DNA of 64,000 bases from Clostridiales bacterium (GTDB lineage Bacteria; Bacillota; Sulfobacillia; RBS10-35): assembly GCA_018729555.1 (NCBI GenBank), contig JAHHQG010000026.1, forward strand, positions 385,329 through 449,328, given 5' to 3'. Made by a program: the position numbers and the translations under genes. Below the pieces are notes generated by a model, which saw nothing but the letters and a program-made list of their open reading frames with translations, was not told the DNA's origin and searched no databases. This document shows, one piece after another, positions 1 through 64,000 of the stretch; position 1 is the first letter of the stretch; the number at the start of each line of letters is the position of its first letter.

Positions 1-540
1 GAGCTCTCGGAGCCTTTTTCCTCTTGGGATGCCATCTACCGGTGCAAGAAGCCCATCATCGCCGCCGTCCACGGGTATGCCCTGGGGGGAGGGCTGGAGC
101 TGGCCATGATGTGCGACATCATCGTGGCGGCGGAAGATGCCAAGCTGGGGCAACCGGAGATCAAACTGGGGGTGATCCCCGGGGCGGGAGGGACCCAGCG
201 CCTCCCGCGGGCGGTGGGGAAGGCGGCGGCCATGGAGATGGTCTTGACGGGGGAGCCCATCTCGGCGGAACGGGCCTTCCAGCTGGGGCTGGTGAGCAAA
301 GTCGTGGCGCCGGAGGTCCTCTTGGAGGAAGCCCTCAAGCTGGCCCGCTCCATCGCGGAGAAGCCCCGTGTGGCCGTGCGGATGGCGAAGGAGGCCATCC
401 TCGCCGCCTTTGAGACGCCCCTTTCCGAAGGCCTCCGGTTCGAGCGGCGGGCCTTCTACTTCCTCTTTGCCAGCGAGGACCAGAAAGAGGGCATGAAGGC
501 CTTCATGGAGCGGCGTCCACCCCGGTTCAAAGGTCGCTAG
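1..540 (+). CDS. enoyl-CoA hydratase/isomerase family protein (5' truncated by window edge)
   Basis: Frame continues to position 1; crotonase motifs [27 protein letters not shown]...[22 protein letters not shown]. Confidence 0.93.
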
Positions 541-552
541 GAGGGATGGGAC

Positions 553-1344
553 ATGGCGGACGTCCTCTATGAAAAAGAGGGAGGGGTGGCCCTCATCACC
601 CTGAACCGGCCCGAGAGCCTGAACGCCATCAACGAGAGCTTAGGGCAGGAGCTCGTGCGGGTCCTCAAGGAGGCGGCCCGGGATCCTTCCGTGAGGGCGG
701 TGGTCCTGACGGGAGCCGGCCGGGCCTTTTGCGCCGGGGCAGACCTGAAGGATCAGGAGCTGGCGATGGAGGCGGGAAAGATTTCCCTGGGCGATCTCCT
801 CCGCCGGCGCTACAACCCCACCATCGAGCTCCTCACCACCATGGAGAAGCCGGTCCTCGCCGCCGTCAACGGGGTGGCGGCGGGGGCGGGGGCCAGCCTG
901 GCTTTGGCCTGCGACCTTCGGGTGGCCTCCGAGGATGCCCGGATGCTCCAGGCCTTCGTCCAGGCGGGGCTGGTCCCCGATTCGGGAGCGACCTTTTTCC
1001 TCACCCGGATGGTGGGCCTTTCCCGGGCCATGGCCTGGGCCATGACGGGCCAGCCGGTGGAGGCGAAGGAGCTCTTCCACCTGGGGGTCTATCACCGGCT
1101 GGTGCCCAAGGAAAAGGTGCTGGAGGAAGCCCTTTCGTGGGCGAAGGAGCTAGCTCAGGGCCCCTATAGCCTGGGGCTCATCAAGCGGGCCGTCCGGCGG
1201 GCGGCGGAGGGGAGCCTGGCCTTCACCCTGGAATACGAGGCCCAGCTTCAGGAGGCGGCGGGGAGGAGCCCCGATCACGCCGAAGGGGTGGCGGCCTTCC
1301 GGGAGAAGCGGCCGCCCCGGTTTACCGGCAGGGGGGGAGGCTAA
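553..1344 (+). CDS. enoyl-CoA hydratase/isomerase (PaaG-like)
   Basis: Crotonase motifs [34 protein letters not shown]. Confidence 0.92.
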
Positions 1345-1345
1345 G

Positions 1346-2566
1346 GTGCGAGAGGTCTACGTCGTGGAGGCTCTCCGGAGCCCCTTTGGCCGCTACGGTG
1401 GAGCCCTTTCTAGGGTGCGCCCCGACGATCTGGCCGCCTACCTTTTGCAGGCGGTGGTGAAAAAGAGCGGCATCGATCCCCGCCTCATCGAGGACGTGTA
1501 CCTGGGCTGCGCCAACCAGGCGGGGGAGGACAACCGCAACGTGGCCCGCATGGCGGTGCTCCTGGCGGGCCTCCCCGAAGAGGTGGCGGGGTCAACGGTG
1601 AATCGCCTCTGCGCCTCGGGGCTGGAAGCGGTGATCCAGGCGGCCAGGGCCATCGCCCTGGGGGAGGGGGACGTCTTCCTGGCGGGCGGCGTGGAGAGCA
1701 TGTCCCGGGCTCCCTGGGTGATGGCCAAGCCGGAGACGGCCTTTCCCCGGGGCGAACAGACGGTCTACGACACGACCTTGGGCTGGCGCTTTCCCAATCC
1801 CCGCTTTCCCTATCCCCTCTCCTCCATGGGGGAGACGGCGGAAAACGTGGCGGAAAAGTGGAAGATCCCCCGGGAAGACCAGGACCGGTTTGCCCTTCGG
1901 AGTCAGCAAGGCTGGCAGCGGGGAAAAGAAAAGGGGGTGTGGAAAGAGGAGGTGGTTCCCATCCCCGTGAAGGGGCGGAAGGGGGAGATCTTCTGGGTGG
2001 AGGAAGACGAGCACCCCCGGCCCGATACCACCTTGGAGAAGCTGGCGGCCCTTCCCCCCGTCTTTCGGGAAGGAGGGACCGTCACGGCCGGCAACAGCTC
2101 GGGGATTAACGACGGGGCGGCGGTAGTCCTCCTCATGAGCGGGGAGAAGGTGAAAGAGCTGGGGCTAAAGCCCCTTGCCCGTTGGGTGGGCGCGGCGGTG
2201 GCGGGGGTGAACCCCGAGTACATGGGCATCGGGCCGGTGCCGGCGGTGGGAAAGCTCCTTTCCCGCCACGGCCTTACCCTGGACGACATCGATCTCCTGG
2301 AGCTCAACGAGGCTTTTGCCGCCCAGGCCCTCGCCTGCTTTAAGGAGTGGGGCCTGGACGTGTTCGGGCGGGATGGGGAGCGGATCAACCCTTACGGGGG
2401 GGCCATCGCCGTGGGCCATCCCCTGGGGGCCAGCGGCGCCCGGTTGGTGACCACCTTGGTCCGGGAGCTGAAGCGGCGAAACGGAAGGTACGGGGTGGCC
2501 ACCTTGTGCGTGGGGGTGGGCCAGGGGGTGGCGAGCCTTTTCGAAAATCCCGAGGCAAAGGGGTGA
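1346..2566 (+). CDS. acetyl-CoA acetyltransferase / 3-ketoacyl-CoA thiolase (GTG start)
   Basis: Thiolase motifs [37 protein letters not shown]. Confidence 0.95.
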
Positions 2567-2570
2567 AGCC

Positions 2571-4043
2571 ATGAGAGAAGTCAAAATGTACATCGGCGGG
2601 AAGTGGGTCGAGGCCCTTTCAGGAGAGACCTTCCCCACCTACAACCCCGCCACGGGCGAAGAAATCGCCCGGGTGCCCAGGGCAGGTCCCGAGGATGTGG
2701 ACCGGGCGGTGGAGGCAGCCCGGGCCGCCATGGAAGGCCCCTGGGGAACCCGCATCACCCCGAGGGAAAGGGCCCGGCTCCTCTGGAAGCTGGCTTCTCT
2801 GATGCGGGATCGCTTTGAAGAGCTCCTCCACCTGGAGGTGGAGAACAGCGGGAAGGCCATCACAGGGGTGGCGGGGGAGCTCCAGCAGGCGGTGGAGAAC
2901 TTCGAGTACTTCGGAGGCCTGGCCGACAAGATCTTCGGGCGGACAGCCCCCGCCGCGCCCTACCTCTTCCACTACACCGTGAGGGAACCGGTGGGGGTAG
3001 CGGCCCAGATCATCCCCTGGAACTATCCCCTCATGATGCTCAGCTGGAAGCTGGCGCCGGCCCTGGCGGCAGGGTGTGCGGTGGTGGTCAAGCCCGCCAG
3101 CGCCACGCCCCTCACGGCCCTGAAGATGGCGGAGCTCATCGAAGAGGCGGGGTTTCCCCCGGGGGTGGTGAACATCGTCACGGGGCCGGGGACCGAGGTG
3201 GGCCGGTACCTGGTGCAGCACCCCGGGGTGGATAAAGTGGCCTTCACGGGAGAGACCTCCACCGGGCGGGAGATCATGAAGCTGGCGGCCGACGGCATCA
3301 AGCGGGTGTCTTTGGAGCTGGGGGGGAAATCCCCCAACATCGTCTTTGAGGATGCCGATCTGGAAGGAGCCATCCCCGGGTCCCTCTGGGCCATCTTCAC
3401 CAGCGGCGGCCAGTCTTGCGAAGCTCGCTCCCGCATCCTGGTCCACGAATCCCTCCTGGACGAATTCGTGGAGAAGTTCAGCGAAAAGGCGTCATCCCTC
3501 AAGGTGGGGGATCCTATGGATCCCTCCACCCACATCGGGTCCCTCATCTCTCCCTCCCACTGGGAAAGGGTCCACAGCTACGTGAGATTGGGGGTGGAGG
3601 AAGGGGCCCGGGTGGTGACGGGAGGCGGCCGCCCCGACGATCCCGCCCTCAGCCGGGGTTCCTTTTACCGGCCCACGGTCCTGGCACCGGTGAGCATGGA
3701 GATGAAGGTGGCCCAGGAGGAGATCTTCGGCCCGGTGGCCGCCATCATCCCCTTCCGGGAAGAAGAAGAGGCCATCGCCCTCGCCAACAAGACCCGCTAC
3801 GGTTTGGCAGCCACCCTCTGGACGAGGGACAGCGCCCGGGCCCACCGGGTGGCGGCGGCCATCAAGGCGGGGGTGGTGACGGTGAACCATCCTTTTACGG
3901 CGTTTCCGGGCACGCCCTTTGGCGGCTACAAAGAATCGGGGTTCGGGCGGGAGCTGGGGATGGAGGCCCTGGATCTCTACACCGAGGTGAAGAGCGTCAT
4001 GATCCTCACCCGGCCAAAGCCCGTCAACCCATGGAAGGTGTGA
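2571..4043 (+). CDS. NAD(P)-dependent aldehyde dehydrogenase
   Basis: ALDH motifs IIPWNYPLMM, FTGETSTGREI, LELGGKSPNIVFEDAD, GQSCEARSR. Confidence 0.95.
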   Translation: MREVKMYIGGKWVEALSGETFPTYNPATGEEIARVPRAGPEDVDRAVEAARAAMEGPWGTRITPRERARLLWKLASLMRDRFEELLHLEVENSGKAITGVAGELQQAVENFEYFGGLADKIFGRTAPAAPYLFHYTVREPVGVAAQIIPWNYPLMMLSWKLAPALAAGCAVVVKPASATPLTALKMAELIEEAGFPPGVVNIVTGPGTEVGRYLVQHPGVDKVAFTGETSTGREIMKLAADGIKRVSLELGGKSPNIVFEDADLEGAIPGSLWAIFTSGGQSCEARSRILVHESLLDEFVEKFSEKASSLKVGDPMDPSTHIGSLISPSHWERVHSYVRLGVEEGARVVTGGGRPDDPALSRGSFYRPTVLAPVSMEMKVAQEEIFGPVAAIIPFREEEEAIALANKTRYGLAATLWTRDSARAHRVAAAIKAGVVTVNHPFTAFPGTPFGGYKESGFGRELGMEALDLYTEVKSVMILTRPKPVNPWKV

Positions 4044-4045
4044 TC

Positions 4046-5119
4046 ATGGGGATCTTCGATGACATGGCCAGAGGCGGCCACGAACAGGTGATGTTCTTCC
4101 GGGAGCCGACCACGGGCCTCCGGGCCATCCTAGCCTTCCACAACACCGTCCTGGGGCCGGGGCTGGGGGGAACCCGGATGTACCCCTACGCCAGCGAAGA
4201 GGAGGCCCTGGAGGATGTCCTCCGCCTCTCCAAGGGCATGACCTACAAGTCGGCGGCGGTGGATCTCGATTTCGGCGGTGCCAAGTGCGTCATCTGGGGG
4301 GATCCCCGAAGGGACAAGACCCCTGAACTGATGCGGGCCCTGGGGCGCTTTGTGGAAGGATTGAAAGGCCGCTTTTACACCGGCACCGATGTGGGGACCA
4401 CCCCCGAGGATTTCGCCGTGGCGGCAAAGGAATGCCGGTACATCGTGGGGCTTCCCAAAGCTTATGGCGGCGGGGGCGATAGCTCCGTCCCCACGGCGAA
4501 GGGCGTCTTCTACGGCATGCAAGCGGTGGCCCAGTTCCTCTGGGGGAGCCCGGACCTCAAGGGGCGGCGCATCGCCATCCAGGGGGTGGGGAAGGTGGGC
4601 GAAAAGCTGGCCCGCCATCTTCACGAGGCGGGGGCAGAGCTCATCCTTGCCGATGTGGATGAAGCGAGGGCGAAGACGGTGGCGGAGGAGCTGGGCGCCC
4701 AGGTGGTAGCCCCCGACGAGATCCTCTACCAGCCTTGCGACATCCTGAGCCCCTGCGCCCTTGGGGGGATCCTCAACGAGGAGACCATCCCGCGGCTGAA
4801 GTGCCAAGCGGTGGCGGGCTCCGCCAATAACCAGCTGAAGGAGCCCGAAGATGGCCATCGCCTCCACCAGCGAGGGATCCTCTACGCTCCCGATTACATC
4901 ATCAATGCGGGAGGCCTCATCCAGGTGGCCGATGAGCTGGATCCCCGGGGGTTCCACGAGGAGCGGGTCCTGGCCAAGACCCTCGCCATCAAGGAGAGCC
5001 TCCTCCGGATCTTTGCCTTGGCCAAAGAAAAGGGCATCTCACCGGCCGAGGCAGCCGATCACCTGGTGGAGGAGAAGCTGGAGACCATCTTTGGCCTGAG
5101 GAAGGTTCGCCCGTTTTAG
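4046..5119 (+). CDS. Glu/Leu/Phe/Val dehydrogenase (leucine-dehydrogenase type)
   Basis: Within the longer ORF 3416-5119; ATG at 4046. Motifs GPGLGGTRMYPY, MTYKSAAVDLDFGGAKCVI, IQGVGKVGEKLA. Confidence 0.9.
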   Translation: MGIFDDMARGGHEQVMFFREPTTGLRAILAFHNTVLGPGLGGTRMYPYASEEEALEDVLRLSKGMTYKSAAVDLDFGGAKCVIWGDPRRDKTPELMRALGRFVEGLKGRFYTGTDVGTTPEDFAVAAKECRYIVGLPKAYGGGGDSSVPTAKGVFYGMQAVAQFLWGSPDLKGRRIAIQGVGKVGEKLARHLHEAGAELILADVDEARAKTVAEELGAQVVAPDEILYQPCDILSPCALGGILNEETIPRLKCQAVAGSANNQLKEPEDGHRLHQRGILYAPDYIINAGGLIQVADELDPRGFHEERVLAKTLAIKESLLRIFALAKEKGISPAEAADHLVEEKLETIFGLRKVRPF

Positions 5120-5140
5120 GGATCGAAGGGTACCCATCCC

Positions 5141-5181
5141 CCGGCAAGGCGGGGAATCTCCTGCCTTGCCGGTGTTCTTTT
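5141..5181. terminator. intrinsic terminator, probably bidirectional, between convergent operons
   Basis: CCGGCAAGGC-loop-GCCTTGCCGG perfect 10-bp stem followed by TGTTCTTTT. Confidence 0.8.
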
Positions 5182-5237
5182 CTCTCCGCCGGCCATCGAT
5201 GAAAGGGGAAGCCCACCCTTTCAACGGCGGGAGGAGG

Positions 5238-5963
5238 TCACGCCAGCTTTTGCCTTGCCCAGGCGCTGACGAAATCCACCGCCAGGACGGCCCCCACAAT
5301 GGCCAGGAGCATCATCCCCACCCTGGGCCAGTGATAGGCCTGAAGGGCGAAGAGGAGCGGCGTCCCGATGCCGCCCGCCCCCACCACCCCCAGGACGGTG
5401 GCTGCCCTCACATTGATCTCGAAGCGGTAGATGGCCAGGGATAAAAAGGCGGGGAGCACCTGGGGCAAAAGCGCCAGCCAGAGGATGCTGGCGGAAGGAG
5501 CCCCCGCCGCCAAAAGGGCCTCCCGGGGTCCTGGAGAAACGTGTTCCACCGCTTCTCCGTAGAGCTTTCCCAGCATGCCGGTGGAATGGACCGCCAGGGC
5601 CATCACCCCGGCAAAGGGACCCGGACCCAGTCCCACCAGGAAGATGATGGCCAAGATCAACTCCGGGAAGGTTCTGACCGCCGCCAAAAATCCTTTGGCC
5701 ACCGGGTGATGGGCTGCCCAAAATCCGAAGGGAATCGCCAAAAGAGCCGCCAGGGCTGTGCCGACAAAGGCCATCTCCAGGCTCTCGAGAAGATAAAGGA
5801 GCGTTTCCGCGGCAAAAGACCAGTCGGGGTGCAAGATGCCTTCCACCATCTTTCCCGCCATGGAGAGCCCCTGCGCCAGGCTCCTCCCGGGCCACGAGAT
5901 GCCCAAAAAGCTCCAGACGAGAAGGAGCCCTAGGACCAGCAGCCAAAGGGATCGCTCTTTCAA
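5238..5963 (-). CDS. phnE: phosphonate-type ABC transporter permease (PhnE family, second copy)
   Basis: TTG start overlapping the upstream stop; EINVRAATVLGVVGAGGIGTPL permease motif. The N-terminal extension of the 409-aa ORF is not coding. Confidence 0.85.
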   Translation of the reverse strand: MKERSLWLLVLGLLLVWSFLGISWPGRSLAQGLSMAGKMVEGILHPDWSFAAETLLYLLESLEMAFVGTALAALLAIPFGFWAAHHPVAKGFLAAVRTFPELILAIIFLVGLGPGPFAGVMALAVHSTGMLGKLYGEAVEHVSPGPREALLAAGAPSASILWLALLPQVLPAFLSLAIYRFEINVRAATVLGVVGAGGIGTPLLFALQAYHWPRVGMMLLAIVGAVLAVDFVSAWARQKLA

Positions 5964-6736
5964 AGGATTCGCCTCCGCATGTAACTGCTCCACCCTTCCA
6001 CCAAAAGGACTGTCGCCAACACCGCCAGCAAAATGGCAGCCACCTTTGAATAGGCCGTCAGTTTCATGGCGGTGGTGAGGAGGCTCCCGACACCGCCGGC
6101 TCCCACCAAACCCAGGATGGTGGCGGCCCGGATGTTGATCTCCAGGGTGTAGAGGACGTAGGAGAGCCAGTCGGGGCTCATCTGGGGCCATGCCCCCCAG
6201 AGGATCCGCACCGTAAGGGGAGCCCCCACCGCTTCCAACGCCTCCAGAGGGCCAGGGTCGACGGTCTCCACCTTCTCGCTCCCCAGCTTTCCGATGATCC
6301 CGAACGAAAAGAGGGCGATGGCCAAAAGCCCGCTCATCATCCCAAGGCCCACCACCGCCACAAAGAGAGCCGCCAGGAGAAGCTCCGGCAAAGTGCGGAG
6401 AAAGTTCAAGAGAAGCCGCGAGAGATGGTACACCCAAGGCGCAGGAGCCGTATTCTGAGCTGCCCAAAAGAGGAAGGGAAAGCTGAAAAGGGCCCCCAGG
6501 GCCGTTCCCGCGATGGACATCCGAAGCGTCGCCAAAAGGGCCGGCAAGACCTTTCCCATGTAGGAGAAATCAGGGTGGAGGAACTCCTGGAAGAGGCGGA
6601 CCATCTGGGGGAGGCCCTGGAGGAGCTCATGGGGTCGGATCCCCAAATGCCAGCTGGCCGCCAAAAGGAGTCCCACGAGGGCAAGACCTCCCGCGTACCA
6701 AGCCCACGGGAAGGGAACCCGGGGAGCTTCTTCAAT
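5960..6736 (-). CDS. phnE: phosphonate-type ABC transporter permease (PhnE family)
   Basis: [22 protein letters not shown] motif; start uncertain (ATT at 6736 or upstream within the ORF to 6838). Confidence 0.82.
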
Positions 6737-7589
6737 CCATGGTGAGGCCCGCCGGGAAAGCTTCCTCCCGGTAGGCCGCCCTCCCTTTGCCGTAGATGGA
6801 CGCAAAGACCTGAGGGGTGGCCTTGGCCACAGGCCCATCGAAGACCACCTCCCCTGCCCGCATCCCGATGATGCGGGTGGCGTACCGGCGAGCCAGATCG
6901 ACGGAATGAAGATTCACCACCGTGGTGATCCCCAGCTGGCGGTTGATGCGGGCCAGATCCTCCATGATCATCTCGGTGGTGACGGGGTCCAGGCTGGCCA
7001 CCGGTTCATCCGCCAGGAGGACCCGGGGTTCCTGGCAAAGGGCCCGGGCGATGGCCACCCGCTGCTGCTGCCCTCCCGATAGCCGGTCCGCGCGGGAAAA
7101 GATCTTTTCCTCCAGCCCGACCCGCTGCAGCGCCTGGCGGGCGAGGCGGCGATCCTCTTCAGGAAAGAGGCCCAGGACCACCTTCCAGGCGGGAAGATAT
7201 CCTGCCCTCCCCGCAAGGACATTGCGAAAGACCGTCAGCCGGGGCACCAGATGAAAATGCTGAAAGATCATGCCGATCTGCCGCCGGATCACCCTCAGCT
7301 TTTCGGGAGAAGCTTCCCGCACGTTCTGTCCCAGGACCCAGATCTCCCCTTCATCCACCTCCACCAACCGGTTGATGGCCCGCAAGAGGGTGGATTTCCC
7401 CGCGCCGCTCAGGCCTACCACCGCCACGAACTCCCCCGGGTAGATGGCCAGGTGGACATCCTTTAGGGCCACCGTCGAACCGTACCGCTTGGTGACACCC
7501 ACCAGACGGATGAGGGCCGGGTCCGACGGGGATGGATGGAGGGACGGGGAGCCACCCGTCCCTCCGCCGGGATCAGGGCAAAAGACCAT
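6732..7589 (-). CDS. phnC: phosphonate-type ABC transporter ATP-binding protein
   Basis: Walker [35 protein letters not shown] signature; start may lie downstream near 7520. Confidence 0.9.
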
Positions 7590-7592
7590 CGA

Positions 7593-8459
7593 TCACTGCC
7601 CCAAGAGACGGCTGGCTTCCCGCACCACATCGAAGTCGGCATCCTTGGCGGGCGCATAGCCGTCATGGTTGTAGATCTCCTTGATGACCTTTTTCCCCTC
7701 GGGATCCTCCGCGATGGCCAGGAAGGCCTTCCGGATCTTCTCCTTCCACTCGGGGGAAAGGGACGACCTGACCGACACTGTGTCGTTGGGGATGGGATCG
7801 GTGTAGGCGAGGATCCGGGTCTTTTGCATGACGTCGGGGTCCACCTTCTGGACGATGGTGCGGGCGTCGTCGAAGCTGAAGGCGGCATCCACATCGCCCC
7901 TAAGGAGGGCCAAAATGGTCTTGTCGTGACCCCCCGCCTCCACGAGATTCGCGTCCTTTTCGGGATCGATGCCGTTTTTCTTCAGGAGCACCACGGGATA
8001 GACATAGCCGGAAGTGGATTGGGGATCGACAAAGGCGATGGTTTTCCCCTTGAGGTCGGCGATGGACTGGATGGGGCTAGCGGCCCGGACCACGATCTGG
8101 GAGCGGTAGGAGTCGGAACCGTTGCGGATGGCCTTGAGGAGAACGTCGGCATAGCCCTTTTCCTTGGCTGTCACATACCCTTTGGGGTTGAGGAATCCGA
8201 TGTCCACCTTGCCGGCCCCCATGCCTTCGATGACGGCCGTGTAATCGCTCCCCACAAAGACTTCCACCGGAATCCCCAGCTGGGCTGTCAAAAGATCCGC
8301 CAGCGGTTTTGCTTTGGCCTGAAGGTTTTCGGCTTCCTGGGAGGGGACAAACCCTACCACCAGCTTTTGAGGTTCTGCCGACGCGGTGGAACCGCAGGCG
8401 CTCAAAAGGGGTAGCGCCAGGAGCAGGAGGAGAAGAGCCCACCCGCTGAACTTTTTCAT
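7593..8459 (-). CDS. phnD: phosphonate-type ABC transporter substrate-binding lipoprotein
   Basis: Lipobox LLSACGS; PhnD-like VGFVPSQEAENLQAKAKPLADLLTAQLGIPVEVFVGSDYTAVIEGMGAGKVDIGFLNP. Confidence 0.92.
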   Translation of the reverse strand: MKKFSGWALLLLLLALPLLSACGSTASAEPQKLVVGFVPSQEAENLQAKAKPLADLLTAQLGIPVEVFVGSDYTAVIEGMGAGKVDIGFLNPKGYVTAKEKGYADVLLKAIRNGSDSYRSQIVVRAASPIQSIADLKGKTIAFVDPQSTSGYVYPVVLLKKNGIDPEKDANLVEAGGHDKTILALLRGDVDAAFSFDDARTIVQKVDPDVMQKTRILAYTDPIPNDTVSVRSSLSPEWKEKIRKAFLAIAEDPEGKKVIKEIYNHDGYAPAKDADFDVVREASRLLGQ

Positions 8460-8553
8460 AGACAAGCCTCCTTTGGGCGTAAAGGTCGAGTCCATTATGG
8501 GGGGCTCCATCCCGTCCGTGGGTTAAGGAACATCCGGGAGCGGGTAAAATTTC

Positions 8554-8580
8554 CCTAAGCTTTCATAAGGATCCATAAGG
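8554..8580. promoter_or_regulatory. candidate operator upstream of phnDCE1E2: three half-sites at 10-bp period
   Basis: CCTAAGC (8554), CATAAGG (8564), CATAAGG (8574). Confidence 0.4.
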
Positions 8581-8604
8581 CGTTTATTCGAAGGGAGCCG
8601 AAGG

Positions 8605-8630
8605 AAAGGCGGGGAGCCTTCCCCGCCTTT
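8605..8630 (-). terminator. intrinsic terminator downstream of the pdh operon
   Basis: AAAGGCGGGGA-loop-TCCCCGCCTTT inverted repeat. Confidence 0.65.
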
Positions 8631-8655
8631 CAGCGGCGTGTTTCCGGTCCTTCCC

Positions 8656-9027
8656 TCAGGCGAAAACACCTTCGGTGTCGCGGTGGACCTTGAAGCGAAG
8701 GCCTTCCGGCCTCACGAGGACGATGGGATCGGGGAGATCCCGGTCGGTGAGGCGAAAGAGGAGGTGGGGGTAGGTGAAGGCCTGGGTGACGATGGCCCCG
8801 GGGCTGGGCGCGATGTGCTGGACGTACACCACCAGCTGATCGCCGTCCAAGACGGCATCTTCCAGCTCCAGCCGGTGGCCGCCCGTGGGCTGGGGAGAAA
8901 GGGTCACCAGCCACACGGGACCTAAGGCATCTTGCAGGAGGTGGAGGCCCGGGGTTCCCAGGCGCCGTTCCACATCCCGCCGGATTTCTTCGGGGATGGT
9001 GTCGAGGGGGGCTACCAGCGCCGTCAT
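8656..9027 (-). CDS. small protein, possibly PrcB-C-like domain
   Basis: ATG overlaps the stop of the E2 gene (ATGA at 9027-9024); family assignment tentative. Confidence 0.55.
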   Translation of the reverse strand: MTALVAPLDTIPEEIRRDVERRLGTPGLHLLQDALGPVWLVTLSPQPTGGHRLELEDAVLDGDQLVVYVQHIAPSPGAIVTQAFTYPHLLFRLTDRDLPDPIVLVRPEGLRFKVHRDTEGVFA

Positions 9028-10340
9028 CGGCTCAGATCCTCCCATAAGAGCGCGGCCGGCTCTTCAAGATAGCTGGCGATTTCCTTTGTGAAGCGGACGG
9101 CCGCCACACCGTCGATGACCCGATGATCGAAGGAGAGGGTCAGATAAAGGGTATCCCGGATGACCACCTTTCCTTCCCGGACCTGGGGCCGGGGCACGAT
9201 CTTATGAACCCCCAGGATGGCCACTTCAGGGTAATTCACGATGGGGGTGGCGAAAAGGCCCCCCACCGAACCGACGCTGGTGATGGTGAAGGTGCTTCCC
9301 CGGAGCTTTTCGGGCGGAAGGGCCCGCTTTCTCGCGGCTTCCACCAGGGGCGGGATCTCCCGGGCCAGCTCCACCACGCTCAGGCGCTCCGCCTCCCGAA
9401 GGACCGCCACCAGAAGGCCTTCTTCCGTATCTACGGCGATCCCCAGGTGGACATGGGGGTGGAGGACGATCTCTTCCGCCGCTTCATCCAGGGAGGCGTT
9501 GAAAAAGGGGTATTTCTGAAGGGCTTTCACCGCCGCCCTCGCCACGAAGGGAAGGTAGGTGAGGCGGGGTTCCACCTTCTCTTTGAGGCTTTTCCGCAGC
9601 TGCACCAGCTCCGTCACGTCCACTTCGTCCACATGGGTGACCTGGGGCACCCGCTGGTGGGCGAGAGAGAGGCGCTGGGCGATGGCCCTCCGAAGACCCC
9701 GGAGGGGAATCCGCCGGCCTTGCAAGGTGGGCGCCGGTTGGGGCGCCGGAGCCGGCGCCGGGGTGGGAGCGGGGCGAGGCTCCTTCCTTTCTAGCGCCGC
9801 CTCCAGATCCTTCTGGGTGATCCGCCCCTGGGGGCCGGTGCCTTGGATCTCCTCCAGGGGAAGGCCCAGCTCCCGGGCTCTTCTTCGCACCGCCGGGGAA
9901 GCCAGGATGGCCTTCTTTCCTTCCTTGGAGGGCCCCCCTTCTTCTTCCACCACCAAAAGCTCGCCGGTGATCTTTCCCACGATGGCTCCCGCATCTTCTT
10001 CAGGAAGGGCTTCGGATTCCGAGGTTTCCCTCAAAGTATCGGGAAGGGCCGACGCGGGGGGCGGTGAAGCTGGGGGGGAAGCCGACGGCTCCCTCGCCCC
10101 TTCCTCCTCGATGTACGCGAGGACGGCCCCCACGGGAAGCCGCTCGCCTTCCTTCGCCCCATGCTTTTTGAGGATCCCCCTATAGGGGGAGGGGATCTCC
10201 ATGACGGCCTTATCGGTCTCCAGCTCCACCAGCGGCTGGTCTTCCTCCACCCGCTCCCCTTCCGCCACCTTCCAGCGGATGATCTCCGCCTCCGCCATCC
10301 CTTCCCCCAGATCGGGGAGGTGAAAGGCTCTCATGGCCAT
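9024..10340 (-). CDS. 2-oxoacid dehydrogenase E2, dihydrolipoyl acyltransferase
   Basis: Lipoyl motif ETDKAVMEIPSPYRG; catalytic LSFDHRVIDGVAAVRF. Confidence 0.93.
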   Translation of the reverse strand: MAMRAFHLPDLGEGMAEAEIIRWKVAEGERVEEDQPLVELETDKAVMEIPSPYRGILKKHGAKEGERLPVGAVLAYIEEEGAREPSASPPASPPPASALPDTLRETSESEALPEEDAGAIVGKITGELLVVEEEGGPSKEGKKAILASPAVRRRARELGLPLEEIQGTGPQGRITQKDLEAALERKEPRPAPTPAPAPAPQPAPTLQGRRIPLRGLRRAIAQRLSLAHQRVPQVTHVDEVDVTELVQLRKSLKEKVEPRLTYLPFVARAAVKALQKYPFFNASLDEAAEEIVLHPHVHLGIAVDTEEGLLVAVLREAERLSVVELAREIPPLVEAARKRALPPEKLRGSTFTITSVGSVGGLFATPIVNYPEVAILGVHKIVPRPQVREGKVVIRDTLYLTLSFDHRVIDGVAAVRFTKEIASYLEEPAALLWEDLSR

Positions 10341-10344
10341 GATC

Positions 10345-11334
10345 TCACGGCTCCTTCAGGGTCTTTTCCAGGGCGCGGTAGATGGTGGCCGCCTGGGGGA
10401 GGTAATCCTCTTCCAGGGCAAAGGCGGGGTAGGGGGTATCGGGCACCGCCACCCTTTGGGGAGGCGCTTCCAGGTGCCAGAAGGCTTCCTCCTGGACGAT
10501 GGCCACGATCTCCGCCCCCAAGCCCGCGGTGAGGGGCGCCTCGTGGACCACCAGCACCCTCCCCGTCTCCCGGGCAAAACGGCCGATGGTCTCCCGGTCC
10601 AGGGGCGAAAGGGTGCGGAGGTCCACCACCGCCACCTCAAAGCCTTCGTCTTGGGCCCGGCGGGCCGCCTGGAGGGAAGGGGGCACCATGGCCCCCCAGC
10701 AAAAGATCACTCCGTCCTTTCCCTCCCTCACCACCCGGGCTTTCCCCAGGGGGACCCGGTACGGGCCCTCGGGCACTTCCCCTTTGACGGAACGGTAGAG
10801 GCGCATGGGCTCCAGGAAGATGACCGGGTCCGGGTCCTCGATGGCCGAAAGGAGCAGCCCCTTGGCATCGGCGGGGGTGCTGGGGACGGCCACCTTGAGG
10901 CCGGGGGTGTGGACCAGATGGGCTTCGGCGCTTTCCGAGTGGAGCTCGGGGGCCTGAACCCCACCCCCGTAGGGCATCCTCACCACCATGGGGCAGGTGA
11001 AGCGGCCCCGGGAGCGGTAGCGGAAGCGGCTGGCGTGGGAGAGGAGCTGGTCCAGGGCCGGATAGATAAAGCCCATGAACTGGATTTCCGCCACGGGGCG
11101 AAGGCCGGAGAGGGCAAGGCCGATGGCCGTCCCCACGATGGCCGACTCCGCCAGGGGCGTATCCACCACCCGCTCGTCGCCGTATTTCTGAAAAAGGCCG
11201 TCGGTGGCCCGAAAGACGCCCCCGTTGACCCCGATGTCTTCCCCCAGGAGAAGCACCCGGGGGTCTTCCGAAAGGGCCAGATCTAACGCCTCGGTGATGG
11301 CCTGGAGGAGGGTCTTCTCCTTCGTCTGGCTCAT
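10345..11334 (-). CDS. 2-oxoacid dehydrogenase E1 beta (pyruvate/branched-chain)
   Basis: TLLQAITEALDLALSEDPRVLLLGEDIGVNGGVFRATDGL. Confidence 0.94.
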   Translation of the reverse strand: MSQTKEKTLLQAITEALDLALSEDPRVLLLGEDIGVNGGVFRATDGLFQKYGDERVVDTPLAESAIVGTAIGLALSGLRPVAEIQFMGFIYPALDQLLSHASRFRYRSRGRFTCPMVVRMPYGGGVQAPELHSESAEAHLVHTPGLKVAVPSTPADAKGLLLSAIEDPDPVIFLEPMRLYRSVKGEVPEGPYRVPLGKARVVREGKDGVIFCWGAMVPPSLQAARRAQDEGFEVAVVDLRTLSPLDRETIGRFARETGRVLVVHEAPLTAGLGAEIVAIVQEEAFWHLEAPPQRVAVPDTPYPAFALEEDYLPQAATIYRALEKTLKEP

Positions 11335-12482
11335 GCCTTCGCCTCCTTGAGGGCCTGAAGGAAGGCCTCCTTTTGCTGCCGGAAGATAGGAGGCTCATCG
11401 CCGTAGACATGCTCGAAGATGGCTTCGGGGGAGGGGCGGGGGAGGGCTTCCAACTCGGCCACCGCTTGAGCGATCTTTTCCCGGGCATGGGCGAGGGTGG
11501 CTTCCTCCTCCTCGGCCGACCACGCCCCTTCCCGCAAAAGGTAGCGGCGGAGCCGTTCCACGGGATCCCCTAAGGCCTCTTGGGCCGGATCCTCTTTCCG
11601 GTAGCGGCGGGGGTCATCGGAGGTGGTGTGGGGCCCCACCCGGTAGGTGCGGGCCTCGATCAGGGTGGGCCCTTCGCCGGAGCGGGCGCGCTCCAGGGCT
11701 TCCCTCACCGCCTCCGCCACCATGAGGGGGTCGTTTCCGTCGATGAGGCGCCCCGGCATGCCGTAGCCTTGGGCACGGACGGCGATGCTTTCGGCGGCCG
11801 TCTGACGGTGAAAGGGAACGCTGATGGCCCAGCCGTTGTTCTGACAAAGGAACACGACGGGCGTCTTGAAAACTCCCGCAAAATTGAGTCCTTCGTGAAA
11901 ATCCCCTTCGCTGGAAGCTCCATCGCCGAAGAAGGTGAGGACCACCCCTTCTTTCTTCTGGAGCTTCAACCCCCATCCGATTCCCACGGCATGGGGGATC
12001 TGGGTGGCGATGGGGACGGCCGGGGGAAGGATCTGCACACCCTCCGGAGCCCGGTAGCTGTCGGGAAGGCCCTTCCAGTAGGCCAGGGCCTCTACCAGGG
12101 GCAGGCCGAAGAGGATGCTGGCCCCGGTATCCCGGTAGGTGGGCACCAGCCAGTCGGAGCGGGAGAGGGAGAGGGCGGCCGCCGCCTGGATTCCCTCCAG
12201 ACCCGTGAAAGGGGCGTAGGTGCCGATGCGCCCCTGGCGCTGGAGGGTGAGGGCCCGGCTGTCGAAGGTGCGGATGAAGAGCATGGCTTTCAAAAGGGCC
12301 CGGCTTTCCTCCAGGGAAAGGCGAGGGGTCCGGGAAGGCCGGCCTTCCAGGTCCAGGATCCGTTCCATCTCCAAGGGGAACCCTCCTTTCACCCCCTTAT
12401 TCGCCCGGGCGAAAGCAAATCCTCTTCTCATGTCCGGGCCTCCCACCTTCAAAACCATTGAAACCCGGGGTACACTGGACAT
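11331..12482 (-). CDS. 2-oxoacid dehydrogenase E1 alpha
   Basis: TPP motif FFGDGASSEGDFHEGLNFAGV; true start probably near 12431 or 12368. Confidence 0.92.
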   Translation of the reverse strand: MSSVPRVSMVLKVGGPDMRRGFAFARANKGVKGGFPLEMERILDLEGRPSRTPRLSLEESRALLKAMLFIRTFDSRALTLQRQGRIGTYAPFTGLEGIQAAAALSLSRSDWLVPTYRDTGASILFGLPLVEALAYWKGLPDSYRAPEGVQILPPAVPIATQIPHAVGIGWGLKLQKKEGVVLTFFGDGASSEGDFHEGLNFAGVFKTPVVFLCQNNGWAISVPFHRQTAAESIAVRAQGYGMPGRLIDGNDPLMVAEAVREALERARSGEGPTLIEARTYRVGPHTTSDDPRRYRKEDPAQEALGDPVERLRRYLLREGAWSAEEEEATLAHAREKIAQAVAELEALPRPSPEAIFEHVYGDEPPIFRQQKEAFLQALKEAKA

Positions 12483-12506
12483 AAGACATCAGGGGAGGAA
12501 TGGACA

Positions 12507-14240
12507 TTGCTGAAGGAATTTGCCTGGATGGTGGGGGGCCAGCAGGGAGAGGGCATTGAGAGCTCCGGCGACATCTTGGCCACCGTCCTGGCGCGACAGG
12601 GCTACCACGTCTTCGGTTACCGGGTCTTCTCCAGCCGCATCAAAGGGGGCCACACCAGCTACCGGGTCCGGGCCAGCACCCGCCCCGTGCGGACGCCCAA
12701 CGAGGATGTCCACCTCTTGGTGGCTTTTGATCAAGAAACCATCGACATCGAAGGTCCCCAGGTGGTGCCCGGCGGGGTCATCGCCGCCGACAGCCACTTC
12801 AAGCCCCAGCTTCCCCCGGGCCTGAGCGCCACCCTCCTGGACATCCCCCTGACGGATCTGGCCAAGGACAGCGGCAATCCCCTGGCGAGAAACGTGGTGG
12901 CCATGGGGGCGACGGCCTACGTCCTCAGCCTCCGCCTGGAACCCTTCCACGACCTCATCCGGGACCGGTGGGGGCGCAAAGGGGAAGAGGTGGTGGCCCA
13001 GAACCTCCGGGCTCTGGAATCGGGCTATCGCTTTGCCGAAGACAACCTGAAGGGCCTTCGCTTCGAGGTGGAACCCGGCGATGGGAAGTCCCGCCCCGCC
13101 CTTTTGGGGAACTACCTCATGAGCATCGGGGCCCTGGCGGCCGGCTGCCGGGTCATGGCCGCCTACCCCATCACCCCCGCCTCCGACGTCATGGAGTACC
13201 TGGTCCGCAAGCTTCCCCAGTACGGCGGGGTCGTCCTCCAGATGGAAGATGAGATCGCCGCCATCGCCACGGTGGTGGGAGCGGGGTTTGCCGGCGCCCG
13301 CGCCATGACGGCCACGGCAGGCCCCGGGTTTTCCCTCATGCAGGAGACCCTGGGCCTGGCGGCGGCGGCCGAAATCCCCGTGGTCATCGTGGATGTCCAG
13401 CGGGCCGGGCCGTCCACCGGCATGCCCACCAAAGTGGAGCAGAGCGACCTCATGCAGATGATCTACGGTACCCACGGCGAATCCCCCCGGATCGTCCTCT
13501 CGCCCTACACCATGGAAGATGCCTTCTACATCATGTTTGACGCCTTCAACCTGGCGGAGGAATACCAGTGCCCCGTCATCATCGCCTCGGACCTCATGCT
13601 GGGGGTTTCCCTCCAGACGGTGGAGGAAGACGCCCTGGATCTTTCCCGGGTGGAGTGGCGCCGGGGCCAGGTGGTGACGGAAGAGGACCTGGCGGGAGTC
13701 CAGGCGGGGTATTTCCAACGCTATGCCGTCACGGCGTCGGGCATTTCGCCCCGATCCCTTCCCGGCATGCCCAAAGGCCAATACCTGGCCACCGGTGTGG
13801 AGCACGCGCCGACGGGGAAGGTGACGGAAAACCCCCAGAACCGCGTGGCCCAGATGGATAAGCGGGCGCGCAAGCTCTCCTCCCTCAAGGGGAACGGCAC
13901 CCGCTACTACGGCGATGACGACCCCGAGCTCCTCCTCGTCAGCTTCGGGAGCACCTTCGGGGCCGTGGAAGAAGCCCGGGAAGCCCTCCAGGCGGAAGGG
14001 AAGAAGGTGGGCCACCTGGTCCTGCGGCGCCTCTGGCCCCTTCCTGTGGATGAGCTCCAGCCCCACCTGGAGAAAGCCCAAAAGGTCCTGGTGGTGGAGC
14101 TCAACTCCACCGGCCAGCTGCGCCAGCTGATCCAGATGCATATGGGGTATCATGAAAAGCTTCATTCGGCCTTGAAGTACAGCGGGCTTCCCTTCTATCC
14201 CAGGGAAATCCTAGTGCGGGCGGAAGAGGTGATGGGCTGA
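12507..14240 (+). CDS. korA: 2-oxoacid:acceptor oxidoreductase subunit alpha
   Basis: TTG start after RBS AGGGGAGG; GGQQGEGIESSGDILA, YPITPASDVMEYL. Confidence 0.92.
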   Translation: MLKEFAWMVGGQQGEGIESSGDILATVLARQGYHVFGYRVFSSRIKGGHTSYRVRASTRPVRTPNEDVHLLVAFDQETIDIEGPQVVPGGVIAADSHFKPQLPPGLSATLLDIPLTDLAKDSGNPLARNVVAMGATAYVLSLRLEPFHDLIRDRWGRKGEEVVAQNLRALESGYRFAEDNLKGLRFEVEPGDGKSRPALLGNYLMSIGALAAGCRVMAAYPITPASDVMEYLVRKLPQYGGVVLQMEDEIAAIATVVGAGFAGARAMTATAGPGFSLMQETLGLAAAAEIPVVIVDVQRAGPSTGMPTKVEQSDLMQMIYGTHGESPRIVLSPYTMEDAFYIMFDAFNLAEEYQCPVIIASDLMLGVSLQTVEEDALDLSRVEWRRGQVVTEEDLAGVQAGYFQRYAVTASGISPRSLPGMPKGQYLATGVEHAPTGKVTENPQNRVAQMDKRARKLSSLKGNGTRYYGDDDPELLLVSFGSTFGAVEEAREALQAEGKKVGHLVLRRLWPLPVDELQPHLEKAQKVLVVELNSTGQLRQLIQMHMGYHEKLHSALKYSGLPFYPREILVRAEEVMG

Positions 14241-15112
14241 TGGCCATTGCGGTCACCATGGCAGATTACCGGACGGCGGAGAAATCCTGGTGGTGCCCCG
14301 GGTGCGGGGATTTTGGCGTCCTTTCGGCCCTCCAGAAGACCCTGGTGGACCTGCAAAAGCTTCCCCACGAGGTAGCCATCGTGGCGGGCATCGGGTGCTC
14401 CGGGAAGATCGGCAATTACATCAACTGCTACAACATCCACACCACCCACGGCCGCACCCTCCCGGTGGCCACGGGGATCAAGCTGGCCAACCGCAACCTC
14501 ACCGTCATCGCCGCCGGGGGTGACGGCGACGGCTATGCCATCGGCATGGGCCATTTCATGCATGCCCTCCGGCGCAACGTGGACATCACCTACCTGGTGA
14601 TGGATAACCACGTCTACGGCCTCACCAAGGGGCAGGTGTCCCCCACCAGCGACCGGGGCTTCGTCACCAGCAGCACCCCTCAAGGGAACCTGGAGAAGCC
14701 GGTGCGGCCCCTGGAGCTGGCCCTGGCCAGCGGCGCGGGCTTTGTGGCCCAGGGGTTTTCCGGCTGGGTGCCCCAGCTCATCGACATCCTGAAGGCGGCC
14801 ATCGAGTACCGGGGGTTTGCCCTGGTGAACGTCATCAGCCCATGCGTCACCTACAACAAGGTCAATACCTACGACTACTACCGGGAAAACCTCGTGAAGG
14901 TGGAGGACATTCCCGGCTACGACGAGAAGGATCGCCTGGGGGCGTTGAAGACGGTCATCGAAAGGGAAGGCCTGGTGACGGGGATCCTCTACCGGGAAGA
15001 AGGCCCCTCCCTGGAAGACCTCCTTCCCGGCTACCGGGAAGAGCCCATCGTCAGCCAGGATCTCCGCTTCCGCCAGGAGGACCTGAAGGCCCTTTTGGAG
15101 GAGTTCCGCTGA
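14240..15112 (+). CDS. korB: 2-oxoacid:ferredoxin oxidoreductase subunit beta
   Basis: WWCPGCGDFGVL, AAGGDGDGYAIGMGHFMHALRRN. Confidence 0.95.
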   Translation: MAIAVTMADYRTAEKSWWCPGCGDFGVLSALQKTLVDLQKLPHEVAIVAGIGCSGKIGNYINCYNIHTTHGRTLPVATGIKLANRNLTVIAAGGDGDGYAIGMGHFMHALRRNVDITYLVMDNHVYGLTKGQVSPTSDRGFVTSSTPQGNLEKPVRPLELALASGAGFVAQGFSGWVPQLIDILKAAIEYRGFALVNVISPCVTYNKVNTYDYYRENLVKVEDIPGYDEKDRLGALKTVIEREGLVTGILYREEGPSLEDLLPGYREEPIVSQDLRFRQEDLKALLEEFR

Positions 15113-15114
15113 TC

Positions 15115-15399
15115 TTGTCGGGCGCTCGAGAGCTGGCGGAGATCATCAAGGGGGCTGCCCGCGACGAAAGGGGCCGCCCCCTCCCTTTGACCCTCGAAGA
15201 GGCCACCGCCTGGGCGGAAGAGATCTTGGAGGACCTCTTTTCCTCCCAGGAGTGGCCCCGCATCCTGGAGCGGGGCGGCCTTCGCTTCGTCGCCTTTTTG
15301 CCGGAAGAGTGGGAGCTGGGGAGCCCGGCCCTGGTCTTCGCCCAGCAGTGGGACGGCTGCAGCTGGGTGAACCTGGGCCGGGTGGACGTCTCCCTCTAG
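15115..15399 (+). CDS. hypothetical protein (94 aa, TTG start)
   Basis: Open frame following korB directly. Confidence 0.55.
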   Translation: MSGARELAEIIKGAARDERGRPLPLTLEEATAWAEEILEDLFSSQEWPRILERGGLRFVAFLPEEWELGSPALVFAQQWDGCSWVNLGRVDVSL

Positions 15400-16346
15400 C
15401 GCCGCTTGTACCGGGTGATGAGGGCTTCCGCCTTCCAGGCGATGGTCTCGGCGCTAAGGCCGTATTTCTTGAAGAGCTCCCCCGGTTTTCCCGATTCGGC
15501 GTAGGTATCTTCCATGCCCACAAAGGCCAGGGGGATGGGCCGGAACTGGCTCAAGAGCATGGCCACGGCGCTTCCCACGCCGCCCGCCAGAAGGTGCTCT
15601 TCGGCGATGACCATGGCCCCCGTCTCTTCCGCCGCCTGGATGAGGGCATCTTTGTCCAGGGGTTTCACCGACACCAGATCCAGGACCCTCGCCTCGTACC
15701 CCTTTTCCGCCAAGATGTCGGCCGCCTTGAGGGCTTCGTGGACCATCAGGCCCAAGGCGGCGATGGTGACATCCCGCCCCTGGCGAAGGACGGGAGCCCG
15801 GCCGAAGGCGAAGGCGGCCGGCTCTCGATACACGAGGGGCGCCGGCGGTCGCCCCACCCGGACGTAGACCGGCCCGCGGTGATAGGCCGCCGCCCGGATG
15901 ACGGCCGCTGTGGAGGGGGCGTCGGCGGGGCAGGCCACGTAGAAGCCGGGGAGGCTTCGCGCCAGGGCCAGGTCCTCCACGCTCTGTTGGGAGACCCCGT
16001 CTTCCCCCACGCTGATGCCCCCGTGGCTCCCCACCAGCTTCACGTTGGCCTGGCTGTAGGCGATGGCCATCCGCATCTGGTCGTAGCCTTTGCTCATGAG
16101 GAAGGTGGCAAAGCTGGAGACGAAGGGGATCTTGCCGCTCCGGCTGAGGCCCGAGGCAGCGCCCACCATGTTGGCTTCCGCGATCCCCATGTTGAAAAAG
16201 CGGTCGGGGAATTCTTTCGCGAAGTAGCGGGTCATGGTGGAGGTGGAGAGGTCGCCGTCTAAGACGACGATGCGGGGATCCTGACGGCCCAGCTGCAAGA
16301 GGGCCTGGCCGTAGGCTTCCCGCGTGGAGGGGCCCATTTCCGTCAC
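15396..16346 (-). CDS. transketolase, C-terminal subunit
   Basis: TREAYGQALLQLGRQDPRIVVLDGDLSTST; GSHGGISVGEDGVSQQSVEDLAL. Confidence 0.93.
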   Translation of the reverse strand: MTEMGPSTREAYGQALLQLGRQDPRIVVLDGDLSTSTMTRYFAKEFPDRFFNMGIAEANMVGAASGLSRSGKIPFVSSFATFLMSKGYDQMRMAIAYSQANVKLVGSHGGISVGEDGVSQQSVEDLALARSLPGFYVACPADAPSTAAVIRAAAYHRGPVYVRVGRPPAPLVYREPAAFAFGRAPVLRQGRDVTIAALGLMVHEALKAADILAEKGYEARVLDLVSVKPLDKDALIQAAEETGAMVIAEEHLLAGGVGSAVAMLLSQFRPIPLAFVGMEDTYAESGKPGELFKKYGLSAETIAWKAEALITRYKRR

Positions 16347-17179
16347 CGGGGGTCACCTCCCAGCTCGTTAAGGGCTCTCTCCAGCTCCTCGGGCGTGGGG
16401 GCCCGGCCGTGAAAGGCGTTGTTGCCCTCCATGAAGGAAACCCCTTTCCCTTTGACGGTGTGGGCGATGATGACCCGGGGACGGCCCTTTTCCTCCCACC
16501 GGGGCCGCGGAACGGCCAGGGCCCGCTGCAGGGCCGCCACATCGTGGCCGTCCACTTCCTCCACCTCCCAGCCAAACGCTTCCCACTTGGCCCGGAGGGG
16601 CTCCATCCCCATGATGGCGTCGGTGGGCCCGTCCAGCTGAAAGCCGTTTTTGTCCACGATGGCCACCAGATTCTGCAGGCCGTAGTGGGAGGCCGCCATG
16701 GCGGCCTCCCACACCTGCCCTTCGTTGAGCTCGCCGTCGCCCAAAAGGACGAACACCCGGAAATCCAGGCGGTCCATCTTTCCCGCCAGGGCGTGGCCCA
16801 AGCCGATGGAAAGCCCCTGGCCCAGGGATCCGGTGGAGGCTTCCACCCAGGGGAGATCCTTTACCGACGGATGCCCCTGGAGGGGGCTTCCGATGCGCCG
16901 GAGGGTCTTTAAGGATTCGGAGGGGATCCTTCCCGCCTCCGCCAGGGCGGCGTAGAGGATGGGGGCGGCATGGCCTTTGCTGAGGATGAACCGGTCCCGG
17001 AGGGGCCAGAGGGGGTCGGTGGGGTGCCAGCGGAGCTCCTGGAAGAAGAGGACCGCCACGATGTCGGCCGCCGAGAGGCTCCCGCCGGGATGGCCGGAGC
17101 CGGCGGCGGCGATGGCCTCCAGGGCGAGGCGCCGGAGCTTCCGGGCTTTTTCCGCCAGGGTTTCGGCTTCGACCCTCAT
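16343..17179 (-). CDS. transketolase, N-terminal subunit
   Basis: AAGSGHPGGSLSAADIVAVLFF; GDGELNEGQVWEAAM. Confidence 0.93.
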   Translation of the reverse strand: MRVEAETLAEKARKLRRLALEAIAAAGSGHPGGSLSAADIVAVLFFQELRWHPTDPLWPLRDRFILSKGHAAPILYAALAEAGRIPSESLKTLRRIGSPLQGHPSVKDLPWVEASTGSLGQGLSIGLGHALAGKMDRLDFRVFVLLGDGELNEGQVWEAAMAASHYGLQNLVAIVDKNGFQLDGPTDAIMGMEPLRAKWEAFGWEVEEVDGHDVAALQRALAVPRPRWEEKGRPRVIIAHTVKGKGVSFMEGNNAFHGRAPTPEELERALNELGGDPR

Positions 17180-18573
17180 TGGGACCTCCCGGGAACACCC
17201 GGCTCGGTCATGGCGGCGTAATCCAGGACCTTATCCAAGGTGGCTTCATCCAGGAGCCCCTTTTCCAGGACCACGTCCCTTAGGGACCGCCCCGTCTCCA
17301 CCACTTCCTTGGCGATCTCCGCCGCTTTGAGGTAGCCGATGTAGTCGGTGAGGGCCGTCGCCAAGGCGGCGCTCTTTTCCACCAGCTCCCGGGCCCGTTT
17401 CTCGTTGGCCTGGATGCCCTGGAAGGTCCTTTCATCGGTGGCTTTGAGAGCGTTCTTCAGGATCTCGATGCTCTCCAAAAGCATGAAGGCCACCACCGGC
17501 ATCATGACGTTCAGCTCCAGCTGGCCGGCTTCGGTGGCGGCGGCGATGCCGGCATCGTTTCCGACGACCCGGTAACAGACCTGGTTCAGCATCTCCAGCA
17601 TGGAGGGGTTCACTTTCCCCGGCATGATGGAGGACCCGGGCTGGACGGCGGGCAGGCGGATCTCTGCCAGACCGGTGCTGGGCCCGGAAGAGAGAAGCCT
17701 GAGGTCGTTGGCGATCTTGGAGATATCCAGGGCCAGGTCGCGGAGGGCTCCGGAGACGTGGGAGAAGTCGCTCAGGCTCTGCATGAGGGCGAAGAGGTTT
17801 TCCCCGGGCCGGAGGGGAAAGCCCGTGAGGCGGGCCAGATGCTCCACCACTTTGGTGGGGTAGACTTTCTCGGCGTTGACCCCGCTGCCCACGGCTGTCC
17901 CGCCGATGCCCAGCTCGTGGAGGTCGGCGGCGGCCTCCTGGAGGCGCCGGCGCCCCCTCTGGATGATGCGGCTATACGCCAGGAATTCCTGACCCAGCCG
18001 GACGGGCATGGCGTCTTGCAGATGGGTGCGCCCGGCTTTGATGACGTGCCAGAACTCTTTGGCCTTTCTTTCAAAGGTGGCCGCCACCTGATCCAGGACG
18101 GGGTAGAGGCCCTCCAAAGCCCGCAGGGTGGCCAGGCGCATGGCCGTGGGGAAGGAATCGTTGGTGGACTGGGCCATGTTCACATGATCGTTGGGGTGGA
18201 TGGGCCGGTACTGGCCCCGGGGTTGCCCCAGGATCTCGTTGGCCCGGTTGGCGATGACCTCGTTGGTGTTCATGTTGAAGGAGGTGCCGGCCCCCGCCTG
18301 GAAGGCATCCACCACGAAATGGTCGTTAAAGCGGCCGGCGATGACTTCATCGGCCGCCGCCACGATGGCGTCGGCCAGCTCCGGGGCGAGGCGCCCCGTC
18401 TCCTTGTGGACCAAGGCCGCCGCCTTCTTGATGTGGGCCATGGCCCAGATCATGTGGAAGGGCAACCGGTACCCCGAGATGGGGAAATTCTCCACGGCCC
18501 GCTGGGTCTGGACACCCCAGTAGGCATCGGCCGGAACGGCTTTCTCCCCGAGGGAGTCTCTCTCCATGCGCAT
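17176..18573 (-). CDS. aspartate ammonia-lyase / class II fumarase family
   Basis: WGVQTQRAVENFPISGYRLP, GSSIMPGKVNP signature. Confidence 0.9.
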   Translation of the reverse strand: MRMERDSLGEKAVPADAYWGVQTQRAVENFPISGYRLPFHMIWAMAHIKKAAALVHKETGRLAPELADAIVAAADEVIAGRFNDHFVVDAFQAGAGTSFNMNTNEVIANRANEILGQPRGQYRPIHPNDHVNMAQSTNDSFPTAMRLATLRALEGLYPVLDQVAATFERKAKEFWHVIKAGRTHLQDAMPVRLGQEFLAYSRIIQRGRRRLQEAAADLHELGIGGTAVGSGVNAEKVYPTKVVEHLARLTGFPLRPGENLFALMQSLSDFSHVSGALRDLALDISKIANDLRLLSSGPSTGLAEIRLPAVQPGSSIMPGKVNPSMLEMLNQVCYRVVGNDAGIAAATEAGQLELNVMMPVVAFMLLESIEILKNALKATDERTFQGIQANEKRARELVEKSAALATALTDYIGYLKAAEIAKEVVETGRSLRDVVLEKGLLDEATLDKVLDYAAMTEPGVPGRSQ

Positions 18574-18615
18574 GGACAAGGCAGGAAACACTCCTTCCTA
18601 CAGTTCACCGTAGCC

Positions 18616-18630
18616 GTTACCTATGGTAAC
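18616..18630. promoter_or_regulatory. perfect palindrome GTTACC-TAT-GGTAAC in a divergent promoter region
   Basis: Inverted repeat between divergent genes. Confidence 0.5.
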
Positions 18631-18660
18631 AGTTTCGACGCCTGTGGTATCCTGGAGCCG

Positions 18661-19647
18661 ATGCGAAAGGGGATCTTTTTCACCCTCGACTACCATCCCG
18701 ATCTCCATCCTGCGCCCCATGTGTATCTGCAGGAAACCTTGGAGCTCATGGAACTTTGCGATGATCTGGGGCTGGAGATCTGGGTCTCGGAGCACCATTT
18801 TTCCTACTACGGCCTTCTTCCATCGCCGGCGGTCTTCCTGGGGGCTGTCGCCCAGCGGACGAGAAAGGTCCGCCTGGGGACGGCGGTGGCCGTGGTACCC
18901 ATCCGCCATCCCTTGCAGCTGGCGGAAGATTACGCCCTCGTGGATATCCTCTCGGGGGGACGGCTGGAGGTGGCCGTGGGGAGCGGTTACCTCAGCCATG
19001 AGCTGGCGCCCTTTGGCGTGACGCCGGAAAATAAGCATGAGCGCTTTGAAGAACATCTGGCCGTCTGGCGGAAGGCCTGGCGGGGGGAAGCCATCCGGCA
19101 CCAGGGAGAGACTTTGACCCTGGAAAGCCCGCCGCTCCAGATCCTTCCCCTGCAAAAGCCCCACCCGCCCTTCTGGTTTTCCATCACCCGGCCTGAGCCG
19201 GCCCAGGCCATCGGGCAGCGGGGGGAAGATCTTCTGACGGTCCCTTACATCCGCCTCGCTTCCCAGGAAGAGCTGGCCCAGCTCATCTACCGCTATCAGG
19301 AGGGGCGGCGGAAAGGCGGCTTTGGGCCGGGGAAGGTAGGGGTGGCGGTCCATGCTTTTGCCGGGGACTATCCCTACCGGTGGGGCGAAGGCAAGGTGGA
19401 AGCGTATGAACCCTATCGGAAAGCCCTGAATGTTTATCTAAAGACCCGCCTCCAGCCGGGGGCCCGCAGCCGGGGGGAAGCATCCCCCGATTTCGTCTGG
19501 CTGGGGACGCCCGAAGAGATCCGCAGCCGGGCGGAAACCTTCGAGGCCATGGGGGTGGAGCTCCTCCTCTTCATGGCCGATGTGGGCGGCCTTCCCCGCT
19601 CCCTCGTGCGCGCTTCCCTCAAAGGCCTGGCGGAAGCTCTGGCGTAA
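18661..19647 (+). CDS. LLM-class flavin-dependent oxidoreductase
   Basis: LGLEIWVSEHHFSYYG...VRLGTAVAVVPIRHPLQLAEDYALVDILSGGRLEVAVGSGY. Confidence 0.9.
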   Translation: MRKGIFFTLDYHPDLHPAPHVYLQETLELMELCDDLGLEIWVSEHHFSYYGLLPSPAVFLGAVAQRTRKVRLGTAVAVVPIRHPLQLAEDYALVDILSGGRLEVAVGSGYLSHELAPFGVTPENKHERFEEHLAVWRKAWRGEAIRHQGETLTLESPPLQILPLQKPHPPFWFSITRPEPAQAIGQRGEDLLTVPYIRLASQEELAQLIYRYQEGRRKGGFGPGKVGVAVHAFAGDYPYRWGEGKVEAYEPYRKALNVYLKTRLQPGARSRGEASPDFVWLGTPEEIRSRAETFEAMGVELLLFMADVGGLPRSLVRASLKGLAEALA

Positions 19648-19719
19648 AGTTTTCGGTTTAAGCTCCCCAAGTTTGCTATAAAATAGAACGTAACAATCCA
19701 GGGAAGGGGAGCGGATCTG

Positions 19720-20307
19720 ATGGTGGACGAACGGGAGCAGCAGGAAAGGCAAGGGGAAAGGGCCCGGCGCCGTCGCAGGGGATTTAAGCATTGGACGCCC
19801 GAGGAAGATGAACGTCTGGCCCAGGCGGTGAAAGAGGGGGTCCATCACCACACCACCCTTCAATCTCTGGCGGCGGCCATCCATGACCAGTTCCGCCGGG
19901 ATGCCGCCAGCGTGCTGAGGCGAATTCGCTTTTTGCGGAAAAGAGATCCGGAACTGGACGCTCAGATCAACCGCTACCTCAGCCGGGCCCAGCCCCTGAC
20001 GGAGGCGGCCCGCCAGGAGATCCGCCAGTCCCTTCCAGAGGTGCCGGTGAGCGCCTCTTTCACCCCGGCGCCGGCGCCCGCACCGGTGCCGCTGTCCTTG
20101 GAGCAGGATGTGAACACGGTGGTCCAGCTCCTGGAGGAGATGGGTCTCCCCGTGGAGCGGCGTCATCGCCGCCAGCTCCAGGAGATGGTGGAGCAGTACG
20201 GTTTGGTGGCGGTGGTGGCGGCGGTGGCCCAGAGCCTTTTGCAGAAAGCCGACGTCATCCTCAGGGAAGCGGAGCGCCGCCTGGCGCGGGGAGAGCTTCC
20301 CCGTTAG
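19720..20307 (+). CDS. Myb/SANT-like DNA-binding protein (RsfA-like prespore regulator?)
   Basis: HWTPEEDERLAQAVKEGV plus C-terminal coiled region. Confidence 0.55.
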   Translation: MVDEREQQERQGERARRRRRGFKHWTPEEDERLAQAVKEGVHHHTTLQSLAAAIHDQFRRDAASVLRRIRFLRKRDPELDAQINRYLSRAQPLTEAARQEIRQSLPEVPVSASFTPAPAPAPVPLSLEQDVNTVVQLLEEMGLPVERRHRRQLQEMVEQYGLVAVVAAVAQSLLQKADVILREAERRLARGELPR

Positions 20308-20340
20308 GCATAGAGTAAAGGCTAGGGAGGCGATGGTCCC

Positions 20341-21018
20341 ATGGGTTCCAGGCTGGGATGGGTGTGCTTCGCCCTCCTCCTCGCCTTCCTGAGCCTGGTG
20401 CCCGCATGGGCCGGGAGGGCAGGTCCCCGGGATGGGGAGGAGCCGCAGGTGGAGGAGGTCCTTCCCTCCGCTTCCTCGGAGGGGGTGAAGGCGCCGCCGC
20501 CCCGGGTGGAGCTTCCCTCCATCTTTGCGGAAGGGATCCCGGAAGGGGATGGGGAGCTGGCGCGGTTTCTCCTCACCCACCCCCCCAAAGATCCCCGCAT
20601 CCAGGTGATCATCTCCCAAGGGCCCGGCGCGGAAGCCAACGTCTATCTCTGGGACGGGGATACCCTGGTGGCCACCCTCCACGGGTTTGGGGGCCCCTAT
20701 GCCGGCGGCGAGGATACGCGCTCGCTGGAGGGGGAATACCGCATCATCCGCAAGCTGGGGACCATCCGCACCGGCCTTTACGAGAAGACCCTGGGCCATG
20801 AGTTTTACCTTCGGGATTTCCTCCAGATCCAGGGCAATTATGGCTTCCACGCCTATAAGATCAACGATGTCACCATGGAAGAGGAGCCCGGGCCCACCCA
20901 CGGGTGCATCACCCTGCCGGCGGTGGAGATGGCGGCCCTCTATGCCTGGGCGAAGGTGGGAACCCCCGTCACCCTGAGCTACGTCAATCCCGATGTGGGC
21001 CTCAACCTCATCCCCTGA
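20341..21018 (+). CDS. secreted L,D-transpeptidase (YkuD-like)
   Basis: Signal peptide; GYNFHAYKIN-like region with PTHGCITLPAVEMAALY active site. Confidence 0.75.
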   Translation: MGSRLGWVCFALLLAFLSLVPAWAGRAGPRDGEEPQVEEVLPSASSEGVKAPPPRVELPSIFAEGIPEGDGELARFLLTHPPKDPRIQVIISQGPGAEANVYLWDGDTLVATLHGFGGPYAGGEDTRSLEGEYRIIRKLGTIRTGLYEKTLGHEFYLRDFLQIQGNYGFHAYKINDVTMEEEPGPTHGCITLPAVEMAALYAWAKVGTPVTLSYVNPDVGLNLIP

Positions 21019-21355
21019 GAAGCCCGGCGTAGCGGGCCATACGCTGGAGGGCTTCCCGTCCCGAGAGGCCCGGGTAAATGCCGAGGGCCTGGGCTGCGAA
21101 AGTGACCGATTCCAGGGGAGCGGAAAGAAGGTCCTGGAGGGTGCGCACCCCTACGGCCCGGCCCGCCACCACCCCGCGGTCCGCCAGGCGGGTGTTGAGG
21201 AGCTGGATATCCAGGGCGCCGCACATGATGTACCCGTCCCCGGCCGTGATGGCCAGGAGGCGGGTGCGGGGGAGCTCCACCACCACCCCGATGGCTGTAA
21301 AATCCCCCAGATCCAGGGGGACCACCTGCACCATGGGTTCATCACCTCGCCCCAT
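21008..21355 (-). CDS. DUF1805 family protein
   Basis: VELPRTRLLAITAGDGYIMCGALDIQLLN..LADRGVVAGRAVGVRTLQDLL. Confidence 0.7.
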   Translation of the reverse strand: MGRGDEPMVQVVPLDLGDFTAIGVVVELPRTRLLAITAGDGYIMCGALDIQLLNTRLADRGVVAGRAVGVRTLQDLLSAPLESVTFAAQALGIYPGLSGREALQRMARYAGLLRG

Positions 21356-21395
21356 GGTACGAGGAAGGGAAGGGTTTGGTGAGGGGAGGCACGGG

Positions 21396-22526
21396 GTGAA
21401 GGCCTTCAGCGGACGGGTGCGGGTGGGCCGCCGCACCAAAGAGCTGGTGAAACGCCTGCGGCCCGGCGACATGGCCCTCCTTAACCACCGGGACCTGGAC
21501 CGGGTGGCGGCCCAGGCCCTCCTCCGCATCCCCGTGAAGGCGGTTTTGAATGCCCAGCCCTCCATCAGCGGGCGCTATCCCGCTTCGGGGACCGACCTCC
21601 TCTTGGAGCGGGGGATCCCCGTGGTGGATGGTCTGGGGGAAGGCCTTTTGGACCTCTTGCGGGACGGCGACTGGGTCACCGTGGATGAAGAGGGGCGGGT
21701 GTGGCAGCAGGGGAAGCTCCTCGCCCAGGGGCGGTGGGTCACCCGGGAGCTCTTGGCGGAGGAACGCCACCGCTACCAGGCCCGCTTCCAGGAAGAGTTC
21801 ACCGCCTTTTTGCAAAACACCCTCAGCTACGCCCGCAAGGAAAAGGATGTGCTCCTTCGCGACATCCCCTTCCCCCCGCCACGGGTGCCCCTGGCGGGAA
21901 GGCCTTGCCTGGTGGTGGTGCGGGGGCTGGACGTCCCGGAGGACCTCCAGATGTTGGCCCCTTTCATCCGCTACGAAAAACCGGTCCTCCTGGCGGTGGA
22001 TGGCGGCGCCGACGCCCTCCTGGAGCAAGGTTACCGCCCCGACATCATCGTGGGGGATATGGACAGCGTCAGCGATGAGGCCTTGAGAAAGGCCCGGCAG
22101 ATCATTGTCCACGCTTACCCCGACGGCCGGGCGCCGGGATGGGCGCGGGTGGAGGCCTTGGGCCTTTCGGCCGACCGGGTGGCCATGCCCGGCACCAGCG
22201 AAGACCTGGGGCTCCTCTACGCCTACCAGATGGGAGCTCGCCTCCTGGTGCTGGTGGGAAGCCACTCCTCCTTTGTCGATTTCATGGAGAAGGACAGGCC
22301 GGGGATGGCCAGCACCCTCATCACGCGCCTCAAAGTAGGCCACCTTCTGGTGGATGCCAAAGGGGTCCACCAGCTCTACCGGGCCCCGGGGCCGGGGCGC
22401 ACCCTCTGGGCGGCGGTGGTAGCGGCGGCCCTTTTGCCCCTGGCCCTTTTGGCGGGGGCGTCCCCCCTCTTCCGGGGATTGCTGGCGCCCCTCTACTTTA
22501 AGCTACGATTCTGGTTAGGCCTATGA
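21396..22526 (+). CDS. steA: SteA-like cytokinetic-ring protein / thiamine-pyrophosphokinase-like fold
   Basis: GTG start; LAVDGGADALLEQGYRPDIIVGDMDSVSDEAL; C-terminal TM segment. Confidence 0.8.
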   Translation: MKAFSGRVRVGRRTKELVKRLRPGDMALLNHRDLDRVAAQALLRIPVKAVLNAQPSISGRYPASGTDLLLERGIPVVDGLGEGLLDLLRDGDWVTVDEEGRVWQQGKLLAQGRWVTRELLAEERHRYQARFQEEFTAFLQNTLSYARKEKDVLLRDIPFPPPRVPLAGRPCLVVVRGLDVPEDLQMLAPFIRYEKPVLLAVDGGADALLEQGYRPDIIVGDMDSVSDEALRKARQIIVHAYPDGRAPGWARVEALGLSADRVAMPGTSEDLGLLYAYQMGARLLVLVGSHSSFVDFMEKDRPGMASTLITRLKVGHLLVDAKGVHQLYRAPGPGRTLWAAVVAAALLPLALLAGASPLFRGLLAPLYFKLRFWLGL

Positions 22527-23380
22527 TCGATTGGAGGACCCACGCCTTCACCCTCGTCGCCCTCTTCCTCGCCCTGGCGCTGGGGATCGCCATCGGCATG
22601 ATGCTGGATTCCAGCGCCGATGTGGCCCTCAAGCAGCAGGAGGCGGCCCTTGTGGAGCTGCAGCGCCGCCTCACCGCCACCCAGTCCATCCTCCGGCAGT
22701 GGGAAAGCCGCCTCGAGGGGGAGCTGGAGGTCCGCCGCCAGGAAGAAGCCCAGGCCAGGGCCTTCCTCCAGGAGACCCTCCGGGATCGCCTGGCGGGAAG
22801 GCGGGTGGCGGTGGCCAGCCTGGGGGAGGTGCCGTGGGGTTCGGTCCTGGAGGCCCTTTCTCTGGCCGGCGCCGAAAAGGGGCGTCTCCTGGCGGTGGAC
22901 GGCACCTGGTATACCCGGCGGAGCGAGGCCTTCAGCCGGCTGGAAGGAGAGCCTTCCCCGGCCGCGGCGGAGGCGTCCTTTGCCATGGCGGCCCTCATGG
23001 GAAAGGGGCCCGACGTCTTTTTCACCCTGGCCCGGGGCCAGGAGGCGGGGATCCTCATGGCGGGAGGGGAGGCGGAAGAGGCCACGGGCCTCGTCATCCT
23101 TCTGGACCCTTCCCTCACCTTCCCCGAGGTGCGAGATGGCCTTTCCATCTGGCTGGAGACGGCCCGCAAGGCGGAAAAGCGGGCGGTGGTGGCAGTGCCC
23201 TTGGGGTCGCCGCCGGCCCTCGCTCAGGCCCTTTCCACCCTCCCCGTTCCGACTGTGGCGGGGGTGGATACCCCCTTCGGCCAGGCGGCCCTCATCTGGC
23301 TTCTCGCCGGGGGCGAGGGGCACTTGGGGCCTCAGCCCCAACCCCTTCCCCCCTGGCCCTCGGAGGAGGCGTCCCCTTGA
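22523..23380 (+). CDS. steB: SteB/MctB-like membrane-anchored coiled-coil protein
   Basis: MIDWRTHAFTLVALFLALALGIAIGMML N-terminus, overlapping and directly downstream of steA. Confidence 0.75.
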   Translation: MIDWRTHAFTLVALFLALALGIAIGMMLDSSADVALKQQEAALVELQRRLTATQSILRQWESRLEGELEVRRQEEAQARAFLQETLRDRLAGRRVAVASLGEVPWGSVLEALSLAGAEKGRLLAVDGTWYTRRSEAFSRLEGEPSPAAAEASFAMAALMGKGPDVFFTLARGQEAGILMAGGEAEEATGLVILLDPSLTFPEVRDGLSIWLETARKAEKRAVVAVPLGSPPALAQALSTLPVPTVAGVDTPFGQAALIWLLAGGEGHLGPQPQPLPPWPSEEASP

Positions 23381-24078
23381 AGCGGGTTTCGGCCATCATC
23401 CCCTGCCGCAACGAGGCCAAGTCCATCCAGGAGACGGTGGCGGCGGTGAAATCCCTCCCGGGGGTGGAGGAGATCCTGGTGGTAGATGACGGCTCCAAAG
23501 ATGGAACGGCCCGCCTGGCGGAAGAAGCGGGGGCGACGGTTCTCCGCCAGCCTCCCCGGGGAAAGGGGGAGGCGGTGGCCCTGGGCATCCGCCATGCCGA
23601 GGGAGAGATCCTCCTCCTGGTGGACGGCGATATCGGGGGGACGGCCCGCACCTTCGGCCTCCTCCTGGACCCCCTCCAGGAAGGCCGGGCCGATATGACC
23701 ATCGGCGTCTTTCCTCCCACGGGGAAGGGCGGGGGCCTGGGCCTGGCGGTGGGCTTGGCCCGCGTCGCCGTGAAGCTCCTTACGGGAAGGGAGCTCAGGG
23801 CCCCCCTTTCGGGCCAGCGGGCCCTCCACCGCCGGATCCTTCCCCATCTCCGGATGGACGGCGGCTTTTCTCTGGAGATGGGCCTCAACCTGGATGCCCT
23901 CTGGAAGGGCTTTCGGGTGGAGGAGGTCCTCCTTCCCGAAAGCGCTCCCCACGCCGTGACGGGAAAGAGCCTTCGGGGGTTTATCCACCGGGGGCGGCAG
24001 CTTTGGGCCATCTTGAAGGCCGTCGCGGTGCGATGGCCCATGATCATCCAGGTCAAGACGGGAAGGGAAAGGCCATGA
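23377..24078 (+). CDS. family 2 glycosyltransferase
   Basis: TTG start; VSAIIPCRNEAKSIQETVAAVKSLPGVEEILVVDDGSKDGT. Confidence 0.88.
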   Translation: MKRVSAIIPCRNEAKSIQETVAAVKSLPGVEEILVVDDGSKDGTARLAEEAGATVLRQPPRGKGEAVALGIRHAEGEILLLVDGDIGGTARTFGLLLDPLQEGRADMTIGVFPPTGKGGGLGLAVGLARVAVKLLTGRELRAPLSGQRALHRRILPHLRMDGGFSLEMGLNLDALWKGFRVEEVLLPESAPHAVTGKSLRGFIHRGRQLWAILKAVAVRWPMIIQVKTGRERP

Positions 24079-24842
24079 ATCCTTCCCTTCTCGCCCTTTC
24101 CTTGGGCGCCACCCTCCTGGGTCTTTTCCTCACCCTCCTCCTCTTTCCGCGCTTGGGATGGACCTCCGCCAATTACCGGGGCGACCGGCTTCCTTTAGGC
24201 GCCGGCTGGACCTTTGTGGCGGGAGGAACCTTGGCCCTTTACCTTCTGAAGGCGCCCTGGCCCTTTTGGCTGGGGACGGCCCTGGTGGCCCTTTTGGGCT
24301 GGATCGACGATCGGCTGGGGGATCACCGGGTGCGGGGGGTAGGGGGCCACCTGCGGGCCCTCTTGCGGGGAGAGGTCACGACGGGCATCTTGAAGCTCTT
24401 TGGCGTGGGCATCTTGGCCCTTGGCGCAGCCTTTGACGAAGACCTCCTCTCCTGGTGGGTGGGGGCTCTTCTTTTGGCGGTGGCCACCAACACCTTGAAC
24501 TCCCTGGACCTCCGGCCCGGGAGGGCGGGCAAAGGGTGGCTCCTTTTGGTGTTTTTGGCCTATCTCCTTGGAGCCAAAGGGCCCTTAGGCTATGTCCTCG
24601 GGCCCTTTCTCCTCTATTTTCCCTTCGACCTACGGGCTCGCCTCATGATGGGGGATACAGGGGCCAATGCCCTGGGATGGCTCTGGGGCCTCTACCTTTT
24701 GAGCCTCCCCCTCCACCTCCAGATCCTCTTCCTCGCCCTTCTCCTGGGCTTTCACCTCTGGATGGAGCGGCACTCCCTCACCCGCTGGCTGGAGGAACAC
24801 CCGTTTTTTCATTTCCTGGACCGCCTGGGCCAACCCCGCTGA
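24075..24842 (+). CDS. MraY/WecA-like polyprenyl-phosphate phosphotransferase homologue
   Basis: Multi-TM; GWIDDRLGDHRVRGVGGHLRALLRGEVTTGILK, NTLNSLDLRPGR, MMGDTGANALGW. Confidence 0.75.
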   Translation: MNPSLLALSLGATLLGLFLTLLLFPRLGWTSANYRGDRLPLGAGWTFVAGGTLALYLLKAPWPFWLGTALVALLGWIDDRLGDHRVRGVGGHLRALLRGEVTTGILKLFGVGILALGAAFDEDLLSWWVGALLLAVATNTLNSLDLRPGRAGKGWLLLVFLAYLLGAKGPLGYVLGPFLLYFPFDLRARLMMGDTGANALGWLWGLYLLSLPLHLQILFLALLLGFHLWMERHSLTRWLEEHPFFHFLDRLGQPR

Positions 24843-27036
24843 AGGCTTCGGCGGCATGGCTGAAAAAGGCTGCCGTGACGAAGGTGAGGGAGGTGGCCAC
24901 GGCCACCACGCCTGAGTCGTTCAGGAGAAGGAGGACGGGGATGGAGAGGAGGAAGCCGAAGGAGGGGGCCCGCAGCCAGGGGTGCTCTTGCCAATAGCGG
25001 AGGAGGGTGGTCCGGGAGGTGTAGAAGAGGATCCCCACCACCCCGACGAAGACCAGCAGGAGGCGGGTCCAGACGGTCAGCTGAAGGAGGCGCCACTCCA
25101 CCATGAGCTTTCCGATGGCGGTGCGGATGAGGGGCTGGATCCCCAGCTCCTGGATGCGGGTGAAGAGGAAGCCCACGTGGGTGCTGCCCCTCCCCAGCCG
25201 CAGGTCCAGGAGGAGCATGAGGCCCACCACCGCCATCAGCCCTAACGCGCCCCAGACAGCGTAGGACCAGCGCCAGCGGCCGTGGAGGGCATAGAGGAGA
25301 GTGGGGACGAAGATGAGGGCGGCGCTGGTGGCGCCCCCGAAGCTGGCGCCACCCTGGGGCCAGGCCAGGAGGAGGACGGTGGCCCCCATGAGGAGGGCCG
25401 CCAGGAGAAGGCCCTTTTTCCCCAGGTGGCGGAGGAGGCCTGCCGTTGCCACCAGGACGGCCCCCAGCCACACTCCCAGCATTTCGTTCCCGATGCCGTA
25501 GTAGCGGGCGCCGGAAAGGGCCGAGTACCCCAGGAAGGACCAGCGGGTCCAGAGGCCTTCGTGGGCCGCATCCCAGGCGATGAGGAGGCTCGTGAGGAGG
25601 GCGAGGGTGTAGAGGGGCCCGGAGGGCTGCGGGAAAAGCACCCGGGCCAAAAGGAGGCTCACCCCCATCAAGAGGGCCGCCAGGAGGAAGATCACCACTA
25701 GGGCCCCTCCTCCTTCCCGCCAGGCGGGGTAGGGGGTGAGGGGAGCCAGGAGCATGGCGGGGCCAAAGGCCGTGAGGTAGAGGAGGAGGTGCTGCAGGAA
25801 GGCGGGAAGGCGTCGGGCCAGGCCGGCGAAAAGTCCGTAGAGAATCAAAAGGGCGAGGTAGATGACGATCCACGTCTTCAAGACGGAGGGACGCCACCGG
25901 TCCACCGAAAGGGCCCGGTGGTGGAGGGTGGCGGCCACGAGAAACCCGTCCCGCTGGTCCCGGAAGGAAAGGGGCCGTCCCACCATGTCCGTCTTGGGGG
26001 TGAGGTGGTAAAAGGCCAGGATCTGGGCGGTGATGTCGGGACCCGTGACAAAGCCGGGGCGGCGGGTGCTGGGGGAATGGAGGAGGCCCCCCTTTTGCCC
26101 GGGCTTCCAGATGCCAAAGGGCGTGAGGAAATCGCCGGCCACCCGGGGATCTTCGCGGGAGATAGGGGAGAGGATCCAGAGCTCATCCCCCGGCGAAAGA
26201 TCCTTTTGCAGGAGGGCGAGGAGCTCCCCCAGTTTCTGCAGGGCCTCTTTCCGGGCGGCAGAGGCCGCGGCAGGGGTGGCCCGGGGGCTGTAGACGCGCT
26301 GTCGCCAGAGATCCCCCATCTCCACCGCCAGGATGAGGGAGTCCTTTCGGGAAAGGTTTTTCCAGAAGGCCGAAAAGGCGTCGACGTCGAAGCCCACACC
26401 GTAAGGCGCCTCTTCTTCCCGCCGGAGGGTTTCCAGGCCCACATGGCCCGTCCCCGCGACGCCCAGGCTGTCGGCCAAGAGGAGGGGAGCCCCCCGCTCC
26501 TGATCCATGGATGTATCGGCATTCCCAAAGAGGTAGCGGGGGATGCCGGCCTCCTCCAGGAGGTCTCCCAGGGCGCCGGGGTGGGAGGCCCTCCCTTGGT
26601 TCATCCGCTGGACCGAGGGCATGTCGAGGAAGAGGACGGCATCGGGGGGAGGTTCCACCCCGGTGCGGCGCAAGAAGACGACGCTGGCCCGGCCCTCCAA
26701 CGTGAGATCGTTGGCGGCGACGCCGCTGCTGAGCCCGGTGCCCAGGGCCGCCGCGCCGGCGGAGAGGGTGGCGTAGGACGAGGCCCGCGCCCGATCGGCC
26801 CCCCGGATGTTGGCGGACGCCCAGTAGAACTGATCCCTCCATGGGGCCGCCTCAGGCGAGAGGATATCCTCCCACCCCAGGTCGGGGACCAGGACCAGGA
26901 TGAGCTTTCCCGGGCGATCCTCTCCCTGGGCCCTCACCAGGGAGGCCAGCATGCCGAAGAGGGGGAGGATCACCAGGGAGACCGTCAAGAGGATCACCAG
27001 GACCCAGAGAAAAAGCCGCTGCCTCCGCCTATTCAC
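24778..27036 (-). CDS. membrane protein with N-terminal alkaline-phosphatase-like extracytoplasmic domain and C-terminal multi-TM domain
   Basis: KLILVLVPDLGWEDIL, RASSYATLSAGAAALGTG; about 10 hydrophobic segments in the C-terminal half; 3' end overlaps the convergent gene by 65 bp. Confidence 0.7.
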   Translation of the reverse strand: MNRRRQRLFLWVLVILLTVSLVILPLFGMLASLVRAQGEDRPGKLILVLVPDLGWEDILSPEAAPWRDQFYWASANIRGADRARASSYATLSAGAAALGTGLSSGVAANDLTLEGRASVVFLRRTGVEPPPDAVLFLDMPSVQRMNQGRASHPGALGDLLEEAGIPRYLFGNADTSMDQERGAPLLLADSLGVAGTGHVGLETLRREEEAPYGVGFDVDAFSAFWKNLSRKDSLILAVEMGDLWRQRVYSPRATPAAASAARKEALQKLGELLALLQKDLSPGDELWILSPISREDPRVAGDFLTPFGIWKPGQKGGLLHSPSTRRPGFVTGPDITAQILAFYHLTPKTDMVGRPLSFRDQRDGFLVAATLHHRALSVDRWRPSVLKTWIVIYLALLILYGLFAGLARRLPAFLQHLLLYLTAFGPAMLLAPLTPYPAWREGGGALVVIFLLAALLMGVSLLLARVLFPQPSGPLYTLALLTSLLIAWDAAHEGLWTRWSFLGYSALSGARYYGIGNEMLGVWLGAVLVATAGLLRHLGKKGLLLAALLMGATVLLLAWPQGGASFGGATSAALIFVPTLLYALHGRWRWSYAVWGALGLMAVVGLMLLLDLRLGRGSTHVGFLFTRIQELGIQPLIRTAIGKLMVEWRLLQLTVWTRLLLVFVGVVGILFYTSRTTLLRYWQEHPWLRAPSFGFLLSIPVLLLLNDSGVVAVATSLTFVTAAFFSHAAEAFSGVGPGGPGNEKTGVPPASG

Positions 27037-27682
27037 CGGTAGAAACCTCCTTCAAGAAAAGGGAGGCGCTGGGACAAAGGTCCTTTAAAAAGCAGGCTTC
27101 GCATCGAGGGCGGCGGGCATGGCAGACCTGCCGCCCGTGATGGATGAGCCAGTGGTGGGCCGGAGCCCAGAGGTCCCTCGGGATGAGGTTCATGAGATCC
27201 TTCTCCACCTGGTAGGGATCTCTTCCCTGGCTCCAACCGAGGCGCCGGGCCACCCGGAAGACATGGGTATCCACGGCGATGGCGGGATACCCAAAGGCGT
27301 TGGCCAGGACCACGTTGGCCGTCTTTCGCCCCACCCCCGGAAGGCTTTCCAGGGCCTCCCGGTCCCGGGGGACTTCCCCGCCGTAGTTTGCCACCAGCTT
27401 TCGAGCGAGGCCCACCAGGTGGCGGGCTTTGTTCCGGTAGAGGCCCAGGGTCTGGATGTAGGGCTCCACGTCCTCCGGGGTGGCCTGGGCCAGGGCTTCG
27501 GGCGTGGGAAAGCGGGCAAAAAGGGCGGGGGTAACCTTGTTCACCGCCTGATCGGTGGTCTGGGCGGAAAGGACGGTGGCCACCAGGAGCTGAAAGGGCG
27601 TCTCCCAGTGAAGCGCCGTCTTGGTGGAGGGATAGGCTCGGGCCAGCCGGGCTAGCACTTCGTCCACTTGGGCCGACACCAT
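27029..27682 (-). CDS. nth: endonuclease III
   Basis: HhH motif ALESLPGVGRKTANVVLANAFG; FeS cluster CHARRPRCEACFLKDLC. Confidence 0.95.
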   Translation of the reverse strand: MVSAQVDEVLARLARAYPSTKTALHWETPFQLLVATVLSAQTTDQAVNKVTPALFARFPTPEALAQATPEDVEPYIQTLGLYRNKARHLVGLARKLVANYGGEVPRDREALESLPGVGRKTANVVLANAFGYPAIAVDTHVFRVARRLGWSQGRDPYQVEKDLMNLIPRDLWAPAHHWLIHHGRQVCHARRPRCEACFLKDLCPSASLFLKEVSTGE

Positions 27683-28767
27683 AGCCCCATGCTACCAGGA
27701 GCCGGTTCGCCTCGCGAGGGGAGGGCGGGGATGAAGCGGAGATGCTCCAGATGGGGACCTCGCCAAAGGAGATGGGGCGGGCTTTCCCCCATGAGCCAGA
27801 GGTTTACCCCACCTCCCGCGGGAGAGAGCCAGGCGGCGATGGGCCTCCGGGAAGGGGAAGGCCAGACGGCGATGGGACCGAAGGTGTAGGGGGAGCGGAA
27901 ATAGGTCCAGCGCTCCCAGTGGGAAGTCCCCAGGTGCAGGCTCCAGAGGGCGGAGGCTTCGGCTTCCTCCACGAGGGGCGGCTGAGGGCGAAGGAGGAAG
28001 AGGAGCCTCCGGCCGCCGGCATCGCCGATGAGGGCGTCCACCCACCAGCCGGGGGGCGGGGAAAACCGGCGCAGCCATCGCTTTCGCCCAAGATCCAGCT
28101 CCAGGATCTCCACGTTCCCTTCGCGGGGAGGGGGAGGGGAGGCGGCAAAGAAGAGGCTTCCTTCGGCAAAGGCCAGGCCCCTCCCGCCCTTTCCGCCGTA
28201 AGCCTGGGCGAGGAGGCTTCCTCCCCCGAGGACATCCAGGACGGCCACCCGCAGGCCTCCTTCCCCTTCGGCGCGGAGGGCGAGAAACCGACCTTCCGGG
28301 GAAAAGGCGGCTTCCACCACCGTCTGGGCGGGAGGGCCAAAGGGAAGGGGCGAAAGGACACCTTCCCGGTAGAGGAGGGGTTTTCCTTCCCGGGGCAAGA
28401 CCAAGAGGGCGGTCCCTGGGGGATCCCAGAGGAGGCGGGGTCCCAGGGGTTCAGGGGGAAGGCCTTTGGGCAGCAGGCGGGGGAGGGGAAAGGTCTTTCC
28501 CTCCACCTGGAGGGTTTCCCCTTCGCCCATATCCTCCAGCCGGAGGATGGCCCACCCCCTTTGGGGGGAAAAGGCGGCGGAAAGGGCCCCTTCCGGCCGG
28601 GAAGCGAGGGTGAGGAAGGCTCCTTTGGGCGTCAAAACCTTCAGGCTTTTCCCGTCGGAGAGGAGAAGGGGCGGCACGCCTTCGGAGGGAGGGAAGGCGG
28701 CGGGGAGAAGGGAGGCCAGGGCCAGGAAAAGGGCGGCCCCCCACGGAAAAAGGCGGCGGACCGCCAT
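27652..28767 (-). CDS. hypothetical secreted/anchored protein, possible beta-propeller
   Basis: N-terminal hydrophobic signal; repetitive AFSPEGRFLALR-like strands. Confidence 0.5.
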   Translation of the reverse strand: MAVRRLFPWGAALFLALASLLPAAFPPSEGVPPLLLSDGKSLKVLTPKGAFLTLASRPEGALSAAFSPQRGWAILRLEDMGEGETLQVEGKTFPLPRLLPKGLPPEPLGPRLLWDPPGTALLVLPREGKPLLYREGVLSPLPFGPPAQTVVEAAFSPEGRFLALRAEGEGGLRVAVLDVLGGGSLLAQAYGGKGGRGLAFAEGSLFFAASPPPPREGNVEILELDLGRKRWLRRFSPPPGWWVDALIGDAGGRRLLFLLRPQPPLVEEAEASALWSLHLGTSHWERWTYFRSPYTFGPIAVWPSPSRRPIAAWLSPAGGGVNLWLMGESPPHLLWRGPHLEHLRFIPALPSRGEPAPGSMGLWCRPKWTKC

Positions 28768-28817
28768 GGCGGGGCTCCTTTCCGTGGGAGGCCTATGAGA
28801 GGCCGGAGCTTCCTATG

Positions 28818-29663
28818 CTAAGAGCGGACTTCGATCTGGGGGCGGTTGAGGACCCGGCTTCCGGGCGGCACCGATTCCACCAGCCAGACGTTTCCCCCGA
28901 TGACGGACCCTTTTCCCACCACCGTCTTTCCGCCCAAAATGGTGGCCCCCGCATAGATGGTGACGTCGTCTTCGATGGTGGGGTGGCGCTTTAGGCCTTT
29001 GACGATCTTTCCCTTCTCATCCCGCGGAAAGCTCACGGCCCCCAAGGTGACCCCCTGGTAGATCTTCACCCGGTCTCCGATGAAGGTGGTCTCCCCGATG
29101 ACCACCCCCGTGCCGTGGTCGATGAAGAACTCCCGCCCGATCTGGGCCCCCGGATGGATGTCGATGCCGGTGCGGCTGTGGGCCAGCTCCGTCATGGCTC
29201 GGGGGAGGAGGGGGACCTCCTTTTGGAAGAGGAAATGGGCCAGGCGGTAGACGGTGACGGCGTAGAAGCCGGGGTAGGTGAGGACGACTTCATCCAGGGA
29301 GCGGGCGGCGGGATCGCCTTCCAGGGCTGCCTGGGCGTCGGCCAGGAGGAGGTCCAGGAAGTACGGAAGGGAGGCAAAGAGCTCGTCGGCGATGGCTTCC
29401 GCTTCTTTTCCTTTGGGGCAGTCGGGTTCCAGGGTTTCGCTCTGGCAAAAGCAGCGGTGGATGAGGTGGGCCAGGTGGCGATGGATCTCCTCCATCTCCC
29501 GGGCCAGGTCTTCCGCCGTGGCGGTGGGCCGGAAGAAGGACGGGAAAAGCAGAGCCCGAAGGCCCTCCACCAGGGTTTCCACGTCGTCAGGGGATAGGGG
29601 CCAGCAAGAGCGATGGGGCTGGCGCTGCAGGATATCTTGGGCCAGGGTACGGAAGCGGGACAC
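28818..29663 (-). CDS. serine O-acetyltransferase (EpsC type)
   Basis: Hexapeptide repeats [33 protein letters not shown]. Confidence 0.92.
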
Positions 29664-29813
29664 GCAAGACCCTCCTTTGCCCTTCAGTCTACTAAAGGCA
29701 GTTCCTAGCAGACACTCGCCACGGGGAGGGTTTCATGCTAGCTTTCTCTTTTGGAAGGAAATTTGCAGGTTTTTGCCGAAGGACGCAAAAGCCTTGTCTG
29801 AGGAGGTGCCCTT

Positions 29814-30245
29814 CTGGCGAAAGAAGAATCCCGTCCCCCGCGCTTTACCCTCCAGGAGGCCAATGCCCTTCTGCCCCATCTCCGGGAGATGGTGGACCGG
29901 TTGCAAGCCATCCATCGCGAGGTTCAGGAGCAGTTCATCGCCGTGGAGCGGATGCGCCTCAAAGGCTATAGCAAAGACGGCAATGTGATCTATCTCTTCC
30001 AAGAAGAAGAAGCCCGCAGCCGCATTCAGCAGCTGGTGGCGGAGGGTAACCGGATCATCCGGAAGATCCAAGGGATGGGCTGCGAGATCCTGGATATCGA
30101 GGAGGGCCTGCTGGATATGCCGGGGGAGCTCAAAGGAGAGCCCGTCATGTTCCTTTGGAGCCGAGATGAACCGTGGATCATGTACTACCATGATCCCAAG
30201 GATGGGGTGGAGGCCCGCAAGCGGGTACCTCTGGACGTAAACTGA
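29814..30245 (+). CDS. DUF2203 family protein, apparent CTG start
   Basis: LAKEESRPPRFTLQEANALLPHLREMVDRLQAIHREVQ; AGGAGGT at 29801-29807, 6 nt before CTG. Confidence 0.7.
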   Translation: MAKEESRPPRFTLQEANALLPHLREMVDRLQAIHREVQEQFIAVERMRLKGYSKDGNVIYLFQEEEARSRIQQLVAEGNRIIRKIQGMGCEILDIEEGLLDMPGELKGEPVMFLWSRDEPWIMYYHDPKDGVEARKRVPLDVN

Positions 30246-30249
30246 TCCT

Positions 30250-31248
30250 ATGGAGGTTCAACTGATCTGGGGTGGGGCGGACCAGCTGACGGCGGATGTC
30301 CTGGTGGGTCCGCCCCACCTTCTCCCAAGGCATAAGGAAGGGATTCCTCTTTCCTTCGCCACCGTCGGTCTAAAGCCGGAGGAAGCCCGCCAAGCCATGG
30401 CCAGAGCCCTTGGGAGAGCCGTCTACCTTCGGCCCGAGAGCATCGGCATTCTCCTTCCCGATCTAGGAAGGGATCTTATGGAGGCTGCTCTTGAAGGAGC
30501 CTTTCTCCGGGCTTTTGGGTACCGGGGAATGCTTCAGGTGGCGGGGAAAGGAACAGGATTGACCGCAGCCTTCCGGGAGGCTTTAGCCCTCTCCCAAGCC
30601 CAAAATGAAGCCCGTCAGCTGGATCGAGAGCCGGATCTTTGGCCTTACCTCGCCCAGAGCAAAGGCATCGAGATTCGTGAGAAGGGGATCCATGTGCCGC
30701 CTTTTCCCGGAGAGGAGAAGGTGGGGGGGCCTTTTCTTTTGGTCGTGGAAGAGGGAAGCCCCTGCCGGTACACCGCTCTGGGCGTGGCGTTGGGCTGGAG
30801 AGCATATCAGATTCCGCAGCCTCTTTGGGTGGTGGAAACCAAGGATCCGGAAACGGCCTTGCGGGATTGGGCCGGTCAGATGGCTGCGGTGATTTACCTT
30901 GCCCACCGGTACGAGAGTCAGGAGCTGGTGGGGGAAGGCATCGCTCCCTTCTGGACCTCCCATTCGTTTCTCGGAGATCGGTTTTTGACGGCGGCGGCCC
31001 TGGCGGGAGAGCCGGCATGGCCTCTACCCATGCCGGAAACAGATGGCAAAGGGGCCGGGGGATATGCGAGGCACCTGGCGTCTTTGGTGAAAGCTCCTTT
31101 TCTGTTGCTAGATCTAAAGGCCTTAAACCAGAAGAGGGATCTTCCCTATCACCAGGGAGTCTCAGGATGGTTGGGCGTAGGAGTGAGGACTCTCCTCAGA
31201 TTAGGGAAGCTTTGGCAGTTGGGGCTCCAAGAAGGGTCACAGCCTTAG
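30250..31248 (+). CDS. degenerate M17 leucyl-aminopeptidase-like protein lacking the catalytic signature
   Basis: C-terminal LDLKALNQKRDLPYHQGVSGWLGVGVRTLL resembles the M17 DIAGTAW..PYLPKGATGFGVRTL segment; no NTDAEGRL motif. Confidence 0.5.
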   Translation: MEVQLIWGGADQLTADVLVGPPHLLPRHKEGIPLSFATVGLKPEEARQAMARALGRAVYLRPESIGILLPDLGRDLMEAALEGAFLRAFGYRGMLQVAGKGTGLTAAFREALALSQAQNEARQLDREPDLWPYLAQSKGIEIREKGIHVPPFPGEEKVGGPFLLVVEEGSPCRYTALGVALGWRAYQIPQPLWVVETKDPETALRDWAGQMAAVIYLAHRYESQELVGEGIAPFWTSHSFLGDRFLTAAALAGEPAWPLPMPETDGKGAGGYARHLASLVKAPFLLLDLKALNQKRDLPYHQGVSGWLGVGVRTLLRLGKLWQLGLQEGSQP

Positions 31249-31280
31249 GGTAGGTGGGTATGGGGAAAAGGTCATGAACA

Positions 31281-31312
31281 CAGGCCGTCCCCTGAAAAGG
31301 GGGCCTTTGTTT
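31281..31312 (+). terminator. putative intrinsic terminator after the M17-like gene
   Basis: GGCcgtCCCC-TGAAAA-GGGG-GCC followed by TTTGTTT. Confidence 0.45.
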
Positions 31313-31406
31313 CTGGTTTTGGTTGGTGGAGCGGGGATGTCACGCCGGTTCCGCTGACCTGATCGCCGCATGATCTGGAACGGGTCTGGCTGGGGGCCTT
31401 CTCCGA

Positions 31407-31872
31407 GTTTCAATGAAGTCCGCTGACCCGGTTGCTACGGGGTTTGGTACGGAAGTTAAGTATAGCGATCTAGTTTCAATAAAGCCGGGTCCGCTGACCC
31501 GGTTGCTACGGATGAGATACACCACCTCCGGGATGCGACGCGACTGTTTCAATAAAGCCGGGTCCGCTGACCCGGTTGCTACTAGGCTATGCGGAGCGGT
31601 AGAAAGGAGCTGGTGAGGTTTCAATAAAGCCGGGTCCGCTGACCCGGTTGCTACACGTGCTTGGCTGCGTTCGGGTGAGTCGCCAGATGACGGTTTCAAT
31701 AAAGCCGGGTCCGCTGACCCGGTTGCTACATGACTGAGCAGGGGATGATCCCTGCTGACAAGGGTTTCAATAAAGCCGGGTCCGCTGACCCGGTTGCTAC
31801 TAGGCTATGCGGAGCGGTAGAAAGGAGCTGGTGAGGTTTCAATAAAGCCGGGTCCGCTGACCCGGTTGCTAC
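31407..31872 (-). CRISPR. CRISPR array: 7 repeats (1 truncated), 6 spacers of 34-38 nt; probably transcribed on the minus strand
   Basis: 37-nt repeat GTTTCAATAAAGCCGGGTCCGCTGACCCGGTTGCTAC at 31473, 31546, 31618, 31693, 31764, 31836; truncated copy at 31407-31438. Reverse complement ends in ATTGAAAC (typical type I/III crRNA 5' handle) and has a CCGGGTC/GACCCGG stem. Confidence 0.97.
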
Positions 31873-32074
31873 CTACCCCATTCTAGCCCTTGTGGCTCAA
31901 GGCGTCCAGACCCCTTTTTCGCGAACCTCCTCTCAGAGTCTCAGTTTTACGACGCCATCTTCTGGAAAATAGCCTCTAACCCGCGTCGTTATGGGATCGC
32001 GAACCTCCTGGGGTTTTGGCCACCACTCCAGGTTCGCGCAAACGCCTCTTCGACATCTGAGAGCCCTTCTCCTG

Positions 32075-32098
32075 CCGGGGGCCCTCCCCGGTTTCTTG
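32075..32098 (+). terminator. short GC hairpin with T-rich tail
   Basis: CCGGGG-GCCCT-CCCCGG-TTTCTTG. Confidence 0.4.
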
Positions 32099-32147
32099 AT
32101 CATTCACGGCACCTTGGTAAGATGAAAGAGCGACAATCACATAAGCG

Positions 32148-32274
<127 letters not shown>

Positions 32275-32295
32275 ATCCTTCATTGGGTTGCGCCC

Positions 32296-32323
32296 CGGGC
32301 ATCTTTCAACGATGCCCGTTTTT
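32296..32323 (+). terminator. intrinsic terminator (expression platform of the FMN riboswitch)
   Basis: CGGGCATC-TTTCAAC-GATGCCCG-TTTTTC. Confidence 0.88.
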
Positions 32324-32357
32324 CTTCCCCGCAGGCGGGCGACAAGGAGGCTGTGCG

Positions 32358-32891
32358 ATGATCTACGAAGGCAACCGTACGGTTGGCCTGGTGTCGTCCG
32401 CTGTCATGGGTGCTCTAGGGTTCCTTCTGATGTATCTCCATATGGCCCTGGGCATCTTTCCCCCGTACCTCACCTACGATCCAGGTGATCTTCCGCCCTT
32501 GCTGCTGGGCCTTTTCCTCGGCCCAGGAGCCGGCATGGGGGCAGAAGTCATCAAAAACGTCCTCCACTTGCTTCTGGCCGGGGGTACGCCCATCGGTACT
32601 ATGGCCAACCTGGCCGCCGGGTTGACGTTTGTGGGCACCACGGCCTTCTGGTGGAGAAGGCGCCTTTGGGGAGGGCTTCCCATGGCCATGGCCCTGGGCG
32701 TCCTCTTGACCTCCCTCGTGATGGCCCTCCTCAACGGCTTCATCTTCCTTCCCGCATGGGGCGTGCCGAAGGAAGCCGTCTGGACCCTCGCCAAGACAGC
32801 CATCTTCCCCTTCAACCTGGTGAAGTTCACCCTCACGTCCATCCTCGGAGGTATCCTGTGGACCTTTGTGAAGCCTTGGCTGCTCCGGTGA
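32358..32891 (+). CDS. ribU: riboflavin ECF transporter S component
   Basis: RBS AGGAGG; downstream of the RFN element; multi-TM, RibU-like LTYDPGDLPPLLLGLFLGPGAGMGAEVIKNVL. Confidence 0.9.
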   Translation: MIYEGNRTVGLVSSAVMGALGFLLMYLHMALGIFPPYLTYDPGDLPPLLLGLFLGPGAGMGAEVIKNVLHLLLAGGTPIGTMANLAAGLTFVGTTAFWWRRRLWGGLPMAMALGVLLTSLVMALLNGFIFLPAWGVPKEAVWTLAKTAIFPFNLVKFTLTSILGGILWTFVKPWLLR

Positions 32892-32992
32892 GGAAGCGGA
32901 GACCTAGGACATGAAAGCGGGAAAAAGAAAAGGGAGGAGGGGTCTTGGGACCCCTCCTCCCACCCTGGTTCCCCCTCCTTCTCGCGCTGCCT

Positions 32993-34357
32993 TTAAGCTT
33001 TCGGTCCTCGGGAGGCCAGCTCCTTCGTCTCCACCTCCGCCATCACCTCATCCAGAACCGTAAGGGCCTCATCCAGGTGCTCGATGGGCGTATTGAGGGG
33101 TGCCAGCACCCGGATGCACTGACCAAAGAGCCCCGAGCTCACGAAAAGCGCCCCCTTTTGCATGGCGGCCTTCAAGATGGCCGATACCGCATGGGGCGCC
33201 GGCTCTTTCGTCTCCCGATCCTTCACCAGCTCGATGGCCACCATGGCGCCGAGGCCCCTCACATCCCCGATGAGGGGATGGCGCTCCTGGAGCTCCCGGA
33301 AACGCTTCATGAGGAATTCGCCGCTTTCCTTGGCTTTTTCCAAAAGATTTTCCTCTTCAAAGACATCCAGGACGGCGAGGGCCGCCGCCGCCGCCACAGG
33401 GTTACCGACATAGGTGCCTCCGATGGCGTTCACCCCGGCGCTATCCATGATCTCCGCCTTTCCAAAGACGGCGGAGATGGGCATCCCGTCGGCGATGGAT
33501 TTGGCCATGGTGACCAGATCCGGGTCAAAGCCGGGATAGTGCTCGGAGGCGAACATCCTGGCGGTACGGCCAAAGCCGGTTTGCACCTCATCGGCGATGA
33601 TGAGGATGCCGTACTTTCGTGCCAGCTCCTGAAGCCCCTGGATGAAGGGCTGGGGAGCCACCACAAAGCCCCCTTCGCCTTGCACCAGCTCGATGACAAA
33701 AGCTGCCACCGTTTCGGGATCCACCGTGTGGCGGAACATCAGCTCGATGTGGTGGAGGGCCTTTTCCGACTCGATCTGGGGATCTCCTGAGGGGCTCCGG
33801 TAGAGATAGGGGTAGGGAGCCCGGTACACTTCGGGAACCAAGGGGTGGAACCCCTTCTTGTAGGGGTGGATGCGGCTGGTGAGGGTCATGGCCATCCAGG
33901 TGCGGCCGTGGAACGCCCGTTCAAAGGCGATGACCGCCGGCCTCTTGGTGTAGGCTTTGGCGATCTTTACAGCGTTTTCCACCGCTTCCGCTCCGGAGTT
34001 GAAAAAAGCGCCCTTCTTGGGGCCCGTTCCGGGAACAAGGGGAGCCAGCCGTTCGGCCAGCCTGATGAGGGAAGCATAGGGGATCACGGTGAAATCCGTA
34101 TGGAGAAAGCGGCTGGCATGTTCTTGAATGGCCTTGACCACCTTGGGGTGGGCGTGGCCCACGTTCAACACCCCGAGGCCTCCTGTGAGGTCGATCATGC
34201 GGTTCCCGTCGATATCCTCGATGACCGCCCCTTCGCCCCGCTGGATCAGGGTGGGCACGTGGGGCTCAAAGGCCCTGGCGATATACTTCTCCTTCTTCTC
34301 CAGCCACTCCCTGGCTTTGGGTCCCGGGAGGGCCGTCTTCATATGGATGACGCCCAT
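32993..34357 (-). CDS. class III aminotransferase (4-aminobutyrate aminotransferase family)
   Basis: FFNSGAEAVENAVKIAKAYT, IADEVQTGFGRTARMFASEHY. Confidence 0.92.
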   Translation of the reverse strand: MGVIHMKTALPGPKAREWLEKKEKYIARAFEPHVPTLIQRGEGAVIEDIDGNRMIDLTGGLGVLNVGHAHPKVVKAIQEHASRFLHTDFTVIPYASLIRLAERLAPLVPGTGPKKGAFFNSGAEAVENAVKIAKAYTKRPAVIAFERAFHGRTWMAMTLTSRIHPYKKGFHPLVPEVYRAPYPYLYRSPSGDPQIESEKALHHIELMFRHTVDPETVAAFVIELVQGEGGFVVAPQPFIQGLQELARKYGILIIADEVQTGFGRTARMFASEHYPGFDPDLVTMAKSIADGMPISAVFGKAEIMDSAGVNAIGGTYVGNPVAAAAALAVLDVFEEENLLEKAKESGEFLMKRFRELQERHPLIGDVRGLGAMVAIELVKDRETKEPAPHAVSAILKAAMQKGALFVSSGLFGQCIRVLAPLNTPIEHLDEALTVLDEVMAEVETKELASRGPKA

Positions 34358-34451
34358 GATTTCTCCTCCCGTCCTGAGTGTAACGTATCCCTTCGCCCCT
34401 TGCCTTTTAAGGGCGATGGCCCTCAGAATACGTCGGGGAGTGGCTCTTTGG

Positions 34452-34736
34452 ATGAGCAAGCGATTTCGACAGACTTTTGAGGCCATCACGGCCCTCCGGA
34501 GGATCGGGGATCAGCTGATGCTCCTCCAGGACGAAGAGGCGGTGGTCACCCTTCCCCTGGGGGAACGGAGCCTCTTGTGGGTGGGAGGGATGGGGCCCAA
34601 AGCCCCTTCCGGAGCCAAAGAGCTCCTCTGGCGCATCAACCTCAGCCAGCCCTCGGCCGTGACCCTGGAGATGGACCGTGATAAAGTGGCCGTAGCAGTC
34701 CATGCGATGAGGCCGTGGCTGGCCGAAAGCAGCTAG
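34452..34736 (+). CDS. hypothetical protein (94 aa)
   Basis: ATG-initiated open frame upstream of 34753 gene. Confidence 0.5.
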   Translation: MSKRFRQTFEAITALRRIGDQLMLLQDEEAVVTLPLGERSLLWVGGMGPKAPSGAKELLWRINLSQPSAVTLEMDRDKVAVAVHAMRPWLAESS

Positions 34737-34752
34737 CGAGGGAGATAAGGGT

Positions 34753-35193
34753 ATGGCCAAAACCGATCTTCTGCCCCGCCTCCGGCGAGACGAATTCGAA
34801 GGGAAAGTCCTCCAGCAGGAAGGCACCGTCTTCGTCCTCTTCGAGGATGGCAGCCCCGTGGCGGAAAAGCTGGCCCGGGTTCTGAAGGAGGCCCTGGATC
34901 GAGATCCCAAGCTGACGGGGTATATCGCCTCTGGGGAGGAGTTTTCCGATGTCCGGGAACAGTACGAAGCCTCCCGCCACATCGTCGATACCTACCACCT
35001 GGACCTCTTGCCCGTCATCGCCCTCTTTCGGAAAGGGAACCTCATCACTACCTTTGAGCCCTGGATCCACTACCACGATCAGAAATACTGGCTGCGGGAT
35101 CTGAACCGCCAGTTCCAGGTCTTTTTGCAAAAGATGGTCTACTACGATCCCACCAAAGTGCGGGAGCAGAAGAACCTGAAACTGGAGCTGTAA
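34753..35193 (+). CDS. hypothetical protein, possible thioredoxin-like fold
   Basis: VFVLFEDGSPVAEKLARVLKEALDRDP...LLPVIALFRKGNLITTF. Confidence 0.55.
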   Translation: MAKTDLLPRLRRDEFEGKVLQQEGTVFVLFEDGSPVAEKLARVLKEALDRDPKLTGYIASGEEFSDVREQYEASRHIVDTYHLDLLPVIALFRKGNLITTFEPWIHYHDQKYWLRDLNRQFQVFLQKMVYYDPTKVREQKNLKLEL

Positions 35194-35238
35194 GAAAGGG
35201 CCCCTTCCCCCGATAAGAAGGGGGAGGGGGGCACATCT

Positions 35239-36030
35239 TTGGACATCTCTGTGGTTCTGGGCCTCGTCATCGCCCTTTTCGCCATCTTAGGGGCCAACTA
35301 CCTGGAGGGGGGAACGGTATCGTCCCTCCTCAATTTGCCTGCCTTTCTCATCGTGGTGGGGGGCACCGTGGGGGCCACCTTGGTGAGCCACAACCTGGAG
35401 GAGATCCTGGGCCTTCCCCGCCAGGTGGCCCGGGCCTTCAAGCGCACCCGCATCGATCTTCCCGCCGTGTCCCAGCGCCTGGTGGAGCTCTCCCAAAAGG
35501 CCCGCCGGGAAGGCCTTCTGGCTTTGGAGTCGGAGATCCGTCCCGATGATGACCCTTTCCTCGCCCGGGGACTCCAGCTGGTGGTGGACGGAGTGGATGA
35601 AACCATGGTGCGGAGCATTTTGGAGACGGAGCTCCTCTTGACGGAGCGGCGGGGCCATGGAGCGGCGGCCGTCTTTGAGACGGCGGGCGGATATGCCCCC
35701 ACCATGGGGATCATCGGGACCGTCATGGGGTTGGTCCACGTCTTGGGGAACATGGAGAGCGCCGAAGCCCTGGGGCCGGCCATCGCCGTGGCCTTCCTCG
35801 CCACCTTCTACGGCATCTTCACCGCCAACATCATCTGGCTGCCCCTCGCCTCCAAGTTGAAGGCCCGCACGGCGGAACTCATGGAACTGAGGGAGCTGGA
35901 ATTCGAGGGGATCATGGCCATCCAGCAAGGGGACAACCCCGCCATGGTGAGGGAGAAGCTGGATGTCTTCCTGGTCTCCCTGAGGAAAGAAAAAGAAAGG
36001 GAAGCGGGGAAGGGTCAGCATGTGGCGTAA
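35239..36030 (+). CDS. motA: flagellar motor stator protein MotA (TTG start)
   Basis: LLNLPAFLIVVGGTVGATLVSH, GGYAPTMGIIGTVMGLVHVL. Confidence 0.92.
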   Translation: MDISVVLGLVIALFAILGANYLEGGTVSSLLNLPAFLIVVGGTVGATLVSHNLEEILGLPRQVARAFKRTRIDLPAVSQRLVELSQKARREGLLALESEIRPDDDPFLARGLQLVVDGVDETMVRSILETELLLTERRGHGAAAVFETAGGYAPTMGIIGTVMGLVHVLGNMESAEALGPAIAVAFLATFYGIFTANIIWLPLASKLKARTAELMELRELEFEGIMAIQQGDNPAMVREKLDVFLVSLRKEKEREAGKGQHVA

Positions 36031-36796
36031 GGGAAGGGGTGGGGCCGGGGGAGGGGGAGGGAACGCCGGTCACCAGGGTGCCGGCATGATGCGCTGGCTC
36101 ATCACCTACGCCGACCTCATCACCCTCCTCGCCGTCTTTTTCATCGTCCTCTATTCCATGTCGGTGATGGATCAGCAAAAGTTCATCGCGTTAAGCGCCG
36201 CCTTGAGGGCCTCTCTTTACGGAGAAAACGCCGGCAACGCCATCATCCAGACCTCCCCCAGCCTCCAGGAGGTCCTCCCCGATAACCTCCCCGAGCAGCA
36301 AACCCTCCTGGAGGTAGGAAAGGAGCTGGCCCGGGCCGTTCAGGAGATGGGCCTCACCCACCACGTGTCCATCGCCGTGGAAGAGCGGGGGCTGGTGGTG
36401 AGCTTCCGCTCTGAGGCCGTCTTCTTTCCTTTGGGAAGGGCCGACCTGCAGCCGGCGCTGAAAGAGCTTTTGCTGAAGCTGGCCCCCATCCTGAAGCAGA
36501 TCCCCAACCCCATCGAGGTGGCGGGCTACACCGACGACCTCAAGATCCACACGGCGGAATTCCCCACCAACTGGGAGCTTTCCGCCCGGCGGGCCACCAA
36601 TGTCCTCCGCTTTCTCTCTGAAGAAGGGGGGATTCCCCCCCAGCGCCTCCACGCGGCGGCCTTTGGGGAGTACCATCCCCGCTATCCCAACGATACGGAG
36701 GAAGGGAGAGCCCGGAACCGGCGGGTCGACCTGGTGGTGCTGCGCCAGTTCCAGGAAAAAGAGGGTCCGGTGCAAGAGATCCTCTCCGAGCCTTAA
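36020..36796 (+). CDS. motB: flagellar motor protein MotB
   Basis: RWLITYADLITLLAVFFIVLYSMS; OmpA-like domain VAGYTDDL...NWELSARRATNVLRFL. Confidence 0.93.
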   Translation: MWRKGRGGAGGGGGNAGHQGAGMMRWLITYADLITLLAVFFIVLYSMSVMDQQKFIALSAALRASLYGENAGNAIIQTSPSLQEVLPDNLPEQQTLLEVGKELARAVQEMGLTHHVSIAVEERGLVVSFRSEAVFFPLGRADLQPALKELLLKLAPILKQIPNPIEVAGYTDDLKIHTAEFPTNWELSARRATNVLRFLSEEGGIPPQRLHAAAFGEYHPRYPNDTEEGRARNRRVDLVVLRQFQEKEGPVQEILSEP

Positions 36797-37416
36797 GCCC
36801 CGTCGAGAGGCAGAAGGGCTCCCTGGACGATGGCCGCCTCCGGGCTCAAAAGCCAGTGGATCACCTCCGCCACCTGCCGCGGGTGAACCCAGCGGCGGGA
36901 AGGTTCCATGGCTTTTCGGTTGGCGGGGGTATCGATGGTCGCCGGGGCGAGGACGTTGACGGTGATCCCCTTTCCCCGCACTTCCTCCGCCAGATGCTGG
37001 GCGAAAGACCAGAGGGCAGCCTTGGCCGTCTGGTAGGCGATGGCGCCGCCTTTGGGCCGGAGGGCCGCCTGCGCCGCCACCAGGATGATGCGACCCTTCC
37101 TTTCGCGGAGGAAGTAGGGAAGGACCGCCTTCGAGGCCACAAAGGCCGTCGTCAGGTTCACGGCCACCATGGTCTCCCAGAGGTCGGGGGAGGTCTCATC
37201 CAGGGAACCCGACCGATATCCCCCGATGAGGTGGACCAGGCCGAAGGGAGGTCCGTAGGCGGCGGCCACCTCCTTGAGCCACCCTTCCACCGCCGAGAGG
37301 TCCCGGAAATCGGCGTCCTCCCGCGTGGCGGGGATGACGGTCCAACCCTTTTCCCTTAAGGTTTCCACTACCTGGGGGCCTGTGCCCCCCGATGCGCCTG
37401 TGACGATGACGTTCAT
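36793..37416 (-). CDS. SDR family oxidoreductase
   Basis: VTGASGGTG; YQTAKAAL catalytic YxxxK. Confidence 0.88.
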   Translation of the reverse strand: MNVIVTGASGGTGPQVVETLREKGWTVIPATREDADFRDLSAVEGWLKEVAAAYGPPFGLVHLIGGYRSGSLDETSPDLWETMVAVNLTTAFVASKAVLPYFLRERKGRIILVAAQAALRPKGGAIAYQTAKAALWSFAQHLAEEVRGKGITVNVLAPATIDTPANRKAMEPSRRWVHPRQVAEVIHWLLSPEAAIVQGALLPLDGA

Positions 37417-37489
37417 GATCGCCCCCCATGGTGGATCATATCCCGGGGACCGGCCTCATAGGGTTACCGACGAAGGGAGGGCGGTCGGG

Positions 37490-37921
37490 ATGCGTAGGCC
37501 CCAAAGGAAAGCCATCGGGTTCCTCGTGGCCGTGCTGGTGTTGGTTCCCTTCCTCTCCGCCTGCGGCAGCCTCTTCAGCACCGCCGATCAGGGGGTGACC
37601 CTGGATATCCTGGCCCAGCGGATCGATCAGCTGGAGGCGGAAGTGAGCCAGCTGGAGGCCCAGGTGACGGCTCTGATGGCGCAGGCGCGGGCGGATGAAC
37701 GGCCGGTCCAGGCGGGGGGCGGCACCTTGGCCGTGGTGACGGCCGACGTTCTAAACGTGCGGCAGGCCCCGTCGGCCGACAGCGAGCGGGTGGGCGTCCT
37801 CATGCGGGGGGCTCGGGTCCAGGTGGAAAAAGTGGAAGGGGACTGGACCCAGATCAACTTCAACAACACGCTCCGCGGCTGGGTGGCGTCCCAGTACCTG
37901 TCGGCCGATACCGGGCGCTGA
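37490..37921 (+). CDS. lipoprotein with coiled coil and SH3b domain
   Basis: LSACGS lipobox; ADVLNVRQAPSADSERVGVLMRGARVQVEKVEGDWTQI. Confidence 0.8.
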   Translation: MRRPQRKAIGFLVAVLVLVPFLSACGSLFSTADQGVTLDILAQRIDQLEAEVSQLEAQVTALMAQARADERPVQAGGGTLAVVTADVLNVRQAPSADSERVGVLMRGARVQVEKVEGDWTQINFNNTLRGWVASQYLSADTGR

Positions 37922-37954
37922 CGGTCTTAAAAGGGGGCCCCTTTTGATTTTCGC

Positions 37955-37990
37955 CCTCAGGGTGTTGCCCTGCGGGCGAACTTTTTGTAT
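37955..37990 (+). terminator. intrinsic terminator
   Basis: TTCGCCCTCAGGG-TGTTG-CCCTGCGGGCGAA-CTTTTT (approximate coordinates). Confidence 0.85.
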
Positions 37991-38007
37991 GGTGTCTCTT
38001 GCTGATA

Positions 38008-38036
38008 TTGACGCCTGCCGCTCACCCGCGTAGAAT
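38008..38036 (+). promoter_or_regulatory. sigma-A type promoter for speD
   Basis: TTGACG-N17-TAGAAT. Confidence 0.75.
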
Positions 38037-38042
38037 GGCGTC

Positions 38043-38199
38043 GATTCATACAATCAGGGTCCTGGTTTTCGCTGTAAGGGTTGGGGCAACGGTCGGTCCG
38101 GCCGGCCATTGAGCCCGACTTCTCCCCCGGGGCGAAAACAAAGGCCCCGTCCGGTCTGAAAGGGCCGGAAAGCAAAACCTTACAAGGGGGGGTTTTTTT
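38043..38199 (+). promoter_or_regulatory. structured speD 5'UTR, candidate cis-regulatory RNA
   Basis: GTTTTCGC(38065)/GCGAAAAC(38132), GGTTTTcGCT(38064)/AGCAAAACC(38171), TGTAAGG(38073)/CCTTACA(38178); G7 RBS region followed by T7 and ATG. Confidence 0.5.
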
Positions 38200-38610
38200 A
38201 TGGCCACCGTGTTCAGCAGCCACGAGACCACCGGGCGCCACATCCTGCTGGATGTGTGGGGCGTCGATTTCCAGACTCTCAACGATCTCACTCGGGTGCG
38301 CCAATGGATGGTGGAGGCGGCCCAGGCGAGCGGTGCGACCATCGTGGACGCGGCGTTCCATCGGTTCCCGGAGCAGGGTTTCAGCGGAGTGCTGGTGTTG
38401 GCGGAATCCCACATCTCCGTCCACACCTTCCCGGAGCATGGATACGCTTCCTTCGATATCTACACCTGCGGGGACACCCTCGACCCATCCGTGGCCTGCG
38501 CCTATCTCGTGGAGAAGCTGGGTACCACCCGGTACTTCACCCGCCACTTCGTGCGGGGCATGGCCCAGGGGATCGAAGAACGAACGCCCACGGTGGCCAT
38601 GGGATCCTGA
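38200..38610 (+). CDS. speD: S-adenosylmethionine decarboxylase proenzyme
   Basis: GRHILLDVWGVDF, LAESHISVHTFPEHGYASFDIYTCGD. Confidence 0.96.
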   Translation: MATVFSSHETTGRHILLDVWGVDFQTLNDLTRVRQWMVEAAQASGATIVDAAFHRFPEQGFSGVLVLAESHISVHTFPEHGYASFDIYTCGDTLDPSVACAYLVEKLGTTRYFTRHFVRGMAQGIEERTPTVAMGS

Positions 38611-38721
38611 GCCGCTCCCGGCCCCGACGGGCGGCAGGGGCGACCCTGCCGCCCGTTTCGTTTCTCGTTGTCCTCAAGGGGCGGGTATGGGAGTATAGTG
38701 GGCAAGGGGAGGCAAGCGTCG

Positions 38722-38985
38722 ATGCCGCCGTCCTTTGCCGAAGAAGGGGACGAAACCCGCGTCATCCGATCCCCCGACGGGCGGGAGATCCAGGTGCGGG
38801 CCCTTTTGCAGGAGATCTACGAGGCCTTGGCGGAGAAGGGCTACGATCCCATCCGCCAGCTGGCGTCGTACCTCACCACGGGTGAACCGGCATACATCAC
38901 GGCCCACAAGGGAGCCCGGGTGAAGGCGGCCCGCCTGGACCGGAACGCCGTCTTGGAGGAGCTCCTGCGTCACTACCTTACATGA
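38722..38985 (+). CDS. IreB family regulatory phosphoprotein (DUF965)
   Basis: VRALLQEIYEALAEKGYDPIRQLASYLTTGEPAYITAHKGAR. Confidence 0.92.
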   Translation: MPPSFAEEGDETRVIRSPDGREIQVRALLQEIYEALAEKGYDPIRQLASYLTTGEPAYITAHKGARVKAARLDRNAVLEELLRHYLT

Positions 38986-39043
38986 ACTCCCGCGCCCCGC
39001 GGCCATACTAGGTGGCGACACCCTGTGGAAATGGGGAGATGCC

Positions 39044-39592
39044 ATGAGAGCCACCGGAATCGTGCGCCGCATCGACGAGCTGGGGCGTATCGTGATTCCC
39101 ATTGAGATTCGCCGGGATATGAACATCCGGGACGGGGACCCCCTGGAGATCTACGTGGCCCCCAACGGCGAGGTCATCCTGAAAAAATACTCGGCCATCG
39201 CCGACATGAAAGACTTTGTCCAGGGGATGGCCCAATCCCTTTACGAAACCACTGGCCACCTGGCCCTCATCACCGACCGGGACCAGGTGGTGGCCGTGGC
39301 TGGCGGGAAAGAAAGCCTGGAAGGAAAGCCCGTGGGGGAGGTGGTCCTCCGGGCCATGGAGAACCGGGAAACCCTCTTTTTCACCCCTCGGGACCATCAC
39401 GAGGGGTCCCTCCTGGGGGAGCAGCCCACCTGCCCCTTCCAGAGCGAGGTCATCGTGCCCATCGTCATCGGGGGCGACCCTGTGGGGACGGTGATCCTGG
39501 CTTCGGACGACCCCGAGAAGGACGTATCCCAGCTGGAAGTAAAGCTGGCCCAGACGGCGGCAGGTTTCATGGCCCGCCATCTGGAGGAGTGA
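39044..39592 (+). CDS. spoVT: stage V sporulation protein T
   Basis: MRATGIVRRIDELGRIVIPIEIRRDMNIRDGDPLEIYV AbrB domain plus GAF-like domain. Confidence 0.95.
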   Translation: MRATGIVRRIDELGRIVIPIEIRRDMNIRDGDPLEIYVAPNGEVILKKYSAIADMKDFVQGMAQSLYETTGHLALITDRDQVVAVAGGKESLEGKPVGEVVLRAMENRETLFFTPRDHHEGSLLGEQPTCPFQSEVIVPIVIGGDPVGTVILASDDPEKDVSQLEVKLAQTAAGFMARHLEE

Positions 39593-40040
39593 GGCGTCTC
39601 AGCCATCCCTCCACCCCCCGACGCTTGAGATGGGCCAGGCGCCAGGCAGGAGGCGACGCGGGAATCCGGGTCGCCTCCTCCACTTGGTGGAGGAACGCCA
39701 TGAGGTGGCGGGGCCGCAGGGGATGGCCCAGGGGCGTGACGAAGAGGTGGGTGGCCCTCCTGGGCCGTTCCCTTTCCATGTAACGGGCGAGGGCCTCCGC
39801 CAGCTCCGGGGAAAACTCCGCCTCCGCCTCTTGCCACGGAGGGACCGGCAGGGGCCAGCGCAGGCGGCGGGCCTTCAGGTCCACGTGGTCGGGCAAAAGG
39901 GCGATGACCTGGGGGATGGGGGGTGCCCACTCCCAGAAGAGGTGGAAGAGGGCCCGGTCCCGGAGGGGGGACGGGCTCATCCAAAAGGAGCCCAGGGCCC
40001 GCTCCCGGGATTTAGGGGTAAACAGCCCTTCCTCGGCCAT
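39567..40040 (-). CDS. tyrosine-recombinase/integrase-like domain protein, catalytically degenerate
   Basis: LRDRALFHLFWEWAPPIPQVIALLPDHVDLKARRLRWP resembles the Xer core; catalytic residues not evident. Confidence 0.5.
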   Translation of the reverse strand: MAEEGLFTPKSRERALGSFWMSPSPLRDRALFHLFWEWAPPIPQVIALLPDHVDLKARRLRWPLPVPPWQEAEAEFSPELAEALARYMERERPRRATHLFVTPLGHPLRPRHLMAFLHQVEEATRIPASPPAWRLAHLKRRGVEGWLRRLTPPDGGP

Positions 40041-40125
40041 GTCCTTTCCTCCCGGCCTTTAGTCTTGGGGCGAAGGCAAGGGGCCATGCCCGAGAAAGAG
40101 TCCCGCCAATCCCGCGTAATGGCAT

Positions 40126-40863
40126 CTACTTGGGGATGGAAAGGACCCGGGGCGAAGGGGTCCTCTGGCCCTCCTTCGCCTTTTCCTGGATGAAGAGATG
40201 GCCCTGGCCGTCCCACAGGCCCAAAAGAACCTCCTTTTCGCTGCGGACCCCGTGCTCCTCCAGAACCCGCCGCAGATCCTCCGGGGTCCACCCGTGCTTT
40301 TGGAGGCTGGAGTGGACCACCTCCCCATCCATGATGACGGGCTCGGGGAGGGGTTCCTCCGGCGGGGCCAGCTCTAGGTCGCGGGTGAGGACCGGGCGGG
40401 CCATGGATTTGGGGATGACGCTAAGGCGCCCCGAAGGCTCCAGCACGGCATATTCCACATCCTCCACCCGGGAGATGTTCTGCAGCCTTAGGTGGGAGAG
40501 AAGCTCATCCAGGTTCATCCGCTGGCGGCGGAGCTCATCCATCTGGACGATGCCCTGGCGGATGACGACGCTGGGCACGCCTCCGAGAAACCTCCGGAGG
40601 GTCCGGGATTTCAGCATGGCCCAGCTCAAAAGGATCTGGACGGCGGCCAAGGTCGCCACCGGTACCAGACCTGCCAGGATCGGTATCTTTTCGTCCTCGA
40701 TGGTGATGACGGCGGCATCGGCCACCATGAGGAAGACGACCAGGTCCATGGGGGTGAGGGACGACACCTCCCGCTTCCCCATGAGCCGCACCAGGATCAA
40801 AAGGACGGCGAAGAAGAGAAGGGACCGTCCGAACATGATGAGGGAAAGCTTCCCTGTCGACAA
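40126..40863 (-). CDS. DUF421 family membrane protein (YetF/YcaP-like)
   Basis: LVRLMGKREVSSLTPMDLVVFLMVADAAV; TTG start after RBS GGGGAGGT. Confidence 0.85.
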   Translation of the reverse strand: MSTGKLSLIMFGRSLLFFAVLLILVRLMGKREVSSLTPMDLVVFLMVADAAVITIEDEKIPILAGLVPVATLAAVQILLSWAMLKSRTLRRFLGGVPSVVIRQGIVQMDELRRQRMNLDELLSHLRLQNISRVEDVEYAVLEPSGRLSVIPKSMARPVLTRDLELAPPEEPLPEPVIMDGEVVHSSLQKHGWTPEDLRRVLEEHGVRSEKEVLLGLWDGQGHLFIQEKAKEGQRTPSPRVLSIPK

Positions 40864-40975
40864 GGCGTGAACCTCCCCTTTCAGTCTGCGCCGTCGGCAC
40901 GGTTCTCTTCGGAATGGAAGGGATTGCCACTCCCCTCCCGAATCCCTATGGAAAGACATGGCAGGAGGCGATGAG

Positions 40976-41485
40976 ATGGCGAGGATGGCGCTGGCTCTGG
41001 CCATGGTCCTCTGGGTGGCTGTGGGAGGCTGCGGGGTGGGGGAGGCCCCCTTCGTCCTGGAGGTGGAGGTGCAGGAGGTGAACCGCTTCGATCCCCTCCC
41101 GGAAGGGCCCGGGATGGAACGGGGCGTCTTCTGGCGGCGGGCCAAGGGCTTTTTGGTGTGGCGAAGGGAACGGTTCCTCCAGCCCGCTGGGGAAGGGCGC
41201 TGGCCCCTTTACGGCGGCGGCTTACCCCGAACCCTTCCCGGCGCCAGCTTTCTCGAGCCGCCTCTGGCGGTGGAGGAAGCGGAAGGCGGGGCCCTTTGGG
41301 TGCGGGCGGGGGAGGTGGCCCTCCTCCTCTCCCCCGGGGAAGAGCGGCGCCTCCTCTTCACCGCCCGGGGCGCCTTCCTGGATGAGGACCCGGAAGGCTG
41401 GCAAGAGGCCCTCAGGGCGGCCCTCCAGGGGGAGGAGCCCTTGGCGGTGTGGACCCTTCGCCTTCGGGAGGGGGAGGCTCCGTGA
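40976..41485 (+). CDS. hypothetical lipoprotein
   Basis: LWVAVGGCGVG lipobox-like signal. Confidence 0.5.
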   Translation: MARMALALAMVLWVAVGGCGVGEAPFVLEVEVQEVNRFDPLPEGPGMERGVFWRRAKGFLVWRRERFLQPAGEGRWPLYGGGLPRTLPGASFLEPPLAVEEAEGGALWVRAGEVALLLSPGEERRLLFTARGAFLDEDPEGWQEALRAALQGEEPLAVWTLRLREGEAP

Positions 41486-43584
41486 GGAAGAGGGCCCTTT
41501 TCCTCCTCGCCCTTTGGCTTTGGCCGCTCCTTTCCCTTCCTGCCGCGGCCCAGGAACCGGAGCGGCCGCCCCTTTTGCTGGTGGCCTCGGTGACGGCCGG
41601 GGTGGATATGTGGGAAAAGGGGCGGGGAGGCCTTTGGCAGACCCTCCAGCGGGACGGCTACGCGGCGGGAAAGACCCTTTTCCGGTGGTGGCCGGAGCCC
41701 CGGGATGGCTCGATCCCTCTTTTGGCCAAGGACCTCGCCCGGGAAGTGGAAGCCATCCACCAAAGGACGGGCAGACCCGTGGATATCCTCGCCTACTCCA
41801 CCGGGGGCCTGGTGGCCCGGTGGTTCTTGGAGCACGATGCCCGGCCCGGCTGGGTGGGGCGGGTCATCTTCTTGGCGGTCCCTCAGGAAGGGAGCTTTGG
41901 CGCGGAGCGCCTCTTCGTCGCCGCCTGGGGGCAGAAGCTGGCAAGAGACGTGGCCGCCCAGATGCCAAGGGCCCTCGCCCGGGCTGCCGCCCTTTTGCCC
42001 GAGACCCCGGCAAATCGAAAGAAGCGGCTTTGGCGGGAAGCTAAAGAAGGCCTTGAGGAAGGGTGGGAAGGCCTCTTCCGCCGGGCGGCCCTCCACCTCT
42101 GGCTGGATGACATGGCCCTCTTTTTGGTGCGGGAAAAGCTGGGGCCGGCCAAGGGGAAAGGGGTCACCTACCGCCAATACCTGGAGGGCGATCCCCAGAT
42201 CCTGGAGCCCCTCTGGTCCCTTCCTGGAGGCGAAGGGGACGATCTCGCCCCGGGTTATGTCCTCTGGCTGGCCCTCCAGGCGGTGGAGCCGGCGGCGGCC
42301 ATCGCCCAGGGGCTGGCGGAAAGCAAGCCCCCCGCCCCCGACCTCATGACCCTTCTCACCGGGGCGGCGGAAGGGCTGGGGAACGGAAGCCTCTGGGGGG
42401 CTCTCTGGTCCAGCCTAAAGGCATGGTTAGGCCAGTGGGCCCAGGAGGCCCTGAAGCGGTTGGGAAGGCCTGTTCTCGGGATCGGCGCCCGCTGGGGAGC
42501 GGCGGAGGCCGCCCGGCGGTGGTGGTCCCTTTCGGCGGAGAGTCCCATCTTGCGGGAAGTCCTCCCCCAAGAGACGGCCCATCCCTTCGAGGAAGGAAAG
42601 GTCCTCGAGGGGAATCGCTTCCTGCGGCGGTGGAACCAAAAGGCCCTTCCCTTTCCGGAGGGGGTGTACGCCGTGACGGTGGCGGGGGAGACCTGGGACA
42701 TCATCCCCGGAACGCCCCCGGGCCCCCACGACGGGTTGGTGGCGGTGGCGGCGACCCGGCTTCCCAGGGAGAAGGAGCAGGCCTTTTACCGCCTGGAAGG
42801 GGCCCTTTCCGCCACCCATTTCCACCTCCCCTGGTCGCCCAAGTTAAGGGCGCTTCTCCGGGATCTCCTGAAGGTTCCCCTGCCTTCCGTGGCTGGCCGG
42901 CCCCAGCCGAAGGGCGGAGGGGTTCCTCCGCCCGCTGGCCTGCCCGTCCCCCTGCCGCAGGGGGATGAAGACCGGGGGGAGGATGACGGCCTTCCCCTCA
43001 TCCGGGTGGTCCTACGCACCAAGGAGACCACCCACTGGAAGGACGACGGGCCGGTCCACCGGGTGTGGATCTGGGATTTCGGCGACGGCACCCGGGAAGA
43101 GGCGGTGGGCGGGGCCTTTGCCGCCATGGAGGGGGTCCATCGGTATAGGGCCCCGGGTCATTACGTGGTGCAGGCGGAAGCGCGGGATACCGAGGACCGG
43201 CTGATCCGCCGGGTGACCTTCGAGGTGGAGGTGAGGGAGGCCGGGGAGGAGCACCGCTTTCCCGTGGTGTCGGCCCTCCGGCCGGAAGTGAACCTGGAGC
43301 TTTCGGGACCCCGGACATGGGTCATCCAGCAGCCGGCCACGTACCGCCTGAAGGCGGTGTTGGCGCCTCCGCCCTTCGGGGAGGTGACGGAGGTCCTGTA
43401 CGATCCCGGGGAGGCCTTCAAGGTGGTGTGGACCCGCCCGGGGCCGGGGTTTCCCGTCGTGGGGGCGGTGCGGGTGTGGGTCACCTACCGCTTTCCCGAA
43501 GGGACAGAGTACCGGGCCCGCCACACCTTTTTGGTGCGGCAGGAGGTGGAGGTCTTTGCGCCCGGGCTGGGGGGCGGCTTTTGA
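41482..43584 (+). CDS. secreted lipase-like alpha/beta hydrolase with C-terminal PKD-like domain
   Basis: Signal peptide; VDILAYSTGGLVARWFLEH nucleophile elbow; RVWIWDFGDGTRE..HRYRAPGHYVVQAEA PKD. Confidence 0.7.
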   Translation: MRKRALFLLALWLWPLLSLPAAAQEPERPPLLLVASVTAGVDMWEKGRGGLWQTLQRDGYAAGKTLFRWWPEPRDGSIPLLAKDLAREVEAIHQRTGRPVDILAYSTGGLVARWFLEHDARPGWVGRVIFLAVPQEGSFGAERLFVAAWGQKLARDVAAQMPRALARAAALLPETPANRKKRLWREAKEGLEEGWEGLFRRAALHLWLDDMALFLVREKLGPAKGKGVTYRQYLEGDPQILEPLWSLPGGEGDDLAPGYVLWLALQAVEPAAAIAQGLAESKPPAPDLMTLLTGAAEGLGNGSLWGALWSSLKAWLGQWAQEALKRLGRPVLGIGARWGAAEAARRWWSLSAESPILREVLPQETAHPFEEGKVLEGNRFLRRWNQKALPFPEGVYAVTVAGETWDIIPGTPPGPHDGLVAVAATRLPREKEQAFYRLEGALSATHFHLPWSPKLRALLRDLLKVPLPSVAGRPQPKGGGVPPPAGLPVPLPQGDEDRGEDDGLPLIRVVLRTKETTHWKDDGPVHRVWIWDFGDGTREEAVGGAFAAMEGVHRYRAPGHYVVQAEARDTEDRLIRRVTFEVEVREAGEEHRFPVVSALRPEVNLELSGPRTWVIQQPATYRLKAVLAPPPFGEVTEVLYDPGEAFKVVWTRPGPGFPVVGAVRVWVTYRFPEGTEYRARHTFLVRQEVEVFAPGLGGGF

Positions 43585-43610
43585 CAGGGTCTTCAGGCCA
43601 GTCTTATAAT
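43581..43610 (+). promoter_or_regulatory. perfect consensus sigma-A promoter hexamers
   Basis: TTGACA-N18-TATAAT, overlapping the stop codon of the upstream gene. Confidence 0.85.
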
Positions 43611-43636
43611 GGCCGCAAATGCGGGGTTAGAGGCCT

Positions 43637-43664
43637 ACCCGCGGGGTGGGCCTTTTTCCGTGAA
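43637..43664 (+). terminator. leader terminator / attenuator before mdh (approximate coordinates)
   Basis: AGGCCTACCC-GCG-GGGTGGGCCTTTTT. Confidence 0.6.
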
Positions 43665-43680
43665 GGAGGGGGAATGTCGG

Positions 43681-44622
43681 ATGGCGCTGGGCAGGCCGAA
43701 GATATCCATCCTGGGAGCAGGAGCCACGGGCACGGCCACGGCCCACTTTGCTGTGGAGCGAGAGCTGGGGGACCTGGTGATCTACGACATCGTGGAGGGG
43801 TTGCCTCAGGCCCGGGCGTTGGATCTATGGCAGGCAGGTCCCATCCGCCGGTTCGATCTCTCCATCAAAGGCACCAACGACCTGAAGGACACCAAGGATT
43901 CCGATATCCTCATCATCACCGCCGGGAAGCCCCGCCAGCCGGGGATGTCCAGGGCCGATCTCCTCTCCGTCAACAGCCAGATCGTGGGCGATCTGGCCCT
44001 CAAGGGTCTGGAGTACTCCCCCGATGCCTTCATCATCGTCCTCACCAATCCGGTGGACGGTCTCACCTGGGCGGTGAAGAAGAAGACGGGCCTTCCCCGG
44101 GAGCGGGTCATGGGCCAGGCGGGGGTTCTGGATTCCACCCGCTACCGCGCCTTTTTGGCGGAGGCCATCGGCGTCTCCATGCGGGATGTCCAGGCCATGG
44201 TCCTGGGGGGCCACGGGGATGCCATGGTGCCCCTGGTGGGTTACGCTAACGTCGCGGGGATCCCCATCCGGCAGCTGTTGCCGGAGGAGAAGATCCAGGC
44301 TATCGTGGAGCGGACCCGCAAGGGCGGAGGCGAGATCGTGAACCTTCTGAAGACGGGGAGCGCCTCGGAGGCGCCGGGAGCGGCCCTGGTGGAGATGGCG
44401 GAAGCCATCCTCCGGGACCAGAAGCGGGTGCTGCCCGTCACCGCCTACCTGGAAGGGGAGTACGGCTACCGGGATATCTGCCTGGGGGTGCCGGTGATCC
44501 TGGGCCGGGGCGGCGTGGAGCGGATCCTGGAGATCCCCCTGGACGAGGAAGACCGCAAGGCCCTTCAGGTCTCGGCGGAAGAGGTGCAGGGCCAGATCCG
44601 AGAGCTGGCGCAGCTGGCCTGA
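43681..44622 (+). CDS. mdh: malate dehydrogenase
   Basis: ISILGAGATGTATAHF; LTNPVDGLTW; GGHGDAMVPLV. Confidence 0.94.
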   Translation: MALGRPKISILGAGATGTATAHFAVERELGDLVIYDIVEGLPQARALDLWQAGPIRRFDLSIKGTNDLKDTKDSDILIITAGKPRQPGMSRADLLSVNSQIVGDLALKGLEYSPDAFIIVLTNPVDGLTWAVKKKTGLPRERVMGQAGVLDSTRYRAFLAEAIGVSMRDVQAMVLGGHGDAMVPLVGYANVAGIPIRQLLPEEKIQAIVERTRKGGGEIVNLLKTGSASEAPGAALVEMAEAILRDQKRVLPVTAYLEGEYGYRDICLGVPVILGRGGVERILEIPLDEEDRKALQVSAEEVQGQIRELAQLA

Positions 44623-44641
44623 GCCTTGGAGGAGGCGCAGC

Positions 44642-45940
44642 ATGGCACTCACCAAGGATGAAGCGGAAGATCTGAGGAGGCGGGCGCTGGAGTTTCACCG
44701 CCGCCTGCGGGGCAAGATCGAAGTGGTGGCCAAAGAGCCCCTGAAGCGGCCGGAGGATCTGAGCCTGGCCTACACTCCCGGGGTGGCGGAGCCCTGCCTG
44801 GAGATCCAGCGGGACCCCTCCCTGGCCTATGCCTATACGGCCAAGAGCAACCTGGTGGCCATCGTCACCGACGGCACCGCCGTCCTGGGCCTGGGGGACA
44901 TCGGGCCCACGGCAGCCCTCCCCGTCATGGAAGGCAAGGCCCTTCTCTTCAAGATGTTCGCCGGGGTGGATGCCGTCCCTATTTGCCTGAACACCAAAGA
45001 CGTGGACCGCATCGTGGAGACGGTGAAGATGCTGGAACCCTCCTTTGGGGGCGTCAACCTGGAGGACATCAGCGCGCCCCGCTGCTTCCTTGTGGAAAAC
45101 CGCCTCAAGCAGGAGCTGGATATCCCCGTCTTCCACGACGATCAGCACGGCACGGCCATCGTGGCTCTGGCGGCCCTCTTCAATGCCCTGCAGGTGGTGG
45201 GAAAGGACCTCAAGTCCATCCAGGTGGTCATCAGCGGGGCCGGGGCCGCCGGCATGGCCATCGCCCATCTCCTCCACTCCCTGGAGGTGGGGGATATCAT
45301 CATGGTGGACCGGGCCGGGGCCATCTATGAGGGCCGGGAAACGTCCATGAACCCCTTCAAAGCCCAGGTGGCTGCCTTCACCAACAAAGAGCGGCGCCAG
45401 GGAAGCCTCCACGAGGTGATCCGGGGCGCCGACGTCTTTATGGGGGTGTCGGGGCCGGGGGTCATGACGGGGGAAGACGTCCGCCGGATGGCCAAAAAGC
45501 CCATCATCATGGCCATGGCTAACCCCATCCCCGAGATCGACCCCGACGAGGCGCGGGCTGCAGGGGCGGCGGTGGTGGCCACCGGGCGGAGCGATTACCC
45601 CAACCAGATCAACAACGTCTTGGCCTTTCCCGGGGTCTTTCGGGGGGCCCTGGACGTCCACGCCCGGCAGATCACCCGGAGCATGGAGCTGGCGGCGGCA
45701 AGGGCCTTGGCGGACCTGGTTTCCCCGGAAGAGCTGGGGCCGGAGAAGGTCATCCCCAGCCCGTGGAACCGGGAAGTGGCCCCCCAAGTGGCGGCGGCCG
45801 TGGCCCGGGCCGCCATGGAGGAGGGCGTCAGCCGGGTTCAGGTGGATCCCTTGCAGGTGGCGGAGCGGACCCGCCGGCTGGTGAAGCGGGCCGCCCAGGT
45901 GTGGAATGGACTTCCAGGAAATGGGGTGGATGGCGCTTGA
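44642..45940 (+). CDS. NAD(P)-dependent malic enzyme
   Basis: SLAYTPGVAEPCLEI; FHDDQHGTAIV; ANPIPEIDPDEA. Confidence 0.94.
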   Translation: MALTKDEAEDLRRRALEFHRRLRGKIEVVAKEPLKRPEDLSLAYTPGVAEPCLEIQRDPSLAYAYTAKSNLVAIVTDGTAVLGLGDIGPTAALPVMEGKALLFKMFAGVDAVPICLNTKDVDRIVETVKMLEPSFGGVNLEDISAPRCFLVENRLKQELDIPVFHDDQHGTAIVALAALFNALQVVGKDLKSIQVVISGAGAAGMAIAHLLHSLEVGDIIMVDRAGAIYEGRETSMNPFKAQVAAFTNKERRQGSLHEVIRGADVFMGVSGPGVMTGEDVRRMAKKPIIMAMANPIPEIDPDEARAAGAAVVATGRSDYPNQINNVLAFPGVFRGALDVHARQITRSMELAAARALADLVSPEELGPEKVIPSPWNREVAPQVAAAVARAAMEEGVSRVQVDPLQVAERTRRLVKRAAQVWNGLPGNGVDGA

Positions 45941-47055
45941 AGCTTTACGAGCATATGGCCAAAGAGATCTTCCGGCAACATGGCCTGCCGGTGCCGCCGG
46001 GAAAGCTCTGCCGGACCCCGGAGGAGGCGTACGAGGCGGCCCGGGAGCTGGGGCCCGTGGCGGTGAAAGCCCAGGTGCTGGTGGGGGGGCGGGGAAAGGC
46101 CGGCGGCATCAAGCTGGCCCATACCCCGGAAGAGGCCCGGGAAGCGGCCCAGGCCATCCTGGGGATGGACCTCAAGGGCTACCGGGTGGAGGAAGTCTAC
46201 TGTGAAAGCCTTTTGGACATCCAGCGGGAGCTTTACCTGGGCATCACCGTCGATGCCAACAACAAGCGGCCGGTGGTCATCACCTCCGCGTCGGGCGGCG
46301 TGGACATCGAAGAGGTGCCCGAGAAAGCCATCGTTCGGCTGGATGTGCCCCTCCCCTGGGGCCTCTCGGCCTTCCACGGGCGGGTCTTGGCCCGGAAGAT
46401 CGGCCTTTCGGGGGAAGTGGCCAAGGCCTATGCCGATGTGGTCCTGCGTTTGTGGGAGATTTTCAAGCGCTACGATGCCGAACTGGCGGAGATCAACCCC
46501 CTGGCCATCACTCCCGATGGCATCCGGGTGAGCGATGCCCGCCTCAACATCGACGACGATGCCCTCTACCGCCATCCGGAGCTTCCCCGGGTGAGCGAGC
46601 AGACGGAGCTGGAAAAGAAGATCGCGGCCCTTGGGTTGAGCTTCGTCCAGCTGGACGGCGATATCGCCGTCATGGCCAACGGGGCCGGCATCACTATGGC
46701 GACCCTGGACGTCCTTCAACACTACGGGGGCCGTCCCATGAACTTCCTGGACGCCGGCGGCGGGTCGGCGGCGGGGCCCACGGCCCAGGCCCTCTCCCTC
46801 CTGGTGGACACCAACCCCAGAGCCATCCTGGTGAACATCTTCGGGGGCATCACCCGCTGCGATGAAGTGGCCAAGGCCATCATCCAGGTGAAAGAAGAAA
46901 AGGGCTTCCAGGTCCCCCTGGTGGTGCGCCTGGTGGGGACCAACGAAGAAGAAGGCCGCGCCCTTCTGAAGGCCGCCGGCATCGAAGCCTACCGGTCCAT
47001 GGACGAAGCGGCCCGCGCCGTGGTGGTCCTGGCCAGGGAAGGGAGTCAAGGCTGA
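45937..47055 (+). CDS. sucC: succinyl-CoA synthetase beta subunit (TTG start)
   Basis: KLYEHMAKEIFRQHGLPVPPG; AQVLVGGRGKAGGIK; NIFGGITRCDEVA. Confidence 0.95.
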   Translation: MKLYEHMAKEIFRQHGLPVPPGKLCRTPEEAYEAARELGPVAVKAQVLVGGRGKAGGIKLAHTPEEAREAAQAILGMDLKGYRVEEVYCESLLDIQRELYLGITVDANNKRPVVITSASGGVDIEEVPEKAIVRLDVPLPWGLSAFHGRVLARKIGLSGEVAKAYADVVLRLWEIFKRYDAELAEINPLAITPDGIRVSDARLNIDDDALYRHPELPRVSEQTELEKKIAALGLSFVQLDGDIAVMANGAGITMATLDVLQHYGGRPMNFLDAGGGSAAGPTAQALSLLVDTNPRAILVNIFGGITRCDEVAKAIIQVKEEKGFQVPLVVRLVGTNEEEGRALLKAAGIEAYRSMDEAARAVVVLAREGSQG

Positions 47056-47924
47056 TGGCGATCCTGGTGGACGAAAAGACGCGGGTTGTGGTGCAAGGGA
47101 TCACAGGGAACCAGGGGAGGTTCCATACCCGCCAGATGCTGGAGTTCGGCACCCGCATCGTGGCGGGGGTGAGCCCCGGGAAGGAAGGCCAGCAGGTGGA
47201 AGGGGTCCCCGTGTACGACACGGTGGAAGCGGCCGTGGAAAAGCACGGGGCCAATGCGGCCGTCCTCTTCGTCCCGGCGGCGGGCGTGAAGGACGCCGCT
47301 TATGAGGCCATCTTCGCCGGCCTTTCCCTGGTGGTCATCATCGCCGAGCATGTGCCCCTCCACGATGCCATGGACATCATCGCCCTGGCCCGCAGCCGGA
47401 ATGCCGTGGTCATCGGGCCTAACACCTACGGCATCTGCACCCCCGGCAAAGCCAAGCTGGGGATTCCCCCCAACCCCATCTTCAAGCCGGGCCCCGTGGG
47501 GGTGGTGGCCCGCAGCGGCACCCTCAGCTACGAGATCGTCAGCTCCTTGAGCGCCGCCGGCCTGGGCCAGTCCACGGTGGTGGGCATGGGCGGTGACCGG
47601 GTGGTGGGGGTGGATTTCGTCTCCCTCCTCAAGCGTTTCGAGCAGGACCCCGAAACGGAAGCGGTGGTCCTGGTGGGGGAGATCGGCGGGAGCGCCGAGG
47701 AAGAAGCGGCGGAATACATCAAGCAGATGACGAAACCGGTGGTGGCCTACCTGGCGGGGAAGAGCGCCCCGCCCGGCCGGCGCATGGGCCATGCGGGGGC
47801 CATCGTGGAGCGGGGCCGGGGGTCCTTTGAGAGCAAAGTGAAGGCCCTCACCGAAGGGGGCGCCCAGGTGGCATCCCTCCCCTGGGAAGTGGCTCCCTTG
47901 GTGGCCAAAGCTTTAGGGCGATAG
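47055..47924 (+). CDS. sucD: succinyl-CoA synthetase alpha subunit
   Basis: VQGITGNQGRFHTRQMLEFGT; GRRMGHAGAIVERGRG. Confidence 0.95.
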   Translation: MAILVDEKTRVVVQGITGNQGRFHTRQMLEFGTRIVAGVSPGKEGQQVEGVPVYDTVEAAVEKHGANAAVLFVPAAGVKDAAYEAIFAGLSLVVIIAEHVPLHDAMDIIALARSRNAVVIGPNTYGICTPGKAKLGIPPNPIFKPGPVGVVARSGTLSYEIVSSLSAAGLGQSTVVGMGGDRVVGVDFVSLLKRFEQDPETEAVVLVGEIGGSAEEEAAEYIKQMTKPVVAYLAGKSAPPGRRMGHAGAIVERGRGSFESKVKALTEGGAQVASLPWEVAPLVAKALGR

Positions 47925-47926
47925 AT

Positions 47927-48565
47927 GTGCTGGCCCTGGAGGGGGTGAGCCGGTACCGGGGGGAACGGCTCCTTTTGCGCCGCATCCACTTCCGCCTCTC
48001 TCCCGGCCGCCTCACCCTCCTCCAGGGGCCCAACGGAGCGGGCAAGACCACCCTCTGGCGGATCCTCGGGGGGCTTCTCCTCCCCGATGAAGGCCGGGTC
48101 CTCTGGGAGGGAAAGCCCCTTCGCCGGGAGGACTGGCCCCGGGTGTACCGGGAGGTGGGCCTGAGCGGCAGCGAGCCCTTTCTCCACGAAGATCTTACAG
48201 GCTACGAGAACCTCGCCTTTTGGGCCACAGCCTTTGGCCTTCCGCCCTCCAAGGCGCGGGCGTGGCTGGAGCGCATGGGCCTGGAGCGGGCGGGGGATCT
48301 CCCCCTCCATCGCTATTCCCTGGGGCAAAGAAAGCGCCTCTCCCTGGCCCGGGCCTTTCTCCCCGGGCCTTCCCTCGTGCTCCTGGACGAACCCTTTTCC
48401 TCCCTGGACCGGGACGGCCAAAAGCTCCTGGCGGACCTTTTGCGGGAGCACCGGACCCGGGGAGGGGGAGCCCTGATCATCCAGCATGAGGTGCCGGGGT
48501 ACCTTCCCGTGGATGAGCAGTACTGGCTGGAGGGAGGAACCCTCCGCCCGGTGGGAAGCCCATGA
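47927..48565 (+). CDS. ccmA: ABC transporter ATP-binding protein, CcmA-like
   Basis: LQGPNGAGKTTLWRILGGLL; YSLGQRKRLSLARAFL; followed by ccmB and ccmC. Confidence 0.85.
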   Translation: MLALEGVSRYRGERLLLRRIHFRLSPGRLTLLQGPNGAGKTTLWRILGGLLLPDEGRVLWEGKPLRREDWPRVYREVGLSGSEPFLHEDLTGYENLAFWATAFGLPPSKARAWLERMGLERAGDLPLHRYSLGQRKRLSLARAFLPGPSLVLLDEPFSSLDRDGQKLLADLLREHRTRGGGALIIQHEVPGYLPVDEQYWLEGGTLRPVGSP

Positions 48566-49236
48566 CGGGCTGGAGGGCCTTTCTCCTTCTCTTGCGCCGG
48601 GAGGCGGCCATCCAGGCGAGGCGGCCGGAGCTCCTTTCCCACTTCCTCCTCTACGGGTTTCTTTTGGCCCTCATCTTCAGCCTGGCGGTGGACCCGGTGG
48701 AAAGGGACCCGCGGCCCTTGGCGGCGGGGCTCTTATGGCTGAGCTACATCTTTGCGGCCCTCCAGGGCTTTTCCCGCACCCTCGCCCGGGAGCGGGCAGG
48801 GGGCGCCCTGGAGGGGCTGCGGATCCTTCCCCTTCCGCCGGCTGCCCTCTACTACGCCAAGGTGGCGGCCGGATGGCTGGCCCTTCTCCTCAGCCAGCTG
48901 GCGGTGACCCCTCTCTTTCTGGTGTGGATCCGCTTCGGGGTACCGAAGGCGCCCTTCCTGTTCGTCCTTTCTATGGCTTTGGGGAGCTTGGGGGTGGCGG
49001 CCCTTTTGGTCTTCATCAGCACGTTTACGTCCGGCTTGCGGGCGGGGGCGGGCCTTTTGCCCTTTGTGGCCCTCCCCCTCCTGGCCCCCCTCCTCATGGC
49101 GGCCACCCGGCTGACGGCCGGCGCCCTGACGGGGGATCTTTCCGAAGCGGGAGCTTGGCTGAAGGTCCTTTTCAGTTACGATATAGTGTTTTTGGTCCTT
49201 TTGGGGTGGGCATTCCCCTGGGCCTTGGAGGAGTGA
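48562..49236 (+). CDS. ccmB: heme exporter protein CcmB
   Basis: RREAAIQARRPELLSHFLLYGFLLALIFSLAVDP; multi-TM. Confidence 0.85.
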   Translation: MTGWRAFLLLLRREAAIQARRPELLSHFLLYGFLLALIFSLAVDPVERDPRPLAAGLLWLSYIFAALQGFSRTLARERAGGALEGLRILPLPPAALYYAKVAAGWLALLLSQLAVTPLFLVWIRFGVPKAPFLFVLSMALGSLGVAALLVFISTFTSGLRAGAGLLPFVALPLLAPLLMAATRLTAGALTGDLSEAGAWLKVLFSYDIVFLVLLGWAFPWALEE

Positions 49237-49240
49237 GGTT

Positions 49241-49888
49241 TTGCGGACGCTGGGATGGTGGACCTACGGGATGGTGGCCCTGGCTCTCCTTCTGGCCTTC
49301 CTCTATGCGCCGCCCGAGGCCGTGATGGGGGAAACGGTGCGGTTCCTCTACTTTCACGTGGGGAGCGCCTGGATCGCCTTCCTGGCTTTCGGGGTGACGG
49401 CCCTGGCCAGCATCCTCTTCCTCTGGCAGCGCCGTTTCCTCTACGACCATTGGGCGGCGGCCTCGGCGGAGGTGGGGGTCCTCTTCACCTCCATCACCCT
49501 CCTCACCGGGATGTTCTGGGCCCGCTCGGTGTGGAACGTATGGTGGCGGTGGGAACCCCGTCTCACCAGCACCCTCATCCTCTGGTTCATCTTCGTGGCC
49601 TACCTCCTGGTTCGCTCCGCCATCGAGGATCGCCAGCGGAGGGGTGGGGTGGCAGCGGTGGTAGGGCTGGTGGGGTTTGCCAACGTGCCCCTGGTCTACC
49701 TGGCCTCCCGCCTGTGGGGAGGGTTTCACCCGGCGGGGGCTCACCTGGAAGGCCGCATGGTGGTGGCCCTTTTGGCCAGCGTCCTGGCCTTCACCTTCCT
49801 CTACGGGTACCTCTTCACCCTGGCCCTCAGGGTGCGGCGCCTGGAGGAGCGGGCCAACCAGCTCTATTGGGGAGGCGACGATCCTTGA
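49241..49888 (+). CDS. ccmC: cytochrome c biogenesis protein CcmC/CcsA family
   Basis: VRFLYFHVGSAWIAFLAFGVTA; SVWNVWWRWEPRLTSTLILWF (WWD-like domain). Confidence 0.9.
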   Translation: MRTLGWWTYGMVALALLLAFLYAPPEAVMGETVRFLYFHVGSAWIAFLAFGVTALASILFLWQRRFLYDHWAAASAEVGVLFTSITLLTGMFWARSVWNVWWRWEPRLTSTLILWFIFVAYLLVRSAIEDRQRRGGVAAVVGLVGFANVPLVYLASRLWGGFHPAGAHLEGRMVVALLASVLAFTFLYGYLFTLALRVRRLEERANQLYWGGDDP

Positions 49889-50019
49889 CCTATCTGGTGG
49901 CCGGTTACCTTGTGATCTGGACCCTCATCTTCGGCTACACCTTGCTCCTCGGCCGGCGGCTCAGTGAAGCGGAAAAGCGCATCGCCCGCCTGGAGAAAGA
50001 GGGGAAGGGGCGCAGTTAG
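49885..50019 (+). CDS. CcmD-like small membrane protein (44 aa, TTG start)
   Basis: LTYLVAGYLVIWTLIFGYTLLLGRRLSEAEKRIARLEKE; single TM, overlaps ccmC. Confidence 0.7.
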   Translation: MTYLVAGYLVIWTLIFGYTLLLGRRLSEAEKRIARLEKEGKGRS

Positions 50020-50093
50020 GCCCTTCGTTCCTTGACGGGCCTTTTCCCTTCCCCGTAAGGTTACGGGTAGCAGTAGAAGCGGAGGTAACGCGC

Positions 50094-50615
50094 ATGGCGA
50101 AAGACCCTACGGTAGCGCCTTCTTCGGGAGGCGAGGAAAAGCATCCTCTGGCGGACTGGCTGGAGGGCTGGACGCCTCAAGAGGTGACCCGCCGCAAGTT
50201 CATGTCCATCTCTATGTGGACCATCGGGGGGCTCATCGCTTTGGCCTACGGCGGGCTCGGCCTCAAGTTCCTCTGGCCGCCTTCCCAGACCAACGTGCCC
50301 CTGGAGGAGGTGGGCACCTCCGATGAGTTCAAGGTGGGGGATCCCCCCGTCCTCAAGGTGACCCAAAACCAGGGTTCCGAAGGGGGAGCGTGGATCGTCC
50401 GCCTGGAGAAGGAAGGGCTCGTGGCCTACGATATGCACTGCACCCACCTGGAGTGCCCCTACACCTGGGTGGGGAACCAGTTCGCCTGCCCTTGCCACGG
50501 CAGCACCTTTGACATCTACGGCAATGTCACCCACCCGCCGGCTCCCCGTCCCTTGAGGCGCCGCCTGGTGGTGGAGAAGGACGGCAAAGTCTACGTAGGG
50601 GGGATCATCTCTTGA
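50094..50615 (+). CDS. qcrA: Rieske 2Fe-2S protein of the cytochrome bc complex
   Basis: CTHLECPYTWVGNQFACPCHGSTFD. Confidence 0.95.
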   Translation: MAKDPTVAPSSGGEEKHPLADWLEGWTPQEVTRRKFMSISMWTIGGLIALAYGGLGLKFLWPPSQTNVPLEEVGTSDEFKVGDPPVLKVTQNQGSEGGAWIVRLEKEGLVAYDMHCTHLECPYTWVGNQFACPCHGSTFDIYGNVTHPPAPRPLRRRLVVEKDGKVYVGGIIS

Positions 50616-52051
50616 CCGTGTGGCAGCGCCTCTTCCGTTGGGTGGATGAACGGCTGTCCATCAAGGACGATATGACGGAAGCCCTCTATCACCCCGTGCC
50701 CCGCCGGGAGAGCTACCTGGACTACTTGGGCTTTGCCGCCGTCTTCGTCTTCATCAACCAGTTCATCACCGGCATCCTCCTGGCCACCGTCTACGCCCCC
50801 AGCCTGGCCCTCACCTCCGACGGCCTCCCCTACGCTTACCACAGCATGAAGGTCCTCATGTCGGAGCCCTGGGGCTATTTCATCCGCAGCCTCCACTACT
50901 GGGGCGCCAGCTTCATGGTGGTGGTGGTCTTCCTCCACATGCTTCGGGTCTTCTACATCGGCGCCTACAAGAAGCCCCGGGAGCTCAACTGGATGCTGGG
51001 GGTCCTCCTCCTGGTGACGGTTTTGGCCTTCGCCTTCACGGGATACCTCCTCCCGTGGGACCAGGAGGCTTACTGGGCCACCATGGTGGGGACGGCCATG
51101 GTGGGCTATGCCCCCCTCCTCGGCGATTGGCTGACGGGGATCCTTCGCGGCAGCGAGTTTTTGACCCAGGCCACCATCTCCCGGTTCTTCTCCATCCACG
51201 TGCTGGTTTTGCCCATCACGCTGGTCCTCCTGATGGCCGCCCACATCGGCCTCGTGTTCCGGGTGGGGGTGACGGAAGCCGACCGGGCCCTCCCCCCTGG
51301 GTGGCGCAAGAAGCACGTGAAGGGGACGGTGGATATCCCCAAGGGTATGGTGCCCTTCTACCCCTACGGGACCTTCGGCATGATGGTCACCGTCCTGGTG
51401 ACGATGCTGGCCCTTTTCACCGTGGCCTATTTCTATCTCCCGGAGATCCAGGCTCCCGCCGATCCCCTCAACCGGGACCACTATGAGCCCAAGCCGCCCT
51501 GGTACTTCATGTTCCTCTACCAGTTCCTGAAGTTCGTGCCGGGCTACTACTGGGCGCAGGTGGTGGCCATCGTCATCATCCCCCTGGCGGCCATCCTCTT
51601 CCTCTTCTTCCTGCCCGTCCTCGACAAGAACCCCAGCCATGAACCCCGCCGCCGGCCGGTGGCCCTTTCCGCCATGGCCTCGGTGGTGGTCCTTCTGGTG
51701 GGCCTCACCTACATGGGGCAAAAGTCCACCGTCATCCCTCCCACGCAGGAGGTGGTGGCCCAGGCCAAGTGGAGCGACGTATCCAAGATCTTTCAAGCCT
51801 ACTGCGCGTCCTGCCACATCGCCAGCACCTCGGGAGGCCTTAGCCTGGCCAGCTACGATGCCGTCATGAAGGGCGGCCAGAACGGGCCCATCATCGTGCC
51901 GGGAAAGCCGGAGGAAAGCCTCCTCTGGCTGGTCATCAACGGGGAGCCCAACCCGTACAACGTCCCGCCCATGCCCCTGGGTGGCCAGCCCATCCCCGCC
52001 ACGGCCCGCCAGACCATCGAGAACTGGATCAAGGACGGTGCGCCTAGGTGA
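50612..52051 (+). CDS. cytochrome b (b6 plus subunit IV) fused to a C-terminal cytochrome c domain
   Basis: TTG start; cytochrome b helices, DPLNRDHYEPKPPWYF, and CASCH heme c motif near the C-terminus. Confidence 0.9.
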   Translation: MTVWQRLFRWVDERLSIKDDMTEALYHPVPRRESYLDYLGFAAVFVFINQFITGILLATVYAPSLALTSDGLPYAYHSMKVLMSEPWGYFIRSLHYWGASFMVVVVFLHMLRVFYIGAYKKPRELNWMLGVLLLVTVLAFAFTGYLLPWDQEAYWATMVGTAMVGYAPLLGDWLTGILRGSEFLTQATISRFFSIHVLVLPITLVLLMAAHIGLVFRVGVTEADRALPPGWRKKHVKGTVDIPKGMVPFYPYGTFGMMVTVLVTMLALFTVAYFYLPEIQAPADPLNRDHYEPKPPWYFMFLYQFLKFVPGYYWAQVVAIVIIPLAAILFLFFLPVLDKNPSHEPRRRPVALSAMASVVVLLVGLTYMGQKSTVIPPTQEVVAQAKWSDVSKIFQAYCASCHIASTSGGLSLASYDAVMKGGQNGPIIVPGKPEESLLWLVINGEPNPYNVPPMPLGGQPIPATARQTIENWIKDGAPR

Positions 52052-52428
52052 GAAGGGCTCTCGCCCTCATGGTGTTCGTGGCGGCGGTGGGGGTATTGGC
52101 CTACTCGGCCTTCAGCGAGGCGGCCACCCGCTACTATGCCGTCGATGAGTGGGCGGCCCTTCCCGATGGGGAGAAGGCTCAGTTCGTCCGCCTGCAAGGG
52201 GAGATCCAGCCGGGTTCCATCCAGTGGAACCCGGCTCTTCCCGAGCTGCGCTTCGTTCTCTACCGGGGAAGCGCCGCCGTCCCCGTGGTCTACCGGGATG
52301 TAAAACCCGATGTCTTTCAGGAGGACATGGAAGCTGTGGTGGCGGGTCGCTGGGACGGCGGCGTCTTTGTGGCGACGGACCTTTCCGTCAAGTGTCCCTC
52401 CAAGTACGAGGCGGCACCGGGGAAGTGA
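52048..52428 (+). CDS. ccmE: CcmE heme chaperone, Cys (CXXXY) variant
   Basis: Signal anchor, OB-fold-like; VATDLSVKCPSKYEA. Confidence 0.75.
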   Translation: MRRALALMVFVAAVGVLAYSAFSEAATRYYAVDEWAALPDGEKAQFVRLQGEIQPGSIQWNPALPELRFVLYRGSAAVPVVYRDVKPDVFQEDMEAVVAGRWDGGVFVATDLSVKCPSKYEAAPGK

Positions 52429-53518
52429 GGAGGGCTGCCAGGCCGAAGGCGGCCCAGAGGGTGAGGGAGCCCCGGGGATCCTGGAGGGTGCTGTTGAAAA
52501 GGCCGTGGAAGGCGGCGGCCAGAAAGATGGCCTGAAAGGCCCGACCTTCGGGAGCAATCCCCTCCAACCGGCGGCTCAGGTGCACCCAGGGGTAGAGGGC
52601 CAGGAGAAGTCCGGGGAGGCCCAGCTCCGAAAGGAGCTGGAGGTAGGTTTGGTGGGCCCCGACACCGGCCCCTGAGAGGCGGGGAAACTGGCCCAGGCCC
52701 ACCCCCAAGGGGTGGCGGAGAAAGAGGCGCCAGGCAGCTTCCCAGAGGTTCAGGCGGGCCCGGAGGCTTTCAGAACCGGCCGTCCACCGCCGGCGGGCGG
52801 AGGGGATCAAGAGGCTGAGGGCCAAGGAAAGGGTTAGGCGCAAGAGGCCCTGCCGGCCGAGATAAAAGGCCCCCAAAAGGGCGCCTCCCCAGCCGGCGCG
52901 GGTGCCGGTGAGGAAGAGGGCCAATCCCAGGAGGATGGACAGGGAAAAGGGTCCCCTTCCGGGGAGGGATGAGGCCAGGAGGAGGGGCGGCAGGAGGAAT
53001 TGGGAGAGGGTGTTGGCATTGCCGAGGGTACCCCGCACCCGCTCCTCCGCCAGAAAGAGGGCCTGGCTGAGGGCCAGGAGGGCCTGGAGAAGGCCGGTCC
53101 AAAGAAAGAGGCTCTGGAGGTAGGAAAAGGAAAGGCCTCCCCGCCCGCTCCAGACGAAGGCCGCTGCCAAGACGGGTCCTTGGGCGGCCAGGAAGAACCG
53201 GCTGAAGGCTTCCTTTTGGGGGAGGGACAGGCTTCCCCCCAAAAGGGCCAGGAGGTAGAGGGCCAGGGAGGAGGCGGTGGGAAACCAGGGAGAGTGAGGT
53301 GGGGCCAGGCAGAGGACCCAAGACACAAAGGCGCTCGCGTAAATCGCCATTTCCCCTGTTAGATAGACATAACCATGCCAGGCGTAGTATGAGAAGAAGA
53401 GAGGCCCAGCCAAAAAGGCGAAGGCCAGGAGAATACCCAAAACGGCCTGGAGCCATCCGGGCGGCGAAGGAGACGGATGAAGCCTTGGCGGTGCAGCCTG
53501 AAGATCAGGCGGTGACAA
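52388..53518 (-). CDS. O-antigen ligase-like membrane protein
   Basis: Multi-TM; GTLGNANTLSQFLLPPLLLA, FLTGTRAGWGGALLGAF, HPLGVGLGQFP..AHQTYLQLLSELGLPGLLL. Confidence 0.78.
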   Translation of the reverse strand: MSPPDLQAAPPRLHPSPSPPGWLQAVLGILLAFAFLAGPLFFSYYAWHGYVYLTGEMAIYASAFVSWVLCLAPPHSPWFPTASSLALYLLALLGGSLSLPQKEAFSRFFLAAQGPVLAAAFVWSGRGGLSFSYLQSLFLWTGLLQALLALSQALFLAEERVRGTLGNANTLSQFLLPPLLLASSLPGRGPFSLSILLGLALFLTGTRAGWGGALLGAFYLGRQGLLRLTLSLALSLLIPSARRRWTAGSESLRARLNLWEAAWRLFLRHPLGVGLGQFPRLSGAGVGAHQTYLQLLSELGLPGLLLALYPWVHLSRRLEGIAPEGRAFQAIFLAAAFHGLFNSTLQDPRGSLTLWAAFGLAALLTSPVPPRTWRDT

Positions 53519-54771
53519 AAGAACGCAACCCCTATCGCATTGTGCAGGCCCTTTTGAAAGAGGCCGTCCAAACCTTGGGCCTTCCCTACGATGTCTATGA
53601 GATCCTCAGCTATCCTCATCGCTTTGTGGAAGTCAACATCCCCGTCCGGCGGGACAACGGCCAGCTACAGGTCTTCACCGGCTACCGGGCCCAGCACACC
53701 CACGTCCTGGGGCCGGCCAAGGGCGGCATCCGCTTCCATCCCGGGGTGACGGCCGATGAGGTGAAGGCCCTCGCCATGTGGATGAGCTTCAAGACGGCCG
53801 TGGCGGGCCTTCCCTTCGGAGGGGCCAAGGGCGGGGTGGTGGTGGATCCCCGGCAGCTCTCCCTGCGGGAGCTGGAGGAGCTGGCCCGGGGGTACATCCG
53901 GGGCCTGGCGGAATACCTGGGTCCCCATATCGACATTCCGGCCCCTGACGTGGGCACCAACGAGCGGATCATGGGCTGGATGATGGACGAGTACGAGCGG
54001 GTGGTGCGGCGGAACGATCCGGGGGTTTTGACGGGGAAACCCCTCATCCTAGGCGGCTCCTACGGGCGGGCGGAGGCCACGGGGAGGGGCGTGGTCCTCT
54101 GCATCAACGAGGCGGCGGAACGGCTGGGGATGAAGCTTCGCCAGGCGACGGTGGCCATCCAGGGGTTTGGGAACGTGGGGGGCCACACGGCCCGCCTCCT
54201 CCACGCCATGGGCGTCAAGGTGGTGGCGGTGGTGGACATCGAAGGTGGCCTCTACGACCCCGAGGGCCTGGACATCCCCGGCCTCCTGGAGCATGCCGCC
54301 CGGCGGGGGAGCGTGGCGGGGTTCCCCCAAGGGGATCCCATCACCTCCAAGGAGCTTTTCCAGCTGGATGTGGACGTGGTGGTGCCGGCGGCCCTGGAGA
54401 ACCAGATCGATGCCGAGGTGGCCCAGGGGATGCGCTGCCGCATCGTGGCGGAGGCGGCCAACGGACCCACCACTCCCGATGGGGACGCCGTCCTCAAGGA
54501 GAAGGGCATCTTCGTCATCCCCGACATCCTCTGCAACTCGGGCGGGGTGACCGTCTCCTACTTCGAATGGGTGCAAAACCTCACCCAGTATTACTGGGGT
54601 GAAGAGGAGATCAGCCAGCGGCTGGCCCGGCAGATGAAAAACGCCTTTGCTCGGGTCTTTTCCATGCACCGGGAGATGCAGACCGATATGCGCCACGCGG
54701 CTTACCTCGTGGCGGTGCGCCAGCTGGCCCAGGCCATGGCCGCCCGCGGGATGATCCCGCCCATCGGGTGA
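53491..54771 (+). CDS. glutamate dehydrogenase
   Basis: GPAKGGIRFHPGVTADEVKALAMWMSFKTAVAGLPFGGAKGG; start uncertain (GTG 53491 or TTG 53485). Confidence 0.95.
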   Translation: MQPEDQAVTKERNPYRIVQALLKEAVQTLGLPYDVYEILSYPHRFVEVNIPVRRDNGQLQVFTGYRAQHTHVLGPAKGGIRFHPGVTADEVKALAMWMSFKTAVAGLPFGGAKGGVVVDPRQLSLRELEELARGYIRGLAEYLGPHIDIPAPDVGTNERIMGWMMDEYERVVRRNDPGVLTGKPLILGGSYGRAEATGRGVVLCINEAAERLGMKLRQATVAIQGFGNVGGHTARLLHAMGVKVVAVVDIEGGLYDPEGLDIPGLLEHAARRGSVAGFPQGDPITSKELFQLDVDVVVPAALENQIDAEVAQGMRCRIVAEAANGPTTPDGDAVLKEKGIFVIPDILCNSGGVTVSYFEWVQNLTQYYWGEEEISQRLARQMKNAFARVFSMHREMQTDMRHAAYLVAVRQLAQAMAARGMIPPIG

Positions 54772-54772
54772 G

Positions 54773-55078
54773 TTAAAAGATGCGCCGGGATCGCTGGAGA
54801 TAGGTTAGGGCGCCCCAATAGAGGGCCAGCCCGGCTCCCATCACCAGGATCCCGGCGCCTACGCTGAGGTACCCGGCCCAGCGGAGCATCTGGAGGATGC
54901 GCTGGGCCAGGTCGGTGCTGACCACCCCCGGAAAGCTGATGATGAGAATGGACTGGGTGTAGACTTCCACGGCGCGGGCGAAGACCCAGTGCCCCACGAG
55001 AAAGGCCAGCACCAGGAGAAAGGCCATATAGAACAAGAGGGAATGGGGACCCCGCCGTCCCCAGCCTTGCCGGAACAC
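54773..55078 (-). CDS. small membrane protein
   Basis: Two hydrophobic segments. Confidence 0.5.
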   Translation of the reverse strand: MFRQGWGRRGPHSLLFYMAFLLVLAFLVGHWVFARAVEVYTQSILIISFPGVVSTDLAQRILQMLRWAGYLSVGAGILVMGAGLALYWGALTYLQRSRRIF

Positions 55079-55101
55079 CGCCGTGGCCTCCTGGCCACGG
55101 T

Positions 55102-55656
55102 TTATGTGGAGGGCCCGGTCACCTGTGCGGGCAAGAGGGGCCGCAGGGCCTGGAGGGCTTCTTGGGCCTGGCGCCAGGCGTCCTCCACGGCCTGCCAGTG
55201 GCGAAGGGCTCGTTCCGCGTGCCCTTCCATGGCCTGCACTTCTTTTTGGAGGGCCCGGCGGCGGTTCTCCAGCTCCTCCAGGTCCGCCAGAAGCTTCTCT
55301 TTCGCTTCCCGCGCTTCCGCTTCCGCCTGCCGGAGGATCTCCTCCCTGCGGTCCTGGGCTTCCTGGAGGATCTGGGCAGCCCGGCTTTCCGCCTGAGCCA
55401 GGGTGGCGGCCGCCTCCTTGCGGGTGGCCACAATGGCCTGGGCCAGCTCCTTTTCCATGGCCCGGTACTGGGCCAGCTCCTTCTCCAGCTCTTCCACCTT
55501 GGGGTCGGCTTCCGCCTTCCGGCTTTCCAGGCGGGCCACCTCTTCATCCCAGCGGCGGGCTAGCTCTTCGAGAAACCGGTCGACTTCGTCGGGGTCATAC
55601 CCGCGGAGCGTGCGGGTGAAGGTGCGGTTCAAGATCTCCAGGGACGTCCGGGACAC
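55102..55656 (-). CDS. DivIVA domain protein
   Basis: EILNRTFTRTLRGYDPDEVDRFLEELARRWDEE followed by a long coiled coil. Confidence 0.85.
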   Translation of the reverse strand: MSRTSLEILNRTFTRTLRGYDPDEVDRFLEELARRWDEEVARLESRKAEADPKVEELEKELAQYRAMEKELAQAIVATRKEAAATLAQAESRAAQILQEAQDRREEILRQAEAEAREAKEKLLADLEELENRRRALQKEVQAMEGHAERALRHWQAVEDAWRQAQEALQALRPLLPAQVTGPST

Positions 55657-56773
55657 CTTGGAACCTCCTTTCCGCCCGGGTGGCGGGAGCCAGGTGGGGC
55701 CAGGCCCATTCCACCAAAGGCTTTAGATGTTGCACCAGAGCTGGAGGCTGGCGCCGCCCAGCTAGGGGGCGCCCCTGCTCCAGGGAGCTGAGGGCCTCCC
55801 CGTCATAGGGGAGGTGGATGTCCACCCGCCGGCCCAAGGCTTCCGCCATGGCCCGGGGTGTCAGCTTCATGTCGGGGAGATGGCGGTTGGCGATGAGGAA
55901 CACCCGTTGGCCGGCCCCCAGCTCCGTCAGGCGGCGGAGCCGGCGGGCCGCCAGGGGAAGGGCCGAGGGGGTGGCCGGGAAGACGAGGGCCACCTTGTGG
56001 CCGCCTTGGAGAAGGGCGGCGCTGCGGCTGTCCCAGATGGGGGGGAGGTCCACCACTCCTGCGGGAAAGGCCGTCTGCAGCTGCTCCAGGGCCCAGACTA
56101 GCCGATGGCCTTCCTGCTCCTCCCAGAGGCCCAGGATTTCGGGCGACGGGTAGAGGGCTACGGGGAGCCCCGGGACCTTTAGGGCCGCCTCCTGGAGGAG
56201 CTGGGGCGGCCGAGGGGTCTTGGGGCCCTGGAGGAGATCGGCCAGGGTCGAGGAGGAAGGCACCTTGAGGTACTGGTGGAGGGCGCCGCCATCCAGGTCC
56301 AGGTCCACCAATAGAGCCGGCTGGCCCGCCAGGCGACCCGCCAGGATGGCGGTGTTGAGGGCCAAAAGGCTCTTCCCCACCCCGCCTTTGATGCCCGCCA
56401 TGAGGAGAAGCCCCGAGGAAGCCCCCTCCTCCTTGGGGAGGAGGTCCAAGTCCGTCAGAGCCTGACGGAGATCGGGGAGGGTGACGGGCCAGGTGAGGTA
56501 GTCGGAGGCGCCCCGAACCATGGCCTGGCGCAGGAGGTCCGGGGAGATCTCTTCCCCGAAGACCACCACGGGGGCCGGCGAGGGGAAGGGCGCCCGGGCC
56601 AGGAAGAGGTCCTTTTCCGCCAGGATGAGGTGAAGGTCTCCTGCGGAGCGGGGGAGGCTTTCCCCCCGGTGGATCTCGCTTCCGGGCAACAGGCGCTTTA
56701 GCAGCTGGCCCAGCTGGTCGGCCGCCTGGGGGTGGGTAGCGAGGATGGCCACTCTTACCGTATGCTTCTCCAT
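55595..56773 (-). CDS. CpaE/MinD-like P-loop ATPase with N-terminal receiver-like domain
   Basis: LLMAGIKGGVGKSLLALNTAILAGRL deviant Walker A; LLVDLDLDGG. Confidence 0.8.
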   Translation of the reverse strand: MEKHTVRVAILATHPQAADQLGQLLKRLLPGSEIHRGESLPRSAGDLHLILAEKDLFLARAPFPSPAPVVVFGEEISPDLLRQAMVRGASDYLTWPVTLPDLRQALTDLDLLPKEEGASSGLLLMAGIKGGVGKSLLALNTAILAGRLAGQPALLVDLDLDGGALHQYLKVPSSSTLADLLQGPKTPRPPQLLQEAALKVPGLPVALYPSPEILGLWEEQEGHRLVWALEQLQTAFPAGVVDLPPIWDSRSAALLQGGHKVALVFPATPSALPLAARRLRRLTELGAGQRVFLIANRHLPDMKLTPRAMAEALGRRVDIHLPYDGEALSSLEQGRPLAGRRQPPALVQHLKPLVEWAWPHLAPATRAERRFQGVPDVPGDLEPHLHPHAPRV

Positions 56774-56891
56774 GGTGCCTTTAAGTCTATTGGCGGATGG
56801 GCGGAAGCCATAGAGGCCAAAAAGCCCGCCAAAAAGTGACTTCTGTCCTGTTTTCTTCGCCGAGGGGGGTTACTCCGCGGACCGGCGCTGG

Positions 56892-58358
56892 GTGACGGCA
56901 GGTTTGATGATGAGCCTCTTTCTGGCGGCCATCGATGGTACCATCGTGGCCACCGCCATGCCCGCCATCGTGGGGGAGCTTCAGGGGTTTGGCCTCTACC
57001 CGTGGGTAGCCAGCCTCTACCTTCTGGTCTCCTCCGCCACGGTGCCCATCTACGGGAAATGGTCCGACATCCGGGGGCGACGGGAGGTGCTTTTCGGCGG
57101 GATCCTCCTCTTCCTTTTGGGTTCGGTCCTCTGCGGCTTTTCCCAGTCCATGGGCCAGCTCATTTTCTTCCGGGCCCTCCAGGGGTTGGGTGCAGGAGCC
57201 ATCATGCCCGTGACCCAGACCATCATTGGGGATATCTACAGCTACGAAGAGCGGGCCCGGATGCAAGGCTACTTCAGCAGCGTGTGGGGCATCAGCGCCT
57301 TGGTGGGTCCCGCCCTGGGAGGATTTCTCGTAACGGTCCTCTCCTGGCGCTGGGTGTTCTTGGTCAACCTTCCCGTCGGCCTGCTCGCCTTTTTCCTTCT
57401 CCTGCGGTTTTACGAAGACAAGGCCCCCCGCCACGGCCGCCGGGTGGACTACCTGGGCGCGGCCCTTTTGGCGACGGGCGTCTCCAGCCTGATGCTCTTT
57501 TTGCTCCAGGGGCGCCAGTGGGGGTGGACGTCTTTCCCGAGCCTCTTTTTGCTGGCCCTTTCCCTGGTGCTCCTCTTTCTCTTCGTCCTTCAGGAAAGGC
57601 GGTTTCCCGAGCCCCTCTTACCGGTGATCCTCTTCACCGAGAGGGTCATCTGGGTGTCCAACCTGGGAGGCCTTCTCATGGGGATGCTCATCGTCGCCAT
57701 CAGCTTTTCCCTCCCCATCTTCATGGTGGGAGCCCTGGGCCACTCCCCGGCCCTGGCAGGGACGGTGGTGGCGTCGGTCTCCATCGGCTGGCCCCTTTTC
57801 AGCACCATCAGCGGTAGGTTGGGTCTGCGGACGGGCTTTCGCTTTACGGCCATCCTGGGGACCCTCTTCACGGCCCTGGCGTCCCTTTGGCTTTACGGCA
57901 TCAGCCTTAGCACCTCGCCCCTCTACCTGGCCGCAGGGGCCTTTCTCATGGGGGCAGGTCTGGGCCTCTCCACCACCAGCTTCATCATCGAGATTCAGGC
58001 GGTGGCGCCCCCCCATCTTCGGGGGGTGGCCACCGCCAGCCAGCAGTTTGTCCGCCAGGTGGGTTCCGCCCTGGGTCTGGCCCTTATGGGGGCTGTCCTC
58101 TATTCTCTCTTCCTGAGCCACCTGGATACCGCCACCCTTCGGGCTCTGGGAGGCACCCAGGGCGCCCTTTCGGCGGTGGACCACCTCCTGGACGTGGCCC
58201 AGCCCCAGCCCCTTCCGGCCGGGATCGAAGGAAGCCTGGCCCAGGCCCTCTTGGTGGGCACCCGGGGGGTTTACCTCTTCACCCTGGCGGTGTCGTTGGC
58301 CGCCTTCCTGACGGTGCTCTTCTTTCCTCGGAGGAGAGGCAACGCCTCGGAAGGTTAA
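56892..58358 (+). CDS. MFS transporter, DHA2 (EmrB/QacA) family
   Basis: AAIDGTIVATAMPAIVGEL; YLLVSSATVPIYGKWSDIRGRREV. Confidence 0.92.
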   Translation: MTAGLMMSLFLAAIDGTIVATAMPAIVGELQGFGLYPWVASLYLLVSSATVPIYGKWSDIRGRREVLFGGILLFLLGSVLCGFSQSMGQLIFFRALQGLGAGAIMPVTQTIIGDIYSYEERARMQGYFSSVWGISALVGPALGGFLVTVLSWRWVFLVNLPVGLLAFFLLLRFYEDKAPRHGRRVDYLGAALLATGVSSLMLFLLQGRQWGWTSFPSLFLLALSLVLLFLFVLQERRFPEPLLPVILFTERVIWVSNLGGLLMGMLIVAISFSLPIFMVGALGHSPALAGTVVASVSIGWPLFSTISGRLGLRTGFRFTAILGTLFTALASLWLYGISLSTSPLYLAAGAFLMGAGLGLSTTSFIIEIQAVAPPHLRGVATASQQFVRQVGSALGLALMGAVLYSLFLSHLDTATLRALGGTQGALSAVDHLLDVAQPQPLPAGIEGSLAQALLVGTRGVYLFTLAVSLAAFLTVLFFPRRRGNASEG

Positions 58359-58460
58359 CGGAAGAGAAGGTTCGCGGGGGGGTGGAAGGCGGTACAGGCT
58401 TGCGCCGCCGAGGGTTCACGAGGCGGTTGTGTTTTTGCGTTTTTTGGGTATCATGAGAGC

Positions 58461-59171
58461 ATGATGGTCCGGAGGAAGAAGCCCATGAACCTAACGGAAC
58501 GGCGCAAGGAATTCCTGCGCCATGTGGTAGAGCTTTATCGGAAAACGCGCCTACCGGTCCACTACCCATCTCTCGCCAAGACCCTGGGGGTCAGCAAGTG
58601 GACGGCCTACGACGTGCTCAGGGAACTCGAAAGATTGGGTTATCTGATGCGCCATTACACCCTCACCCCCGGTGGGGTGGGTCGCTCCCACGTGGTCTTC
58701 AGTCCCAGCCGCAAGGCGCTGCAGATTTTCGATCCCAAGGAGGCGTCGGAAGAGGGAGAGGGGTACCAGGAGTGGAGGGCGGTCAAAGAGAAAGTCCTTT
58801 CCACCCTTAGGCAGGCCGCATCGGAGGAGCGCCTGCAAGAAGTGCTGGACACGGTTTTAGGCGAATTTTACCAAGCCAAATCGCCTGTGGCGCGGGCGGC
58901 ATGGTCCATCGCGTTGTTCCTGGCCTATGTACGCCAGCTAGGCCATAAGGGCCGCACAGCCATCCAGAGGCTCATGGCTCATGCTCCGGGAGGAAAAACG
59001 CGCCTAGTCCTTCTGGCGGGGGCGGTCCTCGGAATGTGGGCCCAAGAGAAAGATGGCTTTTGGGAGGAAAAGCTGGCTGACTTATTGAGGGAGCATGTTC
59101 CTTTCCTCCTTCGGCTCACGGACGAGGAGGCCAGCCTGCTGGATCCCTTGTGGCAGGAAAGCGGCCTTTGA
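58461..59171 (+). CDS. HTH transcriptional regulator (winged helix)
   Basis: YPSLAKTLGVSKWTAYDVLRELERLGYLMRHY. Confidence 0.65.
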   Translation: MMVRRKKPMNLTERRKEFLRHVVELYRKTRLPVHYPSLAKTLGVSKWTAYDVLRELERLGYLMRHYTLTPGGVGRSHVVFSPSRKALQIFDPKEASEEGEGYQEWRAVKEKVLSTLRQAASEERLQEVLDTVLGEFYQAKSPVARAAWSIALFLAYVRQLGHKGRTAIQRLMAHAPGGKTRLVLLAGAVLGMWAQEKDGFWEEKLADLLREHVPFLLRLTDEEASLLDPLWQESGL

Positions 59172-59231
59172 GGCGCCAGGGCTCTCTTTGTCGCCCCTTA
59201 TTTTTGGGTTATTTGGGATACCCGTAGGAAG

Positions 59232-61367
59232 GTGGGAACTGTGCTGGACTGGTTGGCCCGATGGGTGGTGCGAAACCGAATCCTTATCGTTGCCCTCTCC
59301 GCCCTTCTCCTCATTCCGTCGGTCTATGGGATGAGCCGCACGAAAACCAACTACGACATTCTGGCCTACCTCCCCGAGTCGCTACCCTCCGTCCAAGGCC
59401 AAAAGATCCTGAATGATACCTTCGGTTACGGAGCCACCGCCCTTCTCCTGCTTAGAGATACGAGCGACGGGGAAGCGGAAAACCTTAAGAAGCGCTTGGA
59501 GCAGGTGAAGGGCGTGGCCGCCGTCACCTGGATCAGCGACCTGGCCGATTTGGCCATCCCAAAAGAGTTTTTGCCTGCCGACCTGGTGGACCAGTTTTAC
59601 TCCGGAGACAGCACCTTGATGCAGATCCAATTTGAAGAGGAGGCTTCATCCCTCCAAACGGAAAAAGCGGTTCAACAGATCAAAGGCGAACTGGAGGATC
59701 TTTTTGGACCAAGGGCCTATCTGGCCGGGACACCGCCGATGCTGGCCGAGCTGCGGGCGCAGGTGGAAAAGGAAATGCCCCTTTATTCGGTTGCGGCCAT
59801 CCTCCTGACCCTGACGCTCCTGGTCTTCACCCTTCCTTCCTTTCTCCTGCCCCTATTGATCCTCCTTTCCATCGGGGTGGCCATCGTCTACAACCTGGGG
59901 CTTTCCTACTGGCTCAACCAGTCCATGTCGTACATCACGGCGGCCGTGGCCGGTGCTCTGCAGCTGGGTGTCACCATGGACTTTTCCATCTTTCTGGTCC
60001 ACCGGTATGGGGAAGAACGACAACAGAAAGATAAAGAAGAAGCCATGGCGGATGCCATCCGCTTTACCGCCCAAGCCATCCTGACCAGCGCCGCCACCGC
60101 TATGGCAGGTTTTTTGGCCATGACCACCATGGCCCTTGGGATCGGGGGTGACCTAGGGGGCACGATGGCGCGGGGGGTCTTCATCAGCGTCGTCATGATT
60201 TTGACCCTCCTGCCTTCCCTGATCCTGATCCTGGAACCCTGGGTGGAGCGCGTCCGCCATCGGCCTTTGCTCCCCAGGTTCGCCCGCCTCGCGCCATGGA
60301 TCGCCCGGCACCCCAGGCCCCTCTTCCTTCTGTTCTTGCTCCTCTTCCTTCCGGCTTTGCTGGGCTACTCATCGGTAGATGTGGTCTATGATATCAATCG
60401 CCTCATGCCCCAGAGCCTTCCGTCGGTGCGAAATCTGGCGGTCATCCAGGAGCAATTCCCCACGACGGAATCGGCTTTTCTTGTCATGGACAGCACCCTT
60501 AGCCCGTGGGACCGAGAAGAGGTGCAAAAGAAGATCGAAGCCCTCCCCGGCGTTACAAGGGTGATGGGCCTGGAGAACCTGGCGGACCCTGCCGTCCCCG
60601 ATCCTTTTATCCCGGATCACGTAAAGGACATGTTTACCAAGGACGGCTACCACCTGGCCATGATCCAGCTGGCTTACGGGGCCTATGACGAGGGAATGAC
60701 CCGGATGATCCGCGAAGCCGAGGCGGTGCTTCGCCCTTACGCCGGGCATGCTTTCTTTACGGGCCAACCAGTTTTGGAAAATGACTTGATGGCCGTCGTC
60801 AGAGAAGACAGCCGCCGGGTTGACCTTGTGTCTGTCGCCGCCATCTTCGCCATCATCCTGGTGGCATTCCGGTCCCTCGCTCTACCGATTCTTTTGGTGG
60901 GCGCCATCGAGCTGGCCATCTTGTTTAATCTGGGGCTGGACTTTTATCTGGGCCGCAGCATGCCTTTCGTGGGCACCTTTGCCATCGGCGCCATCCAGTT
61001 GGGGAGCACCATCAACTACGCCCTCCTCCTGGTGACCCGTTTTCGCGAAGAGTTGCAGCGGCAGGGAGGCCAAAACCCCGGGGAGGCCATGGTCCGAGCC
61101 ATCCGTACCAGCGGCGGCGCCATCGTAACCAGCGCCCTGGCCCTTTCCGGGGCGGTGGTGGGCATCTGGATCACCACGGACATTCCCGTCCTGAGCGATC
61201 TGACCTTCATGATTGCCCGCGGTGCCCTCATTTCCCTGGCGGTCATCCTATTCTTGCTGCCTGCCGTCCTCCTGACCCTCCAAGGTTTCATCGCCCAGAC
61301 CACGTGGAACTGGCCCAAACCGGCTTCCCGTATGGCCAAAGAACAGGAAGGGAGTGCAGCCCGATGA
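59232..61367 (+). CDS. MMPL/RND family transporter
   Basis: Two repeated multi-TM blocks; GVTMDFSIFLVHRYGEER and GSTINYALLLVTRFREEL. Confidence 0.9.
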   Translation: MGTVLDWLARWVVRNRILIVALSALLLIPSVYGMSRTKTNYDILAYLPESLPSVQGQKILNDTFGYGATALLLLRDTSDGEAENLKKRLEQVKGVAAVTWISDLADLAIPKEFLPADLVDQFYSGDSTLMQIQFEEEASSLQTEKAVQQIKGELEDLFGPRAYLAGTPPMLAELRAQVEKEMPLYSVAAILLTLTLLVFTLPSFLLPLLILLSIGVAIVYNLGLSYWLNQSMSYITAAVAGALQLGVTMDFSIFLVHRYGEERQQKDKEEAMADAIRFTAQAILTSAATAMAGFLAMTTMALGIGGDLGGTMARGVFISVVMILTLLPSLILILEPWVERVRHRPLLPRFARLAPWIARHPRPLFLLFLLLFLPALLGYSSVDVVYDINRLMPQSLPSVRNLAVIQEQFPTTESAFLVMDSTLSPWDREEVQKKIEALPGVTRVMGLENLADPAVPDPFIPDHVKDMFTKDGYHLAMIQLAYGAYDEGMTRMIREAEAVLRPYAGHAFFTGQPVLENDLMAVVREDSRRVDLVSVAAIFAIILVAFRSLALPILLVGAIELAILFNLGLDFYLGRSMPFVGTFAIGAIQLGSTINYALLLVTRFREELQRQGGQNPGEAMVRAIRTSGGAIVTSALALSGAVVGIWITTDIPVLSDLTFMIARGALISLAVILFLLPAVLLTLQGFIAQTTWNWPKPASRMAKEQEGSAAR

Positions 61368-62896
61368 AAAGGACGTCACGCCTGGTAGCCGTGATAACCA
61401 TGATGGCTCTTGCCTTGTGGCCCTCGGGCTCCACCTTTGCCCAAGAGCCCACGGAGATCATCGATCAGCAGACAGTCTACGGCCTTTTGCGATCCGATGG
61501 CAGCGTGCAAAAGATCATCGTGGTGGATTGGATCCACGTGAAAGGTCAGGGGCCCGTCACGGTGCGTATCCCTGGACCCCGGGAGAAGGTCACCAATCTG
61601 AGCGGACCCGAGCTCCCCAGGCTTCAGGGCAACGACATCCTTTGGACCTTCGAGGTGAACGGCGCCCATGACTTCTTCTACTCCAGCGAAACTTCCAAGC
61701 CCTTGCCCGTCGACATATCCATTACCTACAAACTGGACGGTCGGCCTGTTGAGGCCCAAGATCTGGCCGGAAAGGACGGTAGGCTGCAAATCGAAGTCCA
61801 CCTCACCGCCAGGGAGAAAAAAGTGCAGACCGTGACCTATCATGATGAGACGGGAAAACTCCGCTCCATCGACAAGGAGCTATATGTCCCGTTCCTCGCC
61901 ATGGTGAGCGCCAACATCCCCGTGGATCGTTTCGAGGATATCGACACCCATGGCGCCACAACCGTGGTGACGGGGAAAACCATGAGTGCCACCTGGATGG
62001 TGGTCCCGAACCCCGAGGCTACCGTCACCTTGGAGATGACGGGGAAGGCCATTGAGCTGGATCCCTTGACCATCACTCTCCTTCCCGGTTTGCCGCCCCT
62101 GCCGCCGGTTCCTCTGGACCCTTCCCTTTTGGAACAGGTGGCCGAAGGGATTCAGAGCCTCTCTTCCGCCTTGGACCAGCTGGACGGGGGAGCTGCCGGC
62201 CTCTCGACAGGGCTTGGGAAGATGGAGTTGGGTTTGCGCCAGCTGCACGAAAGCCTCCAGAAGCTGCAGCAGGCGGCGGGTGCCCAAGCCATGTTGCTGG
62301 AGCAGTTGCGGTCCTCCCATGAACAGCTGATGGCCCTCGCGAAGGAGCTCCAGGAGGCTGCCTCCGAGAACCCACAGCTGCAAGGAAGGCTTCAGCCTCT
62401 GGTTGAAGGTTTGTACAAGGAACAGCAAATCTTGATGCTGCTGACGGAGGGTGGAACATGGCAGGGCCAGCCTTTCCCAAGTTTTAAAGATCTCCAGGGA
62501 GGCCTCCAGGCGGCAGGCGATGGCGCCGGTCAAATGGCGGGAGCCCTTCACCAGTCGGCCGCAGGTGCCAGCCGGTTATCCGGGGGCCTTCAGGAGCTGG
62601 CGCGGGGAACCTCCGGCATGAGCACTCAGCTCCAATCCGGGCTAGCCCAGATTAGGCAGGGCCAGGCCGTCATGGAAGCAACCCAGAGGCTGGCAGAGGG
62701 CTATGACAGCTTTATCGGCAAACCTTCCGGGGCCAAGGGGGATGTGCGTTTCATCCTGAAGACGGAAGAAATCCGGGCGCCCCAACCCGAGTCTCCTCAG
62801 GGATCGCCTGCCGCCACCGCCCCCGAGGCTTCTCAGAAACCCACTTCCCTTTGGGAGATGATTCGGTCCTTCTTCCTTCGCCTCTTTCAGCGCTAA
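61364..62896 (+). CDS. secreted coiled-coil protein, probable MMPL accessory (YhgE/Pip-like heptads)
   Basis: Signal peptide MKRTSRLVAVITMMALALWPSGSTFA; overlaps the MMPL stop; heptad-rich C-terminal half. Confidence 0.65.
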   Translation: MKRTSRLVAVITMMALALWPSGSTFAQEPTEIIDQQTVYGLLRSDGSVQKIIVVDWIHVKGQGPVTVRIPGPREKVTNLSGPELPRLQGNDILWTFEVNGAHDFFYSSETSKPLPVDISITYKLDGRPVEAQDLAGKDGRLQIEVHLTAREKKVQTVTYHDETGKLRSIDKELYVPFLAMVSANIPVDRFEDIDTHGATTVVTGKTMSATWMVVPNPEATVTLEMTGKAIELDPLTITLLPGLPPLPPVPLDPSLLEQVAEGIQSLSSALDQLDGGAAGLSTGLGKMELGLRQLHESLQKLQQAAGAQAMLLEQLRSSHEQLMALAKELQEAASENPQLQGRLQPLVEGLYKEQQILMLLTEGGTWQGQPFPSFKDLQGGLQAAGDGAGQMAGALHQSAAGASRLSGGLQELARGTSGMSTQLQSGLAQIRQGQAVMEATQRLAEGYDSFIGKPSGAKGDVRFILKTEEIRAPQPESPQGSPAATAPEASQKPTSLWEMIRSFFLRLFQR

Positions 62897-63239
62897 AGGC
62901 TGATGGAGGAGGGACTTCCATGGACCCCTGGCGTGGGTTCGGTCCGCCGGGGGTCTTGTCGTGTCAGGGATGTTCCTCCTCGGCCGATGGTTGGAGATCG
63001 CCTCTGGCTAGCGTCTGGCCAGCAAAAAGCCGTCGGGAACTGCCATCGACAGAATTTTCCGATCTCTTCTTCGGCGGGCAATGCTGAGGGACGGAAGCCG
63101 GCTGTCGCTTGCCACGCCGCGGGAGCCCATCGGCCCGGCACGGGCTGAAGGCCAGGCCGCCCATGGGATGGACTCCCGGAAATGCCCGGTAAAAGGCCTC
63201 CGTGCTATACTTCCTGAAGCGGGAGGAGGGGATGGCGCC

Positions 63240-64000
63240 ATGATCTACCTGGATAACGCCGCCACCACTCGGCCCCATCCCGAAGTGGTGGCCGCCATGG
63301 AGAAAGCCCTGACGGTTTCCTTCGGCAACCCAAGCTCGGCCCATGCCGTGGGGATGGAGGCCTACCGGTTGGTGGAGGAGGCCCGGAAGAGCATCGCCCT
63401 TTCCTTGGGGGTGGAACGGCAGGAGCTCGTCTTCACCTCGGGCGGGACGGAAGCCAACAACCTGGCCCTTTTGGGCGCGGCCCAGGGAGCTCCTCCCAAA
63501 AGGCGGCGCATCCTGACCTTAGCCATTGAGCACGACTCGGTCCTAAAGCCCCTGGAGCACCTGGCGCGGCAAGGCTTTACCGTCGAGATGATCCCCCTCC
63601 ACCCCGACGGCCGGTTCATCCCCGAGGAGCTGCGGGCCCGCCTGGCGCCAGACGTCTTCTTGGTCTCCATGGGGCTCATCAATAACGAAGTGGGCACGTG
63701 GCAGGATATCGAAACGGCGGGGCGGATCCTCCAGGAGATGGAACCCAAACCCCTCTTCCACATCGATGCCATCCAGGCATGGGGGAAAGTCTCCCTGCGC
63801 CCGGCCTTCCGGTACGGGGATCTGGTCTCCTTGAGCGGCCACAAGATCCACGGTCCCAAAGGTGTCGGCGTCCTCTGGAAGCGCCCCGGGGTGGCCCTGA
63901 CGCCCCTTCTCTTCGGCGGCGGCCAGGAGGAGGGGCTGCGGTCGGGGACGGAAAACGTGCCGGGGATCGTGGGACTGGGAAAGGCGGCCCAGCTCCTTCC
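63240..64000 (+). CDS. cysteine desulfurase (IscS/NifS family), 3' truncated by window edge
   Basis: MIYLDNAATTRPHPEVVAAM; SLSGHKIHGPKGVGVLW PLP lysine; not in the ORF list because it has no stop. Confidence 0.93.
   Translation, partial: MIYLDNAATTRPHPEVVAAMEKALTVSFGNPSSAHAVGMEAYRLVEEARKSIALSLGVERQELVFTSGGTEANNLALLGAAQGAPPKRRRILTLAIEHDSVLKPLEHLARQGFTVEMIPLHPDGRFIPEELRARLAPDVFLVSMGLINNEVGTWQDIETAGRILQEMEPKPLFHIDAIQAWGKVSLRPAFRYGDLVSLSGHKIHGPKGVGVLWKRPGVALTPLLFGGGQEEGLRSGTENVPGIVGLGKAAQLL

Follow-up and report, generated by a model that had tools for sequence, protein, structure and literature searches.

The speD gene, encoding S-adenosylmethionine (SAM) decarboxylase, lies within the 64,000 nucleotides of DNA analyzed here (the window), behind a sigma-70-type promoter and a long leader (Table 1). 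Its product matched PF02675 in the window's genome with 131 bits (E 3e-38). Promoter-like TTGAC...TAGAAT/TATAAT elements occur at the corresponding place in the leaders of relatives, and the position of the promoter would place the RNA start just 5' of the conserved motif described below. The promoter, the leader, its C5, G7 and T7 runs and the speD start lie in the sequence exactly where the original prediction had put them. A hairpin with a T-run (TTCGCCC...GGGCGAACTTTTT, 37930-37990) between the upstream gene and the speD promoter is probably the terminator of that gene. The sole Rfam match within the window is an FMN riboswitch (RF00050) at 32145-32277 on the forward strand (107.8 bits).

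Table 1 Features of the speD leader (window positions)
Feature	Position	Strand	Basis or remark
Sigma-70-type promoter TTGACG-N17-TAGAAT	TTGACG 38008-38013, TAGAAT 38031-38036	+	sequence
P1a 5' strand GGG(T)CC	38057-38062	+	partner 38143-38147, T38060 bulged
P1b 5' strand GTTTTCGC	38065-38072	+	covariation; helix 1 of the original prediction
Internal loop, 5' side, TGTAA here	38073-38077	+	TTAAA in most relatives; sequence conserved
P2 hairpin, GGGTTGGG (38078-38085) / CCCGACTT (38114-38121)	38078-38121	+	near-invariant pairing
C5, internal loop, 3' side	38124-38128	+	C-run in every leader inspected
P1b 3' strand GCGAAAAC	38132-38139	+	covariation, as 5' strand
P1a 3' strand GGCCCC	38143-38148	+	A-U/G-C exchange at 38059:38145
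P3 hairpin TCCGGTCTGAAAGGGCCGGA	38150-38169	+	changes on both sides in 4 of 8 pairs
Variable linker	38170-38185	+	unconserved; holds 3' halves of helices 2 and 3 of the original prediction
G-run Shine-Dalgarno G7, partner of C5	38186-38192	+	in nearly all leaders
T7	38193-38199	+	directly before the speD ATG at 38200
speD, S-adenosylmethionine decarboxylase, 136 aa	38200-38610	+	ORF; PF02675

Occurrence upstream of speD

Searches with SpeD in 61 related genomes yielded 30 loci, many of which share a block AATCAGGaaCCTaGTTTCGCTtAAAGGGTTGGGGC...GCCCGACTTCTTCCCCCGTGGCGAAAaCGATGGtCCCGTC, a hairpin, a linker and a G-run Shine-Dalgarno sequence upstream of speD. We refer to this conserved RNA as the speD leader motif. 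Every one of the 13 genomes of the window's order contained its core pattern. R1, a covariance model built from 15 leaders, matched 26 of the 154 genomes of the class, once each, and the loci that were read sit directly upstream of speD. On a phylum sample of 398 genomes, R1 recovered two further, distant true copies (L073 and L075), each of which precedes speD; another match (L074), away from speD, was discarded as false, being a P3-like hairpin alone. After addition of L073 and L075, the resulting core model (R2) matched 5 of 22 genomes in the order to which L075 belongs and 98 of 118 sampled genomes of the order of L073. We take the latter order to be the Bacillales from its gene order, from the sequence of SpeD and from a single named record, as the arrangement at L073 (glyceraldehyde-3-phosphate dehydrogenase, speD, nrdR) is the gapB-speD-nrdR order of an Anoxybacillus amylolyticus record. 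Model searches gave one match per genome.

Among the 20 Bacillales genomes missed by R2, 14 had no speD match at all and six carried speD. Four of these six possess a divergent copy of the motif that was lost by strict filters (L253-L256), and two are without it. Together, the 98 matches and four divergent copies place the RNA in about 102 of 104 speD-bearing Bacillales genomes, a figure that assumes that all 98 model matches lie upstream of speD, as did those that were read. Across the class Bacilli, 125 of 298 genomes contained a match to a core pattern, compared with a handful of matches for a reversed control pattern; among the listed matches at least three (L209 and two more), all away from speD, look like chance. 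No gene other than speD was found under the motif, and speD has no conserved operon partner there.

Phages gave no match to the leader motif, and four matches on viral contigs, away from speD, look like chance. The single match on plasmids (L263, NZ_CP015439.1) comprises gapB-speD-nrdR with the leader and is located on a 258-kb plasmid of Anoxybacillus amylolyticus. One Bacillales speD without the motif (L257, genome G565) kept its GGGGGAAAGG Shine-Dalgarno sequence and has perhaps lost the leader recently. Motif-lacking speD genes of the window's class (L019-L029) have short leaders, many of which end in a recurring AAAGGGGG(C/T)TG(A)TAATG-like start region that may be a remnant or some other control element. 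A SAM-I variant as functional replacement was not found in the motif-lacking Bacillales genomes, most of which are without speD.

Conserved architecture and covariation

The universal core of the motif consists of P1, an internal loop (UUAAA / CCCCCGUG), the hairpin P2, a linker and the G-run Shine-Dalgarno sequence. Hardly any variation is seen in the internal loop, UUAAA / (Y)UUCCCCCGUG; the tip of P2 (38086-38113) is variable and is longer in the window's leader. P1b, P2, C5 and the Shine-Dalgarno sequence are all that the copies in the order of L075 and most Bacillaceae-type copies keep. The window's class and several other families of Bacilli again have P1a, to which C38055-G38149 is a possible extra pair, and P3. 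P3-like hairpins tipped with CUUGAAAGGG are found in other Bacilli, and P3 is missing in L075.

As judged from the aligned leaders, covariation supports the helices P1b, P1a and P3. Parsimony on the SpeD tree counted 55 double compensatory changes over the six pairs of P1b among 181 distinct leaders, as compared to 0, 4, 10, and 4 when the partner strand was slid by -2, -1, +1, and +2 positions, and the counts from two MAFFT alignments agree. The P1a pair 38059:38145 is AU in 10 and GC in 3 cases in A1 and AU in 14, GC in 5 and GU in 1 in A3. P2 pairs are standard in 98-100% of cases in the 181-leader count, percentages that lean towards the helix since its 3' strand was placed by maximizing pairs; double changes in P2 are few because the helix is nearly invariant. 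The invariance of C5 is partly built in, as the pattern or model by which leaders were collected contains it. C5 is, however, also kept in four model matches missed by the stricter pattern (L148, L171, L177, and L182) and in the divergent copies L253-L256, which were found by their SpeD.

The original prediction had described the leader as a riboswitch-like structure of three competing helices, and comparison with homologous leaders confirms it in part. Its first helix is P1b, the conserved and covarying stem. Helix 2 (GGTTTTcGCT/AGCAAAACC) and helix 3 (TGTAAGG/CCTTACA) can form in this genome but are broken in a genome of the same genus, which reads CGCTGAAAGG ... AAAGATGAACCTACA there, and are absent from the other relatives; being unconserved, they were dropped as functional parts. 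A repeat scan had recovered the inverted repeats of helices 1 and 3. Folding energies of the window's leader differed only weakly from those of shuffled sequences (z -1.2 for 38040-38210 and -1.7 for 38055-38199), and thermodynamic stability was therefore set aside as evidence, so that conservation in relatives decided which parts matter. The architecture that emerges in place of competing helices comprises P1, P2 and P3, to which pairing of C5 with the Shine-Dalgarno sequence may add an H-type pseudoknot; these two runs had been named as possible partners and are both conserved throughout and complementary. Deep conservation, covariation and constant association with speD strongly support the view of a riboswitch-like structured leader, whereas other parts of the earlier interpretation did not hold.

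Relation to known RNA families

Rfam 15, with all the SAM, SAM/SAH and polyamine-related riboswitches that it includes, contained nothing relevant at the gathering score for the window, or for the leader region at E up to 5, nor was a relevant match obtained for five relatives, six short relatives (E up to 2) and six more. These results agree with the prediction that the leader belongs to no recognized SAM riboswitch class. No description of the motif was found in the open full-text literature, which takes in few subscription journals and bioRxiv preprints, or by targeted look-ups in two large RNA-motif surveys; a closed-access or preprint description may exist.

The one published spermidine riboswitch class found is a SAM-I variant of Bacillota polyamine genes, including speD, with a four-stem aptamer, 13 examples and control by transcription termination (Salvail et al. 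2023, PMC10853860). The speD leader motif resembles it as a leader RNA of polyamine genes in Bacillota and in the genetic OFF switch expected here. In contrast, C5 of the motif's P1-P2 core may form a pseudoknot with the Shine-Dalgarno sequence, and the motif does not match SAM-I and precedes speD alone in hundreds of genomes without a conserved terminator. The four SAM-I stems P1-P4 around a junction were not seen, as the conserved P1 encloses P2 alone, and the relatives have no conserved hairpin with U-tract corresponding to the terminator platform of the SAM-I variant, although single instances are possible. The speD leader motif is a different RNA.

SAM-II, SAM-V, and preQ1-II riboswitches form H-type pseudoknots whose second stem takes up the Shine-Dalgarno sequence, and preQ1-II embeds a hairpin in a loop. 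The proposed fold of the speD leader motif is alike in outline, in its Shine-Dalgarno second stem and, for preQ1-II, also in the loop-embedded hairpin. It differs in that the hairpin lies in loop 1, in its other loop sequences and other genes, and in the lack of any match to the covariance models of these families. In Bacillus subtilis, a 79-nt RNA at 2966841-2966919, within the speD-gapB intergenic region, carries the label 'Unknown or speD leader region' in an Hfq co-precipitation study that gave no strand, structure, conservation or function for it (PMC3574147). The motif has the matching place in Bacillales (gapB-speD-nrdR), a likeness of intergenic position.

Proposed control of SpeD synthesis

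We propose, with moderate confidence and from comparative sequence evidence, that the motif is a conserved cis-regulatory RNA of the speD mRNA, probably a translational OFF riboswitch for spermidine, SAM or decarboxylated SAM. It shares with riboswitches in general the conservation, across a phylogeny, of a structured leader on a metabolic gene. In the proposed model, P1 encloses the internal loop together with hairpin P2, and some lineages have P3 downstream. If the signal is abundant, C5 of the loop would pair with the G-run Shine-Dalgarno sequence and thereby exclude the ribosome; the resulting H-type pseudoknot would have P1 as S1, C5:G5 as S2, P2 embedded in loop 1, and GUG as loop 2. If the signal is absent, the pseudoknot would open and SpeD would be made. 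C5 follows P2 and precedes the 3' strand of P1, and the Shine-Dalgarno sequence lies 3' of P1. At -10.4 kcal/mol, the C5:Shine-Dalgarno duplex comes close to the -11.0 kcal/mol for pairing of this G-run with the anti-Shine-Dalgarno sequence, which fits a competition for the ribosome site. From this geometry, the energies and the lack of a conserved terminator, we infer translational repression with the pseudoknot closed; conservation of C5 and the G-run likewise suits translational control. Without a conserved operon partner of speD, the element would control one step, and its signal should report on that step, i.e., spermidine, SAM, decarboxylated SAM or SpeD itself. The likeliest signal would be a metabolite of the step: spermidine as end product, SAM as substrate or decarboxylated SAM as product. 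Pseudoknot formation, the direction of control, the ligand and its binding are all put forward here as what we infer for the motif.

Several observations temper this proposal. The C5:Shine-Dalgarno helix is invariant and complementary throughout the leaders, and a helix that never varies gains no support from covariation. Several families have G instead of T as the base before C5, yet A is retained after the G-run, so that the C5:G5 helix is not extended there. G-run Shine-Dalgarno sequences also precede speD genes without the motif (L019-L029 and L257), and the G-run alone is therefore no evidence. Many metabolite riboswitches precede several genes of a pathway, which counts against a metabolite ligand for a motif confined to speD.

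The main rival, which we consider unlikely, is autogenous control, in which SpeD protein or its proenzyme would block the Shine-Dalgarno sequence by binding to the leader, much as ribosomal proteins act on their own leaders. It would account for the constant pairing of the motif with speD and no other gene, for speD standing alone in its unit and for the highly conserved loop sequence. One RNA core is, however, shared by deeply diverged SpeD lineages, and a motif-lacking clade neighbors the Bacilli clade in the SpeD tree (midpoint-rooted, about 110 residues); moreover, we know of no RNA-binding by SpeD. The stability of P1 and P2 and the complementarity of the Shine-Dalgarno sequence to C5 could also reflect a fixed or temperature-dependent translational structure without specific ligand, such as a thermometer or mRNA-stability element. 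Thermometers and stability hairpins show little sequence conservation, whereas loop nucleotides that are unpaired in P1-P3 are near-invariant across distant classes, which makes such a structure improbable.

Transcription attenuation, with C5 and G7-T7 as hairpin and U-tract, had been an option of the original prediction, and G7T7 is indeed present in the window and in two or three near relatives. Yet most relatives lack the U-tract despite keeping C5 and the G-run, which is followed by CTTTTCTTATG, ACTTTTTTCATG, AAACGATCAATG and the like, and C5 is separated from G7 by about 57 nt with other helices between. An attenuator is accordingly the least credible of the explanations weighed. We regard it as very improbable, too, that the motif belongs to an independent gene for a small RNA or Hfq target that lies upstream of speD by chance. 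The 79-nt RNA found between speD and gapB in B. subtilis, which co-precipitates with Hfq (PMC3574147), favors such an RNA, but a stable leader fragment would give its peak equally well, and the motif invariably adjoins speD on the 5' side in the same orientation, with a Shine-Dalgarno sequence complementary to its core.

The riboswitch proposal extends to an undescribed class that would be near-universal on Bacillales speD and present also in the window's class and the order of L075, and that would sense decarboxylated SAM, SAM or spermidine via a Shine-Dalgarno pseudoknot and so set the entry of SAM into polyamine synthesis; we consider this fuller version as likely as not. The restraint of SAM decarboxylase in Bacillus-type bacteria, at the committing step of spermidine synthesis, is unexplained by any RNA family found, and the presence of the RNA on nearly every Bacillales speD means that short constructs in B. 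subtilis can address it directly. Binding of decarboxylated SAM or spermidine by a fold unlike SAM-I would define a new aptamer, and binding of the leader by SpeD would amount to a metabolic enzyme regulating its own synthesis; both outcomes would be new to the spermidine pathway. Useful natural loop variants are provided by L148, L171, L177, L182, and L253-L256, in which the GUGG after C5 and/or the UUAAA loop is altered and P2 and C5 are intact; L256 has GAUGU/ACAUC as P1.
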